DNA from: Methanosphaera sp. ISO3-F5
Lineage (GTDB): Archaea; Methanobacteriota; Methanobacteria; Methanobacteriales; Methanobacteriaceae
DNA length: 64,000 nucleotides
Reading direction: 5' to 3'
NCBI RefSeq assembly: GCF_034480035.2
Contig: NZ_CP118753.2
Span: forward strand, 1,065,210 to 1,129,209
This document shows, piece by piece, positions 1 through 64,000 of this stretch. The notes under the pieces are model-generated. The model searched no databases. It was not told where the DNA came from and saw only the letters and a list, made by a program, of their open reading frames with translations. How positions within the stretch are numbered: position 1 is the first letter of the stretch; every line of letters begins with the position of its first letter. Position numbers and translations under genes: made by a program.

Positions 1-69
1 TATTAGTTTTCCATCCTGGTATTTGTAGCAGGGTATGTGCAGTACATATTTCTGGTTTAGGGTTATCAT
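1..69 (-). CDS. 5' part of an unidentified protein (runs off the left edge)
   Basis: On the minus strand an ATG at 69-67 opens a frame that stays open to the window edge (23 codons, beginning MITLNQKYVL). A good ribosome binding site (AGAGGA) lies about 8 bases upstream of it, which is the main reason for calling it real. Too little of the protein is visible to name a family. Confidence 0.5.
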   Translation of the reverse strand, partial: MITLNQKYVLHIPCYKYQDGKLI

Positions 70-212
70 TTTATTGTTCCTCTTTTTTTTGTTGTGTATA
101 TATTATTTTTTGGGGTTGTGAATTATTTGTATGTTATTATAGTTATAGATTAAATGAAAAAAAGCCGTATATCCATATTAAGGGAGGGAATATATGGGGG
201 TTAAACTTGTTT

Positions 213-968
213 CTATTTGAAATAGTATGCTCCACCATCCAAGTATCTTTTTACTGTTTTACCAGTTTTCTTCTCTCTAATGTAAATATTATTTTCTGTT
301 CCTATATATTCATAGTCAGGATTTCCAGCGAAGTCATGTCTTTCACCTATCTTTTCACCATATATAGTATCTTCACTAGAACTTTTCTTAGTACTGCTGG
401 TCTTCTTTGTCTTCGTGCTGCTAGTCTTTTTTGTATTGGTTGTGGTAGTATTATTTGCTGTTGTGTTGTTTTGTGCTGTTAGTCCTAGTGCCATGTTTGT
501 GAAGTTTCCCAGGTCCATGGCAGGTCTTATCTCGGATTTTTTCATTGTATCTACTATGTGGGTTATTGTTTCTAATTTGTTTGTTGTGATTATTATCATT
601 GATCCTGTCATTGCATTGTAGTCGAAGTATGTGTATGTTCCGCTTTTATTGTATAATGTTATGTTTTCGTGTGTGCAGTTTTGTCCCAGGTTGCTTCCGA
701 GTTGTGCTCCTATATCGTAGCATCCGTTCAGGTTTTGGTCTTGTGTGTTTTTCCATGACCATGTTTTGATGGACAGGTTATGTCCTCTATCATCGTATGT
801 GTTATAGTTTTCAGTTTTATTGTCAACATTAGATGTGCTTTGTGGTACTTCCAGTTGGTAACCACTCATCTCCACTGCCTTGTATGAGGGTACTAGTGCC
901 ATGTATACCATGATACATGCGAAAATAATTATTATGGCGGCAATTATTGCCCCTATTTTTTTGTCCAT
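213..968 (-). CDS. membrane-anchored extracellular protein, unknown function
   Basis: This 251-residue protein starts with MDKK and one strongly hydrophobic helix (about residues 5-27), so it is probably held in the membrane by an uncleaved N-terminal anchor with the rest outside the cell. Residues about 50-165 form a mixed globular part with two cysteines (NGCYD and QNCTH) that could form a disulfide. Residues about 165-205 are a Thr/Ser/Asn/Lys-rich linker with repeated KKTSSTK units. The last ~45 residues (from YGEKIG to the end) form a small Tyr-rich domain. I do not recognise the family; the architecture is common among surface proteins of gut Methanobacteriales. It appears monocistronic, with an AT-rich promoter region shared back to back with the next gene. 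Confidence 0.75.
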   Translation of the reverse strand: MDKKIGAIIAAIIIIFACIMVYMALVPSYKAVEMSGYQLEVPQSTSNVDNKTENYNTYDDRGHNLSIKTWSWKNTQDQNLNGCYDIGAQLGSNLGQNCTHENITLYNKSGTYTYFDYNAMTGSMIIITTNKLETITHIVDTMKKSEIRPAMDLGNFTNMALGLTAQNNTTANNTTTTNTKKTSSTKTKKTSSTKKSSSEDTIYGEKIGERHDFAGNPDYEYIGTENNIYIREKKTGKTVKRYLDGGAYYFK

Positions 969-1118
969 TTATCTTCTCCTGTATACTTGTATTATATTTA
1001 ATCTATTGATTGGGTTTCATATTAATTAAATTATTTTTCATATGCAATGTTGCTGTATTTTATTGAACTGTGAACTGAATTAATAAGGTATATATTATAA
1101 ATTCGTAGTTACAAATAA

Positions 1119-3236
1119 ATGATTATGATAGATTATATTATAAGGGATAATCAAGAATCGGAAGTTTTTGAAAGTAATGATGATACATTAAACGCAAAGA
1201 ATATACTTAAAGAAAACTATCCCTATATATATGAGTGTATGAAAAAAGAGGGTTTTATATTAGAAAATACTGAATGCAATATATTTAAAGAATTATTATA
1301 TGATAATAAGGTAGTAGGTTTTATTGCTTATAATATTGATGAAGATTTTGATAGTATTTCACTAGTAAATGTTTATATAATGCCTGAGTATCGTGGAAAT
1401 AGCATTTTATACAATGAATTGTCAAAAATTTTGAAAAGTGATATTGTATTTTCTGTTTTAGAACCGAATAATTTGATTATAGACTTGTTTATAAAATATG
1501 GGTTTGCAGAAAAATTAAATGAATACCTGGTAGCATCCAGTATATCATTGGATGTAAAATCAGAAAATTATATATCAAATACTAACGATTTTATCCTGGA
1601 TGATGACTCTTTTTATGGATCAAACTTATATGATACTGCTATAAGTGCTACACTACTACTAATAGATATTTCATCTCCTGGAAGTAATATCATATGTTAC
1701 AGTAAAACATTAGAGAGCGATAAAGTTAACTACAATGCAGAAAAACATAGAAATAACATTCAATCACACTTAAAAAATGTAAAAGAAGATATGTTAGAAA
1801 ATTGTGATTTATTTGCAGATATTTTAGTAGATTTAAAGGAAAATCTTCCTAAACCAGAATATGATATAAATGAACTTGTAGGAAAACCTCCTGAATTATC
1901 AGAAATTCTAAAAATAGCATTAGAAGAAATAGGGAAAGAAAGAGTTAAAGAAATACAGGAACAATTGATAGAAGAATATGATGAGGGCATAGTACGTAAT
2001 GAAGCATTATTTAAAAGACTTAAATTCCTGTTAGTAGAAGATGAAATAATTGATGAAATTCTATTGGAAAATGATATTACAGAAGTATCCTGTCCATACT
2101 GTTACAGTCCAATAAATTTATCCGACATTTCATGTAAGATCTGTGGTTATAACCTTCAATACAGTAATGAAGAGGAAATGCAAATATTTAGTGAATTTTT
2201 TGATGAATTAATAAAGAAAATAACTAATAAAAATAATGGTAGAGAAAGTTTAAGAGGACTTTTCTCAAAATCAGATTATTCCCTAAATTCTGAGACAGAT
2301 TCTGATGAAATAACTTCTTTAAGTGTAGCTACTGTAAAAATAATTTCAATATTGCATGATTTAACACCATTAGATAATGCCTGTGAATACATATCACTTT
2401 CTACTGGTTTTGAACCAAAAATACTAAAGGAACACATGATAAAAGAGGGATATGTTGGAAAAGAAATTTCTAAGGACAATTGGAACATTATTGCTAATAA
2501 AATGAAAGTTCCACAGCTAAAAGATATTCTACGAACCGATGGACAAAAAGTATCCGGAAAAAAACAGGAATTGATTGAACGAATAGAAAAAAATGTTGAC
2601 TTATCAGCATATAATCCATTAGATCTAATAGGACAGGAATATATTATAACTAAGAATGCAATTAATTATCTGAATGAAAATAATTTTCTGCTCTTAGCAG
2701 GTAATATGTTAGAAGATTATGATTTAATGGAATACAAGAACTTCTTAAACGAAAATAATTATGAAGATAGTTATCAGACAGAATTATCCTTCCTTGAATT
2801 ACATGAACAAAAAGCATTACAAGAAGATGACCATGAATATATTAAAACAGTACTGGAATCCAAGAGAGCAATATATAAAGCTCTTAAGAAGTGTGATGGG
2901 GAAGAATTTGTCAATGAATTAAAAATATTTTCTTTAAACTTAAACCGGGATTATCCGATTTTCATGGCTTTTGTTGATTTTTCAAAGGAAGAGTTAGAAA
3001 TAGGTAATGTGAAACAATTAAGAAAATTGTCAAAAAACACAAGATACCCTTATGAATCAATGATGTTGGAAATATATGATAATACGCCTTATGATAAAAA
3101 GTTCACAGTAGATAATATGGTATTGATATTAGATGATATATTTAAAGGTATAAATTTATCAACGATTAGAAGTAATCTTTTTAAATATAGAGAAGAGTAT
3201 CAGAAGCATTTTAAAAATCTGGATGATTATATTTAG
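1119..3236 (+). CDS. GNAT-like / zinc-ribbon / SAP-domain protein
   Basis: The 705-residue protein has three recognisable parts. Residues about 1-150 resemble a GNAT acetyltransferase fold, with a strand ending in IMPEYRGNSILYNEL, which corresponds to the acetyl-CoA pyrophosphate loop in a weak form, and the typical late YGF motif (about 127-129). Residues 325-343 form a zinc ribbon with two CxxC knuckles (CPYC and CKIC). Residues about 460-490 look like a SAP DNA-binding motif (PQLKDILRTDG followed by SGKKQELIERI). The rest is helical and acidic. A TATA-like stretch at about 1089-1102 lies so close to the ATG that the mRNA may be leaderless; ATG at 1125 is an alternative start. A DNA- or chromatin-linked acetyltransferase-like role is an inference. 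It is monocistronic and ends 158 bases before an IS. Confidence 0.75.
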   Translation: MIMIDYIIRDNQESEVFESNDDTLNAKNILKENYPYIYECMKKEGFILENTECNIFKELLYDNKVVGFIAYNIDEDFDSISLVNVYIMPEYRGNSILYNELSKILKSDIVFSVLEPNNLIIDLFIKYGFAEKLNEYLVASSISLDVKSENYISNTNDFILDDDSFYGSNLYDTAISATLLLIDISSPGSNIICYSKTLESDKVNYNAEKHRNNIQSHLKNVKEDMLENCDLFADILVDLKENLPKPEYDINELVGKPPELSEILKIALEEIGKERVKEIQEQLIEEYDEGIVRNEALFKRLKFLLVEDEIIDEILLENDITEVSCPYCYSPINLSDISCKICGYNLQYSNEEEMQIFSEFFDELIKKITNKNNGRESLRGLFSKSDYSLNSETDSDEITSLSVATVKIISILHDLTPLDNACEYISLSTGFEPKILKEHMIKEGYVGKEISKDNWNIIANKMKVPQLKDILRTDGQKVSGKKQELIERIEKNVDLSAYNPLDLIGQEYIITKNAINYLNENNFLLLAGNMLEDYDLMEYKNFLNENNYEDSYQTELSFLELHEQKALQEDDHEYIKTVLESKRAIYKALKKCDGEEFVNELKIFSLNLNRDYPIFMAFVDFSKEELEIGNVKQLRKLSKNTRYPYESMMLEIYDNTPYDKKFTVDNMVLILDDIFKGINLSTIRSNLFKYREEYQKHFKNLDDYI

Positions 3237-3411
3237 CTAAAGTATGTGTTAATTGTCTATGTTTCTTATTTTTTCATATTTTTTCATGTGATTAATAGTT
3301 ATAAATTGTACTTTTTTTCTTCGTAATAGTTGAGAATAACGAAACAAAACTTAATAAAAAATTGTTAAATATCTAATTAAAAACATAAATATTTTAGCCC
3401 CCTTGATAAGA

Positions 3412-4471
3412 TCACTTTTGACTGAGCTTTTGTAGTGCTGTTTTTGTCTTAGTGGTTTGGTTTACTGCGAGGGTTATTAATAATACTCTTAAATAGATGT
3501 CTTTTGTGAATGAATTGACTGTGTATTTGTGTATTTTATGCATATTGAATGCTTGTTTGCATACTTTAAAAAAATCTTCAATATAGCCACGTATTGGTTT
3601 ATATTGTTTCCATTTTTTTAATTAAATTGATTAATTTATTAGTAGCTTTCTTTAATAACTTTTTTATTTTATTATTTCTTTTATTTTTCTTAAATAGTTC
3701 TAGTGGGTAGTGTAAATATGTCATGAGTTTGTCTTTTTTGAAGGTTGTTTTTGGGAAGATTAATGGTATGATTTTATAGTCTAATATGCCTTTTTGATAG
3801 TTTTCATAGCTATAATATCCTTTGTCAAAGAGTAATATGTCTAATGGTTGTATTATTCTTGATTTTTTTAGTTGTTCCATGATTTCTGTGAATAATTTTG
3901 AATCGTGGGGTGCTCCTTGGTGGATTAATATCATTACAGGAGTTAATGATTCTTTTTCTAATACCATGGTAACTTTATAACCGATATAATGTCCTTTGGA
4001 GGATGAATATGACCATTTTAAATCTAATTTTTCTAGATATTTCTTGCTATATGTTGATCTTAAGAAATTCATATCAACATCTACGGGAGTTGCATCAACT
4101 AAGAAAGTTAATCTTTTTTTGTGTTTACGTGTAAAATTAGTTCTTAATAATCTGTTTACTAAATTAACAATGGTTGTTATGTTAATTTTAGATAAACGAG
4201 TAATTATGGAGTTTAAGCTTGGAATTTTAGAAATGTTACAAAATTTTCTTAATTGTGAATTGTTTTTTAATTCATCCAGGATAAATGATACTTCATAATT
4301 GTATGTGAAGCTTAAAAAATGGATTTTTAAATCATTTATAAATGTTTCAATTGGTTTTATACCATATGAAGCAATAATTTGTCTACTTTTTTTAGAATCG
4401 ATAAAATTAAATATTTCTTTGAACATACTATAATTAGAGTCTTGTTTACTAAAATACAAATGAAGTTTCAT
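3412..4471 (-). CDS. DDE transposase of IS copy 1, in two frames
   Basis: The first frame (residues from MKLHLYF) carries the first two catalytic aspartates (LVDATPVDV and LLFDKGYYSYENY) and stops at 3599. The missing C-terminus, with the third acidic residue (RGYIEDFFKVCK), continues in another frame to a TGA at 3412. The frames meet in a run of seven A residues (coding strand; 3613-3619 on +). Losing one A, or slippage there, would give a single protein of about 352 residues. I place the start at 4471 rather than the longer ATG at 4501, because a GGCGAT ribosome binding site precedes it and the TATA box (about 4504-4511) would put the transcript start downstream of 4501. The other copy has the same break, so the split state has itself transposed. 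Confidence 0.8.
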
Positions 4472-4498
4472 GTAATCGCCAATATAATATATGTAACT

Positions 4499-4526
4499 CA
4501 TTGTATATAAATATTAGTATACAATG
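4499..4526 (-). promoter_or_regulatory. inverted repeat around the IS transposase TATA box
   Basis: CATTGTATA and TATACAATG form 9-bp inverted arms around a TTTATATA core just upstream of the transposase start. The same arrangement is present in copy 2 (about 44662-44689). It may be an operator or part of the promoter; nothing else supports a specific regulator. Confidence 0.45.
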
Positions 4527-4698
4527 ACTCTTTTTTACTAATATAAAAGATAATACATATGTATTATTAAAATTCAAAACTATTTTTATAAAAAAATTAA
4601 AAAAACAAGGTTTTATTGCTCTCAAAAAATTACATTTTTATCAAGGGGGCTAAAATATTTATATAATTTAAACATATATATCTATATTATAAAACATT

Positions 4699-5178
4699 AT
4701 GATAACAGAAAATGAAGAAGAATTACATAAATTCATATACAATCTACTAAAAAACAAATACGATTATGAAATACAAAGATTTGAAGGACTAGATTCAAAA
4801 GGCAGTTCACTACTGAATATAAATATACTAGTATTCACCATACAATTATCATTCATCAGTGCAACAGTACTAGAATTATTCATTAACCAAAATTACTTTT
4901 TAAACACTACCAAAATAGTATTCCTATTAATATTTATCCTAAATATAATTGCCAATAGTTTTTCATTGTACAATTTATACAAATCATACAAATTAACATA
5001 TTATGCTAGTGCCTTAACAGAGAATATCATTTTAGGATACTATTTAAATAAGAATAATTTTAAATATATTATAGCAGAAGTTATTAGTAGTTTAGATTAT
5101 GCTATAGGATATAATTCAAATATAATAACAGAAAAAAACGGAATATATAAGAAAAGGTTCAAAAATGCTTGTTATTAG
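4699..5178 (+). CDS. two-TM membrane protein, SLATT/Pycsar-effector-like
   Basis: This 159-residue protein begins with an acidic helix and the motif EIQRFEGLDSKGSSLL leading straight into a transmembrane helix (about residues 37-58), followed by a second helix (about 72-92) and a soluble tail. The R-x3-LDSKxSxLL segment before the first helix resembles the conserved start of small membrane effectors such as SLATT and Pycsar TM proteins, which are known or thought to permeabilise membranes in antiviral responses. I see no cyclase or nucleotide sensor nearby, so the function is open. The promoter TATA lies just outside the IS right end. Near the C-terminus a hydrophobic segment continues in another frame (see next entry), so the gene may have lost a third membrane helix by frameshift. 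Confidence 0.65.
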   Translation: MITENEEELHKFIYNLLKNKYDYEIQRFEGLDSKGSSLLNINILVFTIQLSFISATVLELFINQNYFLNTTKIVFLLIFILNIIANSFSLYNLYKSYKLTYYASALTENIILGYYLNKNNFKYIIAEVISSLDYAIGYNSNIITEKNGIYKKRFKNACY

Positions 5179-5239
5179 TATATTTCTATTATTAACTGAT
5201 ATAATAATTATTTTAATTAATCTGTTGGTGATAATATGA
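5165..5239 (+). CDS. 24-residue hydrophobic ORF overlapping the previous gene
   Basis: This short frame starts with ATG at 5165 (MLVISIFLLLTDIIIIL and so on) and encodes essentially one transmembrane helix. Its TGA overlaps the ATG of the next small gene (ATGA). It can be read either as a micro-protein translated from an AAAGG site, or as the displaced C-terminal helix of the 159-residue protein after a frameshift near 5160. The overlap with both neighbours argues that the frame is or was translated. Confidence 0.35.
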   Translation: MLVISIFLLLTDIIIILINLLVII

Positions 5240-5355
5240 ATGAAAAACATGATGATAAGAAAAATAAGGAAGAACCACGTAAGAGAGTTAAACCAGTTAT
5301 TCAATTTTTTGGAGCACCCAAGAATTTTAAACCTAAAAAACTTGATCATGATTAG
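5236..5355 (+). CDS. 39-residue charged small protein
   Basis: An ATG with GGTGAT seven bases upstream opens a 39-residue frame (MNEKHDDKKNKEEPRKR, then KPVIQFFGAPKNFKPKKL). It is highly charged, has no signal or membrane segment, and contains a short hydrophobic core, VIQFFGAP. Its start overlaps the stop of the preceding hydrophobic frame, which suggests translational coupling. I do not recognise it; the clear ribosome binding site and codon use make it a plausible gene. Confidence 0.45.
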   Translation: MNEKHDDKKNKEEPRKRVKPVIQFFGAPKNFKPKKLDHD

Positions 5356-5681
5356 TATTCTTTTTTGTAGTGTTATTTGTAATTATTTTGTTTATTAAGG
5401 TAAGGATTATATTTTTTTCTATTTTAATAGTAATACTTTTCTAATTATATGATTTTATAGGATATTTTTTGTTATTTTGTTGTTTTATTCTTTATTTTGT
5501 TTTGTTATATTTATTCTTCTTTAATTTTTTGATATTGCTTTGTTTGATGTATCTTTTTTTGATATCAAGTTATTTAATACTTTTTTTAAAAATTTTAATA
5601 ATACTTTAACATTGTTAATGTATAAAGAAGTAATAAATAATATTATATATGTATTACTACAATATTTAAATTGATATTAGG

Positions 5682-5748
5682 TACACTAAGAAAATGATAA
5701 ATTAAAGATTATAACATTAGTGTATCATGGACAGTGTACTTAATGTCC
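5682..5748 (+). promoter_or_regulatory. repeat-rich regulatory region upstream of the metal operon
   Basis: The ~510-base gap before the FmdE-like gene holds TACACTAA (5682-5689) and its inverse TTAGTGTA (5717-5724), a third GTGTAC motif (5734-5739), and GGACA/TGTCC arms (5729-5733, 5744-5748). TATA-like stretches lie at about 5661-5670 and 5787-5800. Repeated inverted GTGTA words next to a metal-uptake operon suggest a metal-responsive regulator site. The stretch 5356-5680 is AT-rich with nothing else I can identify. Confidence 0.5.
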
Positions 5749-5866
5749 AAAATACGAAATCTCGCAAAAAAAACTATGTTATAACCTATACTATATTTAT
5801 TAATTAAATTATTAATATTGTTTTCATGGATTATAACTAATTAAAAAATAAACGGGGGAAAAGACT

Positions 5867-8800
5867 ATTAATAAAAAAATTTATTTAATATCATTTCTCG
5901 TGTTATTATTTTTGATGGTTGGTAGCATAGCAGCAGCAGATGTTCAAGAAAATTCAACATCTACAACCCAATCATCAGATAATCCGGTTGTTACAACAAC
6001 AGGTAGCAATCAAGATTTACAAGAAACACAGACTACTAGTACATTAACTAGTGATAATGATGGAAATGATCTAAAAGACGTATCAGTCAATGTAAAAATA
6101 AAATATGAATATCCAAAAGATATTGAACAAGTAAATCCTGATTTTCATGTATTCGATGATGATCAAGAAGTACAATTTGAAAAAGACTACGACTCTGAAT
6201 CAAATAAATTTGTACTAACAATTCCAAACACATCATCAGAAAAATTTAACATAACAGCATTAACTTCAGGTTATATTCCAGTAAGTAAAATAGTAGATTC
6301 CACACAAAAAACAGTAACTTTTGACTTAACTGCTACCGAAGCATATAAATTAGGTAGAACAGTTACAGCATCAGCAGATAAAGCATTGAATTTCAATAAT
6401 GCAGATGATATATTAGTTGTAACTTCAGCTGGAGTTGCAAAACTAAACGGTAAAACTAGTGAAGAAGCTATTGAAGGAATATTAAACTATGGCGACGATA
6501 TAAGTTATACTGATGTTTTAATGTTACGTGAAACAGCAGTAGATCCAATCGATTTTGCATTTATTGTTAAAGAAGGTTCAGATTTAAGAATTGCAGTATA
6601 TGAAAATGCTTCAACTAAATTATCATATCTTGGAACAATCTCTGAAGATATGACTAGAAGTCAATGGAATACTTATTTCAAATCAATTAAAGGTAAAAAT
6701 GCATGGTCATTTGCAAGTTTAGCTAATGGATGGGCAGCAGGTGTTTCTAGAGAAGTTTTACAAGAAGCAGCATTCCACGGACACATATGTGAAGGAACAC
6801 TCGGTGGATACAGTATAGTACAAGCATTACTACAATATTACCCACCAGTAAAAGAAACACGTATGGACGGAGGATCTCCTGGTGATATAACATCATACAA
6901 AATATTAGGAGTTCCAGGTGGATCAGATGATGACGCAGCAATGTTCTTCTTAGATGCTACAGTTGGAAAAATAGGTTATGTTGGAATTGACACCACAGCT
7001 ACCGGTGCAACAGAAAACATGATTGGATTTATCCGATGGTACTCAAATGATAACACTGGTGACTTAATCATCATGACTTTTGATTCAAACAAAACAAAAG
7101 CAGACTTCACAAAAGAAACTGGAATAAATCCAGATGACGGAAGTTTAGAAGAATTAAAATACTGCACATGGTGGATTAACAAAATAAACAAAAATCCAGC
7201 AGAACTTGTAACTTTCTTATATGAATTCACAAACTTAACCGAAGAACAATACTACTATCTCATGGGAACAGCAAGTAATGTAACACACGATGATGACCAC
7301 ACAATACAAGCAATAGATTCTCATGGATTAGACTTAGAATATATATTATCATTAAATTTACCACAAGCAAAAAGATCAACACCAGATCAAACAACAGGTA
7401 AATTAACAGATAATCAAATGAAACAAATCGGTGTTAAAGCTGCTAAAAAAGCTTTAAGCATTTACAAAAAAGAATTAGGTATTGACATACTCAAAGACGA
7501 TGTAGACTTTGCAGCATTCACATCAGCAGGTTATGTATACTTAGACAACCAAGAAACAGTATTAGTCCGTGATGGATTATATGAAACACTTGGTGCAAGT
7601 TTATACAGTAAAAACATGCTACAATACCACCAAGCATTATGGAAACCATTATGGTTTGCATTCATCATGCGTAACCCAGGATCAGATGATGTTTATGCAT
7701 CATACCTCAGATACAATAATGATGGAACCTTCTTTGTAGGAGAAGTAAATGGTTCTAAAGTAGTAAATATTGGAATTGATACTTTAAACGATTCTGAAAA
7801 ATTAAACGAAATACAACAAACATTCATGCCAGATGGTAATTGGTTCAGCATACAAACGATTGCAAATGCATGGAAAGCAGACCCTGATTTTGATCAAATC
7901 ATGTCTTTCTTATACCATAACCACGTTTGTCCAGGTGTACAACCAGGATTCTTCATTACTGACCACATACAAAAAAATTATCCATTAGGTGAAAACGAAT
8001 CATACACATACATAGCTTCAAGCACATACTGTAAAGATGACAGTTTAACATATATATTAGGAATATCACCAGGTATGGGTTCATTTATTGTACAAAAATT
8101 ACCTGATGAAGATACAGAATCTGAATATGTTGAAGGTGCAACTGATGAAGGAGCATTAATTGTATGGGATAATGAACTTAAAGTAGGTCGTGCAGTAATT
8201 GTAAGTTTCAAATGGCCGGTAGTTGATACAAATATGTATTCAACATCAGAGGCTAAACGTGCAACTCAAATACAAGCATTTATTGATATGTATAAAGGAA
8301 ATCCTAATGATAAAATTATGGAAGACCTTGTTGTAGATACAAATGAAGAAAGATGGATTAATCAGGAACAATATGATGCTTTAGTATCAGGTTCCGGTGA
8401 TCTTAACACTATGAGCTACATAAAAAGTTTACCAAAAGTATCTAAAGAAGATGCAATAAAATCCAATAGTAATTCAGAATCAACAGATAATACAAACACA
8501 AACACAAACACTAACACTAACACTAATACAAATACAAACACTAACACTAATACTAATCCTAACACCCATAACAATGGACAATCATACTCAGAAAACACAA
8601 ACACCAACACAAACACCAACACTAATACAAACACTAACACACCTACAAGATCATCAAGTAATACTCGTTCAAGCACAAGCAGAGGTTCTTCAAATACTAG
8701 AACTTCACCAAGCTCCGCAGTTTTAGCTGTTGGAACTACTCAAGCTGCTTCAGAAGAAGTAGGAACAGTAGCTGAAGACCAAAGTAAAGAAGAACAAGAC

Positions 8801-8965
8801 TCACAATCTGAACAAGAATCAACACCAGACAGTGGAAAAGCATATGAAATCACAACTGACCAACAATCTGCTCCAGATTACACTAATGTAGGAATAGCTG
8901 TAGTTGCAATAGGATTAATCGGAGCAATTGCAGGTTATGGTTACATGAGAAGTAAAAAAGAATAA
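5867..8965 (+). CDS. cell-surface protein with two FmdE-like metal-binding domains
   Basis: The protein has a signal peptide, two FmdE-type domains, a long Asn-Thr repeat linker, an Ser/Gln/Glu-rich stalk and a C-terminal membrane helix (AVVAIGLIGAIAGYGYM) followed by RSKKE. It is therefore an extracellular, membrane-anchored protein. The first FmdE motif is HGHICEG (about residue 300) and the second HNHVCPG (about residue 680); such His/Cys motifs bind metal in the FmdE family, first seen beside molybdenum formylmethanofuran dehydrogenase genes. The start is unusual: GTG at 5900 would leave a signal peptide without positive charges, whereas an in-frame ATT at 5867 gives INKKIYLISF and sits 7-8 bases after GGGGGA. 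I favour ATT. It is the first gene of an operon with cbiM and ExbB/ExbD-like genes, so metal capture at the surface is the inferred job. Confidence 0.8.
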   Translation: MNKKIYLISFLVLLFLMVGSIAAADVQENSTSTTQSSDNPVVTTTGSNQDLQETQTTSTLTSDNDGNDLKDVSVNVKIKYEYPKDIEQVNPDFHVFDDDQEVQFEKDYDSESNKFVLTIPNTSSEKFNITALTSGYIPVSKIVDSTQKTVTFDLTATEAYKLGRTVTASADKALNFNNADDILVVTSAGVAKLNGKTSEEAIEGILNYGDDISYTDVLMLRETAVDPIDFAFIVKEGSDLRIAVYENASTKLSYLGTISEDMTRSQWNTYFKSIKGKNAWSFASLANGWAAGVSREVLQEAAFHGHICEGTLGGYSIVQALLQYYPPVKETRMDGGSPGDITSYKILGVPGGSDDDAAMFFLDATVGKIGYVGIDTTATGATENMIGFIRWYSNDNTGDLIIMTFDSNKTKADFTKETGINPDDGSLEELKYCTWWINKINKNPAELVTFLYEFTNLTEEQYYYLMGTASNVTHDDDHTIQAIDSHGLDLEYILSLNLPQAKRSTPDQTTGKLTDNQMKQIGVKAAKKALSIYKKELGIDILKDDVDFAAFTSAGYVYLDNQETVLVRDGLYETLGASLYSKNMLQYHQALWKPLWFAFIMRNPGSDDVYASYLRYNNDGTFFVGEVNGSKVVNIGIDTLNDSEKLNEIQQTFMPDGNWFSIQTIANAWKADPDFDQIMSFLYHNHVCPGVQPGFFITDHIQKNYPLGENESYTYIASSTYCKDDSLTYILGISPGMGSFIVQKLPDEDTESEYVEGATDEGALIVWDNELKVGRAVIVSFKWPVVDTNMYSTSEAKRATQIQAFIDMYKGNPNDKIMEDLVVDTNEERWINQEQYDALVSGSGDLNTMSYIKSLPKVSKEDAIKSNSNSESTDNTNTNTNTNTNTNTNTNTNTNTNPNTHNNGQSYSENTNTNTNTNTNTNTNTPTRSSSNTRSSTSRGSSNTRTSPSSAVLAVGTTQAASEEVGTVAEDQSKEEQDSQSEQESTPDSGKAYEITTDQQSAPDYTNVGIAVVAIGLIGAIAGYGYMRSKKE
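8489..8643 (+). repeat. Asn-Thr hexanucleotide repeats in the FmdE-like gene
   Basis: Two blocks (about 8489-8560 and 8592-8643) of degenerate AACACN/AATACA units encode alternating Asn-Thr dipeptides, separated by a short PNTHNNGQSYSE spacer. It serves as an extended extracellular linker and is a likely site of length variation by slippage. Confidence 0.85.
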
Positions 8966-8998
8966 AACTTCTCTTTTTCCACTTTTTTGGTGATTATT

Positions 8999-9505
8999 AT
9001 GAAAATAAAAAAAATATTTCTTTTTTCAATAGTTTTAATTATACTAATTTCAAATGTAGTAGGATTATCATTTGCTCATCCAGGCCATGGAAGTGAATAT
9101 CCTACAGAAGTTTCTTCAAGTTCAAATTCTCATACATCTTCACAATCATCTGGATCTTCAAAGTCTAGTGTAAAATCTTCTAGTTCTAAATCATCCGGTT
9201 CTAACTACAAAACTGTTTCAAGAAAATCTTCCTCCACAAAAACACAGTCAAATTCAAATTCCAAATCATCAACATCAAGTAATCCTACAAGCAATTCACA
9301 GTCCGAATTGACAGATGAAAATAGTACTGGTGAAGTATCAGAAGTAGAAAGCAATGATTCCTATGAAGTTGAAGAAGTACTATCTTCAAACAATACTAAG
9401 AAAGATAATGGGAATCTTCTTAACACAACTAATATCTTATTAATTGTAGGAGCATTTATAATTGGTTTTGCAATAATAGTATTAGTATTTAAATTAAAAA
9501 AATAA
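8999..9505 (+). CDS. Ser-rich surface protein with N-terminal HPGHG motif
   Basis: A signal peptide (MKIKKIF, then a hydrophobic helix ending in SFA) is followed directly by HPGHGSEYPTE. The mature N-terminus would thus carry two histidines suited to bind Ni, Co or Cu. A Ser/Lys/Asn-rich stalk of about 100 residues leads to a C-terminal membrane helix (about residues 142-165) and KLKK. The start is ATG at 8999; the upstream in-frame GTG is part of the GGTGATT ribosome binding site. It lies between the FmdE-like and cbiM genes and is probably an accessory metal-binding component, which is an inference from position and the His motif. Confidence 0.7.
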   Translation: MKIKKIFLFSIVLIILISNVVGLSFAHPGHGSEYPTEVSSSSNSHTSSQSSGSSKSSVKSSSSKSSGSNYKTVSRKSSSTKTQSNSNSKSSTSSNPTSNSQSELTDENSTGEVSEVESNDSYEVEEVLSSNNTKKDNGNLLNTTNILLIVGAFIIGFAIIVLVFKLKK

Positions 9506-9531
9506 TCAAACATTAAAATGAGATGATAATA

Positions 9532-10155
9532 ATGCATTTACCTGATGGTATCATACCACTTGATCAAGCATTTTTATATTGGTTATTATCAATCATAATC
9601 TTAGCAGTATATAACTATAAGTTTTCTAAGAATGAACAAGTAGAAAAGCAGATAGTTAATATTGCAATTTTTTCCGCAATTGTACTACTTTTATCATCAT
9701 TATCCATACCATCTCCATTAGGTATTCCAATACATTTCTTTGTAATTCCAATAGTAGTAATACTATTAGGCGTAATATCGGCAACATTATGTTCATGTAT
9801 ATGCTTAATAGGACAAGCGTTACTATTGAATATGGGTGGAATTAGCTCATTTGGAGCAAATTTTCTAGTGATGGGATTTATACTGTCCATTGTTACAATT
9901 GTCTCTTACAACATATTCCTTAATATTGATGAAAGAATAGCAATATTTTTATCCACAATAATGGGTATTATTAGTGCAACTTTCCTTCAGGCAATAATAC
10001 TAGTATTATCAGGTTCAATAACATTTAATGCAGTAATATCAACATTAATCCCATATTACATGTTTATATCTGTAATAGAAGCAATATTGAATGTTATGAT
10101 AGTTATTGCTATTAAAAGGATTAAACCAGATTTATTGAAACTAGATAAAATATAA
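9532..10155 (+). CDS. cbiM: CbiM/NikM-type metal ECF transporter substrate-binding subunit
   Basis: The protein begins MHLPDGIIP. The N-terminal Met-His is the metal-binding element of CbiM and NikM, which capture Co2+ or Ni2+ in energy-coupling-factor transporters. It has about six to seven membrane helices in 207 residues, the usual size. The start at 9532 is preferred because the upstream in-frame ATG overlaps the ribosome binding site (GAGATGAT). No CbiQ (T) or CbiO (ATPase) gene is present here; they are either elsewhere or replaced by the downstream ExbB/ExbD-like pair. Whether cobalt or nickel is the substrate cannot be read from the sequence. Confidence 0.8.
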   Translation: MHLPDGIIPLDQAFLYWLLSIIILAVYNYKFSKNEQVEKQIVNIAIFSAIVLLLSSLSIPSPLGIPIHFFVIPIVVILLGVISATLCSCICLIGQALLLNMGGISSFGANFLVMGFILSIVTIVSYNIFLNIDERIAIFLSTIMGIISATFLQAIILVLSGSITFNAVISTLIPYYMFISVIEAILNVMIVIAIKRIKPDLLKLDKI

Positions 10156-10169
10156 ATGAGGTGATAATA

Positions 10170-10658
10170 ATGAAAAAAAATATTAAAAGCTTTGCATTAA
10201 TATTAATATTTTCTTTACTCTGCATATCCACAATAAATGCCCATGGTGTTGATGTAACCGCAGATAAGATGATAATAGCATCAGAATCTGATGGACAGCA
10301 AGTGAAAGATCTTGCAGATCAAAATAATATAAATATTAGTGTATATAAGTTCACATCCAATGATGAGGTAAATCATCAGCTAGAACACATGCTAAATAAT
10401 TCAGAAAAGTACATAATTGTAGTTGATTATCAGGATGTGGCACATACATTTCTAAATGCTCATCCAGAAGTCAAAGACAGGTTAATAATAATAGATGAAG
10501 TAACAAATGACTCATTGCTTAATGAAATGAAAAAAGTACAGGATGTTACACCAACCGAAAATGGTTCTGATTTCATATTACCACTAGTAATAGGAATAGT
10601 AATAGGAATTATTATTGGTGTAGGTTGTGGAATTGTAATTATGAAGAAAAAAGAATAA
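10170..10658 (+). CDS. CbiN-like membrane-anchored extracellular protein
   Basis: The 162-residue protein has a signal peptide (MKKNIKSFALILIF to NAHG), an extracellular domain of about 105 residues with alternating strands and helices (KMIIASESDG, KYIIVVDYQDV, RLIIIDEV), and a C-terminal Gly/Ile-rich membrane helix ending in MKKKE. The start is ATG 10170 after GAGGTGAT; the earlier in-frame ATG is part of that site. By position after cbiM it may play the part of CbiN/NikN, but its extracellular domain is larger and I find no sequence motif that proves it. Confidence 0.6.
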   Translation: MKKNIKSFALILIFSLLCISTINAHGVDVTADKMIIASESDGQQVKDLADQNNINISVYKFTSNDEVNHQLEHMLNNSEKYIIVVDYQDVAHTFLNAHPEVKDRLIIIDEVTNDSLLNEMKKVQDVTPTENGSDFILPLVIGIVIGIIIGVGCGIVIMKKKE

Positions 10659-10673
10659 AAAAAGTGGTAATTT

Positions 10674-11375
10674 ATGGATTATTCAATACTTATACAGATT
10701 ATTACAATAATATCCGTATTAGTCTATGGGGTGAATATTGGATTATCGATAGGTTTAGCTAATTTATCAAAAAAAGTTATAACATGTATATGCATATTAT
10801 ATGGTGGAAGCATATTCTTATTAGGCTCAATTGTAACAAAATATTCAGGGGCCATAATTGAATTCATGAATGCAAACAACACATTCACAAACTTACTGTT
10901 AGGTTGCCTTTTAATAATGGCAGGATTGCTTACAATAAGGGAATGGAGAAAACATGACAATAACACAATAATATCAATACTATTATCAACAATAGTACCA
11001 TATGCATGTTTCATGATATCGTTAATGTTTTTAAACGCATCATTGGCAACAACAATAGACTTAAACTCATTAACAACCAAGGGATACATGGCTGCATTAC
11101 TAATAATAATCATATTAGTAACATACTTCTTATCTAAACATTCAAAGATAAACAAAAAGCCATACCAGATTGTACTGGGAAACTATATGATAACAATAGG
11201 AGCATATTATATAGTCTCAACATTAATCTCACCGAACATGATGACTATGAGAAACTCTAAGTTAGCGGCTATAACCATAGATTCGCCGATAAACTTAATA
11301 CTATTCATAATTGCATTTATCATAATGATAATAATAGGAATATACTATAATAGAGAAGATAACATTCTAAAATAG
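10674..11375 (+). CDS. DUF2162-type predicted transporter
   Basis: This polytopic membrane protein of 233 residues has about seven helices, a Gly-rich NIGLSIGLANLSKK loop after the first, and a KYSGAIIEFMNANN segment. It resembles DUF2162, a methanogen family annotated as predicted transporters and usually found with ExbB-like and DUF2149 genes. The gene starts 16 bases after the previous stop, with AAGTGGTAA upstream. It is probably the membrane permease or a partner of the ExbB-like pump in this operon (inference). Confidence 0.7.
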   Translation: MDYSILIQIITIISVLVYGVNIGLSIGLANLSKKVITCICILYGGSIFLLGSIVTKYSGAIIEFMNANNTFTNLLLGCLLIMAGLLTIREWRKHDNNTIISILLSTIVPYACFMISLMFLNASLATTIDLNSLTTKGYMAALLIIIILVTYFLSKHSKINKKPYQIVLGNYMITIGAYYIVSTLISPNMMTMRNSKLAAITIDSPINLILFIIAFIIMIIIGIYYNREDNILK

Positions 11376-11388
11376 GAGGTGATAAATT

Positions 11389-12066
11389 ATGATTATTAGT
11401 GTCCCGGGAGGCGAAGTACTAACAGGAACATTAGATTTAATATCACAAAGTTTAACCATACCTGTATTAATTATATTGTTAATAATATTCATAATCTCCG
11501 TAGTAACAATCGGAGCAGTAATAGCAGAATACAGTTCAAGAAAGGAAATAACAGTAGAAAAAATAAAAGAACTCATATATGATATAAACAATGCAAACAC
11601 GCCACATGAAATAAAGCAAATAATAGAAAATTCAAACTTACCAAAATCAGAAAAAAAGATACTTGATGATATAGCAAGCTCAGAATCTTTAACTAACAAT
11701 TCACGTGAAATATTAGCAAGAAAACTAGTAGAAAATGAAGAAGAAAAAACAGATAAAAAATTAAGAAGAACAGACATAATAACAAGAATAGGACCAACAC
11801 TCGGATTAATGGGAACATTAATACCATTAGGACCTGGACTGGCCGCTTTAGGATCAGGAGACATTAACACTCTAGCAAGCTCATTAACAGTAGCATTCAA
11901 CACTACAATTGTAGGTATTGGAAGTGGAGCATTATCATACTTTATAGGTAAGATAAGAGGGTCATGGTATGAAAAATACTTATCAGATTTAGATGCATTA
12001 TCTGATGCAATACTAGATAACATGAACAACAAACAAAAAAACAATACCATTGAAAGCAGTGATTAA
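11389..12066 (+). CDS. MotA/TolQ/ExbB-family proton channel protein
   Basis: The protein has an N-terminal membrane helix (about residues 18-46), a cytoplasmic helical segment, then two C-terminal helices with the family signature. RIGPTLGLMGTLIPLGPGLAALGSGD and LTVAFNTTIVGIGSGALSYFIGKIR match the TolQ/ExbB core, where Thr and Gly residues line the proton path. Proteins of this family use the proton or sodium gradient to drive movement of a partner protein. The ribosome binding site is strong (GGAGGTGAT). It pairs with the downstream ExbD-like protein. Confidence 0.85.
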   Translation: MIISVPGGEVLTGTLDLISQSLTIPVLIILLIIFIISVVTIGAVIAEYSSRKEITVEKIKELIYDINNANTPHEIKQIIENSNLPKSEKKILDDIASSESLTNNSREILARKLVENEEEKTDKKLRRTDIITRIGPTLGLMGTLIPLGPGLAALGSGDINTLASSLTVAFNTTIVGIGSGALSYFIGKIRGSWYEKYLSDLDALSDAILDNMNNKQKNNTIESSD

Positions 12067-12067
12067 T

Positions 12068-12403
12068 ATGGTTAGGAAAAAACAAAGAAGACGCTCAAAA
12101 AGAGTAGACGAAGATCCAATGGCAGGAACAGCAAACCTGGTGGATGCAATGTTAGTACTGGCCGTAGGTTTTCTCATATTTGTTGTTATGAGCTGGAACA
12201 TGCAAAGCATAATCTTTTCTGATATGTCCCAGCAAGAAAAGGATAATATTATGGAATCCATGTCAGAACTAAAACAGGTAAATCAGGGTAAAGAATTGGA
12301 AGAACTACCTGATGTATCCCATAGTAGTGGTGAAGGATACTCTGAAATGGGAAAAGTTTATAAGGATTCACGAACAGGTAAAATGATTATGATAGAGGGA
12401 TAA
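12068..12403 (+). CDS. DUF2149 protein, ExbD-like partner of the proton channel
   Basis: A very basic N-terminus (VRKKQRRRSKR) precedes DEDPMAGTANLVDAMLVLAV and a single membrane helix. NLVDAMLVL matches the ExbD/TolR/MotB pattern in which the Asp (residue 26 from this start) carries protons. About 65 residues follow outside the membrane, a shorter periplasmic part than bacterial ExbD. The start at 12068 follows GTGATTAAT and avoids an overlap with the previous gene; a longer start at 12050 is possible but lacks a good site. DUF2149 is known from methanogens next to ExbB-like genes. It is the last gene of the operon. Confidence 0.8.
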   Translation: MVRKKQRRRSKRVDEDPMAGTANLVDAMLVLAVGFLIFVVMSWNMQSIIFSDMSQQEKDNIMESMSELKQVNQGKELEELPDVSHSSGEGYSEMGKVYKDSRTGKMIMIEG

Positions 12404-12577
12404 TAATATTCTTCATCTTAAAACTTAACCCCCATATTTAACTATTCTTTTTTTTAAAATGTATTGCTTTAAATAATATTAGTAATTCTATAATTACTAA
12501 AAAAATAAACATCTATAATGATAATATTATACATAAGAAAAATTATAAACTGACATAGAATAATAGGAATGATGAAA

Positions 12578-13141
12578 ATGAGAAAAAACATAAAAACAAC
12601 AGAAGCAATATTTCCAATGCCCGTACTAATGGTGGCAACATATAATAGCGATGAAAGCGTTGATGTAATGAATGCAGCATGGGGAACTATGCTTTCAAGA
12701 ACTCAGGTAATATTAAACCTTACCAAGACACATAAAACAGTACAAAACATCATAGAAAGAAAAGCATGCACAGTAAGCATAGCAGACACAAAACATGTGA
12801 AAGAAGCAGACTACTTTGGAGTAGTATCAGCAAATGATACACCAAACAAGTTTGAAAAAACAGGATTAACAGTTACAAAATCAGAAAATGTTGATGCACC
12901 AATCATTAACGAGTTCCCAATATGTTTTGAATGTAAATTCATAGAATACCAGGATGGAGACTATGGCTGTGGAGTAATAGCAGAAGTAGTTAATGTAACA
13001 GCTGATGAAGAAGTACTTGATGGAGATAATGTGGATATTTCCTTAGTAGATGCAATAGCATTTGATCCTTATACTCATGGTTACTACAGAGTACAGGAAA
13101 GAGTGGGAGAAGCATTCAAGGACGGACTTGAACTCAAATAA
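12578..13141 (+). CDS. flavin reductase-like FMN-binding protein
   Basis: This protein of about 187 residues has the split-barrel flavin reductase pattern: FPMPVLMVATY at the start, MNAAWGTMLSRTQVILNLTKTHKTVQNI for FMN phosphate binding, and a C-terminal FDPYTHGYYRV. Members reduce or carry flavin, often as part of redox chains. ATG 12578 is chosen because AGGA is nine bases upstream; ATG 12569 touches that site. It is monocistronic, 165 bases after the metal operon. Confidence 0.85.
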   Translation: MRKNIKTTEAIFPMPVLMVATYNSDESVDVMNAAWGTMLSRTQVILNLTKTHKTVQNIIERKACTVSIADTKHVKEADYFGVVSANDTPNKFEKTGLTVTKSENVDAPIINEFPICFECKFIEYQDGDYGCGVIAEVVNVTADEEVLDGDNVDISLVDAIAFDPYTHGYYRVQERVGEAFKDGLELK

Positions 13142-13187
13142 TAAATAAATTCTCCCAATTTATTTTTTAAAACTATTTTTTCATAAC

Positions 13188-13781
13188 TTATAACAGATTC
13201 TTATTGCAGTATACTCCGGTTACAAAACTCCATAATATTAATGTATATACTGATAATCTTTCAAGTACTGGCATGTAAACATTTTTCATACTGAAAAACA
13301 TTATCCAGAATGCTATTAACCCTATAATGCCCAGTATCAAGGTTATCTTCTGGTATTCACTAAATTCTTTCATTGACCTTGAAATTAGTATTAATAAAAT
13401 ATTTCCTCCAAGTATGGCCATTACTGCACCAAGTGTATGATAACCTGATGTTAAAGGATTTCCACCATGTATAAGGCCTACAATTATAACACCTACTGCT
13501 GTAACAAGAGTTAAAATGTAGAAGGGTATCCTATTTTTTGTAATGTATTTCTTAAAATAATAATAATTACCAAAGAGCACTGCTAATCCCATTAGGATAA
13601 AGGCTATGTTCATCAGAATAGAATATGGTGAGTTAGCTCCGGGTATTCCAAGCTCTGAAATTGTATGAATAAGATAAGTATTAATGAGTGAATCCTTGAA
13701 GAATAAAGCACAAAATGCTTCGGCAAGGATATAAAAAGTACTTACAGATAAGAATACACTACTTGCTAGTTTAGATTTCAT
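13188..13781 (-). CDS. DUF998 multi-pass membrane protein
   Basis: The 197-residue protein has six or seven membrane helices and the DUF998 pattern HTISELGIPGANSPYSILMN after the first helix, with GLIHGGNPLTSGYHTLGAV in the middle. DUF998 proteins are integral membrane proteins of unknown function. The gene converges with the flavin reductase gene and appears to be single. Confidence 0.8.
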   Translation of the reverse strand: MKSKLASSVFLSVSTFYILAEAFCALFFKDSLINTYLIHTISELGIPGANSPYSILMNIAFILMGLAVLFGNYYYFKKYITKNRIPFYILTLVTAVGVIIVGLIHGGNPLTSGYHTLGAVMAILGGNILLILISRSMKEFSEYQKITLILGIIGLIAFWIMFFSMKNVYMPVLERLSVYTLILWSFVTGVYCNKNLL

Positions 13782-13860
13782 ATATTATAGTATAATCACA
13801 AAATGTATATCTAATTATCTGCAAACTAAAAAGTTAATAAAAGAGGAATGATTATTATTT

Positions 13861-14649
13861 TTAGAAGAATTTTTCTACAAATTCTTCATATACTGTTAAC
13901 AAATTATTATCTAACCTGTTTTTACATTCATCTACTAAGTCAGTTGGAACATCATAGTATGCAGCTGCTATTGCCCCGCTTATGGCACCCATAGTATCAG
14001 CATCTCCACCAAGACTCACAGCATTACGTATAGTGTCAGTGTAACTGTCTGCTTCCAGGAAGCATATAATGGATTCCGGTACTGATTTCTGGCAGGATAC
14101 CTCAAATTTATAATCCGGCCGTATATCATCCAATCGTCTAGTAAGATTGTACTGGAATGTTGATTCAATGTACTCTTTTATATACTCTTTGCTTTTATTC
14201 TGTCTTGCAAGGTATATTGCGGATGCTGTTGCCATCGCACCTTTTATTCCCTCAGAGTGATTGTGTGTTATCTGTGCAGACCTTTTTGCCAGTATCTGAG
14301 TATCTTCCAGTGTGTCACATACCCATGCAGCCGGGCTTACTCTCATTGCAGAACCATTTCCCCAACTATTATATGGCTTCGGATTTCTTTGAACAATCCA
14401 CTCCCTGAATCTGCCACCATACCCTGCATTCGGATAATATGAGGCAAATTTCTGCACCTTCCTCACCAGAGACTGTGTGCTATAGGATTCATCATTGGTT
14501 AGCCATGATGCTACTGCTAATGTTAGCACAGTATCATCAGTGTATGTGGAGTATTTGTTTACCAGTTTAAATTCCTTTGTTTTTATTGGATGAAACTCGT
14601 GGGTTGATCCTATGATGTCTCCACATATTGCTCCTATTATACCATTCAT
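13861..14649 (-). CDS. ADP-ribosylglycohydrolase family protein, gene 2 of a pair
   Basis: The 262-residue protein has the DraG/ARH metal site motifs: GAICGDIIGS at the start, YTDDTVLTLAV (the TDDT motif that binds Mg) and GGDADTMGAISGAIAAAYY near the end. The family removes ADP-ribose from proteins or small molecules, as DraG does for nitrogenase reductase. The length fits the family. It is the second gene of a pair, 15 bases after the stop of a paralogue, so the two are probably co-transcribed. No ADP-ribosyltransferase is visible in the window. Confidence 0.88.
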   Translation of the reverse strand: MNGIIGAICGDIIGSTHEFHPIKTKEFKLVNKYSTYTDDTVLTLAVASWLTNDESYSTQSLVRKVQKFASYYPNAGYGGRFREWIVQRNPKPYNSWGNGSAMRVSPAAWVCDTLEDTQILAKRSAQITHNHSEGIKGAMATASAIYLARQNKSKEYIKEYIESTFQYNLTRRLDDIRPDYKFEVSCQKSVPESIICFLEADSYTDTIRNAVSLGGDADTMGAISGAIAAAYYDVPTDLVDECKNRLDNNLLTVYEEFVEKFF

Positions 14650-14664
14650 AAGGATTCACCTTCC

Positions 14665-15603
14665 CTATTGTAATGATTCTGTGAATTTGTCACATAAATC
14701 TTTTATATAATCTAGTCTAACTATCTGTTTTATCCATTCTGGTGGTATGCTATCATATCCATAGTATAATGCTGCTAGTCCACCTGTTATTATTGCATTA
14801 GTATCAGTGTCTCGTCCATAGTTCACACTTTTTAGCACGGCTTCCTTGTAACTATCCGTATGGTAGCAGGAGTATAATGCTACTTCTAATGAGTACACTA
14901 CATATCCCTTGGATTCTATGTCATCATCTGTTAACATGAACAGGTTGTCATATATCCTGTTAAAGCATGAGTATTCACTGTTATCATAGTATTTTCTTGA
15001 TTTATCTAATCCTTTCTTTATTAATTCTTTGAAGTCTTCTCTAGGGTTTTCGAGCACTTCCTGTACTATGAAGTTGTAAATATTACATGATGCCTTACTT
15101 ATCTTATGTGCATGCGTTAATGATGATGTGTTATCTATCAATTCCATCTGTTTATTAACTGACAGTTTATTTGCATATGAGTATAATGATACTGGCAGTA
15201 TTCTCATGAGTGAACCATTACCGTTACTGTGTTCATCGGTTAATCCGGATTCCAGTGCCGGAGTATGATTTTGAAAGTAATTATATATTGCACTACAGGT
15301 TGTAATTCCACAGTCAAACACATTATCATGTGGAGTGTATTTTGCATTAACCACCCATTGACTGAATTTATCCATCATATCCTCATAGTCTATTCCATTT
15401 AGTAGGCTGTCCATTGTTGCCAGCGTCATTGATGAGTCATCACTCCATGTTCCCACTGGCTGGTTGTACATTCCATGTCCTGTCATGGTAGTTGCCGGGT
15501 TTTCCCTCATGTCCTCAGGTGCTGAGAATTCGTAGGGTACTCCCAGTGCATCTGCTACTACTGCACCTATTATTCCTGAGTATATTGTTTCTTTTTCTAT
15601 CAT
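14665..15603 (-). CDS. ADP-ribosylglycohydrolase family protein, gene 1 of a pair
   Basis: Residues GIIGAVVADALGVPYEF, WSDDSSMTLATM and YGRDTDTNAIITGGLAALYYG are the three metal-binding motifs of the DraG/ARH fold; here the middle motif is SDDS rather than TDDT. Close to the family length at 312 residues. The start at ATG 15603 is preferred to the upstream TTG. Divergence from its neighbour (for example GRDTD versus GGDAD) suggests different substrates. The substrate cannot be told from sequence. Confidence 0.88.
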   Translation of the reverse strand: MIEKETIYSGIIGAVVADALGVPYEFSAPEDMRENPATTMTGHGMYNQPVGTWSDDSSMTLATMDSLLNGIDYEDMMDKFSQWVVNAKYTPHDNVFDCGITTCSAIYNYFQNHTPALESGLTDEHSNGNGSLMRILPVSLYSYANKLSVNKQMELIDNTSSLTHAHKISKASCNIYNFIVQEVLENPREDFKELIKKGLDKSRKYYDNSEYSCFNRIYDNLFMLTDDDIESKGYVVYSLEVALYSCYHTDSYKEAVLKSVNYGRDTDTNAIITGGLAALYYGYDSIPPEWIKQIVRLDYIKDLCDKFTESLQ

Positions 15604-15744
15604 TTTTCTCAACAACTAAAAATTCTTATACTAAATATTATGGAATAACATTATATAAGTATGTTTAATTGATAATGCTAGCATTAATGTATATATTAAA
15701 GTATTCCAAAAGATATTTTATTACCTTAATCAATATATTGTATT

Positions 15745-15951
15745 ATGAAACGTAAAATATGCCCACAATGTGGAAGTGAAAACATAGAATGGATCATACC
15801 ACAGAACTGGTCACAATGGTCCTGTAATGACTGTTCCTACACTGGAATAGTAATAGAAGCAGACAAGGAAACACAAATGGAAATACAGAAGGAATGGAAA
15901 GAAACAGGTAGAATCATTTCCTCTGTAGATTATGACGAAGAAGATGAATAA
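15745..15951 (+). CDS. small zinc-ribbon protein
   Basis: This 68-residue protein has two CxxC knuckles (CPQCGS and CNDCSY) around two tryptophans, followed by an acidic tail ending in DYDEEDE. It looks like a stand-alone zinc ribbon. The gene is 29 bases ahead of an aldo/keto reductase gene in the same direction, so the two may share a transcript. The function is unknown. Confidence 0.75.
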   Translation: MKRKICPQCGSENIEWIIPQNWSQWSCNDCSYTGIVIEADKETQMEIQKEWKETGRIISSVDYDEEDE

Positions 15952-15980
15952 AATCATAATGATGGAGGAAATCACGAAAA

Positions 15981-17021
15981 ATGAAATATGTTAAACTGGG
16001 AACAACTGATTTAGAAGTTAGTAAAGTATGTCTTGGATGTATGGGATTTGGAGATCCTGAAAATGGTATGCACACATGGACATTAAACGAGGAAAAATCA
16101 AGAGAAATAATCAGTTATGCAATAGATGAAGGAATTAACTTCTTTGACACTGCAATAGGCTACCAGAATGGAACAAGCGAACAATACCTTGGACGAACAA
16201 TTAAAGACTATGCTGACAGGGAGGACATGGTAGTAGCAACAAAGTTCCTGCCAAGAACAGAAGAAGAAATTAAAAACAACGTTTCTGGCCAGGAACATAT
16301 TAGAAATATGGCACAGAAGAGCCTGGAAAACCTGGGACTCGATTATATTGACCTGTACATATATCATATGTGGGACTTTAACACACCAATAACTGACATA
16401 CTTGACGGGTTAAACCAGCTAGTAGATGAAGGATTAGTGCATAATATAGGAATATCCAACTGTTTTGCATGGCAACTAGTAAAATCAAATGCAATTGCTA
16501 AAGAAAATGGACTGAAAGGATTTGTATCAGTACAGGGACATCATAACCTAATCTTCAGGGAAGAAGAAAGGGAAATGATACCATACTGTTTGGAGGATGA
16601 TATAGCTACAACACCATATAGTTCACTTGCATCCGGCCGATTATCCAGACTACCAAGTGTGACGTCAAAGCGTTTGGAAGAAGATTCTTATGCTAAGACA
16701 AAATATGATAAAACAGAAGAACAGGACAATAAGATAATTTATCGTGTGAATGAATTGGCAGAAAAGTATGATGTTACTATGACAGAGGTATCATTGTCCT
16801 GGCTTGAAACTAAGGTCACATCTCCTATAGTTGGATCTACCAAGAAGTATCATGTGGATGGTGCAGTGGGAAGTACGGAGTTAAATTTATCAAAGGATGA
16901 TATAGGATACTTGGAAGAGTTGTATGTGCCTCATGAACTTGTCGGGGTTATGGCTGATAATAATAAAACTCTTAATGATAATAGTAAAGTTTGGATGAAA
17001 CATACTAAAGACAAGTTATAA
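15981..17021 (+). CDS. aldo/keto reductase
   Basis: The 346-residue protein has the aldo/keto reductase barrel with the catalytic tetrad: Asp and Tyr in FFDTAIGYQNGTSEQYLG, Lys in VATKFLP and His in YIYHMWDF. The C-terminal SPIVGSTKKYHVDGAV binds NADPH. It resembles the YajO/YghZ-like group. A GGAGG site precedes the ATG. The substrate is unknown. Confidence 0.9.
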   Translation: MKYVKLGTTDLEVSKVCLGCMGFGDPENGMHTWTLNEEKSREIISYAIDEGINFFDTAIGYQNGTSEQYLGRTIKDYADREDMVVATKFLPRTEEEIKNNVSGQEHIRNMAQKSLENLGLDYIDLYIYHMWDFNTPITDILDGLNQLVDEGLVHNIGISNCFAWQLVKSNAIAKENGLKGFVSVQGHHNLIFREEEREMIPYCLEDDIATTPYSSLASGRLSRLPSVTSKRLEEDSYAKTKYDKTEEQDNKIIYRVNELAEKYDVTMTEVSLSWLETKVTSPIVGSTKKYHVDGAVGSTELNLSKDDIGYLEELYVPHELVGVMADNNKTLNDNSKVWMKHTKDKL

Positions 17022-17039
17022 TCATATTTTTTTTCTTTA

Positions 17040-17681
17040 TTATTCTTTTTGTGCTACTAAATGTAATCTGAACTTTTTTTGTCGTTCTATTTTTAATATT
17101 TTAAGTCCTGCTTTTTGACAGTATTCTTTTACTTCTGTTATACTGCTTGCTTTAACATCACCGTGTCCTGTCATGTTTGCTATTTTCATTCCTATTTTGT
17201 TCATGAAGAATAGTGCTGGTTTTGATGCTGTGTTGTCTCTTAGTATTAGTTTTCCTCCTGGTTTAAGTACTCTGTGTACTTCTTTAAAGAATGCTAGGGG
17301 GTCGGGGTAATGATGGTAACTTTGTGAATTTATTACTATGTCGTAGGTGTTTGATTTTAGTGGCATGTTTTCACAGTCTCCTTCTATGAATGTGGTGTTG
17401 GGTAGGTTTTTCTTTTTTGCTGTTTCTATCATTTTTGGTGATAGGTCTAGTCCTGTGTATTGTTTTTCTGGGTATTCTTGTGTTAGTAATATTAGCATTG
17501 GTCCTGTTGCGCATCCTGCGTCGAGTAGGTGTGTGAATGGTTGTTTTTTTATTTCTTCTAGTATTGGTGGGTAGTCTTCTTTGCACATTTCGTATATTCC
17601 TCTATGGTTTGATTCGTATTTGGTTGCTGCTTTGTTGAATTCTTTTATGGATAATTCTTTGTATTCTTTGTTTGTTTTCAT
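17040..17681 (-). CDS. class I SAM-dependent methyltransferase
   Basis: The 213-residue protein has the Rossmann methyltransferase motifs: HLLDAGCATGPMLI (motif I), YTGLDLSPKMI (acidic loop binding the ribose), IEGDCENMPL and a UbiE/Methyltransf_11-like stretch SQSYHHYPDPLAFFKEVHRVLKPGG. Its substrate is unknown. A perfect 16-bp palindrome lies 22 bases upstream of the start and probably regulates it, so metal or redox control is likely. It converges with the aldo/keto reductase gene. Confidence 0.85.
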   Translation of the reverse strand: MKTNKEYKELSIKEFNKAATKYESNHRGIYEMCKEDYPPILEEIKKQPFTHLLDAGCATGPMLILLTQEYPEKQYTGLDLSPKMIETAKKKNLPNTTFIEGDCENMPLKSNTYDIVINSQSYHHYPDPLAFFKEVHRVLKPGGKLILRDNTASKPALFFMNKIGMKIANMTGHGDVKASSITEVKEYCQKAGLKILKIERQKKFRLHLVAQKE

Positions 17682-17703
17682 TTTTCTTTTACACCTCTAT
17701 GTA

Positions 17704-17719
17704 TTTAGGTATACCTAAA
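17704..17719 (-). promoter_or_regulatory. perfect palindrome TTTAGGTATACCTAAA, DtxR-type operator candidate
   Basis: The 16-bp sequence equals its own reverse complement and sits 22 bases before the methyltransferase ATG, at or near the expected transcript start. The TTAGGT/ACCTAA half-sites match the pattern of DtxR/IdeR/MDR1-type iron- or manganese-dependent repressors. The identification as such is inference. The rest of 17720-17958 is A-rich and without visible features. Confidence 0.6.
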
Positions 17720-17958
17720 CTTATTATTATGTTTAACTAATCAAATAAAAAAACAAAGAAAAAAAATATAATAATACAAATACAATAATCCAAAGAAAAA
17801 CCTAATAAACATCTAATTACCTTAATAACAACCCACACTAAATATAATATATAATAAAAAATATCACCCAAAAAAAGAATAAATCAAAAAAAAAACCATA
17901 CCCTCAACAATTCAATAACAAACCCCTAAAAAAATAGTAATATGGAGAAACAAAAAAC

Positions 17959-19365
17959 ATGAAAAAAACAAAAATAATAAGCACAATAGGTCCAGCAAGT
18001 GACACAGTAGAAACCATGACACAAATGGCAAACAATGGAATGGACTGTGCCAGAATAAACCTCAGCCACGCAAAAAAAGAAGACATACTAAAAACAATCA
18101 ACATAATACGAGAAGTACGACAAAAATCAGGAAAACCATTAGCAATAATGTACGACACTAAAGGACCAGAATTCAGAACAACAACAATAGAAAACGGAGG
18201 CACAACCCTACAAAAAAATGACACAATAAAAATGAGCAAAAACTGCAAAAAAGGCAACAACAAAGAATTCGGAGTAAACCACAACGAAGCAATAGACTAC
18301 ATAAAACTAGGAGACAAAGTACTCATAGACAATGCCCTACTAGAATTAATAGTCATAGACAAAAAAGAAGATCACGTACTACTAAAAGCATTAGGAAACG
18401 GAAAAATACAAGACCATAAAACAATAAACGTCCCAGGAGTAGACCTAAACCTAGATTTCATGAGCGAAATAGATAGAGAAGACATAACATTCGCAGCAAA
18501 ACACGCCTGCGACTACCTGGCATTATCATTCGTAAACACACGAGAAGACGTGATAGAAGCACGAAAAATAATAGAAAAAGCAGGAGGAGATGCCCTAATA
18601 ATATCAAAAATAGAAAGCAGAAAAGGAATAGAAAACATAAACGAAATAATAGAAGAATCCGATGGAATCATGGTAGCCAGAGGAGACCTCGGAGTAGACG
18701 TACCAATGGAAGAACTACCAATACTACAGAAAAACATAATACATAAATGCCGAGAAAAAGGCAAATTTGCAATAGTAGCCACAGAAATGCTCGCATCAAT
18801 GTATGAAAATCCAAGACCAACAAGAGCAGAAGTATCCGACATAGCAAACGCAATACTAGACGGAACAGACTGTGTGATGCTATCCGGAGAAACCACAATA
18901 GGAAAATATCCAATACAAGCAGTAAGCATAATGGCCAGAATATGCGAATACGTAGAATCCACGATAGACTACTCAAAACACGTAGCATACAAGGGAACAA
19001 TAGGCACCAGTGACACAATAGCAAAACTAGTTGCAGAAGCAGTAGAATACTCAGATATTAAACTCATCGTCACAACCACAATGACAGGATTCACAGCACG
19101 TAAAATCAGTAATCTAAGACCAAACTCCACAATACTTGCATGCTGCCCATCAAATCATATTGCAGAAAAAGTTGTCTTAAACTTTGGAGTAAAACCAGTA
19201 ACAACAGACATATACGAAAATACTGATGAAATGGTAGAAAATTCCAAAAAAATAGCACAAAAAGAATTCAATCTGAATAAGGGTGATCTGATAATAGTTA
19301 CTGGAGGATTCCCATTAAGAAAGGCAAAAACAACAAATTATATTAGAATAATAGAAATAGATTAA
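17959..19365 (+). CDS. pyk: pyruvate kinase
   Basis: The enzyme converts phosphoenolpyruvate and ADP to pyruvate and ATP. The 468-residue sequence shows the expected motifs: RINLSHA (substrate and K+ binding), YDTKGPEFRT, the catalytic lysine in LIISKIESRKG, the Mg-binding MVARGDLGVDVPMEELP, and CVMLSGETTIGKYP. The C-terminal domain is present (TTTMTGFTARKISNLRP). The coding strand is exceptionally rich in A and C. It is monocistronic, or may read into the flavodoxin-ferredoxin gene 36 bases downstream. Confidence 0.95.
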   Translation: MKKTKIISTIGPASDTVETMTQMANNGMDCARINLSHAKKEDILKTINIIREVRQKSGKPLAIMYDTKGPEFRTTTIENGGTTLQKNDTIKMSKNCKKGNNKEFGVNHNEAIDYIKLGDKVLIDNALLELIVIDKKEDHVLLKALGNGKIQDHKTINVPGVDLNLDFMSEIDREDITFAAKHACDYLALSFVNTREDVIEARKIIEKAGGDALIISKIESRKGIENINEIIEESDGIMVARGDLGVDVPMEELPILQKNIIHKCREKGKFAIVATEMLASMYENPRPTRAEVSDIANAILDGTDCVMLSGETTIGKYPIQAVSIMARICEYVESTIDYSKHVAYKGTIGTSDTIAKLVAEAVEYSDIKLIVTTTMTGFTARKISNLRPNSTILACCPSNHIAEKVVLNFGVKPVTTDIYENTDEMVENSKKIAQKEFNLNKGDLIIVTGGFPLRKAKTTNYIRIIEID

Positions 19366-19401
19366 TTTAATCAATAATATTTAATAATGGAGTGGAGTGG
19401 C

Positions 19402-20160
19402 ATGAAGATTTTATATTTTTCATCAACTGGAAATAATATATACATTGGACAAGTTTTGGGTGGAGAATTACTTAGTATTCCACAATTAATCAAGAACGAA
19501 CAATACAATATAAAGGATGATGTTGTTGGAATTATTTTCCCAAATTATTATATTACAGTACCAGATATAGTAGCCCAATACTTGGAAAAGGTAGAGATAG
19601 ATGCAGATTACCTATTCACAATATGCTCCTATGGATCCGTAGAGGAAGGTGCTTTAAGAGCACTTATAAAGTGTAACAAGATAATAGAACAAAAATGCAG
19701 TGTAAACTATTCAAACACAGTACTGATGGTGGATAATTACCTGCCTGCTTTTGACATGAAGAAAGAAAAGGAAATTAAAAAGGATGAAAAAATAGATGCA
19801 CAAATATTAACTATAAAAGAGGATATCCTTAACAAAAAGCAGCACAAAATACCATATGATATTGATGAGGATGTATATTTACAGGACCAGCAACATAAGG
19901 AACGTTTCCAGAAGCTAATTAAACTTGAATTAACAGACAATGAATGCATACAATGTGGCGTATGCGTTAAAGTATGTCCAAGGGCCAATATTAAACTGGA
20001 AGATAAACCGGTTATTGGTGATAACTGTGAGCAATGCTTGGGTTGTGTACATCACTGTGTTAATAAGGTTATAAAAACAAACATGGACAAGAGTAGTGAA
20101 AGATTCATTAATTCACATATTAAGTTGTCACAGATTATTGAAAGCAATAATCAATATTAG
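19402..20160 (+). CDS. EFR1-type flavodoxin-ferredoxin fusion protein
   Basis: The N-terminal ~150 residues form a flavodoxin domain with the FMN phosphate loop YFSSTGNN; the C-terminus has two [4Fe-4S] motifs, CIQCGVCVKVCP and CEQCLGCVHHC (the usual Pro after the last Cys is Val). Such EFR1-family proteins pass electrons between flavin and iron-sulfur centres in anaerobes. ATG 19402 follows GGAGTGG, so the longer start at 19387 is rejected. A second, divergent member lies at 37943. Confidence 0.85.
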   Translation: MKILYFSSTGNNIYIGQVLGGELLSIPQLIKNEQYNIKDDVVGIIFPNYYITVPDIVAQYLEKVEIDADYLFTICSYGSVEEGALRALIKCNKIIEQKCSVNYSNTVLMVDNYLPAFDMKKEKEIKKDEKIDAQILTIKEDILNKKQHKIPYDIDEDVYLQDQQHKERFQKLIKLELTDNECIQCGVCVKVCPRANIKLEDKPVIGDNCEQCLGCVHHCVNKVIKTNMDKSSERFINSHIKLSQIIESNNQY

Positions 20161-20190
20161 TTATTAAAAGATAATTATGAAGGAAATTAC

Positions 20191-20762
20191 TTAAAATGTA
20201 ATTTTTTCTTCATTATATTTTCCTTTTCTTAATTCTATTTTTATATTATTCTTTTCGGCACGTTCAAATAACTCTTTTTTAAGGTAGTCATATTTTTTGT
20301 CTAGTGTCATGTTTTCTGTTGTGGAGTCAATATTATCTGATACGTTTATCAGTTCTTCTAGTGGCAGTAGGTTTACTGCTGTGCAGAAGAATACTTCTTT
20401 ATCATTGTTCGGATTATATTCTTCCAGAAATTTATGTAATATTTCAACTTTTTGGCTTCCTGGTTATATTTTTCTATTCCCATTGTCATTGCTTTTTCCA
20501 TGTCGATTTTTTGGTTTATGTGTGAAATTAGTGAGTCATGTTTTTCCACATCCTCGTATTTGTCGCATGGATATTCTTTGCATTCAAAACAGTATTCTAC
20601 TCCTTCGTGTTCTATGCTGCATGGTGCGAAGGTACATAGTTTGTAACACATACTTCCCTCGATACATCCGGTGCATTCTTTTCTAATAAATAGTGGACAT
20701 AGACTACAGTTTAGTCCACATAATGAAAATAGAAGATTTTCTCTCTTAAATTCTTTAGCCAT
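20191..20762 (-). pseudogene. DUF3795 protein gene broken by a single-base frameshift
   Basis: The intact N-terminal part (MAKEFKRENLLFSLCGLNC) has the DUF3795 pattern with many cysteines (CPLF, CTGCIEG, CYKLC, CFECKEYPC), a probable metal or Fe-S binding protein. Frame 0 stops at 20373, but a second frame continues the protein with good codon use (VEILHKFLEEYNPNND, then FFCTAVNLLPLEEL) to a stop at 20191. The frames meet at a run of five A (20449-20453); one extra A would restore a protein of about 190 residues. It is either a recent pseudogene or a sequencing error. Confidence 0.75.
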
Positions 20763-21051
20763 TTAACTAACTCTCCTAACATAATATAATTAATTAATAT
20801 TTATATTTAATCTATTACATTTGATGATTTTTGAATTAAACAGGTATAACTAATTTAAGTGTAGATGCTTTATTATATGAGGTGTATGAATTATTATAAC
20901 TCCTATTTCTTTGAAGTATAATGTAATTGTTTTTATGCTTTTTTAGGCTCTGTAGAAAACCTTGCTTTGAGGGAAATATGAGTAATAACCCAAATATAGT
21001 ATTTTTACAGAGGGAAATATTTTATTTCAATATTCTCCTTTCTTCATCATA

Positions 21052-21083
21052 ATACAATTCTCACTCATATTGAGTAATTGTAT
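21052..21083. repeat. hairpin at the presumed right end of the tnpB element
   Basis: ATACAATT (21052-21059) pairs with AATTGTAT (21076-21083), and inside it ACTCA (21063-21067) pairs with TGAGT (21071-21075), with a three-base loop. Imperfect terminal hairpins like this are recognised by IS200/IS605-type transposases. Confidence 0.6.
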
Positions 21084-21087
21084 TTTT

Positions 21088-21182
21088 CATTTGATTCCTG
21101 CCTAATTGCCGCTAATGCTAAGCATAGTAAGTGGTACAGGCGATCTCCGGGAAACCCTCGGTTCATATAAATTAATGTGTGA
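21088..21182 (-). ncRNA. candidate omega RNA (reRNA) downstream of tnpB
   Basis: The ~95 bases after the tnpB stop are much richer in G+C than the surroundings and can fold: GGG-TTT-CCC within CCGAGGGTTTCCCGG, and ATGCT-A-AGCAT. TnpB nucleases are guided by an RNA made from exactly this position, between the gene's 3' end and the element's right end. Its presence here is inferred from position and structure. Confidence 0.5.
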
Positions 21183-22296
21183 TTAATAATGATTTTGTTT
21201 GATTTTTTTTAATCCTTCATGGTGTATGTTTTTGGCTGCGTTTATGTCTCTGTCGTGTTTGTTACCACATTGGGTGCATGTCCATGTTCGGTTGTTTAGC
21301 GTTAAGTCTTCATTGTAGTATTGACAGTTGTTGCATGTTTTGCTGGATGGGTACCATTGGTTTATGTGTATTAGTGTTCGTCCGTGTTCGTATGCTTTTT
21401 GTTCTATTATTTTTGTGAACATGTGCCATGATTTTTCTTGTATACTCTTGGATAGTCTGCTGTTTTTTAGCATACCTTTGATGTTTAGTGTTTCCATGCA
21501 GATTACTTGGTATTTTTCTGTTAATTGTTGTGCTATCTTATAGAAGTGATAGTCTAGTATGTTATGTATTTTTTCATAGGTTTGTGCTATTTTCTTTTTG
21601 ATTTTATTATAGTTTTTGCTGCCAAATTCTTTCTTGGATATTTTTCTTTGTAATCTTCGTATTCTATTATTTAGCTGTGCGATTTTGTTTTGTTGTGGGA
21701 AAGGTATTATTTTGCCCGTGTTTATTGTGACAAAACGTGATACTCCCAAATCTATACCACAACTACGATTATTACTCTTAAAAATATGTCTTGTAACATT
21801 TTTACATAAAATAGAAATAAAATATTTGCCTGATGCTTTTCTTTTAACAGTTACAGATTGTATTTGGCCAGTTATCTTTTGATGGGTACGAAATCGGATC
21901 CAACCTACCTTAGGAAGACGAATAAATTTGTCCTTAATTCTGATATTGTTATTGATATTATTGGTTTTATAAGATTGTACTGGATTATATTTATTTTTAT
22001 GGCGTGGATACTTGCTGATTTGGTTAAAGAATCTGTTAAATGCATTTTCTAAATTTTTCAATGATTCAATTAAACCTGTGGAATCAACTCGTTTTAACCA
22101 AATTTTAGACTTTTTTAGCTCAGTTAACATTAGCTGAACAATCATAAAAAGACAAATACTCCCCATTTTCAGTATATACTTTCTTTTTGGCATCCAGAAA
22201 AGTATTAAAAACAAACCGACAACAACCAAACTGATTAGTGAAAAAATTCTCCTGAACCTCATCAGGATAAATACGAACAACAAAACTCTTATACAT
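21183..22296 (-). pseudogene. tnpB: tnpB (IS200/IS605-type RNA-guided nuclease), frameshifted
   Basis: The N-terminus (MYKSFVVRIYPDEVQ to SFYDCSAN) is in one frame and the remaining ~300 residues in another. They join at about 22128, where one extra base separates SAN from LTELKKSKIWLKRVD. The C-terminal part keeps all RuvC residues (CGIDLGVSRF, MET in VICMETLNIKG, HDRDINAAKN) and the zinc ribbon (CNNC and CTQC). TnpB is a small RNA-guided DNA nuclease that favours retention of its element. No tnpA is present, so the element is non-autonomous, and the frameshift probably kills TnpB. Confidence 0.85.
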
Positions 22297-22490
22297 AACA
22301 ACTATCAAAAAAATACACCAAATAATAAAATATTTAAAAATAGATAATAAATTATTACTTATTGTATAGTTAATAATTATTTTTGATAATAGTATTTAAA
22401 TATTTTGATAAAAAGTATTACTTTTCACACTTTATTCATATGATTTCTACAGGGCCCTTCTTTTAAAAAATTATGGCTCTGTAGAAATCC

Positions 22491-23470
22491 CTATTTTTGT
22501 ACAATTTGAATCGATCTGTAAATATTGTAGAATACATTTTTAAGTTTTGTTTCTTTTATTTGTAATGTAGTACTTCTACTGTTGTTTATTCCGCGGAATT
22601 TTCTTTTTTCTACACTGTTTACTCCTTCTACTTGGTTTCTGAATCTGTATACTTGTGGTCTGAATATTGTTCTGCATTTTGACCTGTATGTACCACTTTT
22701 TTGTCTTGTTTTAACTGGTATTTGAAGCAATGCTGTAGTTTCTTCAACAATCGTTTGTTTAATTAGTTCAGTATCATAAGCTTTATCAGCTAATATGTAT
22801 GTAGGATTATAACATCTTATAGCTCTAATTGCACTTATTGCGAAGTTTGTATCATATTTTGGTCCTTTTATAGCATTATTGTGTCTTATTAACATGTATT
22901 CTGAGTCCACAGTTATGTGGTTTTTTATGTAGCTACGTCTTGTTTTTTTTGGGTTCTGTTATTATAATATAGGTCAGAATATGAATTGGTGAATCCTGTT
23001 CCGTCTAAACTGAAATAACATTCAGAAACTGGGAAATGTTGTAATAATAATCTATCAATTTCTTTTAATTTTTCAACAGATAGTTTTTTAAAGAATTTTT
23101 GAATAGTAGTGTAATGTGGAATAGTTTTAAGGTTTAAAACTTTCGGTAATTTGTCTGATAATGATAAATTGTTTATAGTGTTCATATAATCATATTTATT
23201 ATATGTTTTATATGCTAAAATTGCAAATAACTGAGGTAATGTGTATTTTTGTTTAGAATAAATTGAGGAATACTTATTAAATTTTATTTTAGCATAATTA
23301 TATGCTGTTAAAACAAAATCTAACATCATATTACCAGTTAAATCTACTTTTTCAATTTTTGATAATTGTAGTAAAGAAGGAGTTTTCTGTCTTGAAAGTC
23401 CAAAATCGAAAAGTTTAAGTTGTCTAGAATTCAAATAATTATTTATAGAATAGATATTTTCTGTTTGCAT
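22491..23470 (-). CDS. IS5-like DDE transposase split in two frames
   Basis: The first frame (181 residues from MQTENIYSINNYLN) contains the first Asp (YFSLDGTGFTNSY); the second frame holds the second Asp (YILADKAYDTE) and the Glu (RNQVEGVNSVEKRK). They meet at eight consecutive A (coding strand; 22943-22950 on +). A -1 shift there gives a continuous protein of about 326 residues through KKTRRSYIKNHITVDSEYM. The A8 run is a classical slippery site, so this may be programmed frameshifting or transcript slippage rather than decay. A single copy cannot distinguish these. Confidence 0.75.
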
Positions 23471-23569
23471 AATTATATCTATTCTATTTCTATTATAAAT
23501 ACTTATTTTATCTTGTATTACTTTTTAGTTAATTATTATTCTGTAAAAATTAATTTACACTTGCAATAA

Positions 23570-25566
23570 GTGGTTGTTCAGAATCCGGTTGATGTTTGAT
23601 TCTGATTTTTCTTTTTTGTGTTTGAAGTTGTGTGTTTTTAGAGTGTATGATTGGGTTTATTTACAAAAAAGAGTGTGTTCTTTGTTTCGTTTTGTTTTTA
23701 TTGTTGTTTGTTTTTGTGTAGTTTTGAGAGAGAGAGTTATTGTGTGCAGTTAATTAGGGGCTTATAAATTTAGTGTTGTTTTGGGATTTTTTTTTAGATG
23801 TATGTGTTTAGATCTATGTTGTCTGTTTCTTTTAGTACGTTGCGGTGTGTCCAGCGTATTTGTGCTATTTTTATTGCTTTTTTGAGTCCTTGTAGTGTTT
23901 TATAGATTCTTTTTTGGCTTCGGGGTAGTGTGGTTCGGTAGTAGTTTTCTACTGTGTTGTTGGTTGCTGGTATTTCTTCATCAAGCAAGTGGTTTAACAT
24001 GGTTTCTAGTTCGGGTTTGATTTTTTCTAGAAATTTTGTTATGTGTTTGTTTATTCCTTTTTTTTGGTTGTGTATGGTGTTGAATCGTCTTTTGGCTTCT
24101 TTGTATGTTTTTGCTGTGAATATTTTTTGTATGCGTTCTATGTCATATTGTATTTTCTTTAGTTGTTTATTGTTTTGTCGTATTTCTTTTTTGTGTGTGG
24201 ATATTGCTTTTGTTAGTGTTTTAATTTTTTGTATTTGTGTGTTTGTTTTTTTATCTTTTAAAGGTATGCGTCCGGCGTATTTCTTTTTGTTTTGTTCTAT
24301 GTTTTTTATTTTTGTTGTTTTACTGTTGATTTGTTCTTCTATTGTTTTGTTTTTTCTTCGTATTTTGTTGGTGTGTTTGTTTAGTGGTGTCATTAGGTTT
24401 TTCATTAAGTGGAAGTAGCATCTGTGGTGTATTGCTCCGGTTGCTTCTATTATTGTTTTGTAGCTTTTTCTTCCATCGGTTATTATTGCTTTGAGTGGTT
24501 GGGTGTTTATTGCTGTTTCTAAGAAGTTTTGTATAGTGTTATCATTAAATTCGTCCTGGGCTACTATGTATTCGTACATTATGAGTTTATTCAGATAATC
24601 TATTAATGTCATCCGTAGGTAGAGTTTTCTTTTAATAAAAACGTACTGTTCGTCATATGAATAAACTCCTGAGGGTTGTATGTTCATTTCTTTAATTTTT
24701 TGATATTGTTGTGATGCCAGATAATTCAGTAAGTCATTAGTATATTTTTGTTCATGATATAAAATAGTGTTACGTGGTATCTGTACTTCATACTGATCAT
24801 AAATACTTTCTTTTTTATTTTGATATGATGAATATCCAATTAATGATTTTATTATTCCTTTATTACAGATACTTCTCATATAACTACAGAATTTATCTTT
24901 AAACTTAATAAGGGAGCTTATACAACTGCTTTTTTCACACTGATTATGAATATATTTTTGATATTTAACTTCCACATTTTTATTTAATCGAATACTTTTA
25001 GTACCATTACACGCTAATGGTTTTTTACAGACCTTACAAATAGGATTACGTTTAATAACACGTACTGGTAGGCCTTCTTGTAAAGCTATATCAATAATAT
25101 CTTCAAAAACACGTGTTTGACAATCTTCATAAACTTGAACTTCATTAGTTTTACCACAAAAAATAATATCAAGTTCAAACATATTATCTTCAGTGGAGTT
25201 GAGAGTTTGTTTCATAATAGTATATATTACTCCACATCCTATATATACTATTTTATGAGCTTATTTTAAGAAATAATAAAATAATCGGGAGCATATTATA
25301 TAATAAACATAGTATATCTCGGATTATTAAAATTTAAGCTTAAATCTTTCTTTTTATATCAATTAAACATTTATAGAACCTATTTAATTAAAAGTATCTT
25401 AAAACTATTAATTTAATTAATCAAGCTTTTATTTTAATTAATTTTAGAAAAAAGAAGTTTATCATTTTTTATATATTAAATAAAAACTAAATAATTATTT
25501 AATTTAAATTTAAGAATATTTAAATTGTTGTTTTAAAAAAGTATCAACCGGATTCTGAACAACCAC
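23570..25566 (-). mobile_element. 1997-bp insertion sequence inside the IS5-like element
   Basis: Perfect 24-bp terminal inverted repeats begin GTGGTTGTTCAGAATCCGG at 23570, and the reverse complement ends at 25566. The direct repeat GCAATAA flanks both sides (23563-23569 and 25567-25573), a 7-bp target duplication. It carries one transposase gene on the minus strand and a gene-free AT-rich stretch of about 350 bases (25216-25566) before the right end. The intact repeats and target duplication point to a recent insertion. Confidence 0.9.
23794..25215 (-). CDS. MULE-superfamily (IS256/ISH6-like) transposase
   Basis: The 473-residue protein has an N-terminal zinc-binding segment (CKVCKKPL), then a DDE core: SYDEQYVFIKRKLYLR, AIITDGRKSYKTIIEATGAIHHRCYFHLMKNL (second Asp plus the CxxH typical of MULE transposases) and NNTVENYYRTTLPRSQKRI with the Glu. 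A long basic coiled coil (about residues 285-385) is inserted between the second Asp and the Glu. It appears intact. The exact IS family is not certain. Confidence 0.8.
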   Translation of the reverse strand: MKQTLNSTEDNMFELDIIFCGKTNEVQVYEDCQTRVFEDIIDIALQEGLPVRVIKRNPICKVCKKPLACNGTKSIRLNKNVEVKYQKYIHNQCEKSSCISSLIKFKDKFCSYMRSICNKGIIKSLIGYSSYQNKKESIYDQYEVQIPRNTILYHEQKYTNDLLNYLASQQYQKIKEMNIQPSGVYSYDEQYVFIKRKLYLRMTLIDYLNKLIMYEYIVAQDEFNDNTIQNFLETAINTQPLKAIITDGRKSYKTIIEATGAIHHRCYFHLMKNLMTPLNKHTNKIRRKNKTIEEQINSKTTKIKNIEQNKKKYAGRIPLKDKKTNTQIQKIKTLTKAISTHKKEIRQNNKQLKKIQYDIERIQKIFTAKTYKEAKRRFNTIHNQKKGINKHITKFLEKIKPELETMLNHLLDEEIPATNNTVENYYRTTLPRSQKRIYKTLQGLKKAIKIAQIRWTHRNVLKETDNIDLNTYI

Positions 25567-25756
25567 GCAATAACTGTAATAATCTATTTTTATCAAAGTA
25601 TTACTTGAATTTTTAGAAAATAATCGATTAAAATAGAAATTTTTTTGCGAAATATGATAAAAATATAGGTTTTCTACAAAGCCCTTTTTTAATAAAATTC
25701 TTTAATCACTTGTTATCATATATATTATTATAATTTATTTTAGGATTTGGTTTTCT

Positions 25757-26722
25757 ATGGTTGATTATGATTTTAAACAAGAAGCTGATACTGATTATAG
25801 TTATGGTTGTCCACCTTCTGAGAGGACTTTAGAAGAGCATATTAATAAGGGTATTATTAATGTTGATAAGCCTTCTGGTCCTACTAGTCATGAGGTGGAT
25901 AATTGGGTGAAGGATATTATGCATGTTGATAAGACTGGTCATGGTGGTACTCTTGATCCTAAGGTTACGGGTGTTCTTCCTGTTGCTATGAATACTGCCA
26001 CCAAAAGTTTACAATTTCTGCTTTTTTCACCCAAGGAATATGTATGTCTTATGAGATTACATAAACCAATAAGTGAAGAACGTATAATTGAAATACTTGA
26101 CGAATTTACTGGTAAGATTTATCAAATACCTCCAGTTAAATCAGCGGTAAAACGTGAATTAAGAGTACGTAATATTTATGAGATTAAACTATTAGAAATA
26201 AGAGACAATCAAGATGTACTTTTCAGGATAAAATGTGAATCAGGAACATACATAAGAAAATACTGCCATGACATAGGAGAAGCACTGGGCTGTGGAGCAC
26301 ACATGGCAGAACTAAGAAGAACAATGGCAGGATCATTCAAGGAAGATGAAACACTGACAACACTACAGGATGTTACAGACGCTTACCACTTCTACAAGGA
26401 AGATGGAGACGAAAAGTACCTAAGAGAAATTATTCAACCAATGGAACATACAACTAAATACGTGAAAAAGGTATATGTAAAGGATTCAGCCGTGGATGCA
26501 ATATGTCATGGAGCAAGTCTGGCCAGTACTGGAATAGTAAAACTTAACAATCAGATACATGAAAATAACATGGTTGCAGTGATGACACTTAAGGATGAGC
26601 TACTGGCTATGGGGAAAAGTTTATATAGTGCGGATGACATAGTAGATATGGATACTAAAATAGTGGTAAATATACAAAAAGTATTTATACTACCAAATAC
26701 ATATCCTAAGATGTGGAAGTAA
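25757..26722 (+). CDS. truB: tRNA/rRNA pseudouridine synthase, TruB/Cbf5 family
   Basis: The protein has the TruB-family core: INVDKPSGPTSHEV, the catalytic Asp in GHGGTLDPKVTGVLP, and ESGTYIRKYCHDIGEALG. A C-terminal PUA domain (about residues 238-320) follows, as in archaeal Cbf5. Cbf5 isomerises uridine in rRNA within H/ACA particles (with Nop10, Gar1 and L7Ae) and U55 in tRNA. Length (321 aa) is normal for archaeal Cbf5. The first ~80 codons are G/T-rich and the rest A/C-rich on the same strand, an abrupt change within one gene. The region before it is the IS nest. Confidence 0.92.
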   Translation: MVDYDFKQEADTDYSYGCPPSERTLEEHINKGIINVDKPSGPTSHEVDNWVKDIMHVDKTGHGGTLDPKVTGVLPVAMNTATKSLQFLLFSPKEYVCLMRLHKPISEERIIEILDEFTGKIYQIPPVKSAVKRELRVRNIYEIKLLEIRDNQDVLFRIKCESGTYIRKYCHDIGEALGCGAHMAELRRTMAGSFKEDETLTTLQDVTDAYHFYKEDGDEKYLREIIQPMEHTTKYVKKVYVKDSAVDAICHGASLASTGIVKLNNQIHENNMVAVMTLKDELLAMGKSLYSADDIVDMDTKIVVNIQKVFILPNTYPKMWK

Positions 26723-27073
26723 TAGCATAGGAAAAAAATAATAAAACATATTTTTTTCGTATATGATTATTCTTCAAATAGCACAATAACATTTTTTAAT
26801 TAACTGTAGAACCTGTAATATGCGTATTATGGGCGAGGTCAATATTAACATATTATTATTGGAAAATATAATAGTATAACAAAGTTTTACATAGATTAGC
26901 TTTGGCTATGTAAAAATATTATGAATAAAATAGAGTACACTCTCTGTAACATCGAATATATTGTCTTTTCTATTAGTTATTAAAAGATGAGACTATTTGG
27001 GAAGAATTTATATTCGAGAAGATAGATATTATTGTTTTAAAAGAACAGTTAAAATAATTATACGCAGATATAT
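26723..27073. other. AT-rich intergenic region with one small inverted repeat
   Basis: No gene is visible between truB and the tRNA. ACATAG (about 26891-26896) and CTATGT (26909-26914) form a short stem inside flanking TTTT/AAAA. A stretch at about 26830-26845 (GGGCGAGGTC) is GC-richer than its surroundings. Neither is enough to call an RNA gene. Confidence 0.3.
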
Positions 27074-27157
27074 GCCGAGATAGTCTAGCTTGGTAAGGCG
27101 CAAGACTGGAAATCTTGTGGGCATCCGCCCTCCTGGGTTCAAATCCCAGTCTCGGCG
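27074..27157 (+). tRNA. tRNA-Ser(GGA)
   Basis: GCCGAGA pairs with TCTCGGC to form the acceptor stem, with discriminator G. The anticodon stem is CAAGA/TCTTG around a loop with GGA at 27108-27110. There is a long variable arm, as in class II tRNAs, and a T arm CTGGG-TTCAAAT-CCCAG. It has no intron and CCA is not encoded. It lies upstream of the ribosomal operon. Confidence 0.95.
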
Positions 27158-27267
27158 CTTATAATTATTTTAAATTAATATCTTGAAAATTCATTAAAAA
27201 ATTAACTACTTTTTAACGATTTATTTATTATTTTTAATCACAACATAAACAGGATACTGTTTTGACT

Positions 27268-27397
27268 AGATTAATTCCGAATTGATTAACTAGATAAATA
27301 ACACATTTCAATGATAAATTTTATAATAATTATAATAATTCAAAGCTTATTTTTTCTTATAATAGAAATTACTTCACACAAATATTAGATTAATCTA
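27268..27397 (+). promoter_or_regulatory. promoter region of the ribosomal operon with TAGATTAAT palindromes
   Basis: A 12-bp perfect palindrome TAGATTAATCTA lies at 27386-27397, 34 bases before the rps13 start. A related, imperfect 28-bp inverted repeat with CTAG ends (27268-27295) shares the word TAGATTAAT. TATA-like sequence lies at about 27314-27325. They may be operator sites for autogenous or global control of the operon; this is inference. Confidence 0.4.
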
Positions 27398-27431
27398 GTT
27401 TTTTAATTATATGATAAAAAGGAGAATTCAA

Positions 27432-27884
27432 ATGGCTGAAGAAGAATTTAGACATATGGTCCGTATTACTCGTAAAGACGTAGACGGAAGCAAAACAATT
27501 GCATCAGCTTTAACCGAAATCAGAGGAATAGGTAAAGCATTCGCAATAGCTATATGTAAAGTTTTAGATCTAGATCAAGAACAACAAATAGGTTACATCG
27601 ATGATGCATCAGTTGAAAAAATCGAAGAAGTACTTGAAAACCCTCAAGAATTCGGAATTCCTGAATGGTTCTTAAACAGAAGATTTGATTACGAAACTGG
27701 TGAAACAAAACACCTAATCGAATCTGACTTAAACATGACATTACGTGATGACCTCAACAGAATGAAAATGATCAGAAGCTACAAAGGTAAAAGACACGAA
27801 GTCGGTCTACCAGTACGTGGTCAAAGAACTAAATCAACATTTAGACACGGTTCATCTGTTGGTGTAAGCAGATCAAGAGGATAA
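27432..27884 (+). CDS. rps13: 30S ribosomal protein S13
   Basis: The 150-residue protein begins [19 protein letters not shown] and has the S13 helix-two-turn-helix part ([16 protein letters not shown]) and the C-terminal tail [22 protein letters not shown] that reaches the tRNAs. ATG 27432 follows GGAG; the in-frame ATG at 27411 is upstream of that site. It is the first gene of the archaeal S13-S4-S11-RpoD operon. Confidence 0.97.
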
Positions 27885-27933
27885 ACTTAGAAAACAAAAC
27901 TTTTTTATAAAAAAATATTAAGGAGATTTGATT

Positions 27934-28491
27934 ATGGGACATCCAAGAAAACCACGAAAACAATACGACACTCCATCACATCCATGGAATGCAGAACGTA
28001 TACAAGAAGAAAACAGATTAGCTGCAAAATATGGTTTAAAAAATAAAAAAGAAATATGGAAAGCAGACTCAAGAGTAAAAAGATACAGAAGAGATGCTCG
28101 TATTATCTTAGGTATGGACGTTGACGAAAGACAACAACAAGAAGCAGAATTATTAAACCATCTTGTAAGATTAGGATTTATCTCACCTAACGCTAAACTA
28201 GAAGAAGTATTAGACTTAAACGTAGAAGACGTTCTAAGAAGAAGATTACAAAGTTTAGTACACAGAAAAGGATTAAGTCAAACAGCTAAAGAAGCAAGAC
28301 TATTTGTAGTACATGGTCACATTACCCTAAACGGTAAAAAAATTAACGCACCAGGACACTTAGTAGCAGTAGCTGATGAAGACAACATAGACTTCTATCC
28401 AGGTTCACCAGTTGCACATAAAGTAGATGCTCCACAAGAAGCAGAAGCAGAAACAGAAGAAGTAGCAGCAGAAGAACCAGACGAAGAATAA
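27934..28491 (+). CDS. rps4: 30S ribosomal protein S4
   Basis: This is the archaeal S4 (uS4), a primary 16S rRNA-binding protein, of 185 residues. [18 protein letters not shown] is the typical archaeal start and [31 protein letters not shown] is the S4 RNA-binding domain. The tail is acidic ([17 protein letters not shown]), as in many archaeal S4 proteins. The start at ATG 27934 is preferred over a TTG at 27928, which lies in the ribosome binding site region (AAGGAG). Confidence 0.97.
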
Positions 28492-28535
28492 ACACAAGAT
28501 GTTATAATTACTAAAAATAATTTATAGGTGATAAA

Positions 28536-28928
28536 ATGGCAGAAAATGATAAATGGGGTGTAGCTCACGTTTACTCATCATTTAACAACACTATTATAAC
28601 CGTAACTGATATAACTGGTGCTGAAACAATTACACAATGGTCTGGTGGAAAAGTTGTACGTTCTGACAGACAAGAATCATCACCATTTGCAGCTATGGAA
28701 GCAGCAAACAGAGTAGCTGATGATATTAAAGAAAAAGGAATTGCTGGACTCCATATTAAAGTACGAGCTTCTGGTGGAAACGGTCCTAGAACACCGGGAC
28801 CTGGTGCTCAAGCAACAATAAGAGCATTAGCAAGAGCTGGTATAAAAATTGGTAAAATTGAAGACGTAACTCCTATACCTCACGACGGAACTGGTAGACC
28901 AGGTGGAAAAAGAGGTAGAAGAGTATAA
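28536..28928 (+). CDS. rps11: 30S ribosomal protein S11
   Basis: The 130-residue protein begins [19 protein letters not shown] and carries [28 protein letters not shown] and [11 protein letters not shown] at the C-terminus, the hallmarks of uS11 in the platform of the small subunit. GGTGATAAAATG gives the start. It lies between rps4 and rpoD, the order conserved in archaea. Confidence 0.97.
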
Positions 28929-28952
28929 GTATTTTAACAAAAGGGTCATAGT

Positions 28953-29750
28953 ATGAATATAGAAATAAGAGAAAAGGATGAAGAAAGAGCTGTATTTGTA
29001 GTTGAAGGTGTAGATGACACATTTATAAATACAATTAGAAGAATATGTCTAGTGGAAATCCCTACTCTTGCAATTGAAGATGTTAACATTTTCAAAAACG
29101 ATGCAAAAATGTTCGATGAAGTACTAGCTCATAGATTAGGATTAATCCCAATCAAAACAGATTTAAACTCCTACATATTTAAATCAGAATGTGACTGTGA
29201 CAATCATTGTTCAAGTTGTAGTGTTTCATTTCTTTTAAAAGAAAAAGGTCCTAAAATAGTATATTCAAAAGATCTAAAATCAGACGACCCAGCTATAAAA
29301 CCAGTTTATGATACAATACCAATAGTAGAACTTCGAGAAGGCGAAGAAGTTGAATTAGAAGCTATAGCAGAACTTGGTTTAGGTTCCGAACATGCAAAAT
29401 GGCAGGCAACAACAACATGTGGATACAAATACTATCCAAAAATCATCATAGACAACGATAAAGTAACAGATCTAGAAGAATACGTTGAAGAATGTCCAAG
29501 AAACGTGTTACAAATTGAAGACGGATTACTAACCTATAATGATGTGGAAAACTGTTCAACATGCAGAACCTGTCAAAGATTATCAGAAAAAGATGATAAC
29601 GGCATAACCATAGACTTTGAAGAAGGGAAATATATATTCAAAATCGAAACAGACGGATCATTAAGACCAGAGGAAGTTCTAACAATAGCTTGTGATATAC
29701 TATCAGAAAAAGCAGATAATATTATAAACTTTGTTAATGAGGAGGAATAA
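28953..29750 (+). CDS. rpoD: DNA-directed RNA polymerase subunit D (Rpo3) with Fe-S domain
   Basis: Subunit D, the archaeal counterpart of bacterial alpha and eukaryotic Rpb3, nucleates polymerase assembly. NTIRRICLVEIPTLAIEDV and LAHRLGLIPIKTD are the conserved assembly motifs. Two Cys-rich segments (CDCDNHCSSC, and CPRN followed by CSTCRTCQR) form the inserted ferredoxin-like domain, which may hold one or two [4Fe-4S] clusters as described for several archaea. The length of 265 residues agrees with an Fe-S-containing form. Confidence 0.96.
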   Translation: MNIEIREKDEERAVFVVEGVDDTFINTIRRICLVEIPTLAIEDVNIFKNDAKMFDEVLAHRLGLIPIKTDLNSYIFKSECDCDNHCSSCSVSFLLKEKGPKIVYSKDLKSDDPAIKPVYDTIPIVELREGEEVELEAIAELGLGSEHAKWQATTTCGYKYYPKIIIDNDKVTDLEEYVEECPRNVLQIEDGLLTYNDVENCSTCRTCQRLSEKDDNGITIDFEEGKYIFKIETDGSLRPEEVLTIACDILSEKADNIINFVNEEE

Positions 29751-29755
29751 TTAAA

Positions 29756-30115
29756 ATGAAATTATCAAAAACTAACCCTAATACAATTGATTTAATCAAA
29801 TCCCTCACCAAACAATCATCTGCAGAAGATGCTCCTATATGGAAAGCTGTTGCTAACGAGCTAAAAAGGGCTAATAGAAAAAACAATGAAGTAAATGTTT
29901 ACCATATAGACAAATATTCTGACGACGATGATACAGTACTTGTACCAACAAAAGTTTTAGGTGAAGGTAACATAACCAAAAAAGTAACTGTAGCAGCATT
30001 TAAATTCTCACAAGAAGCAGAAAAGAAAATCGTAGCTGCTGGCGGAAAATGCCTAAAAATTGATGAACTAATGGCTGAAAATCCAAAAGGATCTAATGTT
30101 AAAATCATAAAGTAG
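29756..30115 (+). CDS. rpl18e: 50S ribosomal protein L18e
   Basis: The 119-residue protein is an eL18 (related to L15): [19 protein letters not shown] at the start and [23 protein letters not shown] in the middle. It starts after GAGGAGGAATAATTAAA, five bases beyond the rpoD stop, and is followed closely by rpl13. Confidence 0.95.
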
Positions 30116-30125
30116 GTGGATTAAG

Positions 30126-30554
30126 ATGGTAACAATTATTGATGGAGAAGGATTAGTACTTGGAAGACTAGCAAGTACAGTCAGTAAAAGACTCTTAAAC
30201 GGTGAAGAAATCACCATTATTAATGCTGAAAAAATAATCATCTCTGGTAACAAGGATTTTCTCTACGCTAGATACAAACAAAGAGTAGACAGAGCAAGTA
30301 TCTCAAACCCAAGAGACTTAGGTCCAAAATACCCAAGAAGACCAGATGATATATTCAGAAGAACAGTTAGAGGAATGATTCCTTACAGAAAAGCTCACGG
30401 AAGAACAGCATACAAAAACTTAAAAGTAAACGTAGGCGTTCCAAAAGAGTTAGAAGGACAAGAAGTAGTGGAAGTTAAAGAAGCACAACCTAAAAATATT
30501 CAGAAAAGTATGGAATTAGGTACAATTTCTAAATTATTAGGTGCTAAATTTTAA
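30126..30554 (+). CDS. rpl13: 50S ribosomal protein L13
   Basis: This is uL13, an early large-subunit assembly protein. [20 protein letters not shown] and the segment [24 protein letters not shown] are typical of the archaeal type. Its length is 142 residues. The ribosome binding site is TAGGTGG. Confidence 0.95.
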
Positions 30555-30578
30555 ATAAAACTAGAGGTCGTGTAAAAT

Positions 30579-30980
30579 ATGAGTAAAGTAGTACACACTA
30601 GTGGAAAAAGAAAAACCGCTATTGCTAGAGGTACAGTAAGAGAAGGAACTGGAAAAGTTAGAATTAACCGTAAACCAGTTGAATTATACAACCCAGAATT
30701 AGCAAGATTAAAAATATTCGAACCATTAGAATTAGCAGGTGACATGGTAAACTCTGTAGACATCAACGTAAGAGTAGTTGGTGGAGGAGTAATGGGCCAA
30801 GCAGAAGCTGCAAGAATGGTAATCGCTAAAGGTTTAGTAGAATACTTTGGTGACATCAACCTCAAAGACAGATATGTTCAATATGACAGAACAATGTTAG
30901 TAGGGGACCCACGTCGTACAGAATCCAAAAAATTCGGTGGACCAGGTGCAAGAGCTAGAAAACAAAAAAGTTACAGGTAA
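30579..30980 (+). CDS. rps9: 30S ribosomal protein S9
   Basis: This is uS9: [20 protein letters not shown] at the start, [23 protein letters not shown], and the C-terminal [17 protein letters not shown], whose final Arg contacts tRNA in the P site. Its length is 133 residues. GAGGTCGTG precedes the ATG. Confidence 0.97.
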
Positions 30981-30986
30981 ATTCTT

Positions 30987-31154
30987 ATGTTACTCGTAAG
31001 ATGTTTTTCGTGTGGAAAAGTTATCTCAGCAAGTTTTGATGAATTTAAGGAAAGAACAGAAAATGGTGAAAGTCCAAACGATGTTCTAGATGATCTTGGA
31101 ATTACAAAATATTGTTGTAGAAGAATGTTCATATCACATGTAGATGTATGGTAA
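30987..31154 (+). CDS. rpoN: DNA-directed RNA polymerase subunit N (Rpo10)
   Basis: This 55-residue gene is only six bases after rps9. The protein starts [14 protein letters not shown] and has the zinc site CFSC plus YCCRRMF, the invariant pattern of Rpo10/Rpb10, which binds subunits D and L. Its length is exactly that of the family. Confidence 0.97.
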
Positions 31155-31249
31155 GGAACATTTTATTAGGAAACTAAATAAGGGAGCTAAAAATAATAAG
31201 GTAACATTACCTATTTAATAGGCACTCCTCTCCTTTTTACCTTTAAGGT

Positions 31250-31504
31250 ATGGGGGAAAACTTTTTAGTTAAGTTGATGAATAGGATATATACCAGTAAG
31301 GAGCATTTAAGAAATATGCAATCTAGAAAAGATACAAGATTTGAAAAAGCTAGATTAATTGGATCACGAGCACTTCAAATTTCAATGGGTGCAACACCAA
31401 TGGTTGAATTCCAACCAGACGAAGACACAATTAAAATAGCCATACGTGAATATGAGGAAGGAGTACTTCCATTAGATGCAGTAGTTAAAGATGAATACAA
31501 ATAA
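31250..31504 (+). CDS. rpoK: DNA-directed RNA polymerase subunit K (Rpo6)
   Basis: The core [21 protein letters not shown] matches Rpo6/Rpb6/omega, which stabilises the largest subunit. The C-terminal part [16 protein letters not shown] is the conserved end. The protein of 84 residues has an N-terminal extension of about 25 residues; ATG 31277 ([11 protein letters not shown]) is an alternative start. Just upstream are two short inverted repeats, AGGTAA-TTACCT (about 31198-31213) and ACCTTTAAGGT (31239-31249), the second overlapping the putative ribosome binding site. Confidence 0.93.
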
Positions 31505-31629
31505 TTTTTTATTTATTTTTAATACACTGAGTATGAAAAAAAACTTTCTTATTTATACACTTATAAGCAGATAAAAAAATAGCCCTTTAATTGAACAACT
31601 ATTTCTACATTTAAAAAGAGGTGTTTTTT

Positions 31630-32874
31630 ATGGATAGTGTAATTGAAGACGTACGATTAAGAAAAATTATAGATAGTAGAGGAAATCCAACCGTTGAAGC
31701 AGACATATTAACATGGAACGGATTCGGTAGAGCTGCAGCACCTAGTGGAGCAAGTACAGGAGTAAACGAAGTTGCATCCTTCCCTGAAGGTGGAGTAGAC
31801 CAAGTAATAGCTGAAGTAGAAGACTTAATATCATCAGAAATTATTGGAATGGAAGCAGAAGATCTAAGAGAAATAGACACAGTACTAAAAGAAATTGATG
31901 GTACAGACAACTTCTCAACAATAGGTGGAAACACAGCAGTAGCAGTATCCATGGCTACAGCAAAAGCAGCAGCTTCAAGTTATAACTTACCATTATACAA
32001 ATTCCTAGGTGGAATAATGCCTGTATCAATTCCATACCCACTAGGAAACATGATAAATGGTGGAGCACACGCTGGTACAAACGCACCTGATATACAGGAA
32101 TTCCTAGTTATCCCAGTAGGAGCAACCAGCATAATAGAAGCAATGGAAACAAACATTAACGTCCACAGAAGAATAAAAGAAAAAATCCAAGCAACTGACA
32201 GTACATTTACTGGAGGTAAAGGAGACGAAGGTGGATGGGCACCAAACCTTACCAATGAACAAGCATTAGAAATACAAACTAGTTCATGTACAGAAATAAC
32301 TGATGAAACAGGAGTAGAAGTAAGACCAGGATTAGATGTTGCAAGTAGTGAATTCTGGAACGAAAAAGAACAAAAATACATCTATGAACGTGAAGGTGCT
32401 TCAAGAACTGTTGAAGAACAAATTGATTACATTGCTGACTTAGTAGATACATACAAATTCTTCTATGTAGAAGACCCAATTCAAGAAAATGATTTCGAAG
32501 CATTTGCAGAATTAACAGCAAAATCAGGTAAATATTGTTTAATCTGTGGAGACGACTTATTTGTAACCAACCCTGAAATTCTTGCAAAAGGTATTGAAGC
32601 AAAAGCAGCAAATTCCTTAATCATTAAACCTAACCAGATAGGTACATTAACAGATACTTATAACTCTATCCAATTAGCAAAAGCAAACAAATATGTTCCT
32701 GTAGTATCACATAGATCTGGTGAAACTACTGATGAAACAATTGCACACATAGCAGTAGCATTCAATGCACCAATTATTAAAACTGGAGCAGCTGGTGGAG
32801 AAAGAATTGCAAAACTTAATGAATTAGTCAGAATCGAAGAAGAATTACCAAATCCTAAGATGGCTGATTTATAA
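31630..32874 (+). CDS. eno: enolase (phosphopyruvate hydratase)
   Basis: Enolase interconverts 2-phosphoglycerate and phosphoenolpyruvate. The 414-residue sequence shows [24 protein letters not shown], the acidic [13 protein letters not shown], Mg ligands in FYVEDPI and CGDDLFVTN, the catalytic Lys in [13 protein letters not shown], and [19 protein letters not shown] 31630 follows GAGGTG; the GTG at 31621 belongs to that site. Its place between rpoK and rps2 is conserved in Methanobacteriales. Confidence 0.97.
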
Positions 32875-32884
32875 TGGAGTTATT

Positions 32885-33067
32885 ATGGATATTAGTATAA
32901 ACTATGATAAGTGTAATAACATAGGTTGTCTTGAATGCCTGGACATTTGTCCTATGGATGTCTTTGATTTAATCGCAGAGCGTTTAGTTTATGATATTTC
33001 TAAGTGTGTAGGATGTCTGGCATGTCAGGAAGTATGTGCTTATGATGCTATCAGGGTTTTATATTAA
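32885..33067 (+). CDS. 2[4Fe-4S] ferredoxin
   Basis: The 60-residue protein has two cluster motifs. The second is normal, CVGCLACQEVC, though Ala replaces the usual Pro. The first is stretched: CNNIGCLECLDICP has four residues, rather than two, between the first two cysteines. It is a low-potential electron carrier in methanogenic metabolism by family. It starts 10 bases after the enolase stop with GGAG upstream. Confidence 0.88.
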   Translation: MDISINYDKCNNIGCLECLDICPMDVFDLIAERLVYDISKCVGCLACQEVCAYDAIRVLY

Positions 33068-33125
33068 TTATATTAAAAACGAATTATTATTAAATAAAAA
33101 ATGAATATTTTAAGAGGTAAATAAA

Positions 33126-33722
33126 ATGTCTGAATTATTAATACCATTAGATAAGTACCTTGCAGCAGGTTTACACATAGGTACTCAACAAAAAACTAAA
33201 GATATGGAAAAATACATATACAGAGTAAGAGCAGATGGTCTTCACGTATTAGATGTAAAAAGCAGTAATGATAAAATTCTCATTGCAGCAAAATTATTAT
33301 CAAAATATGATCCTGATGATGTGCTCGTAGTAAGTACAAGACAGTATGGTCAAGCACCTGTAAAAAAATTCGGTGAAGTAACTGGTTGTAAAACAATTCC
33401 TGGAAGATTTATTCCTGGTACACTTACAAACCCTAGATACTCAAAATTCATTGAACCTAAATTATTAGTTGTTACTGACCCACGTAGTGACTCACAAGCA
33501 GTTATTGAAGCAAGACAAAACGGTATTCCTGTTGTTGCATTATGTGATACAGAAAACCTTTTATCAAATGTTGATGTAGCTATACCTGTTAACAATAAAG
33601 GTAGAAAAGCTATTGCTTTAGTATACTGGTTACTTGCTAGACAAGTTTTAAGAAACAGAGGTATCTTAAATAGTGATGAAGAATTCGATTTAGAACCTAC
33701 TGATTTCGAATTAAAAATATAA
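33126..33722 (+). CDS. rps2: 30S ribosomal protein S2
   Basis: This is uS2 of archaeal type (198 residues): [39 protein letters not shown] and [31 protein letters not shown]. It binds the small-subunit head-body junction. It is the last gene of the operon. Confidence 0.97.
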
Positions 33723-33752
33723 TACTATTTATTAGTGGATAAGAATGGGTTC

Positions 33753-34748
33753 TTATCTATTTTCCTTTTTTTCTATTGATTCTAGATAGTTATCTAGTAA
33801 TGTGTATAATTCTTTTTTTGTGTTTGTTTGAAATATTTTTTCTTTGATTCTTGCATTGAATGGTAGTTTTTTTATGTAGTATGATGCGTGTTTTCTGATT
33901 TTTATTATGGCTATTTTTTCATCTTTTTCTTCTTCTAGTAATAGTTCTGTGTGTTTTTTGATCATGTTTATTTTTTGTTGTGCTGTTATTGTTTCTGGTT
34001 TTTTGTTATGGTCTAGGTAGTTGTTTATTTGTTTTATTAGCCATGGGTTTCCTAGTACTCCTCGTCCTATCATTATTGCATCACATTTTGTTTCTTGGAG
34101 CATTTTTTCTGCATCGTAGCATGTCCATATGTCTCCGTTTCCGATGACTGGTATGTTTACATTTTCTTTCACTTGTTTTATTATGTTCCAGTCTGATTTT
34201 CCGGAGTATTGTTGTGTTTTTGTCCGTGGATGTACTGTTATTGCACTTGCTCCTGCTTCTTCTATTATTTTTGCTATTTTTGTTGCGTTGATGTGTTGTT
34301 GGTCCCATCCGCTTCTTATTTTTGCTGTAACTGGTATGTTTACTGAGTCTACTGTTTTTTCTATTATTTGTCTTATTAGTTCTGGTTTTCTTAGTAGTCC
34401 GCTTCCTGATTCTGCTTTTTGGCATATTTTGTCTACGGGGCATCCCATGTTGATGTCTATTATGCTTGGTTTTATGTTTTCTTCTATGTATTTGGATGCT
34501 TCTTTGTATTTGTCGGGTTGTTTTCCGAGTAGTTGTATTGCTATTGGTTTTTCGTCTTGTGTTATTTTCATTTTTTTCTTTGTTTTGTGGTCGGGGTTTA
34601 GTATGGAGTTTGTGTGTATCATTTCTGTTTCTAGTAGTCCGCAGTTCATGTTTTTTATTATTTTTCTGTATGTGTGGTCGCATATGTCTGCCATTGGTGC
34701 TAGTACTGTTTGGTTTTTTATTTTTATGTTACCAATTTTCCATTTCAT
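33753..34748 (-). CDS. tRNA-dihydrouridine synthase (DusB-like)
   Basis: An FMN enzyme that reduces uridine to dihydrouridine in tRNA. The 331-residue protein has VLAPMADICDHTYR, the IDINMGCPVDKICQK loop with the catalytic Cys, TAKIRSGWD, TVHPRTKTQQYSGKSDW, IGNGDIWTCYDA and MIGRGVLGNPWL. The C-terminal helical tRNA-binding part is present but short. The gene is on the strand opposite to the ribosomal operon and converges with it. Its coding strand is extremely A/C-rich, which produces long meaningless antisense frames. Confidence 0.93.
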   Translation of the reverse strand: MKWKIGNIKIKNQTVLAPMADICDHTYRKIIKNMNCGLLETEMIHTNSILNPDHKTKKKMKITQDEKPIAIQLLGKQPDKYKEASKYIEENIKPSIIDINMGCPVDKICQKAESGSGLLRKPELIRQIIEKTVDSVNIPVTAKIRSGWDQQHINATKIAKIIEEAGASAITVHPRTKTQQYSGKSDWNIIKQVKENVNIPVIGNGDIWTCYDAEKMLQETKCDAIMIGRGVLGNPWLIKQINNYLDHNKKPETITAQQKINMIKKHTELLLEEEKDEKIAIIKIRKHASYYIKKLPFNARIKEKIFQTNTKKELYTLLDNYLESIEKKENR

Positions 34749-34841
34749 TTGTTATCACATTTTTAGAAGTAGTATGTTATTTTTTGTGGTGGTTATTTTA
34801 AATAGTTAATGGGGGTGGGTGGTGAGGGGTTTTTTATTTGT

Positions 34842-35081
34842 TTATTCTTTTATGATTTTTATGAGGTTGTTGTATTGTGCTGCGTCTTCGAATATTTCTA
34901 GTAGGTCGGGGTCTATGTTTTCTGTGTTTTTTAGTGTGATTTGTGTTTTTGAGTAGTGTCCTATGAGGTATTGGTATATGTCTTGGTAGTCTCCGTCGTA
35001 TATGGGTAGGTCGAAGGTTTCTTTTAGGTATTTGTTTGGGTTTTGGTTGAGTTTGTTTATGTCTATTTCGTATTTTGTCAT
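34842..35081 (-). CDS. barstar-family protein
   Basis: The 79-residue protein reads KYLKETFDLPIYDGDYQDIYQYL, then a beta strand TQITLKNTE, a helix LLEIFEDAAQ and a final strand LIKIIKE. This order and the LP-x-YDGDYQDIYQYL motif match barstar, the intracellular inhibitor of barnase-type ribonucleases. No barnase-like gene is adjacent. It stands alone between the dihydrouridine synthase and MEMO genes, with its own weak site (GGAAG). Confidence 0.75.
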   Translation of the reverse strand: MTKYEIDINKLNQNPNKYLKETFDLPIYDGDYQDIYQYLIGHYSKTQITLKNTENIDPDLLEIFEDAAQYNNLIKIIKE

Positions 35082-35135
35082 TTTTTTTTCTTCCTATTAT
35101 TTTTATAACTATTGTTATATTTGTTGTATTATATA

Positions 35136-35972
35136 TTATTTACCTATAACAGCAGACATATAACCCACAACAGAATCATAGTCACCAGATACATCACCAC
35201 TAGTACTATGATTTAAAACAATACTCCTATCATAATCCTGCAGTTTAGCCAAAGTAACAGCAGTAATAACAGGCCCATAACCACACATTGTAATATCATA
35301 ATCAACAATATCATTTACCATATCATCCATACACATAGACTCAACAGATTTCATAACCTTAGCATCAAGGAACAATGCAGTATCAACATCCTCATAATGA
35401 GTTAAATCAGTACTGGCAACAACAACACACTTACGACCCAACTTAGACATAACCTTATCCAAACTACGAGCCAAATTCTCACACAACTCAGGCACTTGCC
35501 TGCTAATAACAATAGGAACAATCCTAAAACTATGACTACCACAAATATACTGAATAAAAGGAAGCTCAACCTCAATACTATGCTCCCTCATATGAGCAGC
35601 ATTATCAACAACAACATTATCATCAACATTCAACAACTCCTCAACAAACTCAGTGTCAACATCAACAACACCAAGAGGAGTTTCCCATCCAGAATAACTG
35701 CAAACATCAATATTAGTACCAAAACCAGTATGATTAGGACCTAAAATAATAAAAGTATCAGGTAAATCATGACAACACAATTCACTAAAAGTATAAGAAG
35801 CGGTTAAACCCGAATAAACATAACCAGCATGGGGCACTACACAACTAACAACATTATCTAAATGAGCATCATCCTTATTATCAGTTTTTTCAAAATATTT
35901 CTTAATCTGACCAATCAGCAAATCCTTATCAGACTCATAAAAAAGACCAGACACACAAGGTTCACGTATCAT
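35136..35972 (-). CDS. MEMO family protein (AmmeMemoRadiSam system protein B type)
   Basis: The 278-residue protein has the MEMO motifs VVPHAGYVYSGLTASYTF, FIILGPNHTGFG, MREHSIEVELPFIQYI and STDLTHYE, with His residues arranged as in metal-binding class III dioxygenases. Methanogen members are often linked to isoprenoid genes. The precise reaction is not settled. The coding strand is T/G-rich, the reverse of its neighbour. Confidence 0.93.
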   Translation of the reverse strand: MIREPCVSGLFYESDKDLLIGQIKKYFEKTDNKDDAHLDNVVSCVVPHAGYVYSGLTASYTFSELCCHDLPDTFIILGPNHTGFGTNIDVCSYSGWETPLGVVDVDTEFVEELLNVDDNVVVDNAAHMREHSIEVELPFIQYICGSHSFRIVPIVISRQVPELCENLARSLDKVMSKLGRKCVVVASTDLTHYEDVDTALFLDAKVMKSVESMCMDDMVNDIVDYDITMCGYGPVITAVTLAKLQDYDRSIVLNHSTSGDVSGDYDSVVGYMSAVIGK

Positions 35973-36107
35973 AAATTATCACTAATATATATTTATGAAA
36001 CATGAAACTAAAATAATAATCTAATCAAAAAACAAGACACAAAAAAAATACACTAAATATCATCAAACATTTAAAAGGACATTAATAAAAAAAAAGTTTA
36101 AAAAAAA

Positions 36108-36560
36108 TTATTCTTTATTAGCTGGAATAACAAAAACAGGTACTGGAGCTTCCCTGATAATTTTCTCAGTAACACTACCTAATAAAAATCTGTCAACAGC
36201 ACCTTTACCACTATTAGAAATTACAATCATGTCAATATTCTCTTTTTTACATAAATCAATTATAACATCACAAGGTTTACCACTAAGTGCCATTTTACGT
36301 ATTTTTACATTACTCTGTTCCTGAATTTCAGCTACTTTCAGAACTTTTTCTTCAAATTCATTTAAAACCTTTTCACTATATTCTTCAACAGTTTTATATT
36401 TACCATAATCTTCTTTTTGAATATTGGTTAAGTGTCTTCTATCCACAACATGTAATAAAACTAGTTCAGCCTTTTCGTCTGAAGCAATTTGAAGTGCATG
36501 TTTAATAGCTGCTTCAGCATTTTTTGATCCGTCACTAGTTAATAAAATTCTTTTATACAT
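36108..36560 (-). CDS. universal stress protein (UspA family)
   Basis: The 150-residue protein starts MYKRILLTSDGSKNAEAAIKHA and ends with the nucleotide-binding motif VISNSGKGAVDRFLLGS and VTEKIIREAPVPVFVIP, so it is of the ATP-binding UspA type. ATG 36560 follows GAGGAG; a longer in-frame start at 36572 lies in that leader. Confidence 0.93.
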   Translation of the reverse strand: MYKRILLTSDGSKNAEAAIKHALQIASDEKAELVLLHVVDRRHLTNIQKEDYGKYKTVEEYSEKVLNEFEEKVLKVAEIQEQSNVKIRKMALSGKPCDVIIDLCKKENIDMIVISNSGKGAVDRFLLGSVTEKIIREAPVPVFVIPANKE

Positions 36561-36958
36561 ATAACTCCTCAAATTTATTATAATTCTCTAATTAAAATTA
36601 TGTTATAAAAGCCTAATAAATTTTAAGTTTATAAAAAATTATTTTTCATTAACAAAAATTGAATACCTTAGTAGATACTTACTGAAAAAGCATATAATTG
36701 CAAAAAACATATTCATAGGTTATAGTCTTATCTTATAAAAAGTTTATATGATTAAAGGGGATAATAGATCCTATTTAAAGCAAGATATGATATTATACCA
36801 TAAAATATATCTTAAATGGGAACAATAAGTATTATGAAATAATATTATAAGAAACAAGTAATAATATACGAAAACAATAAAAAAATAGTAGTGTCATACT
36901 ATATTATTTCTAATATGAATTGATAAAAAATAGTTTTAATAACAAAAGATTTTATTTA
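36561..36958. other. gene-free AT-rich stretch
   Basis: About 400 bases between the universal stress gene and the histone terminator hold no convincing ORF on either strand. TATA-like sequences near 36610-36630 probably serve the stress-protein gene. I see nothing else. Confidence 0.5.
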
Positions 36959-36982
36959 GATGTTACTAGTAAAAGTAACATC
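36959..36982 (-). terminator. stem-loop downstream of the histone gene
   Basis: GATGTTACT (36959-36967) and AGTAACATC (36974-36982) form a perfect 9-bp stem with a 6-base loop, 21 bases after the histone stop. It is followed by a moderately T-rich stretch on the minus strand. It probably ends or stabilises the abundant histone transcript. Confidence 0.55.
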
Positions 36983-37003
36983 CTAAAATATTTCTTTAAA
37001 CAT

Positions 37004-37201
37004 TTATAATGCTAATTTAACATCATCAGCTGTGATAGTTTTACGACCAGCATGTTTAGCAAGTTTTGTTGCTCTTGCTGCAATTTGTTCTCCTTCTTCT
37101 TCAAGAAGGTTTGCAAGTTCTATTGCTGCGTCATCACTTATTCTTTCAGCACCTGCATTTTTTAATATTCTTTTAACTGGTGCAATTGGTAATTCTGCCA
37201 T
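37004..37201 (-). CDS. archaeal histone (HMf-like)
   Basis: The 65-residue protein MAELPIAPVKRILKNAGAER is a single histone fold, with R-T pair segments (AARATKLAKHAGRKTITADDV) identical in pattern to HMfA/HMfB. It forms dimers that wrap DNA. ATG 37201 follows AGGAG; the longer in-frame start at 37225 would add residues absent from the family. Confidence 0.97.
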   Translation of the reverse strand: MAELPIAPVKRILKNAGAERISDDAAIELANLLEEEGEQIAARATKLAKHAGRKTITADDVKLAL

Positions 37202-37550
37202 AAATATCTTTCTCCTATAATTCAATGTTTAATGCTTTGTAATTAGCATTATATAAAGGTTTTTATAAAAACTATATTTTTCATAAATTTATCCCTATTT
37301 TCAATTAATATCTACATTCATTTCCAAAAAAATTAATATAACAATTACCTATATTTGATTCAAAAAGTATTCAAAGTTCTGTAAATAAAAATATTGATTA
37401 TACTTTCAAAGATATAAATTAATAATAATATATAATAAAATAACAATAATACTTGAAAAAATCATATACCCTAAATAACACACTACTCTTAACATAATAT
37501 AATTATTTAAGCTAAGAAAATGAAATATTCTAATAGAAAGCGTGATAAAA

Positions 37551-37928
37551 ATGAATATTCAAAACAATATCTATGAAAGTGATGAAGGAACATGTGACAT
37601 AAATGTCATACACAAAGCATCGGTAGAAAATGCAAAAAATGCACTACTAGACCAGGATACATACATGGAACTAGCCGAAACATTCAAACTATTCGGAAAC
37701 CCAACAAGACTAAAAATATTATCCTTACTAACAAAAGAAGACCTATGCGTATGTGACATCAGCGAAGCACTAGGCATGAGCCAATCAGCAGTATCACACC
37801 AACTAAGAATACTAAGAGAAAGAAACCTTGTAAAATACATGAAAGAAGGAAAACAGGCAAGATACTCATTAGCTGACGACCACGTAATAGGAATTCTAAA
37901 CATAGGAATAGAACATGTCCTAGAATAA
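37551..37928 (+). CDS. ArsR/SmtB-family metal-sensing repressor
   Basis: The winged-helix core is LFGNPTRLKILSLLTKEDLCVCDISEALGMSQSAVSHQLRILRERNLVKY. The DLCVCDIS motif is the alpha-3 cysteine metal site of the CadC/SmtB group, and a further Cys in the N-terminal extension (EGTCDINVIHK) could complete it, as in Cd/Pb/Zn sensors. The start is ATG 37551 after GTGATA. It is the first gene of a likely operon with a flavodoxin-ferredoxin protein 14 bases downstream. It probably represses its own operon. Confidence 0.92.
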   Translation: MNIQNNIYESDEGTCDINVIHKASVENAKNALLDQDTYMELAETFKLFGNPTRLKILSLLTKEDLCVCDISEALGMSQSAVSHQLRILRERNLVKYMKEGKQARYSLADDHVIGILNIGIEHVLE

Positions 37929-37942
37929 TCAATTGTGATAAT

Positions 37943-38710
37943 ATGATCATATACTTCTCAGCAACAGGAAACAACCAACACATAGCAAACACAATAGCAC
38001 AACACCTAAACGATAAAAAAGAATCAATAATACAACTAGACAAGAAAGAACAATACACTATCACATTAGAAGATAACGAAAAACTGGGAATAATAATTCC
38101 AACATACTTCCTTGGACTACCAAGTTATGTGGAAGAATACCTTTCAAAAACAAGGATAATACCGGCAAAAAATAACTACATATACATTATAAGCACGTAT
38201 GGTACAAGCCCAGGATACTCCACAGGATACATAAAAGAATACCTAGAAGAACAAAACATACCCACACACGCACAATATACCATAAAAATGCCAGACACAT
38301 GGACACCCTTTTTTGACGTGTCAAACAAACAAAAGAATAACACTATAAATGATAATGCACAAAGACAAACCGAACAGATAATAACAATGATAAAGGAACG
38401 AAAACAAGGAAAATACACTAAGAACACATTACCAAAAATAATTGCAAACATAGCACAATTAATGTATGACAGGCAAAGAAAAACAAGTAATCTTAAAGTA
38501 GATAACACATGCAACAAGTGTGGAACCTGTGCAGAGAACTGTCCAATAAACGCAATAACAGTAAATGATGATAAGATAGAATGGGTAACAGAAAGATGTG
38601 TTATGTGTCTCAGATGTCTGCATAAATGTCCACAATTTGCAATACAATACAAGAATATGACCAGAAAACATGGACAATACATAAACCCACACATAAAAAC
38701 ATTAGACTAA
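37943..38710 (+). CDS. EFR1-type flavodoxin-ferredoxin fusion protein
   Basis: The flavodoxin part starts IIYFSATGNNQHIANTIA and has IIPTYFLGLPSYVEEYL; the C-terminus has CNKCGTCAENCP and CVMCLRCLHKCP, two regular [4Fe-4S] motifs. It transfers electrons between flavin and Fe-S clusters by family. It lies directly after the metal sensor gene, so its expression may respond to metal. Confidence 0.88.
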   Translation: MIIYFSATGNNQHIANTIAQHLNDKKESIIQLDKKEQYTITLEDNEKLGIIIPTYFLGLPSYVEEYLSKTRIIPAKNNYIYIISTYGTSPGYSTGYIKEYLEEQNIPTHAQYTIKMPDTWTPFFDVSNKQKNNTINDNAQRQTEQIITMIKERKQGKYTKNTLPKIIANIAQLMYDRQRKTSNLKVDNTCNKCGTCAENCPINAITVNDDKIEWVTERCVMCLRCLHKCPQFAIQYKNMTRKHGQYINPHIKTLD

Positions 38711-38836
38711 ATACAAAACAATCAAAAAAATTTAAATAAAAAGCTTTCATAGTAGAATAAATATACAAAAACAAATATTCACAAGAACAGACAAAATACA
38801 TACAACCATAAAAAAAATATAATAAGGAATGATAAA

Positions 38837-39382
38837 ATGCAAAACGATATGCTAAACAAATTAATACAAGAATTCAACGAAACAATCGACCTATTAATAA
38901 AAGACTTCAAAGAATTTAACTATGATGAAAAAGCCTTAGGATTCCTAGCAACAAGAACAAGAACATTCATAACATTCTGCAACCTATCCCTAAACAACAT
39001 AATATTCGCAGTACTAAAAAGGACAAAAAACTACAACTTTGACGAAGAAATAAAACAATCCAAAGACATAATAAACAACATATTCGAAAAAATAAACCAC
39101 TCATTAGACCATATACTAGAACATGACCACGAAGAAGAACACGCCCACGACCACAGCCATGAACACCACATACACATAGATGTGGAAGATGTTCAGGATG
39201 ATATAAATAACATACAAGAAAACCTTGAACTACTAAAAGAATTGTTCAAAAATCTATCAGACTTCGTAGTAACCTCAGTAAAATACCAAATAAACAACAT
39301 CAACGATGAAGTATTTAAAAATGAATTCGAAAAATTCAAAACAAAACTAGCAGAAATCCAGAAACAATATAATCAAAACTAA
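38837..39382 (+). CDS. helical protein with a His-rich metal-binding loop
   Basis: The 181-residue protein is almost all helix except for residues about 94-115, EHDHEEEHAHDHSHEHHIH, which contain ten histidines in a short acidic stretch and very probably bind Zn, Ni or Co. There is no signal peptide. I do not recognise the family. It is in the same direction as the ArsR-type sensor and the flavodoxin gene, 126 bases away, so a metal buffering role under that sensor is plausible but inferred. Confidence 0.7.
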   Translation: MQNDMLNKLIQEFNETIDLLIKDFKEFNYDEKALGFLATRTRTFITFCNLSLNNIIFAVLKRTKNYNFDEEIKQSKDIINNIFEKINHSLDHILEHDHEEEHAHDHSHEHHIHIDVEDVQDDINNIQENLELLKELFKNLSDFVVTSVKYQINNINDEVFKNEFEKFKTKLAEIQKQYNQN

Positions 39383-39461
39383 AACTCCACTAAAAAAAAA
39401 CCTAAACCTTTTTTCTCTTTTTAATAATAAAAAAATATAGTATGAAATAATATAATGGTAA

Positions 39462-40217
39462 TTAACCAAACTTACCATTAATATAATCCAAAGTCTTATC
39501 AAAACGAGGATTACTAAAAATAGTGCTCGTAATATCACTTTCAACCAAGCACCCATCCAAAAAGAATGTAGTGTAATCAGAAACCCGTTTTGCCTGCTGC
39601 ATATTATGAGTAACAATAATAATAGTATACTCCTTTTTAAGATCAAAAATCAAATCCTCAATCCTCCTGGTCGAAACAGGATCCAAAGCAGAACAAGGCT
39701 CATCCATCAACACAATCTCAGGATTCACAGCAATAGTCCGTGCAATACATAAACGTTGCTGCTGACCACCAGACAACTTTAAAGCAGACTTATCAAGGTC
39801 ATCCTGCACCTCATCCCACAAGGCAGCAGACCTTAAACTAGAAACAACCCGTTCTCTGATAACATCCTCATCACTAACACCCTGCACCCTCAAACCATAA
39901 GCAACATTCTCATAAATACTCTTACTAAAAGGAGTAGCCTTCTGAAAAACCATTCCAATCTTCTTTCTTAAAGAAATAACATCAACATCATCATCATAAA
40001 TATTTTTACCATCAAACAATATTTCACCAGACAGCCTAAAAGACTTAGTTAAATCATTCATCCGATTAATACTTCTAAGAAACGTGGACTTACCACAACC
40101 AGAAGGACCAATCAAAGCCGTTACCTTATTCTTCAAAAAAGAAGTGTTCACATCCTTTAAAATTTGCTTATCATCAAAATATGTGTTCAAATCCCTTACA
40201 TTCAATATTTCACTCAT
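39462..40217 (-). CDS. pstB: phosphate ABC transporter ATP-binding protein
   Basis: The 251-residue ATPase has Walker [11 protein letters not shown]-loop [14 protein letters not shown], signature [14 protein letters not shown], Walker [13 protein letters not shown] and the switch His in [11 protein letters not shown]. It matches PstB, with RINRMNDL after Walker A. Start follows GGGTGA. It is the last gene of pstSCAB; no phoU follows. Confidence 0.96.
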
Positions 40218-40219
40218 AA

Positions 40220-41062
40220 TTATTCACCCATTATCTTCCTTTCATACCTGTTAATCAATAAATTAGTAACAATTGTAATAACAAAAATCAACAATATCAA
40301 AATACATGCCGTGGCATAAGTCTTATCTAAACTAATACCCTCCGTAGCAAGAATATACAAATGAAGTGTTAATGGCCTTCCAGGATCAAAAGCTGATAAT
40401 GGAATGTTAGTAGCACTTCCAACAGTAAACAATATCACAGCAGTTTCCTGAATAGACCTTCCCAAACCTAAAATCACACCAGTTAAAATACCAGGGAGAG
40501 CAGAGGGTATAACAATATTCTTAATTGTCTGCCATTTTGAAGCACCCAATGCCATAGAAGATTCCTTAACATGCTGATTAATTCTTAATAATGACACCTC
40601 GGTTGTACGAGTAACAGTTGGAATAATCATAACAGTCAAAGTCAGAGCTGCAGATAATATACACCAACCAAGATTAAGAAAATCAACAAAAAATACCAGT
40701 CCAAACAAACCATATACAATAGATGGTAATGATGCCAGGATATCCAGACAGAAATGGATCATTGTTGATAATTTATTACTCATATTATATTCATTCAAAT
40801 AAACTGCAGTGAATAATGAAACAGGTAATGCAAATAATATTGCTAAAATTGAAACATAAACTGTTGACACTATCATTGGTAATATTCCACCATTTATTCC
40901 TGAATCTATAGGCTTTTCTAGGATAAATTCAAGTGAAATATGAGGTATGCCTTTTATTAGAATATAACCTGTAATTATTACCAGTATTAGTAAAGTGATA
41001 AGACCCGTTATTGAAAAAAGTATTTTCATTATATTGTCTGTTTGTTTATACGTATTCATCAT
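40220..41062 (-). CDS. pstA: phosphate ABC transporter permease PstA
   Basis: The 280-residue protein has six membrane helices and the permease loop [29 protein letters not shown], which contacts Pst[18 protein letters not shown] is the PstA signature. Its start overlaps the pstC stop (ATGA), with AGGTG upstream, so translation is coupled. Confidence 0.95.
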
Positions 41063-41919
41063 GCAACACCTTTAACTTCTAATTTCATTTTAATTCTATA
41101 TGTTAACATAATAAGTAATAACATGACTATTAACAGTACTGTTCCTGTTAAGAATAATGCATCATAATGTAAATCAATAGCATAACCCATTTCTAGTGCA
41201 ATATTTGATGTTAAGCTCCTGAACGGGCTTGTAAGAGAATCTGGTATTTGTGCCACATTTCCTGCTATCATAATTACTGCTATGCTTTCACCAATTATTC
41301 TTCCAATTGCAAGTATTATTCCTGTAAGTATTCCTGGACTTGCCAGTGGGAGGAGAACGTTCTTTATTGTTTGCCATTTTGTTGCTCCCAATGCTAAGGA
41401 GGATTCCTTATAGGATTGACTTATTGAGTTTAGGGAGTCACAGCTTAATGTTATTATTGTTGGCATTATCATTATTGACAGGATTATTGAGGCTGTGATG
41501 AAATTAAATCCTTCTCCTCCAAGGTATGTTCTGACTATTGGACTTATTACTATTAGTCCGAAGAATCCATAAACTACTGATGGTATTCCTGTTAATGTTT
41601 GTAGTGCTGGTATCATTATCTTGTTCAGGTATTTGTTTGAGTATTGTGTGATGAATATTGAACACCCTAATGATAATGGTATTGCTATGATTAGTGTGGT
41701 GATTACGAGTATTATTGTACTTATTATCATTGGCAGTATTCCGTACTGGTTGGCTTCGGGTTTCCATACACTTCCTAGGATGAAGTTTATCATTCCTATT
41801 TCTTTTATTGCGGGTATTGATTCGGTTATGATGAATCCTATTATTAGTATCATCATAATTGCGCTGAGTATTGTTGTTATGAATATTGTTTTTTCCATTA
41901 TTATTTCTTCATTCAACAT
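41059..41919 (-). CDS. pstC: phosphate ABC transporter permease PstC
   Basis: This is the second permease, with six helices, the loop ESSLALGATKWQTIKNVLLPLASPGILTG and the PstC-type GSVWKPEANQYGILPMI. ATG 41919 is chosen because AGGTGA sits 8 bases upstream; the GTG at 41931 is part of that site. Confidence 0.95.
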   Translation of the reverse strand: MLNEEIIMEKTIFITTILSAIMMILIIGFIITESIPAIKEIGMINFILGSVWKPEANQYGILPMIISTIILVITTLIIAIPLSLGCSIFITQYSNKYLNKIMIPALQTLTGIPSVVYGFFGLIVISPIVRTYLGGEGFNFITASIILSIMIMPTIITLSCDSLNSISQSYKESSLALGATKWQTIKNVLLPLASPGILTGIILAIGRIIGESIAVIMIAGNVAQIPDSLTSPFRSLTSNIALEMGYAIDLHYDALFLTGTVLLIVMLLLIMLTYRIKMKLEVKGVA

Positions 41920-41931
41920 ATTTTTTTTCAC

Positions 41932-42723
41932 CTAGTTTACGGGGATTAAACCTTCTTTTTCTATTATTTCTTGTCCTTCGGGGCTTAGTATCCAGTCTAT
42001 GTATTGTCTGGTATTTTTGTCGGGATTTTTTGTTAGGTATATGAATGGTCTTTGTAGTATGTAGTATCCATTTTTTATGTTTTCTGTGGTTGCTTCTTTA
42101 TTGTCTATTGTTATTGTTTTTACGTTGTTGTTTCTTATTTCTGTTAGTGATGCGTATCCTATTGCATGGGGGTTTGTTGATACTGTTTGTATTAGGGAGC
42201 CTGTTGAGCTTTGTATTAGTGCGTTGGATGTTATGCTTTGGTTGTTTAATAGTTTTTCTTTTATTGTGTTTCTTGTTCCGGATCCTTCTTCTCTGCTTAC
42301 TACTGTTATTTCTTCATTGTTTCCGTTGATTTGTTTCCAGTTGTTTGTTTTTCCTGTGAATATGTCTTTTAGTTTTTCTTTGGGTAGGTTTGTTATGTTG
42401 TTTGATGGGTGTGTGATTATGACTATTGCGTCCATTGCTATTGTTGTTGCGTTTATGTTTTTGTTGTTTATTTCGGTTGAGTACATTCCTATGTCTGCGT
42501 TATCTTTTAGTATGCTGTTTAGTCCCATTGATGATCCGCCTGATTGTACTGATATGTCTATGTTGTTTGTTTTTTTCATGTATTTTTCTGATAGTTCTTC
42601 GCTTATTCCTTGTATGGATGATGATCCTACTATTTGTATGTTTTCTTTTTCTTCTAATCCTGGTGTGAATATTAGTATTCCTATGATTAGTATTAGTGCT
42701 GTTAGGATGTATTTTGTTTTCAT
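41932..42723 (-). CDS. pstS: phosphate-binding protein PstS
   Basis: The 263-residue extracellular binding protein is held by an N-terminal hydrophobic helix (residues about 5-20; no lipobox Cys). IVGSSSIQGISEELSEKY and SREEGSGTRNTIKEKLL are the phosphate-binding loops, and ANPHAIGYASL-like NPHAIGYASL and WILSPEGQEII are typical. The start is ATG 42723 after GAGGAG; the longer frame upstream is promoter. It is the first gene of the operon. Confidence 0.94.
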   Translation of the reverse strand: MKTKYILTALILIIGILIFTPGLEEKENIQIVGSSSIQGISEELSEKYMKKTNNIDISVQSGGSSMGLNSILKDNADIGMYSTEINNKNINATTIAMDAIVIITHPSNNITNLPKEKLKDIFTGKTNNWKQINGNNEEITVVSREEGSGTRNTIKEKLLNNQSITSNALIQSSTGSLIQTVSTNPHAIGYASLTEIRNNNVKTITIDNKEATTENIKNGYYILQRPFIYLTKNPDKNTRQYIDWILSPEGQEIIEKEGLIPVN

Positions 42724-42749
42724 TTTATTTTTTATGCTCCTCTTGGTAA

Positions 42750-42780
42750 TTAGTATATACATTATTTTTGTTAGTATATA
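42750..42780 (-). promoter_or_regulatory. direct repeats TTAGTATATA upstream of pstS
   Basis: TTAGTATATA occurs at 42750-42759 and 42771-42780, exactly 21 bp apart, two turns of the helix, on the same face. One or both act as the TATA box on the minus strand (TATATACTAA); the spacing also suits a phosphate regulator. No PhoB-like system is visible. Confidence 0.45.
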
Positions 42781-42783
42781 AAC

Positions 42784-43176
42784 TATTGTATTTAGTGAAT
42801 AAAAGTACATATTATGTGAACAAGAGTAGTTGTATAAACACAAATTATGAACAAAAAAAATTCAAACCCCCAAAAAACATGAAAAAATGTGAACAATAAA
42901 TGAATAAAAATTCATAAAAAGAGAACAAAAAAATGAAAAATAAGAAAAATAATAAAAAAAATAACTGGAATTAAAATAAACAAAAAAATAAAAAAAAATA
43001 TTCAACAAAAAATACTTCTACAACAAAACAAAACAATATAAACACAAAAAAATTTCCAACAATAATAAACCATCCATAAAATAACATAAAAATGGAATAA
43101 AAAATAAATATGTTTAAATACTACTTATTCCAAATTTATACTTACACAACAAAAAAAAATGGGGGATGCAAAAAAA
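42784..43176. other. A-rich intergenic region between pst and the HIRAN gene
   Basis: This stretch is extremely A-rich on the + strand (many runs of 5-8 A) and has no convincing gene. A TATA-like TTTAAATAC at about 43113-43121 probably belongs to the HIRAN gene. I see no RNA gene or repeat of note. Confidence 0.5.
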
Positions 43177-43530
43177 ATGGAAGAAAAAGAACTATACTTC
43201 ACAATCAACGCAGTAAACATGTTCCACGGAATAAAACCATACAAAATAGGATCCATAATCAAACTAGTAAAAGAACCAGAAAACGACTACGACATGGAAG
43301 CCATAAGAATAGAACTAAGATACGCAGGAAAATCAGGATACGTAGCAAACAGCGTAAAAACAGTAGCCAAAGGAACATACAGTGCAGGAAGACTATACGA
43401 CAAAATCCTCGACGAAGACTACGGAAAAGTAATATTCATAATACAAGACACAATAATAGCAAAAATACTAACAAAAGAAGAACTAACAAAAGAAAAAAAC
43501 AATCCCGACAGTGACATAAACTTCATCTAA
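43177..43530 (+). CDS. HIRAN-domain protein
   Basis: The 117-residue protein reads LYFTINAVNMFHG, LVKEPENDYDMEAIRIELRYAGKSGYVANSVKTVAKGTYSAGRLYD, the HIRAN pattern (ExxNxyDxxAI followed by GYV). HIRAN domains bind single-stranded DNA ends and occur in DNA repair and stalled-fork enzymes; stand-alone bacterial and archaeal versions are uncharacterised. ATG 43177 is preceded by GGGGGATG; 43159 is an alternative. It is followed 24 bases later by the ARPP-1-like gene, so the two form a cassette. Confidence 0.8.
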   Translation: MEEKELYFTINAVNMFHGIKPYKIGSIIKLVKEPENDYDMEAIRIELRYAGKSGYVANSVKTVAKGTYSAGRLYDKILDEDYGKVIFIIQDTIIAKILTKEELTKEKNNPDSDINFI

Positions 43531-43554
43531 AAAAAAGGGGGAGGTGGAAAAGAC

Positions 43555-44484
43555 ATGACAGACATAATACAGGAAATATTTGACAAAATACAATACTTAG
43601 AAACAGAACAATACAAAAACATGACAGTAACAGCAATAAACATACCAGACAACAACATAGACCTAATGCCACTAGAAATAGGATTAAACATGGGACTAGT
43701 AGAAATAACAGAACTAGACGAACAAGGAATAGTAGGAGAAGTAAAAGTAACAAACAAAGCAGTAACACCACTATTACTATTAGACGGAGAAGAAATAATA
43801 GGATCCAAACAAAACAGGATAATAAACTCAACAATAATAATACCACCACAAAGCGAAAAAAACATACCAGTAAGCTGCGTAGAAGAAGGAAGATGGAGCT
43901 ACAAAAGCAAAAAATTCAACTACTCAGACCACATGGCAACAAGCCGAGTAAGAAGAAACAAACAAGAAAGCGTAACACAATCACTAAGAGCACAAAATAA
44001 TTACAAATCAAACCAGGCAAGAGTATGGGATAACATAAGAGACACAATAAACAATCTAGACATAACAAGCGAAACAAACGCATTACACGACACATACAAA
44101 CAAAGAATAACAACAATAGAAGAATACAAAAAAGCATTCAAAACACAAGACAAACAAAACGGGATAATAGTATACATCAACGGTCAACTAGCAGGACTAG
44201 AAATAATATACAACAAAACAAGATACAACCAGTACCATGAAAAAATAATAGAAAGCTACATAATGGACGCAATACAAACAACAGAAGAAAACAATACAAA
44301 TGAAATCACACAAGAACAACTAATACAAAAAATAATAGAAACACCACGAGAAAACTATAATCCAATAGGATTAGGAAATGACTACAGATTAGAAGATGAT
44401 GAAATAATAGGAAGCATAATCACATACGAAGAAAAACTAATAAATGCCTCAATATTCAAAAAAACAGAAGAAAATATAATATAA
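43555..44484 (+). CDS. ARPP-1 (DUF6569)-like protein
   Basis: Residues about 15-130 match the DUF6569/ARPP-1 pattern: AINIPDNNIDLMPLEIGLNMGLVEITEL, LLLLDGEEIIGSKQNRIINSTIIIPP and IPVSCVEEGRW. About 180 residues of helical sequence follow, with a second small sheet (GIIVYINGQLAGLEIIYN). Stand-alone members are uncharacterised; the family was named for its links with ARG and rhodanese-phosphatase proteins. A strong site (GGGGGAGGTGG) precedes the ATG. It is downstream of HIRAN and directly upstream of IS copy 2. Confidence 0.7.
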   Translation: MTDIIQEIFDKIQYLETEQYKNMTVTAINIPDNNIDLMPLEIGLNMGLVEITELDEQGIVGEVKVTNKAVTPLLLLDGEEIIGSKQNRIINSTIIIPPQSEKNIPVSCVEEGRWSYKSKKFNYSDHMATSRVRRNKQESVTQSLRAQNNYKSNQARVWDNIRDTINNLDITSETNALHDTYKQRITTIEEYKKAFKTQDKQNGIIVYINGQLAGLEIIYNKTRYNQYHEKIIESYIMDAIQTTEENNTNEITQEQLIQKIIETPRENYNPIGLGNDYRLEDDEIIGSIITYEEKLINASIFKKTEENII

Positions 44485-44535
44485 ACACACTTTTACATTT
44501 TTTTTTCAAATTAATATCCAAATTAATAAATATTT

Positions 44536-45793
44536 TAGCCCCCTTGATAAAAATGTAATTTTTTGAGAGCAATAAAACCTTGTTTTTTTAATTTTTTTAT
44601 AAAAATAGTTTTGAATTTTAATAATACATATGTATTATCTTTTATATTAGTAAAAAAGAGTCATTGTATACTAATATTTATATACAATGAGTTACATATA
44701 TTATATTGGCGATTACATGAAACTTCATTTGTATTTTAGTAAACAAGACTCTAATTATAGTATGTTCAAAGAAATATTTAATTTTATCGATTCTAAAAAA
44801 AGTAGACAAATTATTGCTTCATATGGTATAAAACCAATTGAAACATTTATAAATGATTTAAAAATCCATTTTTTAAGCTTCACATACAATTATGAAGTAT
44901 CATTTATCCTGGATGAATTAAAAAACAATTCACAATTAAGAAAATTTTGTAACATTTCTAAAATTCCAAGCTTAAACTCCATAATTACTCGTTTATCTAA
45001 AATTAACATAACAACCATTGTTAATTTAGTAAACAGATTATTAAGAACTAATTTTACACGTAAACACAAAAAAAGATTAACTTTCTTAGTTGATGCAACT
45101 CCCGTAGATGTTGATATGAATTTCTTAAGATCAACATATAGCAAGAAATATCTAGAAAAATTAGATTTAAAATGGTCATATTCATCCTCCAAAGGACATT
45201 ATATCGGTTATAAAGTTACCATGGTATTAGAAAAAGAATCATTAACTCCTGTAATGATATTAATCCACCAAGGAGCACCCCACGATTCAAAATTATTCAC
45301 AGAAATCATGGAACAACTAAAAAAATCAAGAATAATACAACCATTAGACATATTACTCTTTGACAAAGGATATTATAGCTATGAAAACTATCAAAAAGGC
45401 ATATTAGACTATAAAATCATACCATTAATCTTCCCAAAAACAACCTTCAAAAAAGACAAACTCATGACATATTTACACTACCCACTAGAACTATTTAAGA
45501 AAAATAAAAGAAATAATAAAATAAAAAAGTTATTAAAGAAAGCTACTAATAAATTAATCAATTTAATTAAAAAAATGGAAACAATATAAACCAATACGTG
45601 GCTATATTGAAGATTTTTTTAAAGTATGCAAACAAGCATTCAATATGCATAAAATACACAAATACACAGTCAATTCATTCACAAAAGACATCTATCTAAG
45701 AGTATTATTAATAACCCTCGCAGTAAACCAAACCACTAAGACAAAAACAGCACTACAAAAGCTCAGTCAAAAGTGATCTTATCAAGGGGGCTA
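44536..45793 (+). mobile_element. 1258-bp insertion sequence, copy 2
   Basis: It has the same ends and the same length as copy 1, but the opposite orientation. Flanks are AATATTT on both sides (44529-44535 and 45794-45800), a 7-8 bp target duplication at an AT-rich palindromic site. The near-identity of the two copies means the pair arose recently. Recombination between them would invert the 40 kb that lie between. Confidence 0.9.
44717..45776 (+). CDS. DDE transposase of IS copy 2, in two frames
   Basis: Its first-frame protein sequence is identical to that of copy 1. The first frame stops at 45589 after ...KKMETI. The frame with the catalytic Glu (RGYIEDFFKVCKQAFNMHK) runs on to the TGA at 45774-45776. 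The frames overlap at seven A (45569-45575). Since the change is shared by both copies, the element must transpose with this sequence, either by slippage or by help from another copy. The start at 44717 has GGCGAT upstream; ATG 44687 is less likely for the reasons given for copy 1. Confidence 0.8.
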
Positions 45794-45930
45794 AATATTT
45801 AAACAACCATACATTATATTATAATATTAAATGAACACTATTTATATAATTAAAATTAATAAGATTCGATAAATTCATAGAACATATAGGAGTAAATCTA
45901 TGAATAATAATATAATTAATAGGTGATTAA

Positions 45931-47085
45931 ATGGATAAATTCGGATTCGGAATGATGAGACTACCACAATTAGATGAAAAAGATCCAACAAAGGTAGATA
46001 TAGAACAAGTAAAACAAATGGTTGACGAATACATACAAGCAGGTGGAAAATACTTTGATACAGCATACCCATACCATAACGGCGTAAGCGAAAACGTTCT
46101 AAAAGAAGCAGTAGTAGACAGATACCCACGAGAAGACATAATAATCGCAACAAAACTACCAATATTCAGTGTAGAAAAACCAGAAGATATGGAAAAATTC
46201 TTCAACGAACAACTAGAAAAATGTGGAGTAGAATACTTTGACTACTACCTCATACACAACATAAATGAGATGACACACCACGCAGTATACGACTTTGACT
46301 CATTCGAATTTGTAAGACAAAAAAAGAGGGAAGGAAAAATAAAAAATATAGGATTTTCATTCCATGACGACCCAGAAGCATTAACAGAAGCAATGGAAGC
46401 ATTCCCTGACTGTGACTTTGTACAATTACAGATAAACTACCTTGACTGGAACAATACTGCAGTAGCATCAAAGAAATGTTATGACATAGTAACAAAATAT
46501 GAAAAACCAATCATAGTAATGGAACCTGTAAAAGGAGGATCTCTTGCTAACCTACCGGAAACTGCAGAAAAAATATTCAAGGAATATGATGAAGAAGCTG
46601 AAAACGTATCATATGCTCTAAGATTCTGTAATGAACTAGACAATGTATTCATGATACTTAATGGAGTAAGCAGCATTGAACAAATGAAAAGCAGTATAAA
46701 AATATTTAAGGACATAAAACCATTAACCGTTAAGGAACATGAACTAATTGATCAGGTAACTGAAATAGTGAATGATTTAACACCAATAAAATGTACAGAA
46801 TGTAATTATTGTATCGAGCATTGTCCTGTAAGCATACCAATATCAAAGTATTTCTCAGCATATAATCAGCATCATATAAATCAGATTCAGAAGGGTGATT
46901 TATTAGGTCCTGCAGTATACTATCTTGTATTATCTGAGAGTGATGAGAATGGTGCAGCCAGTGACTGCGTAGAGTGTGGTCAATGTGTCAAGTATTGTCC
47001 ACAACACCTTGAAATACCAGAATTGCTTAAAGATGTTGATAAAGAATTAAACAATCCTATGATGAAAGAGTTCTTATCAACTTAA
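45931..47085 (+). CDS. aldo/keto reductase fused to a ferredoxin domain
   Basis: The 384-residue protein has an aldo/keto reductase barrel (YFDTAYPYHNGVSENVLKEA with Asp and Tyr, IIATKLP with Lys, YYLIHNIN with His) and a C-terminal 2[4Fe-4S] unit: CTECNYCIEHCP at about residue 290 and CVECGQCVKYCP at about 350. Members of this fused group are common in anaerobes; the cluster probably feeds electrons instead of NADPH, but no substrate is known. GGTGAT precedes the ATG. Confidence 0.92.
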   Translation: MDKFGFGMMRLPQLDEKDPTKVDIEQVKQMVDEYIQAGGKYFDTAYPYHNGVSENVLKEAVVDRYPREDIIIATKLPIFSVEKPEDMEKFFNEQLEKCGVEYFDYYLIHNINEMTHHAVYDFDSFEFVRQKKREGKIKNIGFSFHDDPEALTEAMEAFPDCDFVQLQINYLDWNNTAVASKKCYDIVTKYEKPIIVMEPVKGGSLANLPETAEKIFKEYDEEAENVSYALRFCNELDNVFMILNGVSSIEQMKSSIKIFKDIKPLTVKEHELIDQVTEIVNDLTPIKCTECNYCIEHCPVSIPISKYFSAYNQHHINQIQKGDLLGPAVYYLVLSESDENGAASDCVECGQCVKYCPQHLEIPELLKDVDKELNNPMMKEFLST

Positions 47086-47162
47086 AAATAGTCTAAATAA
47101 TATGCATTGATATAGTAATGTTAAATAAAAATAGTTAGGAAGTGTTATGGGGGTGGTTTATG

Positions 47163-47693
47163 TTAATTATTGCTCATAATCCTTTCAACTTCTTCTTTTG
47201 GAAATTCCTTGTAGAGCATGTTATAGAAGTCTTCGTCATGTTCAAATGTACCATAGTGTTTTAGAGTGTATAAGTGGCATAGTTCATGGTATATTGTTAG
47301 TTCTATTATTTCTTCTTCCAAATATTTCATATAATGATTTAACTCTATTTCATTATCATTATATGCCCATGCTAAGCTTTTTAGGCTTGATGGATAGATG
47401 TATAATTTCTTTGCTTCTAGGCCTAATATTTTCTCGTATTTATCAAAGTATTTAAACACCAGTTCTTCAAATTCTTCATCACTTCTTTGAACAACCTGTT
47501 TATTAGTATCATTGTATGCACTGATGATAAGATCACTCTTTTTTTCCAGTACTCTTTCTAGTGTGATGTCTTGATGTGTTGAGAGTTCTATGCATACTAA
47601 GCCTAGTGTTGAATATAGGCAACCGTATTCATCTTCTGTTGTTACATCTACTATTGGTATTTCGTTTCCTTTTATATTATATATTTTGAACAT
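47163..47693 (-). CDS. HExxH metalloprotease-like protein (YgjP/SprT-like)
   Basis: The 176-residue protein ends with LTIYHELCHLYTLKHYG-TFEHDEDFYNML. This is a zinc HExxH motif followed by further His and Asp at the spacing seen in SprT/YgjP-like proteins. The N-terminal ~100 residues are unfamiliar. ATG 47693 follows GGAGGAATAAGA, so the longer frame to 47777 is rejected. It is the third gene of an operon with two DUF1874-like genes (gap 16 bases). Confidence 0.75.
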   Translation of the reverse strand: MFKIYNIKGNEIPIVDVTTEDEYGCLYSTLGLVCIELSTHQDITLERVLEKKSDLIISAYNDTNKQVVQRSDEEFEELVFKYFDKYEKILGLEAKKLYIYPSSLKSLAWAYNDNEIELNHYMKYLEEEIIELTIYHELCHLYTLKHYGTFEHDEDFYNMLYKEFPKEEVERIMSNN

Positions 47694-47709
47694 ATTCTTA
47701 TTCCTCCAA

Positions 47710-47997
47710 TTATTGTACCTTGTATACCTGGTACCTGTATGTGTTTTCTTTTTTGTAATCTGTTTTGTTTCTTCCAAATTTGCTTGTTATTACATATATT
47801 TCATCTCCACTTTGTAGGGTAATTCTTTGTTTTCCTACTTTTTTATGTATTAGACGTGCTATCCTCCATGAGCCTATATTACTTATTGCTTCTTTTGTGT
47901 TTCTTAGTAGTATGCTTTTCTTAATTTTCTTTGATATTATTTTATATTTTTTCTTTTCAAACATTCTCATTGAAAAGTTGTCTGATACGTATATCAT
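47710..47997 (-). CDS. DUF1874 (STIV B116/AcrIII-1)-like protein lacking the catalytic His
   Basis: The 95-residue protein has the family frame: MIYVSDNFSMRMF at the start, ISNIGSWRIARLI in the middle and KQRITLQSGDEIYVI near the end. At the position of the GH motif of ring-nuclease members it has GS, so the active-site histidine is missing. It probably keeps the fold and may bind a ligand or its neighbour. AGGAGGA precedes ATG 47997. It lies 14 bases after its paralogue. Confidence 0.65.
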   Translation of the reverse strand: MIYVSDNFSMRMFEKKKYKIISKKIKKSILLRNTKEAISNIGSWRIARLIHKKVGKQRITLQSGDEIYVITSKFGRNKTDYKKENTYRYQVYKVQ

Positions 47998-48011
47998 ATT
48001 ATTTTTTCCTC

Positions 48012-48290
48012 CTATTTTATTATGCATATTTTACGGTAATCGTAGCACTGTTTGTGGTCTTCGTCATGGCATATTTGCACAAAGTATAGTATGTCATCTA
48101 CTTCTAGTTGTATGTTAATCCTGTTTTTTTCTATTCCCAGGTGTTCTGCTATGCTGTCATGTCCTATTGAACTAATTAGTTCGTCTTTTTGTTCCTGTAT
48201 TTCATCCAGGCTTGAGTCTTCTATGGTGAATGTTAATTCCATGTTTGGATTTAACATTTTTGGACTAAATCCATTTGATACGTATTTCAT
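48012..48290 (-). CDS. DUF1874 (STIV B116/AcrIII-1)-like protein
   Basis: The 92-residue protein shows MKYVSNGFSPKML at the start, SSIGHDSIAEHLGI in the middle and KNRINIQLEVDDILYFVQI at the end. This closely follows the family that includes the viral ring nuclease AcrIII-1, which degrades cyclic tetra-adenylate and disables type III CRISPR signalling. The His of the SIGHDS motif corresponds to the catalytic residue. Host-encoded members also exist. It is the first gene of a three-gene operon. No CRISPR array or cas gene is in the window. The family call is fairly secure; the activity is inference. Confidence 0.75.
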   Translation of the reverse strand: MKYVSNGFSPKMLNPNMELTFTIEDSSLDEIQEQKDELISSIGHDSIAEHLGIEKNRINIQLEVDDILYFVQICHDEDHKQCYDYRKICIIK

Positions 48291-48373
48291 ATTATCTTTT
48301 TCTCCTCTTTTATTGTGGGGGTGGTTAAAAAAAATTTATTATTAGTATAACATGTTTTTTTTTCTTATTTTTC

Positions 48374-48420
48374 CTTCTGTTTTCCCCTATGAAGGTGATA
48401 AATAGGGGTGTGAACAGAAG
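48374..48420. repeat. strong stem-loop in a gene-free region
   Basis: CTTCTGT and CCCCTAT (48374-48390) pair with ATAGGGG and ACAGAAG (48402-48420) with a small internal loop and an 11-base terminal loop. Further on, AGCTTCTAC (about 48579) and GTAGAAGCT (about 48642) form another inverted pair about 55 bases apart. The stretch 48306-48750 has no convincing gene (a 19-residue hydrophobic frame at 48517 is too short). The hairpins may belong to a small RNA or to remains of a mobile element. Confidence 0.5.
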
Positions 48421-48751
48421 TACTCAGATAAGTCTATGTTATACTATCCTTTTTCGTACAAATCAATGTACAACCATAACTAAGAATTTTTCTAGTTCTA
48501 GGAAGTGAATAATAAAATGGATATGAATTTTTATGTTTTTACTTCATTTTTCCTATTCCTCCTTTGTATTTGTTGAGCTTCTACTTTTTGTTAAAGAAAA
48601 AAAAATATAAAAATATCATATGCCATCATTTGAAATGTAGAAGCTAGGATATTTCATCAGGCATTATGATCCCGGTTAAACTAAGAATTATAAGTTCATA
48701 AGTACAAAAAAATGTTTAAAGGTGTGAAAAAAACTTTGAATTAGTTATTGG

Positions 48752-48904
48752 TCAGATGTTAACACCCCCTGAAGTAATGTTTACTCGTTTTATAATTGTT
48801 GTCATCGTTTTTTTCCTGGTTATTAGTGTTATGCTGTGTTTCTGGGATTTATATCTTTTTTCTATTTTCAGATTTTCATAAACTTCGATGTATGTATTTT
48901 TCAT
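48752..48904 (-). CDS. 50-residue basic small protein
   Basis: An ATG at 48904 with GAGGTG five bases upstream opens a 50-residue frame (MKNTYIEVYENLKIEKRY to NITSGGVNI). It is basic, with no signal peptide or membrane segment. A promoter-like TATA (about 48980-48987, minus strand) and an inverted repeat lie upstream, which supports a real, regulated gene. I do not recognise it; a small DNA- or RNA-binding protein is possible. It is divergent from the hsdS-like operon. Confidence 0.5.
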   Translation of the reverse strand: MKNTYIEVYENLKIEKRYKSQKHSITLITRKKTMTTIIKRVNITSGGVNI

Positions 48905-48919
48905 CATATCACCTCAACA

Positions 48920-48946
48920 ATTGTGTGTAACTATTAACTACACAAT
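48920..48946 (-). promoter_or_regulatory. inverted repeat ATTGTGT-N13-ACACAAT before the small protein
   Basis: Seven-base inverted arms at 48920-48926 and 48940-48946 lie in the leader between the probable transcript start and the ribosome binding site of the 50-residue gene. This is a good place for a repressor, possibly the product itself. No other copies were noticed in the window. Confidence 0.45.
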
Positions 48947-49251
48947 CACTGCGTAATATACACTTTGACCGAAGTAGTATATAAAGGTTTCTGTATGTAA
49001 CAATTATTTACAAAATAATTTGATCATAATTAATCCTATATAATAAAATCAAAAAAATTCTAATAAGCTATAATATACTGAAATAACTGGTTAAAATCAA
49101 ATATTATAATTCAATAAAATAAAAAGTAATTATTTGTTAACTCCATATATATTATAGAAAGTAATCAAAAACTAAAACAAACATTTATATACTAACAACA
49201 TAATAATTATATGTATGTAACATAAACTTATACAGGAGGGAAAATAAGTAT

Positions 49252-49833
49252 ATGCAAACACAAAAATACCAACTAAAAGAAATAGCAACCATCATAACAG
49301 GACTACCAATACAACGATACACAGACAAACCAGACTCAATACCACAACAAATCATAAGCAACATGTCAAAATACGAAATAGACGAAGAATTCACAACAGA
49401 AGAAGTCTACATAGCAGATGACATAAAAAAACAGTTCTTATCAAAAGAACATGACATACTATACAAAGTACAGCAACAAAGCTTCGCAAAAGAAATCACA
49501 ACAGAAACAGGAATAATCATACCAAACACATACCTAATAATACGAGTAGACCCAACCAAAGTAAACCCAACCTACCTAGCAAACTATCTCAACAACCCAC
49601 AAATAGAATACGAAATAACACGACAAATAGAATCCACAAGAATACTAAAAGTAAACACAGGAATACTCAAAGAACTAACAATAATACTACCAGACAAAAA
49701 AACACAAGACAAAATAGCAACATTATCAATAAAAATAAACCAAAGAATACAACTCAAAAAACAATCAATGGAAGCAGATGAACAACTAATTAATTCATTA
49801 TATGATAATGTAATAGGTGATAACTATGGATGA
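49252..49833 (+). CDS. single-TRD HsdS-like DNA specificity protein
   Basis: The 193-residue protein begins YQLKEIATIITGLPIQRYTDK, the start of a type I specificity-subunit target recognition domain, and ends with ELTIILPDKKTQDKIATLSIKINQRIQLKKQ, the conserved helical spacer. Normal HsdS has two such halves (about 400 residues); this is one half, so a dimer would recognise a symmetric site. GGAGGG precedes the ATG and a TATA box lies at about 49180. The next gene overlaps by 8 bases, so expression is coupled. Confidence 0.8.
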   Translation: MQTQKYQLKEIATIITGLPIQRYTDKPDSIPQQIISNMSKYEIDEEFTTEEVYIADDIKKQFLSKEHDILYKVQQQSFAKEITTETGIIIPNTYLIIRVDPTKVNPTYLANYLNNPQIEYEITRQIESTRILKVNTGILKELTIILPDKKTQDKIATLSIKINQRIQLKKQSMEADEQLINSLYDNVIGDNYG

Positions 49834-51085
49834 ATTTGAAAGAAGAATGAGACGAATCGTTATTCCAGGAAGAAACATAAACCCAGAACATATGCCTTTT
49901 ATTACAATGAAATACTTATCAGATAAACAAGAAGAAACAATAAACAAAAACGAATTCCTAAAAAAATATGGTTTTCTCTTCAGAGACTATGAACTATTAT
50001 CAAACATAATAGAAAAACAGGAAGAAGAAGATGAATCCTACATATCAGACATAAAAAGTTCAATAATAGCACTAAAAAATAGTCAAAACAAATATATCAA
50101 AGAAGTATACTCTAAAATAAACGAAGATAACCTAAAAAAAGAATTCCTAGATGACGTACTAAGCATTTTAAACACAGATTTAAATCTATTTAACATAGCA
50201 ATAAGAAACAAATACCGTAGAGGAATGACACAATCTCCACTAAAGTTATACAAATTAATGGCAGATATTGCAACATCAAATCATAAAGTGTCAAAAGTGT
50301 ACGATCCAACATGTCATGAAGGACTAAGCATTACTTCATTAAAAGAATTTGACAAGGCAACATTATACGAACAAGACGAAGAAAAATACACACAAGCAAT
50401 ACAAAACTTCATAGTAAACGACATACCACTAGAAAAAATCAGCATAACCAATAAGGAAGTATTAATAGATGAAGATGAAACAAAATATGATACAATAGTA
50501 TCATTACCATTTTTAAATACTCAGAGAAAAATAACAGAATTTACACAAGATAAATACTCTAAATACAAATCAAGAAATCCTCTTTCACTTTATCTACTAA
50601 ACTTAATAGAACACCTAGATGAAACGGGCTTATTAATCACCACAATTACTCAAGATATCCTAGTAAGAAAAGATGCACAAAACTTAAGAAAATGCCTAAT
50701 AGAAAATAACCTACTGGATGCAGTATTCGAGTTTGAAGGCATAAGAGGATTTAATGAATTAGTAATAATAATCAATAAAAACAAAAATACAGAAGATGTA
50801 CTGTTCATAAAAATACCCCAACACAATGTGTTAAGATCTATTCGTGAAAGAAGAATAGTCAAATGTTTTATGGATAGAAGTATAATAAAACGTTTCAGCA
50901 ATGTAGTGTCCAAAGAAGAAATAATCAAAAATGAATACAAGTTATTACCAAAACGATATGTGTACTCATTAAAATACGAAACATGTAGCATAGAAGATGT
51001 AAAAACACAACAAGAGGAATACACAGAAGAGATACGTAAACTTGATGAAGAAATAGGTAAATTACTGGAAGAGTTAAAGGAATAG
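49826..51085 (+). CDS. degenerate HsdM-like N6-adenine methylase, probably inactive
   Basis: The 419-residue protein is laid out like HsdM: an N-terminal helical domain, a linker RGMTQSPLKLYKLMADI (as in RG-x-FYTP in active enzymes), then a methylase fold. Motif I reads YDPTCHEGLSI where DPxCGxG is expected, and motif IV reads VSLPFLN where NPPF/Y is expected. The catalytic Asn and first Pro are thus lost. It probably cannot methylate DNA but may still bind SAM or the S subunit. ATG 49826 follows GGTGAT and overlaps the hsdS stop. No HsdR is present. Confidence 0.78.
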   Translation: MDEFERRMRRIVIPGRNINPEHMPFITMKYLSDKQEETINKNEFLKKYGFLFRDYELLSNIIEKQEEEDESYISDIKSSIIALKNSQNKYIKEVYSKINEDNLKKEFLDDVLSILNTDLNLFNIAIRNKYRRGMTQSPLKLYKLMADIATSNHKVSKVYDPTCHEGLSITSLKEFDKATLYEQDEEKYTQAIQNFIVNDIPLEKISITNKEVLIDEDETKYDTIVSLPFLNTQRKITEFTQDKYSKYKSRNPLSLYLLNLIEHLDETGLLITTITQDILVRKDAQNLRKCLIENNLLDAVFEFEGIRGFNELVIIINKNKNTEDVLFIKIPQHNVLRSIRERRIVKCFMDRSIIKRFSNVVSKEEIIKNEYKLLPKRYVYSLKYETCSIEDVKTQQEEYTEEIRKLDEEIGKLLEELKE

Positions 51086-51114
51086 TTGAAAATATATTAG
51101 AATTTTATGATACT

Positions 51115-52917
51115 ATGCAAGAAGAAGTAATTATTAATAAAATAGATAAAAATATTGTAAAGTTAGGAAATATCGAGGAAAAACAGGAATTGATGGCAGA
51201 TAGCTTACAGAACAAATACAACCAGCTATCAAAAACTGTGGGGAAAATACATCAAAACGTTAAAAGCCAAAACAACAGATACTCACAAATAATGGAAAAC
51301 CTAAAAGAAATAAAAAACAATATAGGCAAAGAAAGCACTGGAAACATAGAAGACAAGCTTGAATTAATAATACAACAACTAGAAAAACAAGAAACACAAC
51401 CTCAATATAATCAAGTGGAAAAAACAAGCAGTACTGTAATGCTTAATTACAAGGAGTATATGTACAAATGGTTTAATAAAAACCTGAAAATAACAAAAAA
51501 CCCTCATAACGTAATAGACATGGAAGAACTAAAAACTAAGATAGACAAACACTTCGAAACAGAAGAAGAACATACAATAGACCTCTCAAAAATATATAAT
51601 CGACTGGAAAGCTACCTAAAATACTGGTATAACCAACATAATAACATTATAAGCTTTGAAGACATAATCAATACAAGTCTAAACAACAATAAATTATACT
51701 CCTATATAAAATTCATAGACATAAAAGAAGAACGAGAAAACAGGATCAAAAACACAATAATAGCCTGGCTAAAAGAATACACCTGTGAAGTAGAAGGAAC
51801 AAGAACATACACAGAGGACATACTAAGAAATATTCAGCCATTATTCGAAGAAAACGGTTGGATAATTACCACTCCTGAAGAATACTCTCAACTACAGGAA
51901 GCAGGATTTACAAAGGTATGTGTAAAAAGAACATTCAGCCAAATAATAGGGAAGGCAGTACAGGATTACTACAGCCACATAACCAAGGACACAACACAAA
52001 GAGACACACCAGGAAACGGACATGTAACATGGTATCCAAACATAGAAATAATAGACAAAAAAGCATCAGACACTCTACAAATAAAAATTAAAGATGAACT
52101 GACAAATGACATCTTCGACTCAGACAATAAAATATGCAAGTGGCTTAACAAAAACCTAAAATACACGGGAAATAGTGATGATAAAATAAAAAGGGAAACA
52201 CTCCAGATACAGTTACGTCAATACCTTAAAGAAGAAAATTCAATGATTTCGGAAGATACATTGCAAAGATTGTTAAACATTATGCTGGATAAACTTGGAG
52301 AAAAATATAATACAAAATATGAGGATAGTACTGGAATATTAAGCAGTTTTACCATTATACATGAAGAAGATATGAAGGGAATCATAACAAAATGGGTGGA
52401 GTGTCATCTTGAATATACTGGAAACCCTGAAGACATAGTATCAGTTGAAGAGTTGAACGAAAAGTTACTGACAACATTATACAAGAAAAACATCACAATA
52501 ATAAAAGATGACCTATATCAACAAATACCAGAACAACTAAAAAACAACTTCACAAAAGAATATGAATATAATGAAACAGTAAACAAGATACTTCAACAAG
52601 AAGTACAAAAATATGATAAGAAAAACGAAAATATAATAGGTGCTAGGTTAATACAGTACAAAAACCTAAAACAAGAAGACATAACAAAATGGGTAAACAA
52701 GAACATAGAACAACTACTAGAAAACAACATATCCAACAAAAAAACAATACTAAACAACTTCAACAAATACCTGACACAAAACAACACAAGAAACAACACA
52801 AACCAAACACTAGAACAACTACTAGACGAAGAAATACAAAAACACTACACAAAACAAAACATTACACTTAAACTACTAAAAGACAACCAAGACACATACT
52901 ACGCACTAATCAACTAA
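51115..52917 (+). CDS. coiled-coil protein with five KW-x-NKNL repeats
   Basis: The first ~95 residues are a coiled coil. After that, a unit recurs about five times, starting near residues 115, 213, 341, 424 and 524: KWFNKNLKITKNPHNVI, IIAWLKEYTCEVEGT, KWLNKNLKYTGNSDDKI, KWVECHLEYTGNPEDIV and KWVNKNIEQLLENNI. Each is followed by a helix with LxxxLxxYL-type spacing. The pattern W-x3-L-x2-T-x-N-x2-D-x-(I/V) resembles the winged-helix domain at the C-terminus of phage/plasmid primase-helicases, so DNA binding is plausible. I do not recognise the whole protein. It is 29 bases after the dead methylase gene and very probably in its operon. Confidence 0.7.
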   Translation: MQEEVIINKIDKNIVKLGNIEEKQELMADSLQNKYNQLSKTVGKIHQNVKSQNNRYSQIMENLKEIKNNIGKESTGNIEDKLELIIQQLEKQETQPQYNQVEKTSSTVMLNYKEYMYKWFNKNLKITKNPHNVIDMEELKTKIDKHFETEEEHTIDLSKIYNRLESYLKYWYNQHNNIISFEDIINTSLNNNKLYSYIKFIDIKEERENRIKNTIIAWLKEYTCEVEGTRTYTEDILRNIQPLFEENGWIITTPEEYSQLQEAGFTKVCVKRTFSQIIGKAVQDYYSHITKDTTQRDTPGNGHVTWYPNIEIIDKKASDTLQIKIKDELTNDIFDSDNKICKWLNKNLKYTGNSDDKIKRETLQIQLRQYLKEENSMISEDTLQRLLNIMLDKLGEKYNTKYEDSTGILSSFTIIHEEDMKGIITKWVECHLEYTGNPEDIVSVEELNEKLLTTLYKKNITIIKDDLYQQIPEQLKNNFTKEYEYNETVNKILQQEVQKYDKKNENIIGARLIQYKNLKQEDITKWVNKNIEQLLENNISNKKTILNNFNKYLTQNNTRNNTNQTLEQLLDEEIQKHYTKQNITLKLLKDNQDTYYALIN

Positions 52918-53195
52918 AACAAACAGTAATATAAATTCATCACCTTAATCTAACCCCCCATTTAAGTAAATAATTATTTTTATACTAACTAACATTTTTA
53001 ATCATTTTTTTTTCTTTCTATGTACTTTGAACGATTATGAAATATTTTATTATAATAATATTTCATTTAGTAATCCTTTTTTATGTAATTCTTTTTATTG
53101 TATGTGGAACATATAACATATTATATAAATTTAGTCAATTTTGATTAAATGATATTGTAATGGTCTTTAAATGAAGACTTTAATGGTGTGGGATA

Positions 53196-56100
53196 ATGAA
53201 AACTATAAGTAAGTTCTTAATATTTACATTAGTTTTACTATTAGCTTGTCTGGGAGTAGTATCAGCAACAGGTAATGTTACAGATACAGCAGATTCTCAG
53301 GACAGCACACATAATAGTGACATTCAAACCTACAGCGTATTGGATGATAATATTCAAACTAATAGTAAAGTATTAGAGAAAAAATATGAAAAAAATAAAA
53401 CACTTAAACAGGCAGGACGTACAATAACAGTTACTAACAAAACCTTTGACACATACTTTAAACAGTCCAGTGAAGATGAATTTCCAAGCAGTACCAGTCT
53501 TATACAGGATGGTGACACAGTAAACCTTAAAGGTTCATTCAAAAACTGTAATTTTGCAGTGGATAAGCATATAACATTCACTAGTCTTAATAAGGATGCC
53601 AAACTATATGATAGTACAGTATTTGTATTAGGAGATAAGGCATCAGGGTCAAAGATAACTAACCTGAACATATTCAATAATGGTACTTTAATCAGGGGTA
53701 TTCAGGTAAAAAATGCATCAAACATTGTTGTGGAAAATAACACTATAAAAACGTTAGGCTTAAGATCATATGGATTTGTAGCAGATAACATGAACCATAG
53801 CAGTATACGTTTTAACAGTTTTGAACGAGAAGGTGATGATTGGAGATATATCACATTCCTAATCGGTAAATGTTACTATAATAACATTGCAAACAATACT
53901 ATCCGATGTGGAGGAGCAAATGGTATATACCTGAGTATTTATGGAAGTATAGATGCTAAATTCGAAGCAGGACCAAGTGACTATAACAACATAACAGGTA
54001 ACAATGTAACAGCTCGTGGAGACATCACATCATGGTGTTATACAATACAAGTAATGGGAGGAAATAACAGAATAACCCATAACACAGTAAATGGTGGATT
54101 CAGGGGAATTTCAACCCAGGACTATGAAAACAATATAATCACATATAATGATGTGCATGCAATCAATGAAGGAATATACGCCTGTGAAGGAGCAGTAGTA
54201 TCAAACAATAATGTTCATGTAACAGATACTTCATATGGTATAACAATCGGCAGTGACAATGTACAAGTAAAAGACAATACAATCAAGTCATTAAATGGTG
54301 CAGGTATCGAAATAAGGGGAAGCAATGCACAGATAACAGGTAACACTATCATATCAGAAAACAGTACTGGTATACATTCCAAGGGAACCTATACTAACCT
54401 AATCATTGACAACAATAAAATAAACAGTAAAGAAGAAGGAATACTCTTCAAACAGCAATCTAATACAAAGAAGATTAATCACATAATGGTTACACGTAAC
54501 ACTATCACAACAGATGCAGAGTACGCAGTAAACCTTGAAGAAACAGGATCACAATATGATGCAGACGTAAACGTAACAGTGACAACATCCAACGTATTAA
54601 CCGCAAATAAGCTATCAGGAATGGAAGCATATAAAAAGCCAGTTAATGCTAATAGTAATACTGACCGGGACACGAATCAGGTAATAACAGTAACCGATAA
54701 TAACTATAACACATGGTTTACTGATGGAATCCAGAAAAGCAGCATAAAACAGAATGCAACCGTAAACCTTGAAGGAACATTCAAGGACAAATCATTCACA
54801 TTCAACAAGAAAGTACACATTACTGGTAAAAACTGTGTAATACTTGATGGAACAATTACACTCACAGGTGATGCACACGCTTCAACAATAAACAGTATAA
54901 CAATAAGAAATAAGGCACATAATACAACAGTACATGGTATAGAATTAATAGAAGTGAACAATTGTCGAATAACAAACACAAAAATAGACAATTATGCAGA
55001 ATATGAAAGCCTGGGAATATTCCTATACGGATCAAACGGTAACATAATACAATCTAACACATTAACAACAAGTGGAGACTATGTTAACAATGGAATACTC
55101 ACATACTCCTCAGATTCTAACAAGATAGAAGACAACCGGATAAACATTAACCAATCCGGAAAACCAGTAGCATATGCTGATTCAATAATGTTCAATGAAA
55201 GAATAGGAACAATACAGGAAGTACTGCATAACCATGGAATAATATTATTATACTCCTCTGGCAACAACATTAATAAAAACACTGTGACCGGAACCTCAGA
55301 ATTCAAGAAGTATACATTCCCAACTAATGATTGCAGAAACAGTATAGTGGGAATTGACTTATACTTTAACTGTAATGACAACCGTATAACAGAAAATAAT
55401 ATAAACATTAATGGTTACGGACCATACAATTATGGTATGGGAGTACTAGGAGGACAATGGGGAACATCAATATACTCAGTAAACGCATCCAACAACCAGT
55501 ACATAAGCAACAATGTTACATTAACAGGGGGATACTTTGCAACAGGATTCATAGCAGGAAGAAACAGTGCACAGACCATAATAAAAAACAATAACATACG
55601 AGTAGACGTGTACAAGCAAGGAACAAACAGAGGAGACTATGCACATGGAATCACACTAGAAAACAGTACAACATCAACAATCACAGGAAACAACATTTAC
55701 CTAACAGCATCCTCAATATACAGCATAGAACTATTCGATTCAGGAAACAACAAAATAATATCCAACAACATACAGGCAAATGGAACATACCCATATGGTA
55801 TAGCAGGAACAAGAGCAATCAACAATGAAATACAAAACAACACAATAATACTAAAAGAAGAAAACATGGGACCAACCAGCCAGGCAACACACTCCGAGTC
55901 AATAGAATCAGGAAAAGAAGGAATAATGCTGACACAAGAAAGCACAAACAACATAATCACATACAACACAATACACACAAACACACAAAACACAATAAAA
56001 CTAGAACAACAAACAAGAAACAACCAAATAAAAACAAACTCACTAGTATCCAAGACAGGCACAGGAGACAAAACAGTAAACAACAAGGGAACAAACAACA

Positions 56101-57863
56101 TAACAAACAACTTCCAATACTTCACAAACATAACAACCACTCCAATAACAGCCAGGATAGGAGACACAATCACAATAACAGCAAACATACAAACAACCAC
56201 AAACAAACAGGAAAACCTGACAGTCACATACAAACTAGGAACCAATAATATAGGATCAAGCAAAGTAAACAACGGAAAAAGCACACTAAAATACACCATA
56301 CCAAACCTGTACAGGCCAACAACATACCAACTAACAATAACAGTAACAGGAAACAACTTCCAAAACCAGACAACAACAACAAGAGCAACATTCACAAAAC
56401 AAGCAGAAAAAATAAACATCAAAGTAGCACGAACACTACAACAGATAGGATACAAAGCACAACTAACAGCCAACATAACAACAAGCACAGGAGGAAAAAT
56501 AAGCACAGGCGAAGCAACATTCTACCTTGACAACAAAAAACTAAAAACAGTAAACGTAACACTAGGAAAAGCAAGCACCAACTACCAGATAAGCAGTAAA
56601 GCAAAAAGTGGAGTACACACAATAAAAGTAACATACCATGGAACAAACGATTACCAGAAAGCAGAAGCAACAAACATACTAGGAATACAAACAAAGACAA
56701 CAATAACACTAAAAACACACACAACAAAAATAGGAACAAAAGCACATATAAAAGCAACAATAAAAACAGGAACAACCAAAGTAAAGTCAGGTAAAGCAAT
56801 AATCTACATAGGAAACAAGAAAATAGCAACCACAACAATACAAAATGGAAACATAAACCATAACTACACAATACCAACCACCTATAACAAGGGAACATAC
56901 AACCTGAAAATAGTATACAACGGAAATCACACACAAACCCCGGCAACAAACACAACAAAAATCAAAATAAACGGAATAACACCAGTATTCAAGTACACAA
57001 CAACAAAAGTAACAATAGGAAAAACAGCAAAACTCATACTAAAAATAAGTAACGGAAAAACAGGAAAAAACAAGTACAATGCACAAAACGGAAGCATAAC
57101 CATAAAACTAAACGGTAAAACACTAAAAGACAAAAACGGAAAAACAATCACAGGAACAGTAAAAAATGGAACAATAACCATAAAATTCACAGCACCAGAA
57201 CAACTAAGCGGAAAACAAAACATAACATTCACATACAAAGGAAACAACAAATTCACAACACTAACCAAAACATACAAGAACGGACTAATCATAAACAAAA
57301 TAACAACCAAACTAACAGTAAACAAAATAAAAACAACAAAATACGGCAACAAAATAACAATCACCGGAACACTAAAAGATGCAAACAACAAGATACTAAA
57401 AAACACCAACATAAAAATCAAACACAACAAGAAAACAATAACAGTAAAAACAAACACTAAAGGAATATACAAGTACACAACCACCACCAATACAGTAGGA
57501 AGCAACAACATCACAATAACATATCCAGGCAACAAGAAATACCAGACAAAAAGCATAAAAACAACATACAAGACAAGCAAACAAAACACAAAAATAACAA
57601 TAAACAAGATAAAAAACACAAAAAATAACAAAACCATAACAATCAAAGGAACACTAAAAAGTGCTAACGGAAAAACACTAACAAACACGAAAATAAAAAT
57701 AAAAACAAACAATAAAACCGTAACAGTAAAAACAAACAATAAAGGAGTATACACATACAATTATAAACCCTATAAAAGAGGCACATATAAAGTAACAGTT
57801 AGTTTTATTGGAACAAAAAATTATAAAGCAAATAATAAAGTTGTAACATTTAAAGTCTATTAA
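53196..57863 (+). CDS. adhesin-like secreted protein: beta-helix plus Ig-like repeats
   Basis: The 1555-residue protein starts with a signal peptide (MKTISKFLIFTLVLLLACLG to VSA). Residues about 60-1000 consist of two right-handed beta-helix sections with NosD/pectate-lyase-type turns (NNTI, SNNN, NKITNN), each introduced by a similar unit (ITVTNKTFDTYF and ITVTDNNYNTWF). About 1000-1555 are tandem Ig-like repeats of 75-90 residues (for example GTLKDANNKILKNTNIKI, TKGIYKYTTTT, GNKKYQTKS). It has no C-terminal membrane helix and no Cys anchor. Surface binding to pseudomurein or host glycans is inferred from the family. The second half changes sharply to A/C-rich codons. Confidence 0.85.
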   Translation: MKTISKFLIFTLVLLLACLGVVSATGNVTDTADSQDSTHNSDIQTYSVLDDNIQTNSKVLEKKYEKNKTLKQAGRTITVTNKTFDTYFKQSSEDEFPSSTSLIQDGDTVNLKGSFKNCNFAVDKHITFTSLNKDAKLYDSTVFVLGDKASGSKITNLNIFNNGTLIRGIQVKNASNIVVENNTIKTLGLRSYGFVADNMNHSSIRFNSFEREGDDWRYITFLIGKCYYNNIANNTIRCGGANGIYLSIYGSIDAKFEAGPSDYNNITGNNVTARGDITSWCYTIQVMGGNNRITHNTVNGGFRGISTQDYENNIITYNDVHAINEGIYACEGAVVSNNNVHVTDTSYGITIGSDNVQVKDNTIKSLNGAGIEIRGSNAQITGNTIISENSTGIHSKGTYTNLIIDNNKINSKEEGILFKQQSNTKKINHIMVTRNTITTDAEYAVNLEETGSQYDADVNVTVTTSNVLTANKLSGMEAYKKPVNANSNTDRDTNQVITVTDNNYNTWFTDGIQKSSIKQNATVNLEGTFKDKSFTFNKKVHITGKNCVILDGTITLTGDAHASTINSITIRNKAHNTTVHGIELIEVNNCRITNTKIDNYAEYESLGIFLYGSNGNIIQSNTLTTSGDYVNNGILTYSSDSNKIEDNRININQSGKPVAYADSIMFNERIGTIQEVLHNHGIILLYSSGNNINKNTVTGTSEFKKYTFPTNDCRNSIVGIDLYFNCNDNRITENNININGYGPYNYGMGVLGGQWGTSIYSVNASNNQYISNNVTLTGGYFATGFIAGRNSAQTIIKNNNIRVDVYKQGTNRGDYAHGITLENSTTSTITGNNIYLTASSIYSIELFDSGNNKIISNNIQANGTYPYGIAGTRAINNEIQNNTIILKEENMGPTSQATHSESIESGKEGIMLTQESTNNIITYNTIHTNTQNTIKLEQQTRNNQIKTNSLVSKTGTGDKTVNNKGTNNITNNFQYFTNITTTPITARIGDTITITANIQTTTNKQENLTVTYKLGTNNIGSSKVNNGKSTLKYTIPNLYRPTTYQLTITVTGNNFQNQTTTTRATFTKQAEKINIKVARTLQQIGYKAQLTANITTSTGGKISTGEATFYLDNKKLKTVNVTLGKASTNYQISSKAKSGVHTIKVTYHGTNDYQKAEATNILGIQTKTTITLKTHTTKIGTKAHIKATIKTGTTKVKSGKAIIYIGNKKIATTTIQNGNINHNYTIPTTYNKGTYNLKIVYNGNHTQTPATNTTKIKINGITPVFKYTTTKVTIGKTAKLILKISNGKTGKNKYNAQNGSITIKLNGKTLKDKNGKTITGTVKNGTITIKFTAPEQLSGKQNITFTYKGNNKFTTLTKTYKNGLIINKITTKLTVNKIKTTKYGNKITITGTLKDANNKILKNTNIKIKHNKKTITVKTNTKGIYKYTTTTNTVGSNNITITYPGNKKYQTKSIKTTYKTSKQNTKITINKIKNTKNNKTITIKGTLKSANGKTLTNTKIKIKTNNKTVTVKTNNKGVYTYNYKPYKRGTYKVTVSFIGTKNYKANNKVVTFKVY

Positions 57864-58010
57864 TCCTTCTTAACCTCCACCATTTTTTTTTATTAATTTT
57901 ATGATGAAATGTTTTTATTTAATCTACTTATATATAAACTGCTTTAAATTAAATATCATTGATTAAACCTATTCTTAATCAAATAATCAAATTTTTTTAC
58001 GGGTGTAAAA

Positions 58011-59933
58011 ATGATGAATAAAAACATTAAAAGAATGTTCTTATTACTTACATTAATATTCCTATTAGTAGGCGTAGTTAGTGCAGCAGAAACAGTATCT
58101 GATGATACAGTTAAAGACACAACACTAACAAGTGCCAAACAGGTAGATACTATTAATGAAGTAAAATATGAAAAAAATATAAATAAACAAAATAATAAGG
58201 ATACAAAAACAGGATCTGCAAACACAACCGATACAAAAGCATCAACATACATCACTACCGCAGCAAACTATAAGCAATTATCAGATAAAATTAATCAGGC
58301 AAAGAAATCCAATTACACCACATACACAATTAACCTGAAAAAAGGAAACTACAATGCAACAAAAACTTTAGTCTGGGCAAACACAGAGAAAACCACAAAA
58401 CTAGTAATCAATGCAAACAATGCTATCATAAACGGTCAAGGAAAATACCAGTTTATCCAAGTAGACGAAGATTACACACTAGAACTGAACAAGATAACAT
58501 TAACCAAATTTGTATCAGAAAATGGTGGCGCAATAGAAAACAATGGAACACTAACAATAAAAAATTCAAAACTAACATATAATAAGGCAGATGAAGACGG
58601 AGGAGCAGTATACTCCTACGGAGACCTTACAGTAACAAACTCACAGTTCACAGGAAATAGTGCAGGAGAAGATGGCGGGGCAATCTACATCTACAGAAGC
58701 TATGATGCAAAAATAACAAAAAATAATTTCACAAGCAACAAGGCAGATGATGACGGCGGAGCAATATGCATATACGGTTCATATGATACAAACATAACAT
58801 ATAACCAGTTCGTCAAGAATAAGGCCGAAGATGGTGGAGCTATAGCAAACATACCTCGCAGCGAATCATATACTTACATGGGACAAGAATCCTACATAGA
58901 AGGTGAACAGTATCTAGAACAATACTGGAATCCAACAAAAAACTATGGAATCACAGGTTATACTACAACATATAACTATAATCCTATGGGCTTTTCAACA
59001 CCAATCCAAATACCACAATATGGATATACTGGTGGATATGATTATAGAACAGCCACTAGGTATGTGACAAAGTATAGGACAGTACCAAAAACAGGATACA
59101 ATTACTATGGATCCGATACAACAATACAAAGCAACAAATTCATAGAAAACGAAGCAACAGACGAAGCAGCAGCAATAAAAATAGATCATGGTGATGTACT
59201 AATAATCAAAAACAAATTCCACAGAAACAAGGACAACCTAACAAAAGAAGCCATAAAAAATGATGGAAAACAATACACAAAAAACGTTTACAAATACAGT
59301 AGCTATGGAAACCCAATACTAGACGAAGGAAACACAAACATAACCCAGAACACCTTTGATGACAGAAAAGACACAACAATAACTTTATCAAAACTTAACA
59401 CTGCATACTATGGAACTAAACTAAAAATAAGCGGAAAACTATTAAACAACAAAAACCCAGTGAAAAACCAAAACATCACAATATCATTCAATAACAAAAA
59501 ATACACAGCCAAAACAAGTAAAACAGGATATTTCGCAATAAATGTAACAACAAAGAATATTGGAAAATACACATTAAAACTAAGCTATGCAGGAAACAAG
59601 AATTATTTATCAACTTCAGCTTCAAAGGTAGTGACAGTTAACAAAAGAATAACTAAAGTAACAATCACAAAAATTCCACAGAAAAAATTAAAAGACAAAA
59701 TAACAATAACTGGTAAATTCACAACTAAAGAAGGAAATACTCTGAAGAATACCACATTATCAGTGACATTTAATGGTAAAACATATAAAGTGGTAACTAA
59801 CAGTAAAGGTGTTTACGCTAAGAAAGTTGTAGCAAACAAGGTTGGAACAAATACCGTGTCTGTAACATTTAAGGGAAACAGTAAATACAAGGCAGTAACC
59901 AGTAAAACCACATTCAAAACAGTTAAAAAATAA
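58011..59933 (+). CDS. adhesin-like secreted protein with GGAI repeats
   Basis: A signal peptide (MMNKNIKRMFLLLTLIFLLVG to VSAAE) is followed by a beta-helix part with polymorphic-membrane-protein-type GGAI/FxxN repeats (DGGAVYSYGDL, DGGAIYIYRSY, DGGAICIYGSY, EDGGAIANI). A Tyr-rich insertion (about residues 285-365) and two to three Ig-like repeats follow (ITLSKLNTAYYGTKLKISG onward). Its 640 residues make it the shortest of the group. The start may be either of two adjacent ATGs after GGGTG. It is a paralogue of the next gene, which shares the NYNATKT/TYTINL segment. Confidence 0.85.
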   Translation: MMNKNIKRMFLLLTLIFLLVGVVSAAETVSDDTVKDTTLTSAKQVDTINEVKYEKNINKQNNKDTKTGSANTTDTKASTYITTAANYKQLSDKINQAKKSNYTTYTINLKKGNYNATKTLVWANTEKTTKLVINANNAIINGQGKYQFIQVDEDYTLELNKITLTKFVSENGGAIENNGTLTIKNSKLTYNKADEDGGAVYSYGDLTVTNSQFTGNSAGEDGGAIYIYRSYDAKITKNNFTSNKADDDGGAICIYGSYDTNITYNQFVKNKAEDGGAIANIPRSESYTYMGQESYIEGEQYLEQYWNPTKNYGITGYTTTYNYNPMGFSTPIQIPQYGYTGGYDYRTATRYVTKYRTVPKTGYNYYGSDTTIQSNKFIENEATDEAAAIKIDHGDVLIIKNKFHRNKDNLTKEAIKNDGKQYTKNVYKYSSYGNPILDEGNTNITQNTFDDRKDTTITLSKLNTAYYGTKLKISGKLLNNKNPVKNQNITISFNNKKYTAKTSKTGYFAINVTTKNIGKYTLKLSYAGNKNYLSTSASKVVTVNKRITKVTITKIPQKKLKDKITITGKFTTKEGNTLKNTTLSVTFNGKTYKVVTNSKGVYAKKVVANKVGTNTVSVTFKGNSKYKAVTSKTTFKTVKK

Positions 59934-60082
59934 CATATAAAATTTTATCCCCTCCATCCTTCAACCTTTTTTTTTAATGATATTCTATTACTAAGTACAT
60001 TATTAATGAAAACAATTACTTTAACCTACTTAAATAAGAATTTAATCAAAGAAAATATCATATCATTAACATGGTGATAGTA

Positions 60083-63000
60083 ATGATAAAAAATAACATT
60101 AAAAGAATAATAATATTCTTAGCATTACTAGTAATTCTGGTAGGTGTAGTAAGTGCAGAAAACACAACAGACCACACCAACACACAGGACAAAATAGTAA
60201 AAGAAAAAACAACTACTACTAGTACTGCTAATATTGAATCAATACAAAAAGAAGCAAAAATAAATAAAAATAATAAAACAACCAAGTCCTCAACGGGAAC
60301 AACATACACAACAAGCGTATCCAATTACCAACAACTAGCAGACAAGATAGAAGATGCAAAAAATAACAACTACGACACATATACGATAAACCTTAATAAG
60401 GGAAACTACAATGCAACAACAAGCATGACATACGACAAGCAATACCAGCCACTAGTTATCAACGCAAACGGAATAACCCTTGATGGACAACAAAAATATC
60501 AATTCCTAAGCATAGAATCAGGTGCAACATTCACACTAAACAATGCAATACTACAAAACTTCAAAGCAACAGGGGGAGGAGCAATATTTGGTGATGATGA
60601 CACAACATTAACTATCACAAAATCAACCTTCAAAAACAATAAAGCAGAAGCAAACGGAGGAGCAATATACACACATAACAAACTAACAATAACAGACTCA
60701 GAATTCACAGCAAACACTGCAACAGGGTATGGAGGAGCCATACACAGTTACTATGGAAAAATAAGCATAACAAACACACAATTCCAGAACAACAAAGTAC
60801 TAAACGAATCAGGTGGAGCAATAGGAAACTTCTATGGAAACATAAATATCGACAAAACAGTACTAAACAATAACAAAGCACCACAAGAAGGAGGATCATT
60901 ATACAGTAGTGAAGGAAACATAAAAATAACCAACACAAATATCACAAACAATGAATGCAATGATTATGGTGGTGGAATATCCACAGAAAAAGGAACATTA
61001 ATCCTGGAAAACAACAACTTTATCAGCAATAAAAACACTGACTCATACGGAGGAGCAGTATCCTCTTATAATGACAAATTCAATGCAACAAACAATCAAT
61101 TCACAAAAAATCATGCAGAATGGAGAGGAGGAGCAATTTACAGCTTCAAATCAGAGACTAAACTACATAGGAACAATTATACAAGTAACACTGCATACAA
61201 TGGTGGTGCATTAGTAAACGAAAAAGGAATTGTAAATGTAAGGTACAGTAATTTCATAAAAAATATTGCAGACTCAGATGGAGGAGCAATAGATAACCTA
61301 TATGGAGAACTAATAGTTACCAACTCCCTATTCACAGAAAATAATGCAATATTTGGTGGGGCAATAGAAAACATTGGTGGAGTATACTCCTACAGTAGGA
61401 CAACATATGATGCATGGGGAAGACCAGACCAGACAACATACTACAAAGACATGTACGGAAACATGCTAATAGCAGAAAACACATTCACAAATAACTATGC
61501 AGAAACAGGTGGCGCAATAGGAAACTACGTGCCAGTACAAGAAGGATTACTACCAAGTGATGTTGAAACAAGTAATGATGGAGTACAAATAAACCATAAC
61601 AAATTCCATCAAAACAGAGCCGAAGAAGGTGGTGCAATATGCGTAGAAGAAGCAAACAATGCCTACATAATGAATAACACCTTCACAGAAAACACTGCCC
61701 CCGAAGGAGGAGCAATAAAAGTAAACGAAAAGTGTGAAGAAGACATAAACATAGCATACAACACGTTCACCAAAAACACTGCAATAAACGGATCAGCAAT
61801 AAACACGAAAGGTAGTGATGTATTCATAATAGAAAACCTGTTTGTACAAAACAAGATGATAAACAGCACAGACAAATCAAGCAATGCATTCACTATAATA
61901 AATGAATCAAGAGCATTAATAAAAAACAATACAAACGATACCAGAACAAGTTACCCCGGACAAATATATGATGACGGATTTACAAGGATAGAAGACAATA
62001 TTATAAACGATAACAAGACACAAACAAAGATAACATTAACAGTACCAACAAACAATGTAATCCAGAACAATCAGATAACAATAAAAGGAAAATTAACAAC
62101 AAACGGAGAAAATATAGCAAACAGTACCTTAAAACTAACAATAAACACAAACACTGTAACAGTAAAAACAGATAATAAAGGAATATTCACATATAATACA
62201 AAAGCAACCAAGGCAGGAACAAACAAGGTAACAGCATCATATGAAGAAAACCTAGTCCATTTAAGCACATCTACAACAAAAACATTCAATGTAATAATGG
62301 AAACAAAAATAATCCTTAACAAGATAACAACAACACAATACAAAGACAATATAATAATCAAGGGTAAATTCACCAACAAAGCAGGAAACATAATAAAAAA
62401 CACTAACCTAAAATTAACATTCAACGGTAAAGCATACACACTTAAAACAGATACTAAAGGAGTATTCAACAAAACAATAAAAACAAGCAAAGTAGGAAAA
62501 AACAATGTAACAATAACATTTGCAGGAAACAACAACTACAAAACCAGCACAAACAAGACAACATTCACAGTAACCAAGAGAACAACCAAGATAACAGTTA
62601 CTAGTATAAAACAGAAAACATATAATGACACGGTAACAATCACGGGAAAACTAACAGACAAAACAGGAACAATCCTCAAAAACACGGCCATAAAAGTAAC
62701 AGTTAACGGTAAGACATACACGGTTAAAACAAATAGTAAGGGAGTGTACACTAAGAAGGTAGCTGCTACAAAGGTAGGAACCAATAATATAACTGTAACC
62801 TATAAGGGCAACACATACTATAAAGCAGTAACTAAGAAGACAACATTCAAAACAGTAAAACGAGCAACACGAATAACAGTAAATAAGATTAAAGCAACCA
62901 AGAAGGGCAGTAAAGTAACAATAACAGGAAAACTAACTAACAACAAAAATGTTATACTAAAGAATACTAAGATAAAAATCACAGTAAATGGTAAAGCAGT

Positions 63001-63142
63001 AACTGTTAAAACTAACAGTAAAGGAGTATACACTTACAAGTACACAACAAGTAAAAAGGGAACCAACAAAGTAAGCATATCTTACTCTGGAAATGCTAAT
63101 TATAAAACCACATCTGCTAAGACTAGTTTTAGCGTAAAATAG
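60083..63142 (+). CDS. adhesin-like secreted protein with GGAI and Ig-like repeats
   Basis: The signal peptide is MIKNNIKRIIIFLALLVILVG to VSAEN. Residues about 75-640 form a beta-helix with at least ten GGAI/FxxN turns (NGGAIYTHN, YGGAIHSY, SGGAIGNF, YGGAVSSY, RGGAIYSF, DGGAIDNL). About 640-1019 contain Ig-like repeats with the recurrent KGVYTKKVAATKVGTN ending. ATG 60083 is chosen because the ATG at 60071 overlaps GGTGAT. It is a surface or secreted adhesin by family; the ligand is unknown. Confidence 0.85.
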   Translation: MIKNNIKRIIIFLALLVILVGVVSAENTTDHTNTQDKIVKEKTTTTSTANIESIQKEAKINKNNKTTKSSTGTTYTTSVSNYQQLADKIEDAKNNNYDTYTINLNKGNYNATTSMTYDKQYQPLVINANGITLDGQQKYQFLSIESGATFTLNNAILQNFKATGGGAIFGDDDTTLTITKSTFKNNKAEANGGAIYTHNKLTITDSEFTANTATGYGGAIHSYYGKISITNTQFQNNKVLNESGGAIGNFYGNINIDKTVLNNNKAPQEGGSLYSSEGNIKITNTNITNNECNDYGGGISTEKGTLILENNNFISNKNTDSYGGAVSSYNDKFNATNNQFTKNHAEWRGGAIYSFKSETKLHRNNYTSNTAYNGGALVNEKGIVNVRYSNFIKNIADSDGGAIDNLYGELIVTNSLFTENNAIFGGAIENIGGVYSYSRTTYDAWGRPDQTTYYKDMYGNMLIAENTFTNNYAETGGAIGNYVPVQEGLLPSDVETSNDGVQINHNKFHQNRAEEGGAICVEEANNAYIMNNTFTENTAPEGGAIKVNEKCEEDINIAYNTFTKNTAINGSAINTKGSDVFIIENLFVQNKMINSTDKSSNAFTIINESRALIKNNTNDTRTSYPGQIYDDGFTRIEDNIINDNKTQTKITLTVPTNNVIQNNQITIKGKLTTNGENIANSTLKLTINTNTVTVKTDNKGIFTYNTKATKAGTNKVTASYEENLVHLSTSTTKTFNVIMETKIILNKITTTQYKDNIIIKGKFTNKAGNIIKNTNLKLTFNGKAYTLKTDTKGVFNKTIKTSKVGKNNVTITFAGNNNYKTSTNKTTFTVTKRTTKITVTSIKQKTYNDTVTITGKLTDKTGTILKNTAIKVTVNGKTYTVKTNSKGVYTKKVAATKVGTNNITVTYKGNTYYKAVTKKTTFKTVKRATRITVNKIKATKKGSKVTITGKLTNNKNVILKNTKIKITVNGKAVTVKTNSKGVYTYKYTTSKKGTNKVSISYSGNANYKTTSAKTSFSVK

Positions 63143-63259
63143 TATTTTACTATTTTTTTAACCTCCCCTTCATCATTCCCCTATTTTTGGGGAAAACTAT
63201 TTTTAATGAAAGTCCACATAATACCTATTATGTAACAAAGGCTATGGAGGTGTTATCTT

Positions 63260-64000
63260 TTGACAAAAATAATGCATATAACATTAATGCTAATGCTAAC
63301 AGTAGTATTATTATCTATAGTTTCTGCAGCAGACACAAGTAATGATACTGTTAATACAGAGAAGATAACAGCTTTCACAGAAGATAAAGTAGTATCACAT
63401 GATAATACACTTTCCGAGAATGTGGATGATAAAAAAAATAATAAAGTAATTGATGATACAGAATTAACTGATGAAGATACTGGAACTGGCTGTAGTTCTG
63501 TTATTATACAGGGATATAATAATGATAGCAGTATCTCGTTTAGGCGTGATGCAACTAATAAGTTAACAATTAATGTTAAACATGATAATTCAATAGTTAA
63601 ACAGTATAAGGAAGGATCCTACTTCTTCCATGTCTTAGTAAGTAAGGATGGTTGGATGGTGGGTAATGGTGGAGCAGATAATTCTCAGGTTAATCATGCT
63701 ATTGAAGATAATGCTCTTAGTATGATTAATAAGAACAGTATCACTTCCGAGAATATGAATAATATTTATAACCAGGAGTCCCGTTTATCTTTGGGTCATT
63801 TTGTAATTAAAGCTCCTAATGGTAGTTATAGTTTAATTATTAAGAATGGTTACAGGGTCTTTAAGGATTCTGGTGTCTTGAAGAGTGGACAATACCTGAT
63901 TGTTCCGAATAGTATGAACTTTTTCAGGAAGAATAGTGTGGATGATATTAAAACAGAGGATAGGATGATATATACTTCTCGTATGCTAACTGCACGTGAC
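63260..64000 (+). CDS. N-terminal part of a secreted protein (runs off the right edge)
   Basis: A TTG at 63260 follows a perfect GGAGGTG site by six bases and opens 247 codons without a stop to the edge. The protein begins with a signal peptide (MTKIMHITLMLMLTVVLLSIV to SAADT), then an Asp/Asn/Glu-rich linker and a globular domain with CSSVIIQGYNNDSSISFRRD, FFHVLVSKDGWMVGNGGADN and LGHFVIKAPNGSYSLIIKNG. This domain differs from the beta-helix repeats; I have no name for it. It is the fourth secreted protein in a row. Confidence 0.75.
   Translation, partial: MTKIMHITLMLMLTVVLLSIVSAADTSNDTVNTEKITAFTEDKVVSHDNTLSENVDDKKNNKVIDDTELTDEDTGTGCSSVIIQGYNNDSSISFRRDATNKLTINVKHDNSIVKQYKEGSYFFHVLVSKDGWMVGNGGADNSQVNHAIEDNALSMINKNSITSENMNNIYNQESRLSLGHFVIKAPNGSYSLIIKNGYRVFKDSGVLKSGQYLIVPNSMNFFRKNSVDDIKTEDRMIYTSRMLTARD

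Follow-up and report, generated by a model that had tools for sequence, protein, structure and literature searches.

A type I methylase-like locus of Methanosphaera, predicted to recognize a fixed DNA sequence but neither mark nor cut it

Among the closest described counterparts of the locus considered here is the "type one and a half" methylase M.AhdI, an M2S2 assembly in which a dimer of half-HsdS subunits directs methylation of the palindromic sequence GACN5GTC (PMC2878638). Half-HsdS dimers have been likened by Bower et al. to transcription factors with split palindromes as their targets (PMC6158711). We analyzed a 64,000-nucleotide stretch (the window, which starts at chromosome base 1,065,210) of the chromosome of Methanosphaera sp. 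ISO3-F5, a methanogen from sheep rumen (PMC11008217) with a genome of 2,680,162 bases on two replicons. An ORF check of the window found three consecutive intact open reading frames, designated S, M, and R, at the coordinates first given for them. The locus resembles M.AhdI in encoding an HsdM-like protein beside a half-size HsdS with one target recognition domain (TRD); however, M.AhdI methylates its site and has a partner endonuclease (PMC2878638), whereas M has broken catalytic motifs and no gene for an endonuclease was found. The type I enzymes EcoR124I and EcoKI share with the locus the HsdM fold and homology to HsdS, but the locus lacks HsdR, has one TRD instead of two, carries broken M motifs, and has a TRD that is conserved rather than variable. 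HsdM relatives in complex with an S subunit also occur in the non-canonical type I methylase PacII_M1M2S (7vru, 7vs4), where two different M subunits are active; here there is a single type of M, inactive by motif. No earlier report of such a dead S-M locus was found in the literature searched, which consisted of journal papers, subscription titles making up a small part. We propose, with a probability of roughly 0.57, that in this locus a type I methylase has been stripped down to a predicted sequence-specific DNA-binding complex that is probably regulatory.

A half-HsdS paired with an HsdM-fold protein that lacks the catalytic Asn

The S gene (49252..49833, + strand) encodes a 193-aa protein whose best match to Type I specificity profiles (PADLOC, 1.2e-15) covers one TRD, or half of the profile; the match to Pfam Methylase_S fell under the cut-off. 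S is therefore a half-HsdS, the single-TRD specificity protein that the sequence-only reading had described, and lacks the two TRDs of a type I HsdS. As in M.AhdI-type systems, it lies next to an HsdM: the start of M overlaps the end of S by 17 bp, and the two genes overlap in all nine loci of clade A, the group to which the window belongs, which is found in nine of 20 Methanosphaera genomes with S and M side by side in each.

The 422-aa M protein (49817..51085, + strand) matches Pfam N6_Mtase (1.7e-18), and a structure search with its model (mean pLDDT 85) found solved HsdM proteins (3lkd, E 5e-19), so that profile and structure agree with the family assignment made earlier by eye. The model retains the predicted HsdM fold, including the C-terminal helix expected to contact S. 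Alignment to intact HsdM proteins of the same family shows DPTCHEGL in place of DPTCGSGS at motif I (50303..50326, + strand) and S-LPF in place of ANPPF at motif IV (SLPF, 50501..50512, + strand), where the catalytic Asn is missing. Thus M has the fold of a gamma-class N6-adenine DNA methyltransferase without the NPP[YF] motif IV. The loss of the first Gly of motif I and of the Asn of motif IV recurs in 9/9 clade A proteins; the claim that both motifs are broken accordingly extends to every orthologue, none of which has the intact SAM and catalytic motifs of a type I HsdM. A search of viral sequences found no relatives of M. Between M of ISO3-F5 and that of the same-species contig L032 (genome G061), 10 of the 19 amino acid differences fall in residues 333-345 (window 50813-50851), next to a part of the model with low confidence.

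METTL14 of the METTL3-METTL14 RNA methylase is a known case of a methyltransferase fold that lost catalysis and was retained to bind nucleic acid. It resembles M in this respect; unlike M, for which no active partner is known, it supports an active one.

The absence of HsdR, first remarked on at the locus itself, holds across the genome of ISO3-F5, where a profile search returned zero matches to HSDR_N (PF04313). The same profile had no match in G005, G009, and G013, clade A carriers with incomplete genomes. Nor does the ISO3-F5 genome encode a second HsdM, the sole other match to M being a negligible fragment (E 0.07).

Conservation of the pair and occurrence of the Asn-less state in further groups

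S and M are adjacent in every clade A genome and never separated, and both frames are open in all nine. Across seven other Methanosphaera species (nearest pair left out), identity to the window proteins is 60-68% for S and 43-50% for M. For ISO3-F5 and L032, dN/dS is 0.20 for S, 0.46 for M, and 0.09 for R; neighboring genes give 0.02-0.15, below the value for M. Coding changes in S and M are thus mostly synonymous per site. The S-M linkage, the frames that are open in all nine genomes at 43-50% identity in M, and the conservation of S argue that the pair consists of selected genes rather than wreckage, as had been supposed when simple decay was first discounted. Clade A is missing from the remaining 11 of the 20 Methanosphaera genomes, some of which are incomplete. 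Whether all three genes stay together was put forward at the outset as a check: the S-M pair does, in 9/9 genomes, whereas R stands behind M in only 4/9.

Profile searches with S and M across the order revealed three more groups in the family, making the phenomenon wider than the sequence-only reading had envisaged. In the genus g4 (40 loci fetched; M of 552-569 aa), the motif IV Asn is replaced by K, R, E, or H; in the genus g10 (10 loci; M of 605-634 aa), by Q or E; and in clade B, a second Methanosphaera group (6 loci; M of 477-489 aa), by H. A half-HsdS gene lies at most 134 bp away in every g4 and g10 locus and in four of the six clade B loci. The NPPF Asn is likewise missing from M in the single loci L019, L020, and L023 and in one in L123. 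No HsdR was seen beside g4, g10, or B pairs in the loci that were read more widely, most fetched loci being short. In g10 and clade B the change in motif I affects mainly the last Gly, and these two groups may still bind SAM. The g4 pair is flanked by hemC-linked genes and aspartokinase, and the g10 pair by idsA and a pyrophosphatase-like gene (names assigned by eye from sequence); these consistent positions point to vertical inheritance. The dN/dS of g10 M is 0.19. In 27 of the 40 g4 loci (L107, L108, L110, L124-L155), an ARPP-1 gene abuts the dead M gene at its 3' end or overlaps it there. Conserved inverted repeats of other kinds occur upstream of S as TTTTGGN7CCAAAA in 14/40 g4, CTTAN4TAAG in 10/10 g10, and TTCATAN6TATGAA in 4/4 clade B loci, a conservation that may reflect relatedness.

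S is the better conserved protein in each of the four groups, exceeding M in 98-100% of within-group comparisons, with identities for S/M of.66/.51 in A,.65/.56 in B,.76/.66 in g10, and.67/.48 in g4; the TRD alone is 65-79% identical within groups. Other half-S/M pairs of the family show the reverse, with identities of 27% for S and 52% for M and with S ahead in 5% of comparisons, in a small and mixed set of 11 pairs (one locus entered twice; motif IV intact in seven, non-NPP in four). The higher conservation of S in every group suggests that recognition has been kept and catalysis given up, which supports the core of the earlier proposal that the complex reads DNA without modifying it; the faster evolution of M could partly reflect relaxed constraint. 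Restriction systems diversify their TRDs, whereas those of these four groups are held fixed within each group. TRDs of different groups are unrelated (21-24% identity), and each group should therefore read a site of its own.

Each M group forms one branch with 100/100 support. In the M tree, g10 is nested among intact HsdM proteins and A is joined with g4 on long branches; an AU test of a single clade for all four groups did not reject it (p 0.40). The S tree places the TRDs of some groups among intact half-S proteins, with modest support.

Neighbors of the pair: R, the DUF1874 genes, and the region between them and S

R (51115..52917, + strand) encodes a 600-aa protein that starts with a coiled coil and continues with about five winged-helix-like repeats. 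The description of five such repeats stood in part: the sequence shows five repeat starts of the form W-[FLV], and repeats 1, 3, and 4 are alike well above shuffles (z 5.9-8.1), but repeats 2 and 5 are so only weakly. A low-confidence model (pLDDT 67) shows a recurring helix-strand-strand-helix pattern, and single units gave weak matches to winged-helix proteins (Foldseek probability up to 0.90, no E <0.001). Neither profile searches nor Foldseek placed R in a family with confidence. Of the four clade A copies behind M, that of G015 (L035 5244-7739) is split by a single TGA; R of G015 and of L039 also have ~200 extra residues at the N-terminus. Searches of the rest of the order gave only spurious matches, among them distant ones in g4, which were rejected as secreted Asn-rich proteins matched by composition. 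With R present in 4/9 loci and nowhere else in the order, we rejected it as a core partner, and the suggestion that the third protein serves as effector or bridge was not borne out; R is most likely an accessory gene, added or lost by some lineages.

The constant neighbors of the pair, overlooked in the sequence-only reading, are instead a DUF1874 gene pair and an array of operator-like repeats. The DUF1874 genes lie in tandem upstream of S, are transcribed divergently from it, and are present in 8/9 clade A loci, where they are 55-76% identical, including loci whose wider gene order differs. One encodes a 92-aa DUF1874/STIV_B116-like protein (48012..48290, - strand) that matches PF08960 above the cut-off (4e-8) and aligns with SIRV1 gp29 (AcrIII-1; 2x4i) with an E of 9e-10. 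Its His44 aligns with the catalytic His in the SIGHDS of 2x4i (Ala in 6scf), and it retains the residues aligned with the AcrIII-1 active site. The other encodes a 105-aa paralogue (47710..48027, - strand), which by sequence comparison has no catalytic His. DUF1874 includes the AcrIII-1/Crn2 ring nucleases, which degrade cyclic tetra-adenylate (cA4), the messenger of type III CRISPR immunity (PMC7293037). The 92-aa protein is like these enzymes down to the catalytic His, but its gene is paired with that of a paralogue lacking the His, adjoins HsdS/HsdM, and is not accompanied by type III CRISPR: no Cas10 palm domain was found in the ISO3-F5 genome, so a type III source of cA4 is lacking there. 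The pair had no PADLOC match, and no DUF1874 gene was found at the g4 and g10 loci in the stretches read.

Among 13 PF08960 matches in the genus, eight adjoin clade A, four adjoin other HsdM genes (G008, with intact HsdM; G001; G002; and G061, with HsdR), and one adjoins a gene for a TIR-like protein. The five loci outside clade A are also tandem pairs, with HsdM/HsdS, HsdR (L191), or the TIR-like protein (L190) as neighbors. In L190 (G001:C61) the tandem pair directly precedes the gene with the TIR-like start, outside any HsdS/HsdM pair.

Comparison of repeats between S and the DUF1874 genes identified an operator-like TGTATGTAACA at 49212..49222 (+ strand), ~28 bp past the start of a TATA-like TTTATATA (49184). 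The motif thus occupies the position where transcription of S is predicted to begin, as it does in six further clade A loci. A second operator-like TGTATGTAACA (48992..49002, + strand) adjoins the TATA-like box for the divergent transcript and is overlapped by TGTAAN7TTACA (48996-49012); ORF comparison suggests that this transcript may open with a weakly conserved 51-aa frame (48752..48907, - strand). Copies of the consensus TGTADGTAACA stand at about -29 to -40 and -218 to -261 from S and, inverted, at -276 to -320. Upstream of S in 9/9 loci there are 22 matches with at most one mismatch against ~1 expected, a count that describes rather than tests, the motif having been derived from these very sequences. 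As a genome-wide target both motifs were rejected, neither being enriched over its control: exact TGTADGTAACA occurs 11 times versus 10, two of them here and eight of the other nine inside genes, and TGTAAN7TTACA at nine sites versus 21. The array looks like a dedicated local control site and a candidate operator.

Several other features of the surroundings were recorded. An ARPP-1 gene (PF20208) lies at window 43555-44484, and one is found 1-6 kb from S in 4/9 clade A loci. Between ARPP-1 and an aldo-keto reductase gene, a DDE transposase gene (window 44687-45589) is absent from the corresponding place in L032, where the gap is 181 bp versus 1447 bp, and appears to be a recent insertion. Downstream of the S-M-R locus lies a gene for a 1555-aa adhesin-like protein (window 53196-57863); large adhesin-like genes adjoin S-M in L033, L036, and L038 too, although such genes are common in Methanosphaera.

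Possible roles of the S-M pair

The conserved recognition subunit and the broken motifs suggest that a restriction-modification system has been pared down to the reading of a fixed DNA sequence, which it would neither mark nor cut. Its ancestor would have been a type I methylase with a half-HsdS, from which restriction and methylation were lost while sequence recognition was retained. By analogy with M.AhdI, we infer that S and M assemble as M2S2 with two identical half-S subunits, and this complex would close like a clamp around a fixed bipartite site in DNA, probably a palindrome, and leave it unmethylated. With a divergent DUF1874 pair and an operator-like array between, the clade A complex would most likely act as, or together with, a local regulator or sensor. 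A broader version is doubtful: that dead HsdM/half-HsdS, reading a fixed site, forms a module coupled to a DUF1874 signaling pair outside CRISPR, catalysis having been lost several times in gut Methanobacteriaceae and each group having a different fixed target.

A regulatory DNA reader has to be weighed first against a defense sensor, in which the dead S-M would spot a site in invading DNA and signal through the DUF1874 pair, sometimes with R, as a new anti-virus system. The degradation of an immune messenger by AcrIII-1/Crn2 relatives (PMC7293037) and the HsdM/HsdS, HsdR, or TIR-like neighbors of the five other DUF1874 pairs in the genus speak for it. We nevertheless think it unlikely: the genome has no Cas10 to make cA4, a fixed TRD is unusual for defense, PADLOC does not match the DUF1874 pair, and the g4 and g10 loci sit amid metabolic genes with consistent neighbors and no DUF1874 in the stretches read.

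It is improbable that M is still a methyltransferase, acting through an unusual, e.g., m4C-like S-x-P-F, catalytic motif or with another subunit. Its fold is kept overall, and the S-[LVI]-P-[FY] of clade A does resemble the SPPY/SPPF motif of N4-cytosine enzymes; however, in other groups a Ser directly precedes the catalytic position (SHPPF, SQIPF, SKLP), and clade A has therefore most simply lost the Asn. The first Pro of motif IV is gone as well, as is the first Gly of motif I in clade A.

That the locus is a slowly decaying type I remnant without present function would fit the missing HsdR, the elevated dN/dS of M relative to its neighbors, and the patchy occurrence of clade A, but seems very improbable given intact frames in nine genomes at such divergence of M, the better conserved S, the conserved operator positions, and the same state in three other groups. 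A decoy or dominant-negative complex, sitting on sites and so blocking or modulating a restriction enzyme, whether the cell's own or that of mobile elements, could find targets in other Methanosphaera, where type I systems retaining both HsdR and intact motifs occur, but is scarcely credible in ISO3-F5, which has neither HsdR nor another HsdM to modulate.

For the regulatory DNA reader, then, the parts of the original interpretation that concern the broken motifs of M, its linkage to S, and the absence of simple decay have stood, and the role given to the third protein has not. If it is correct, parts of a restriction-modification system have been turned into a stable DNA-reading device, in which recognition was selected and the chemistry lost. 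Dead S-M pairs occur in many gut methanogens, organisms in which gene regulation is little known, and the DUF1874 ring-nuclease family, so far associated with viruses and type III CRISPR, is now tied to methylase-like loci.
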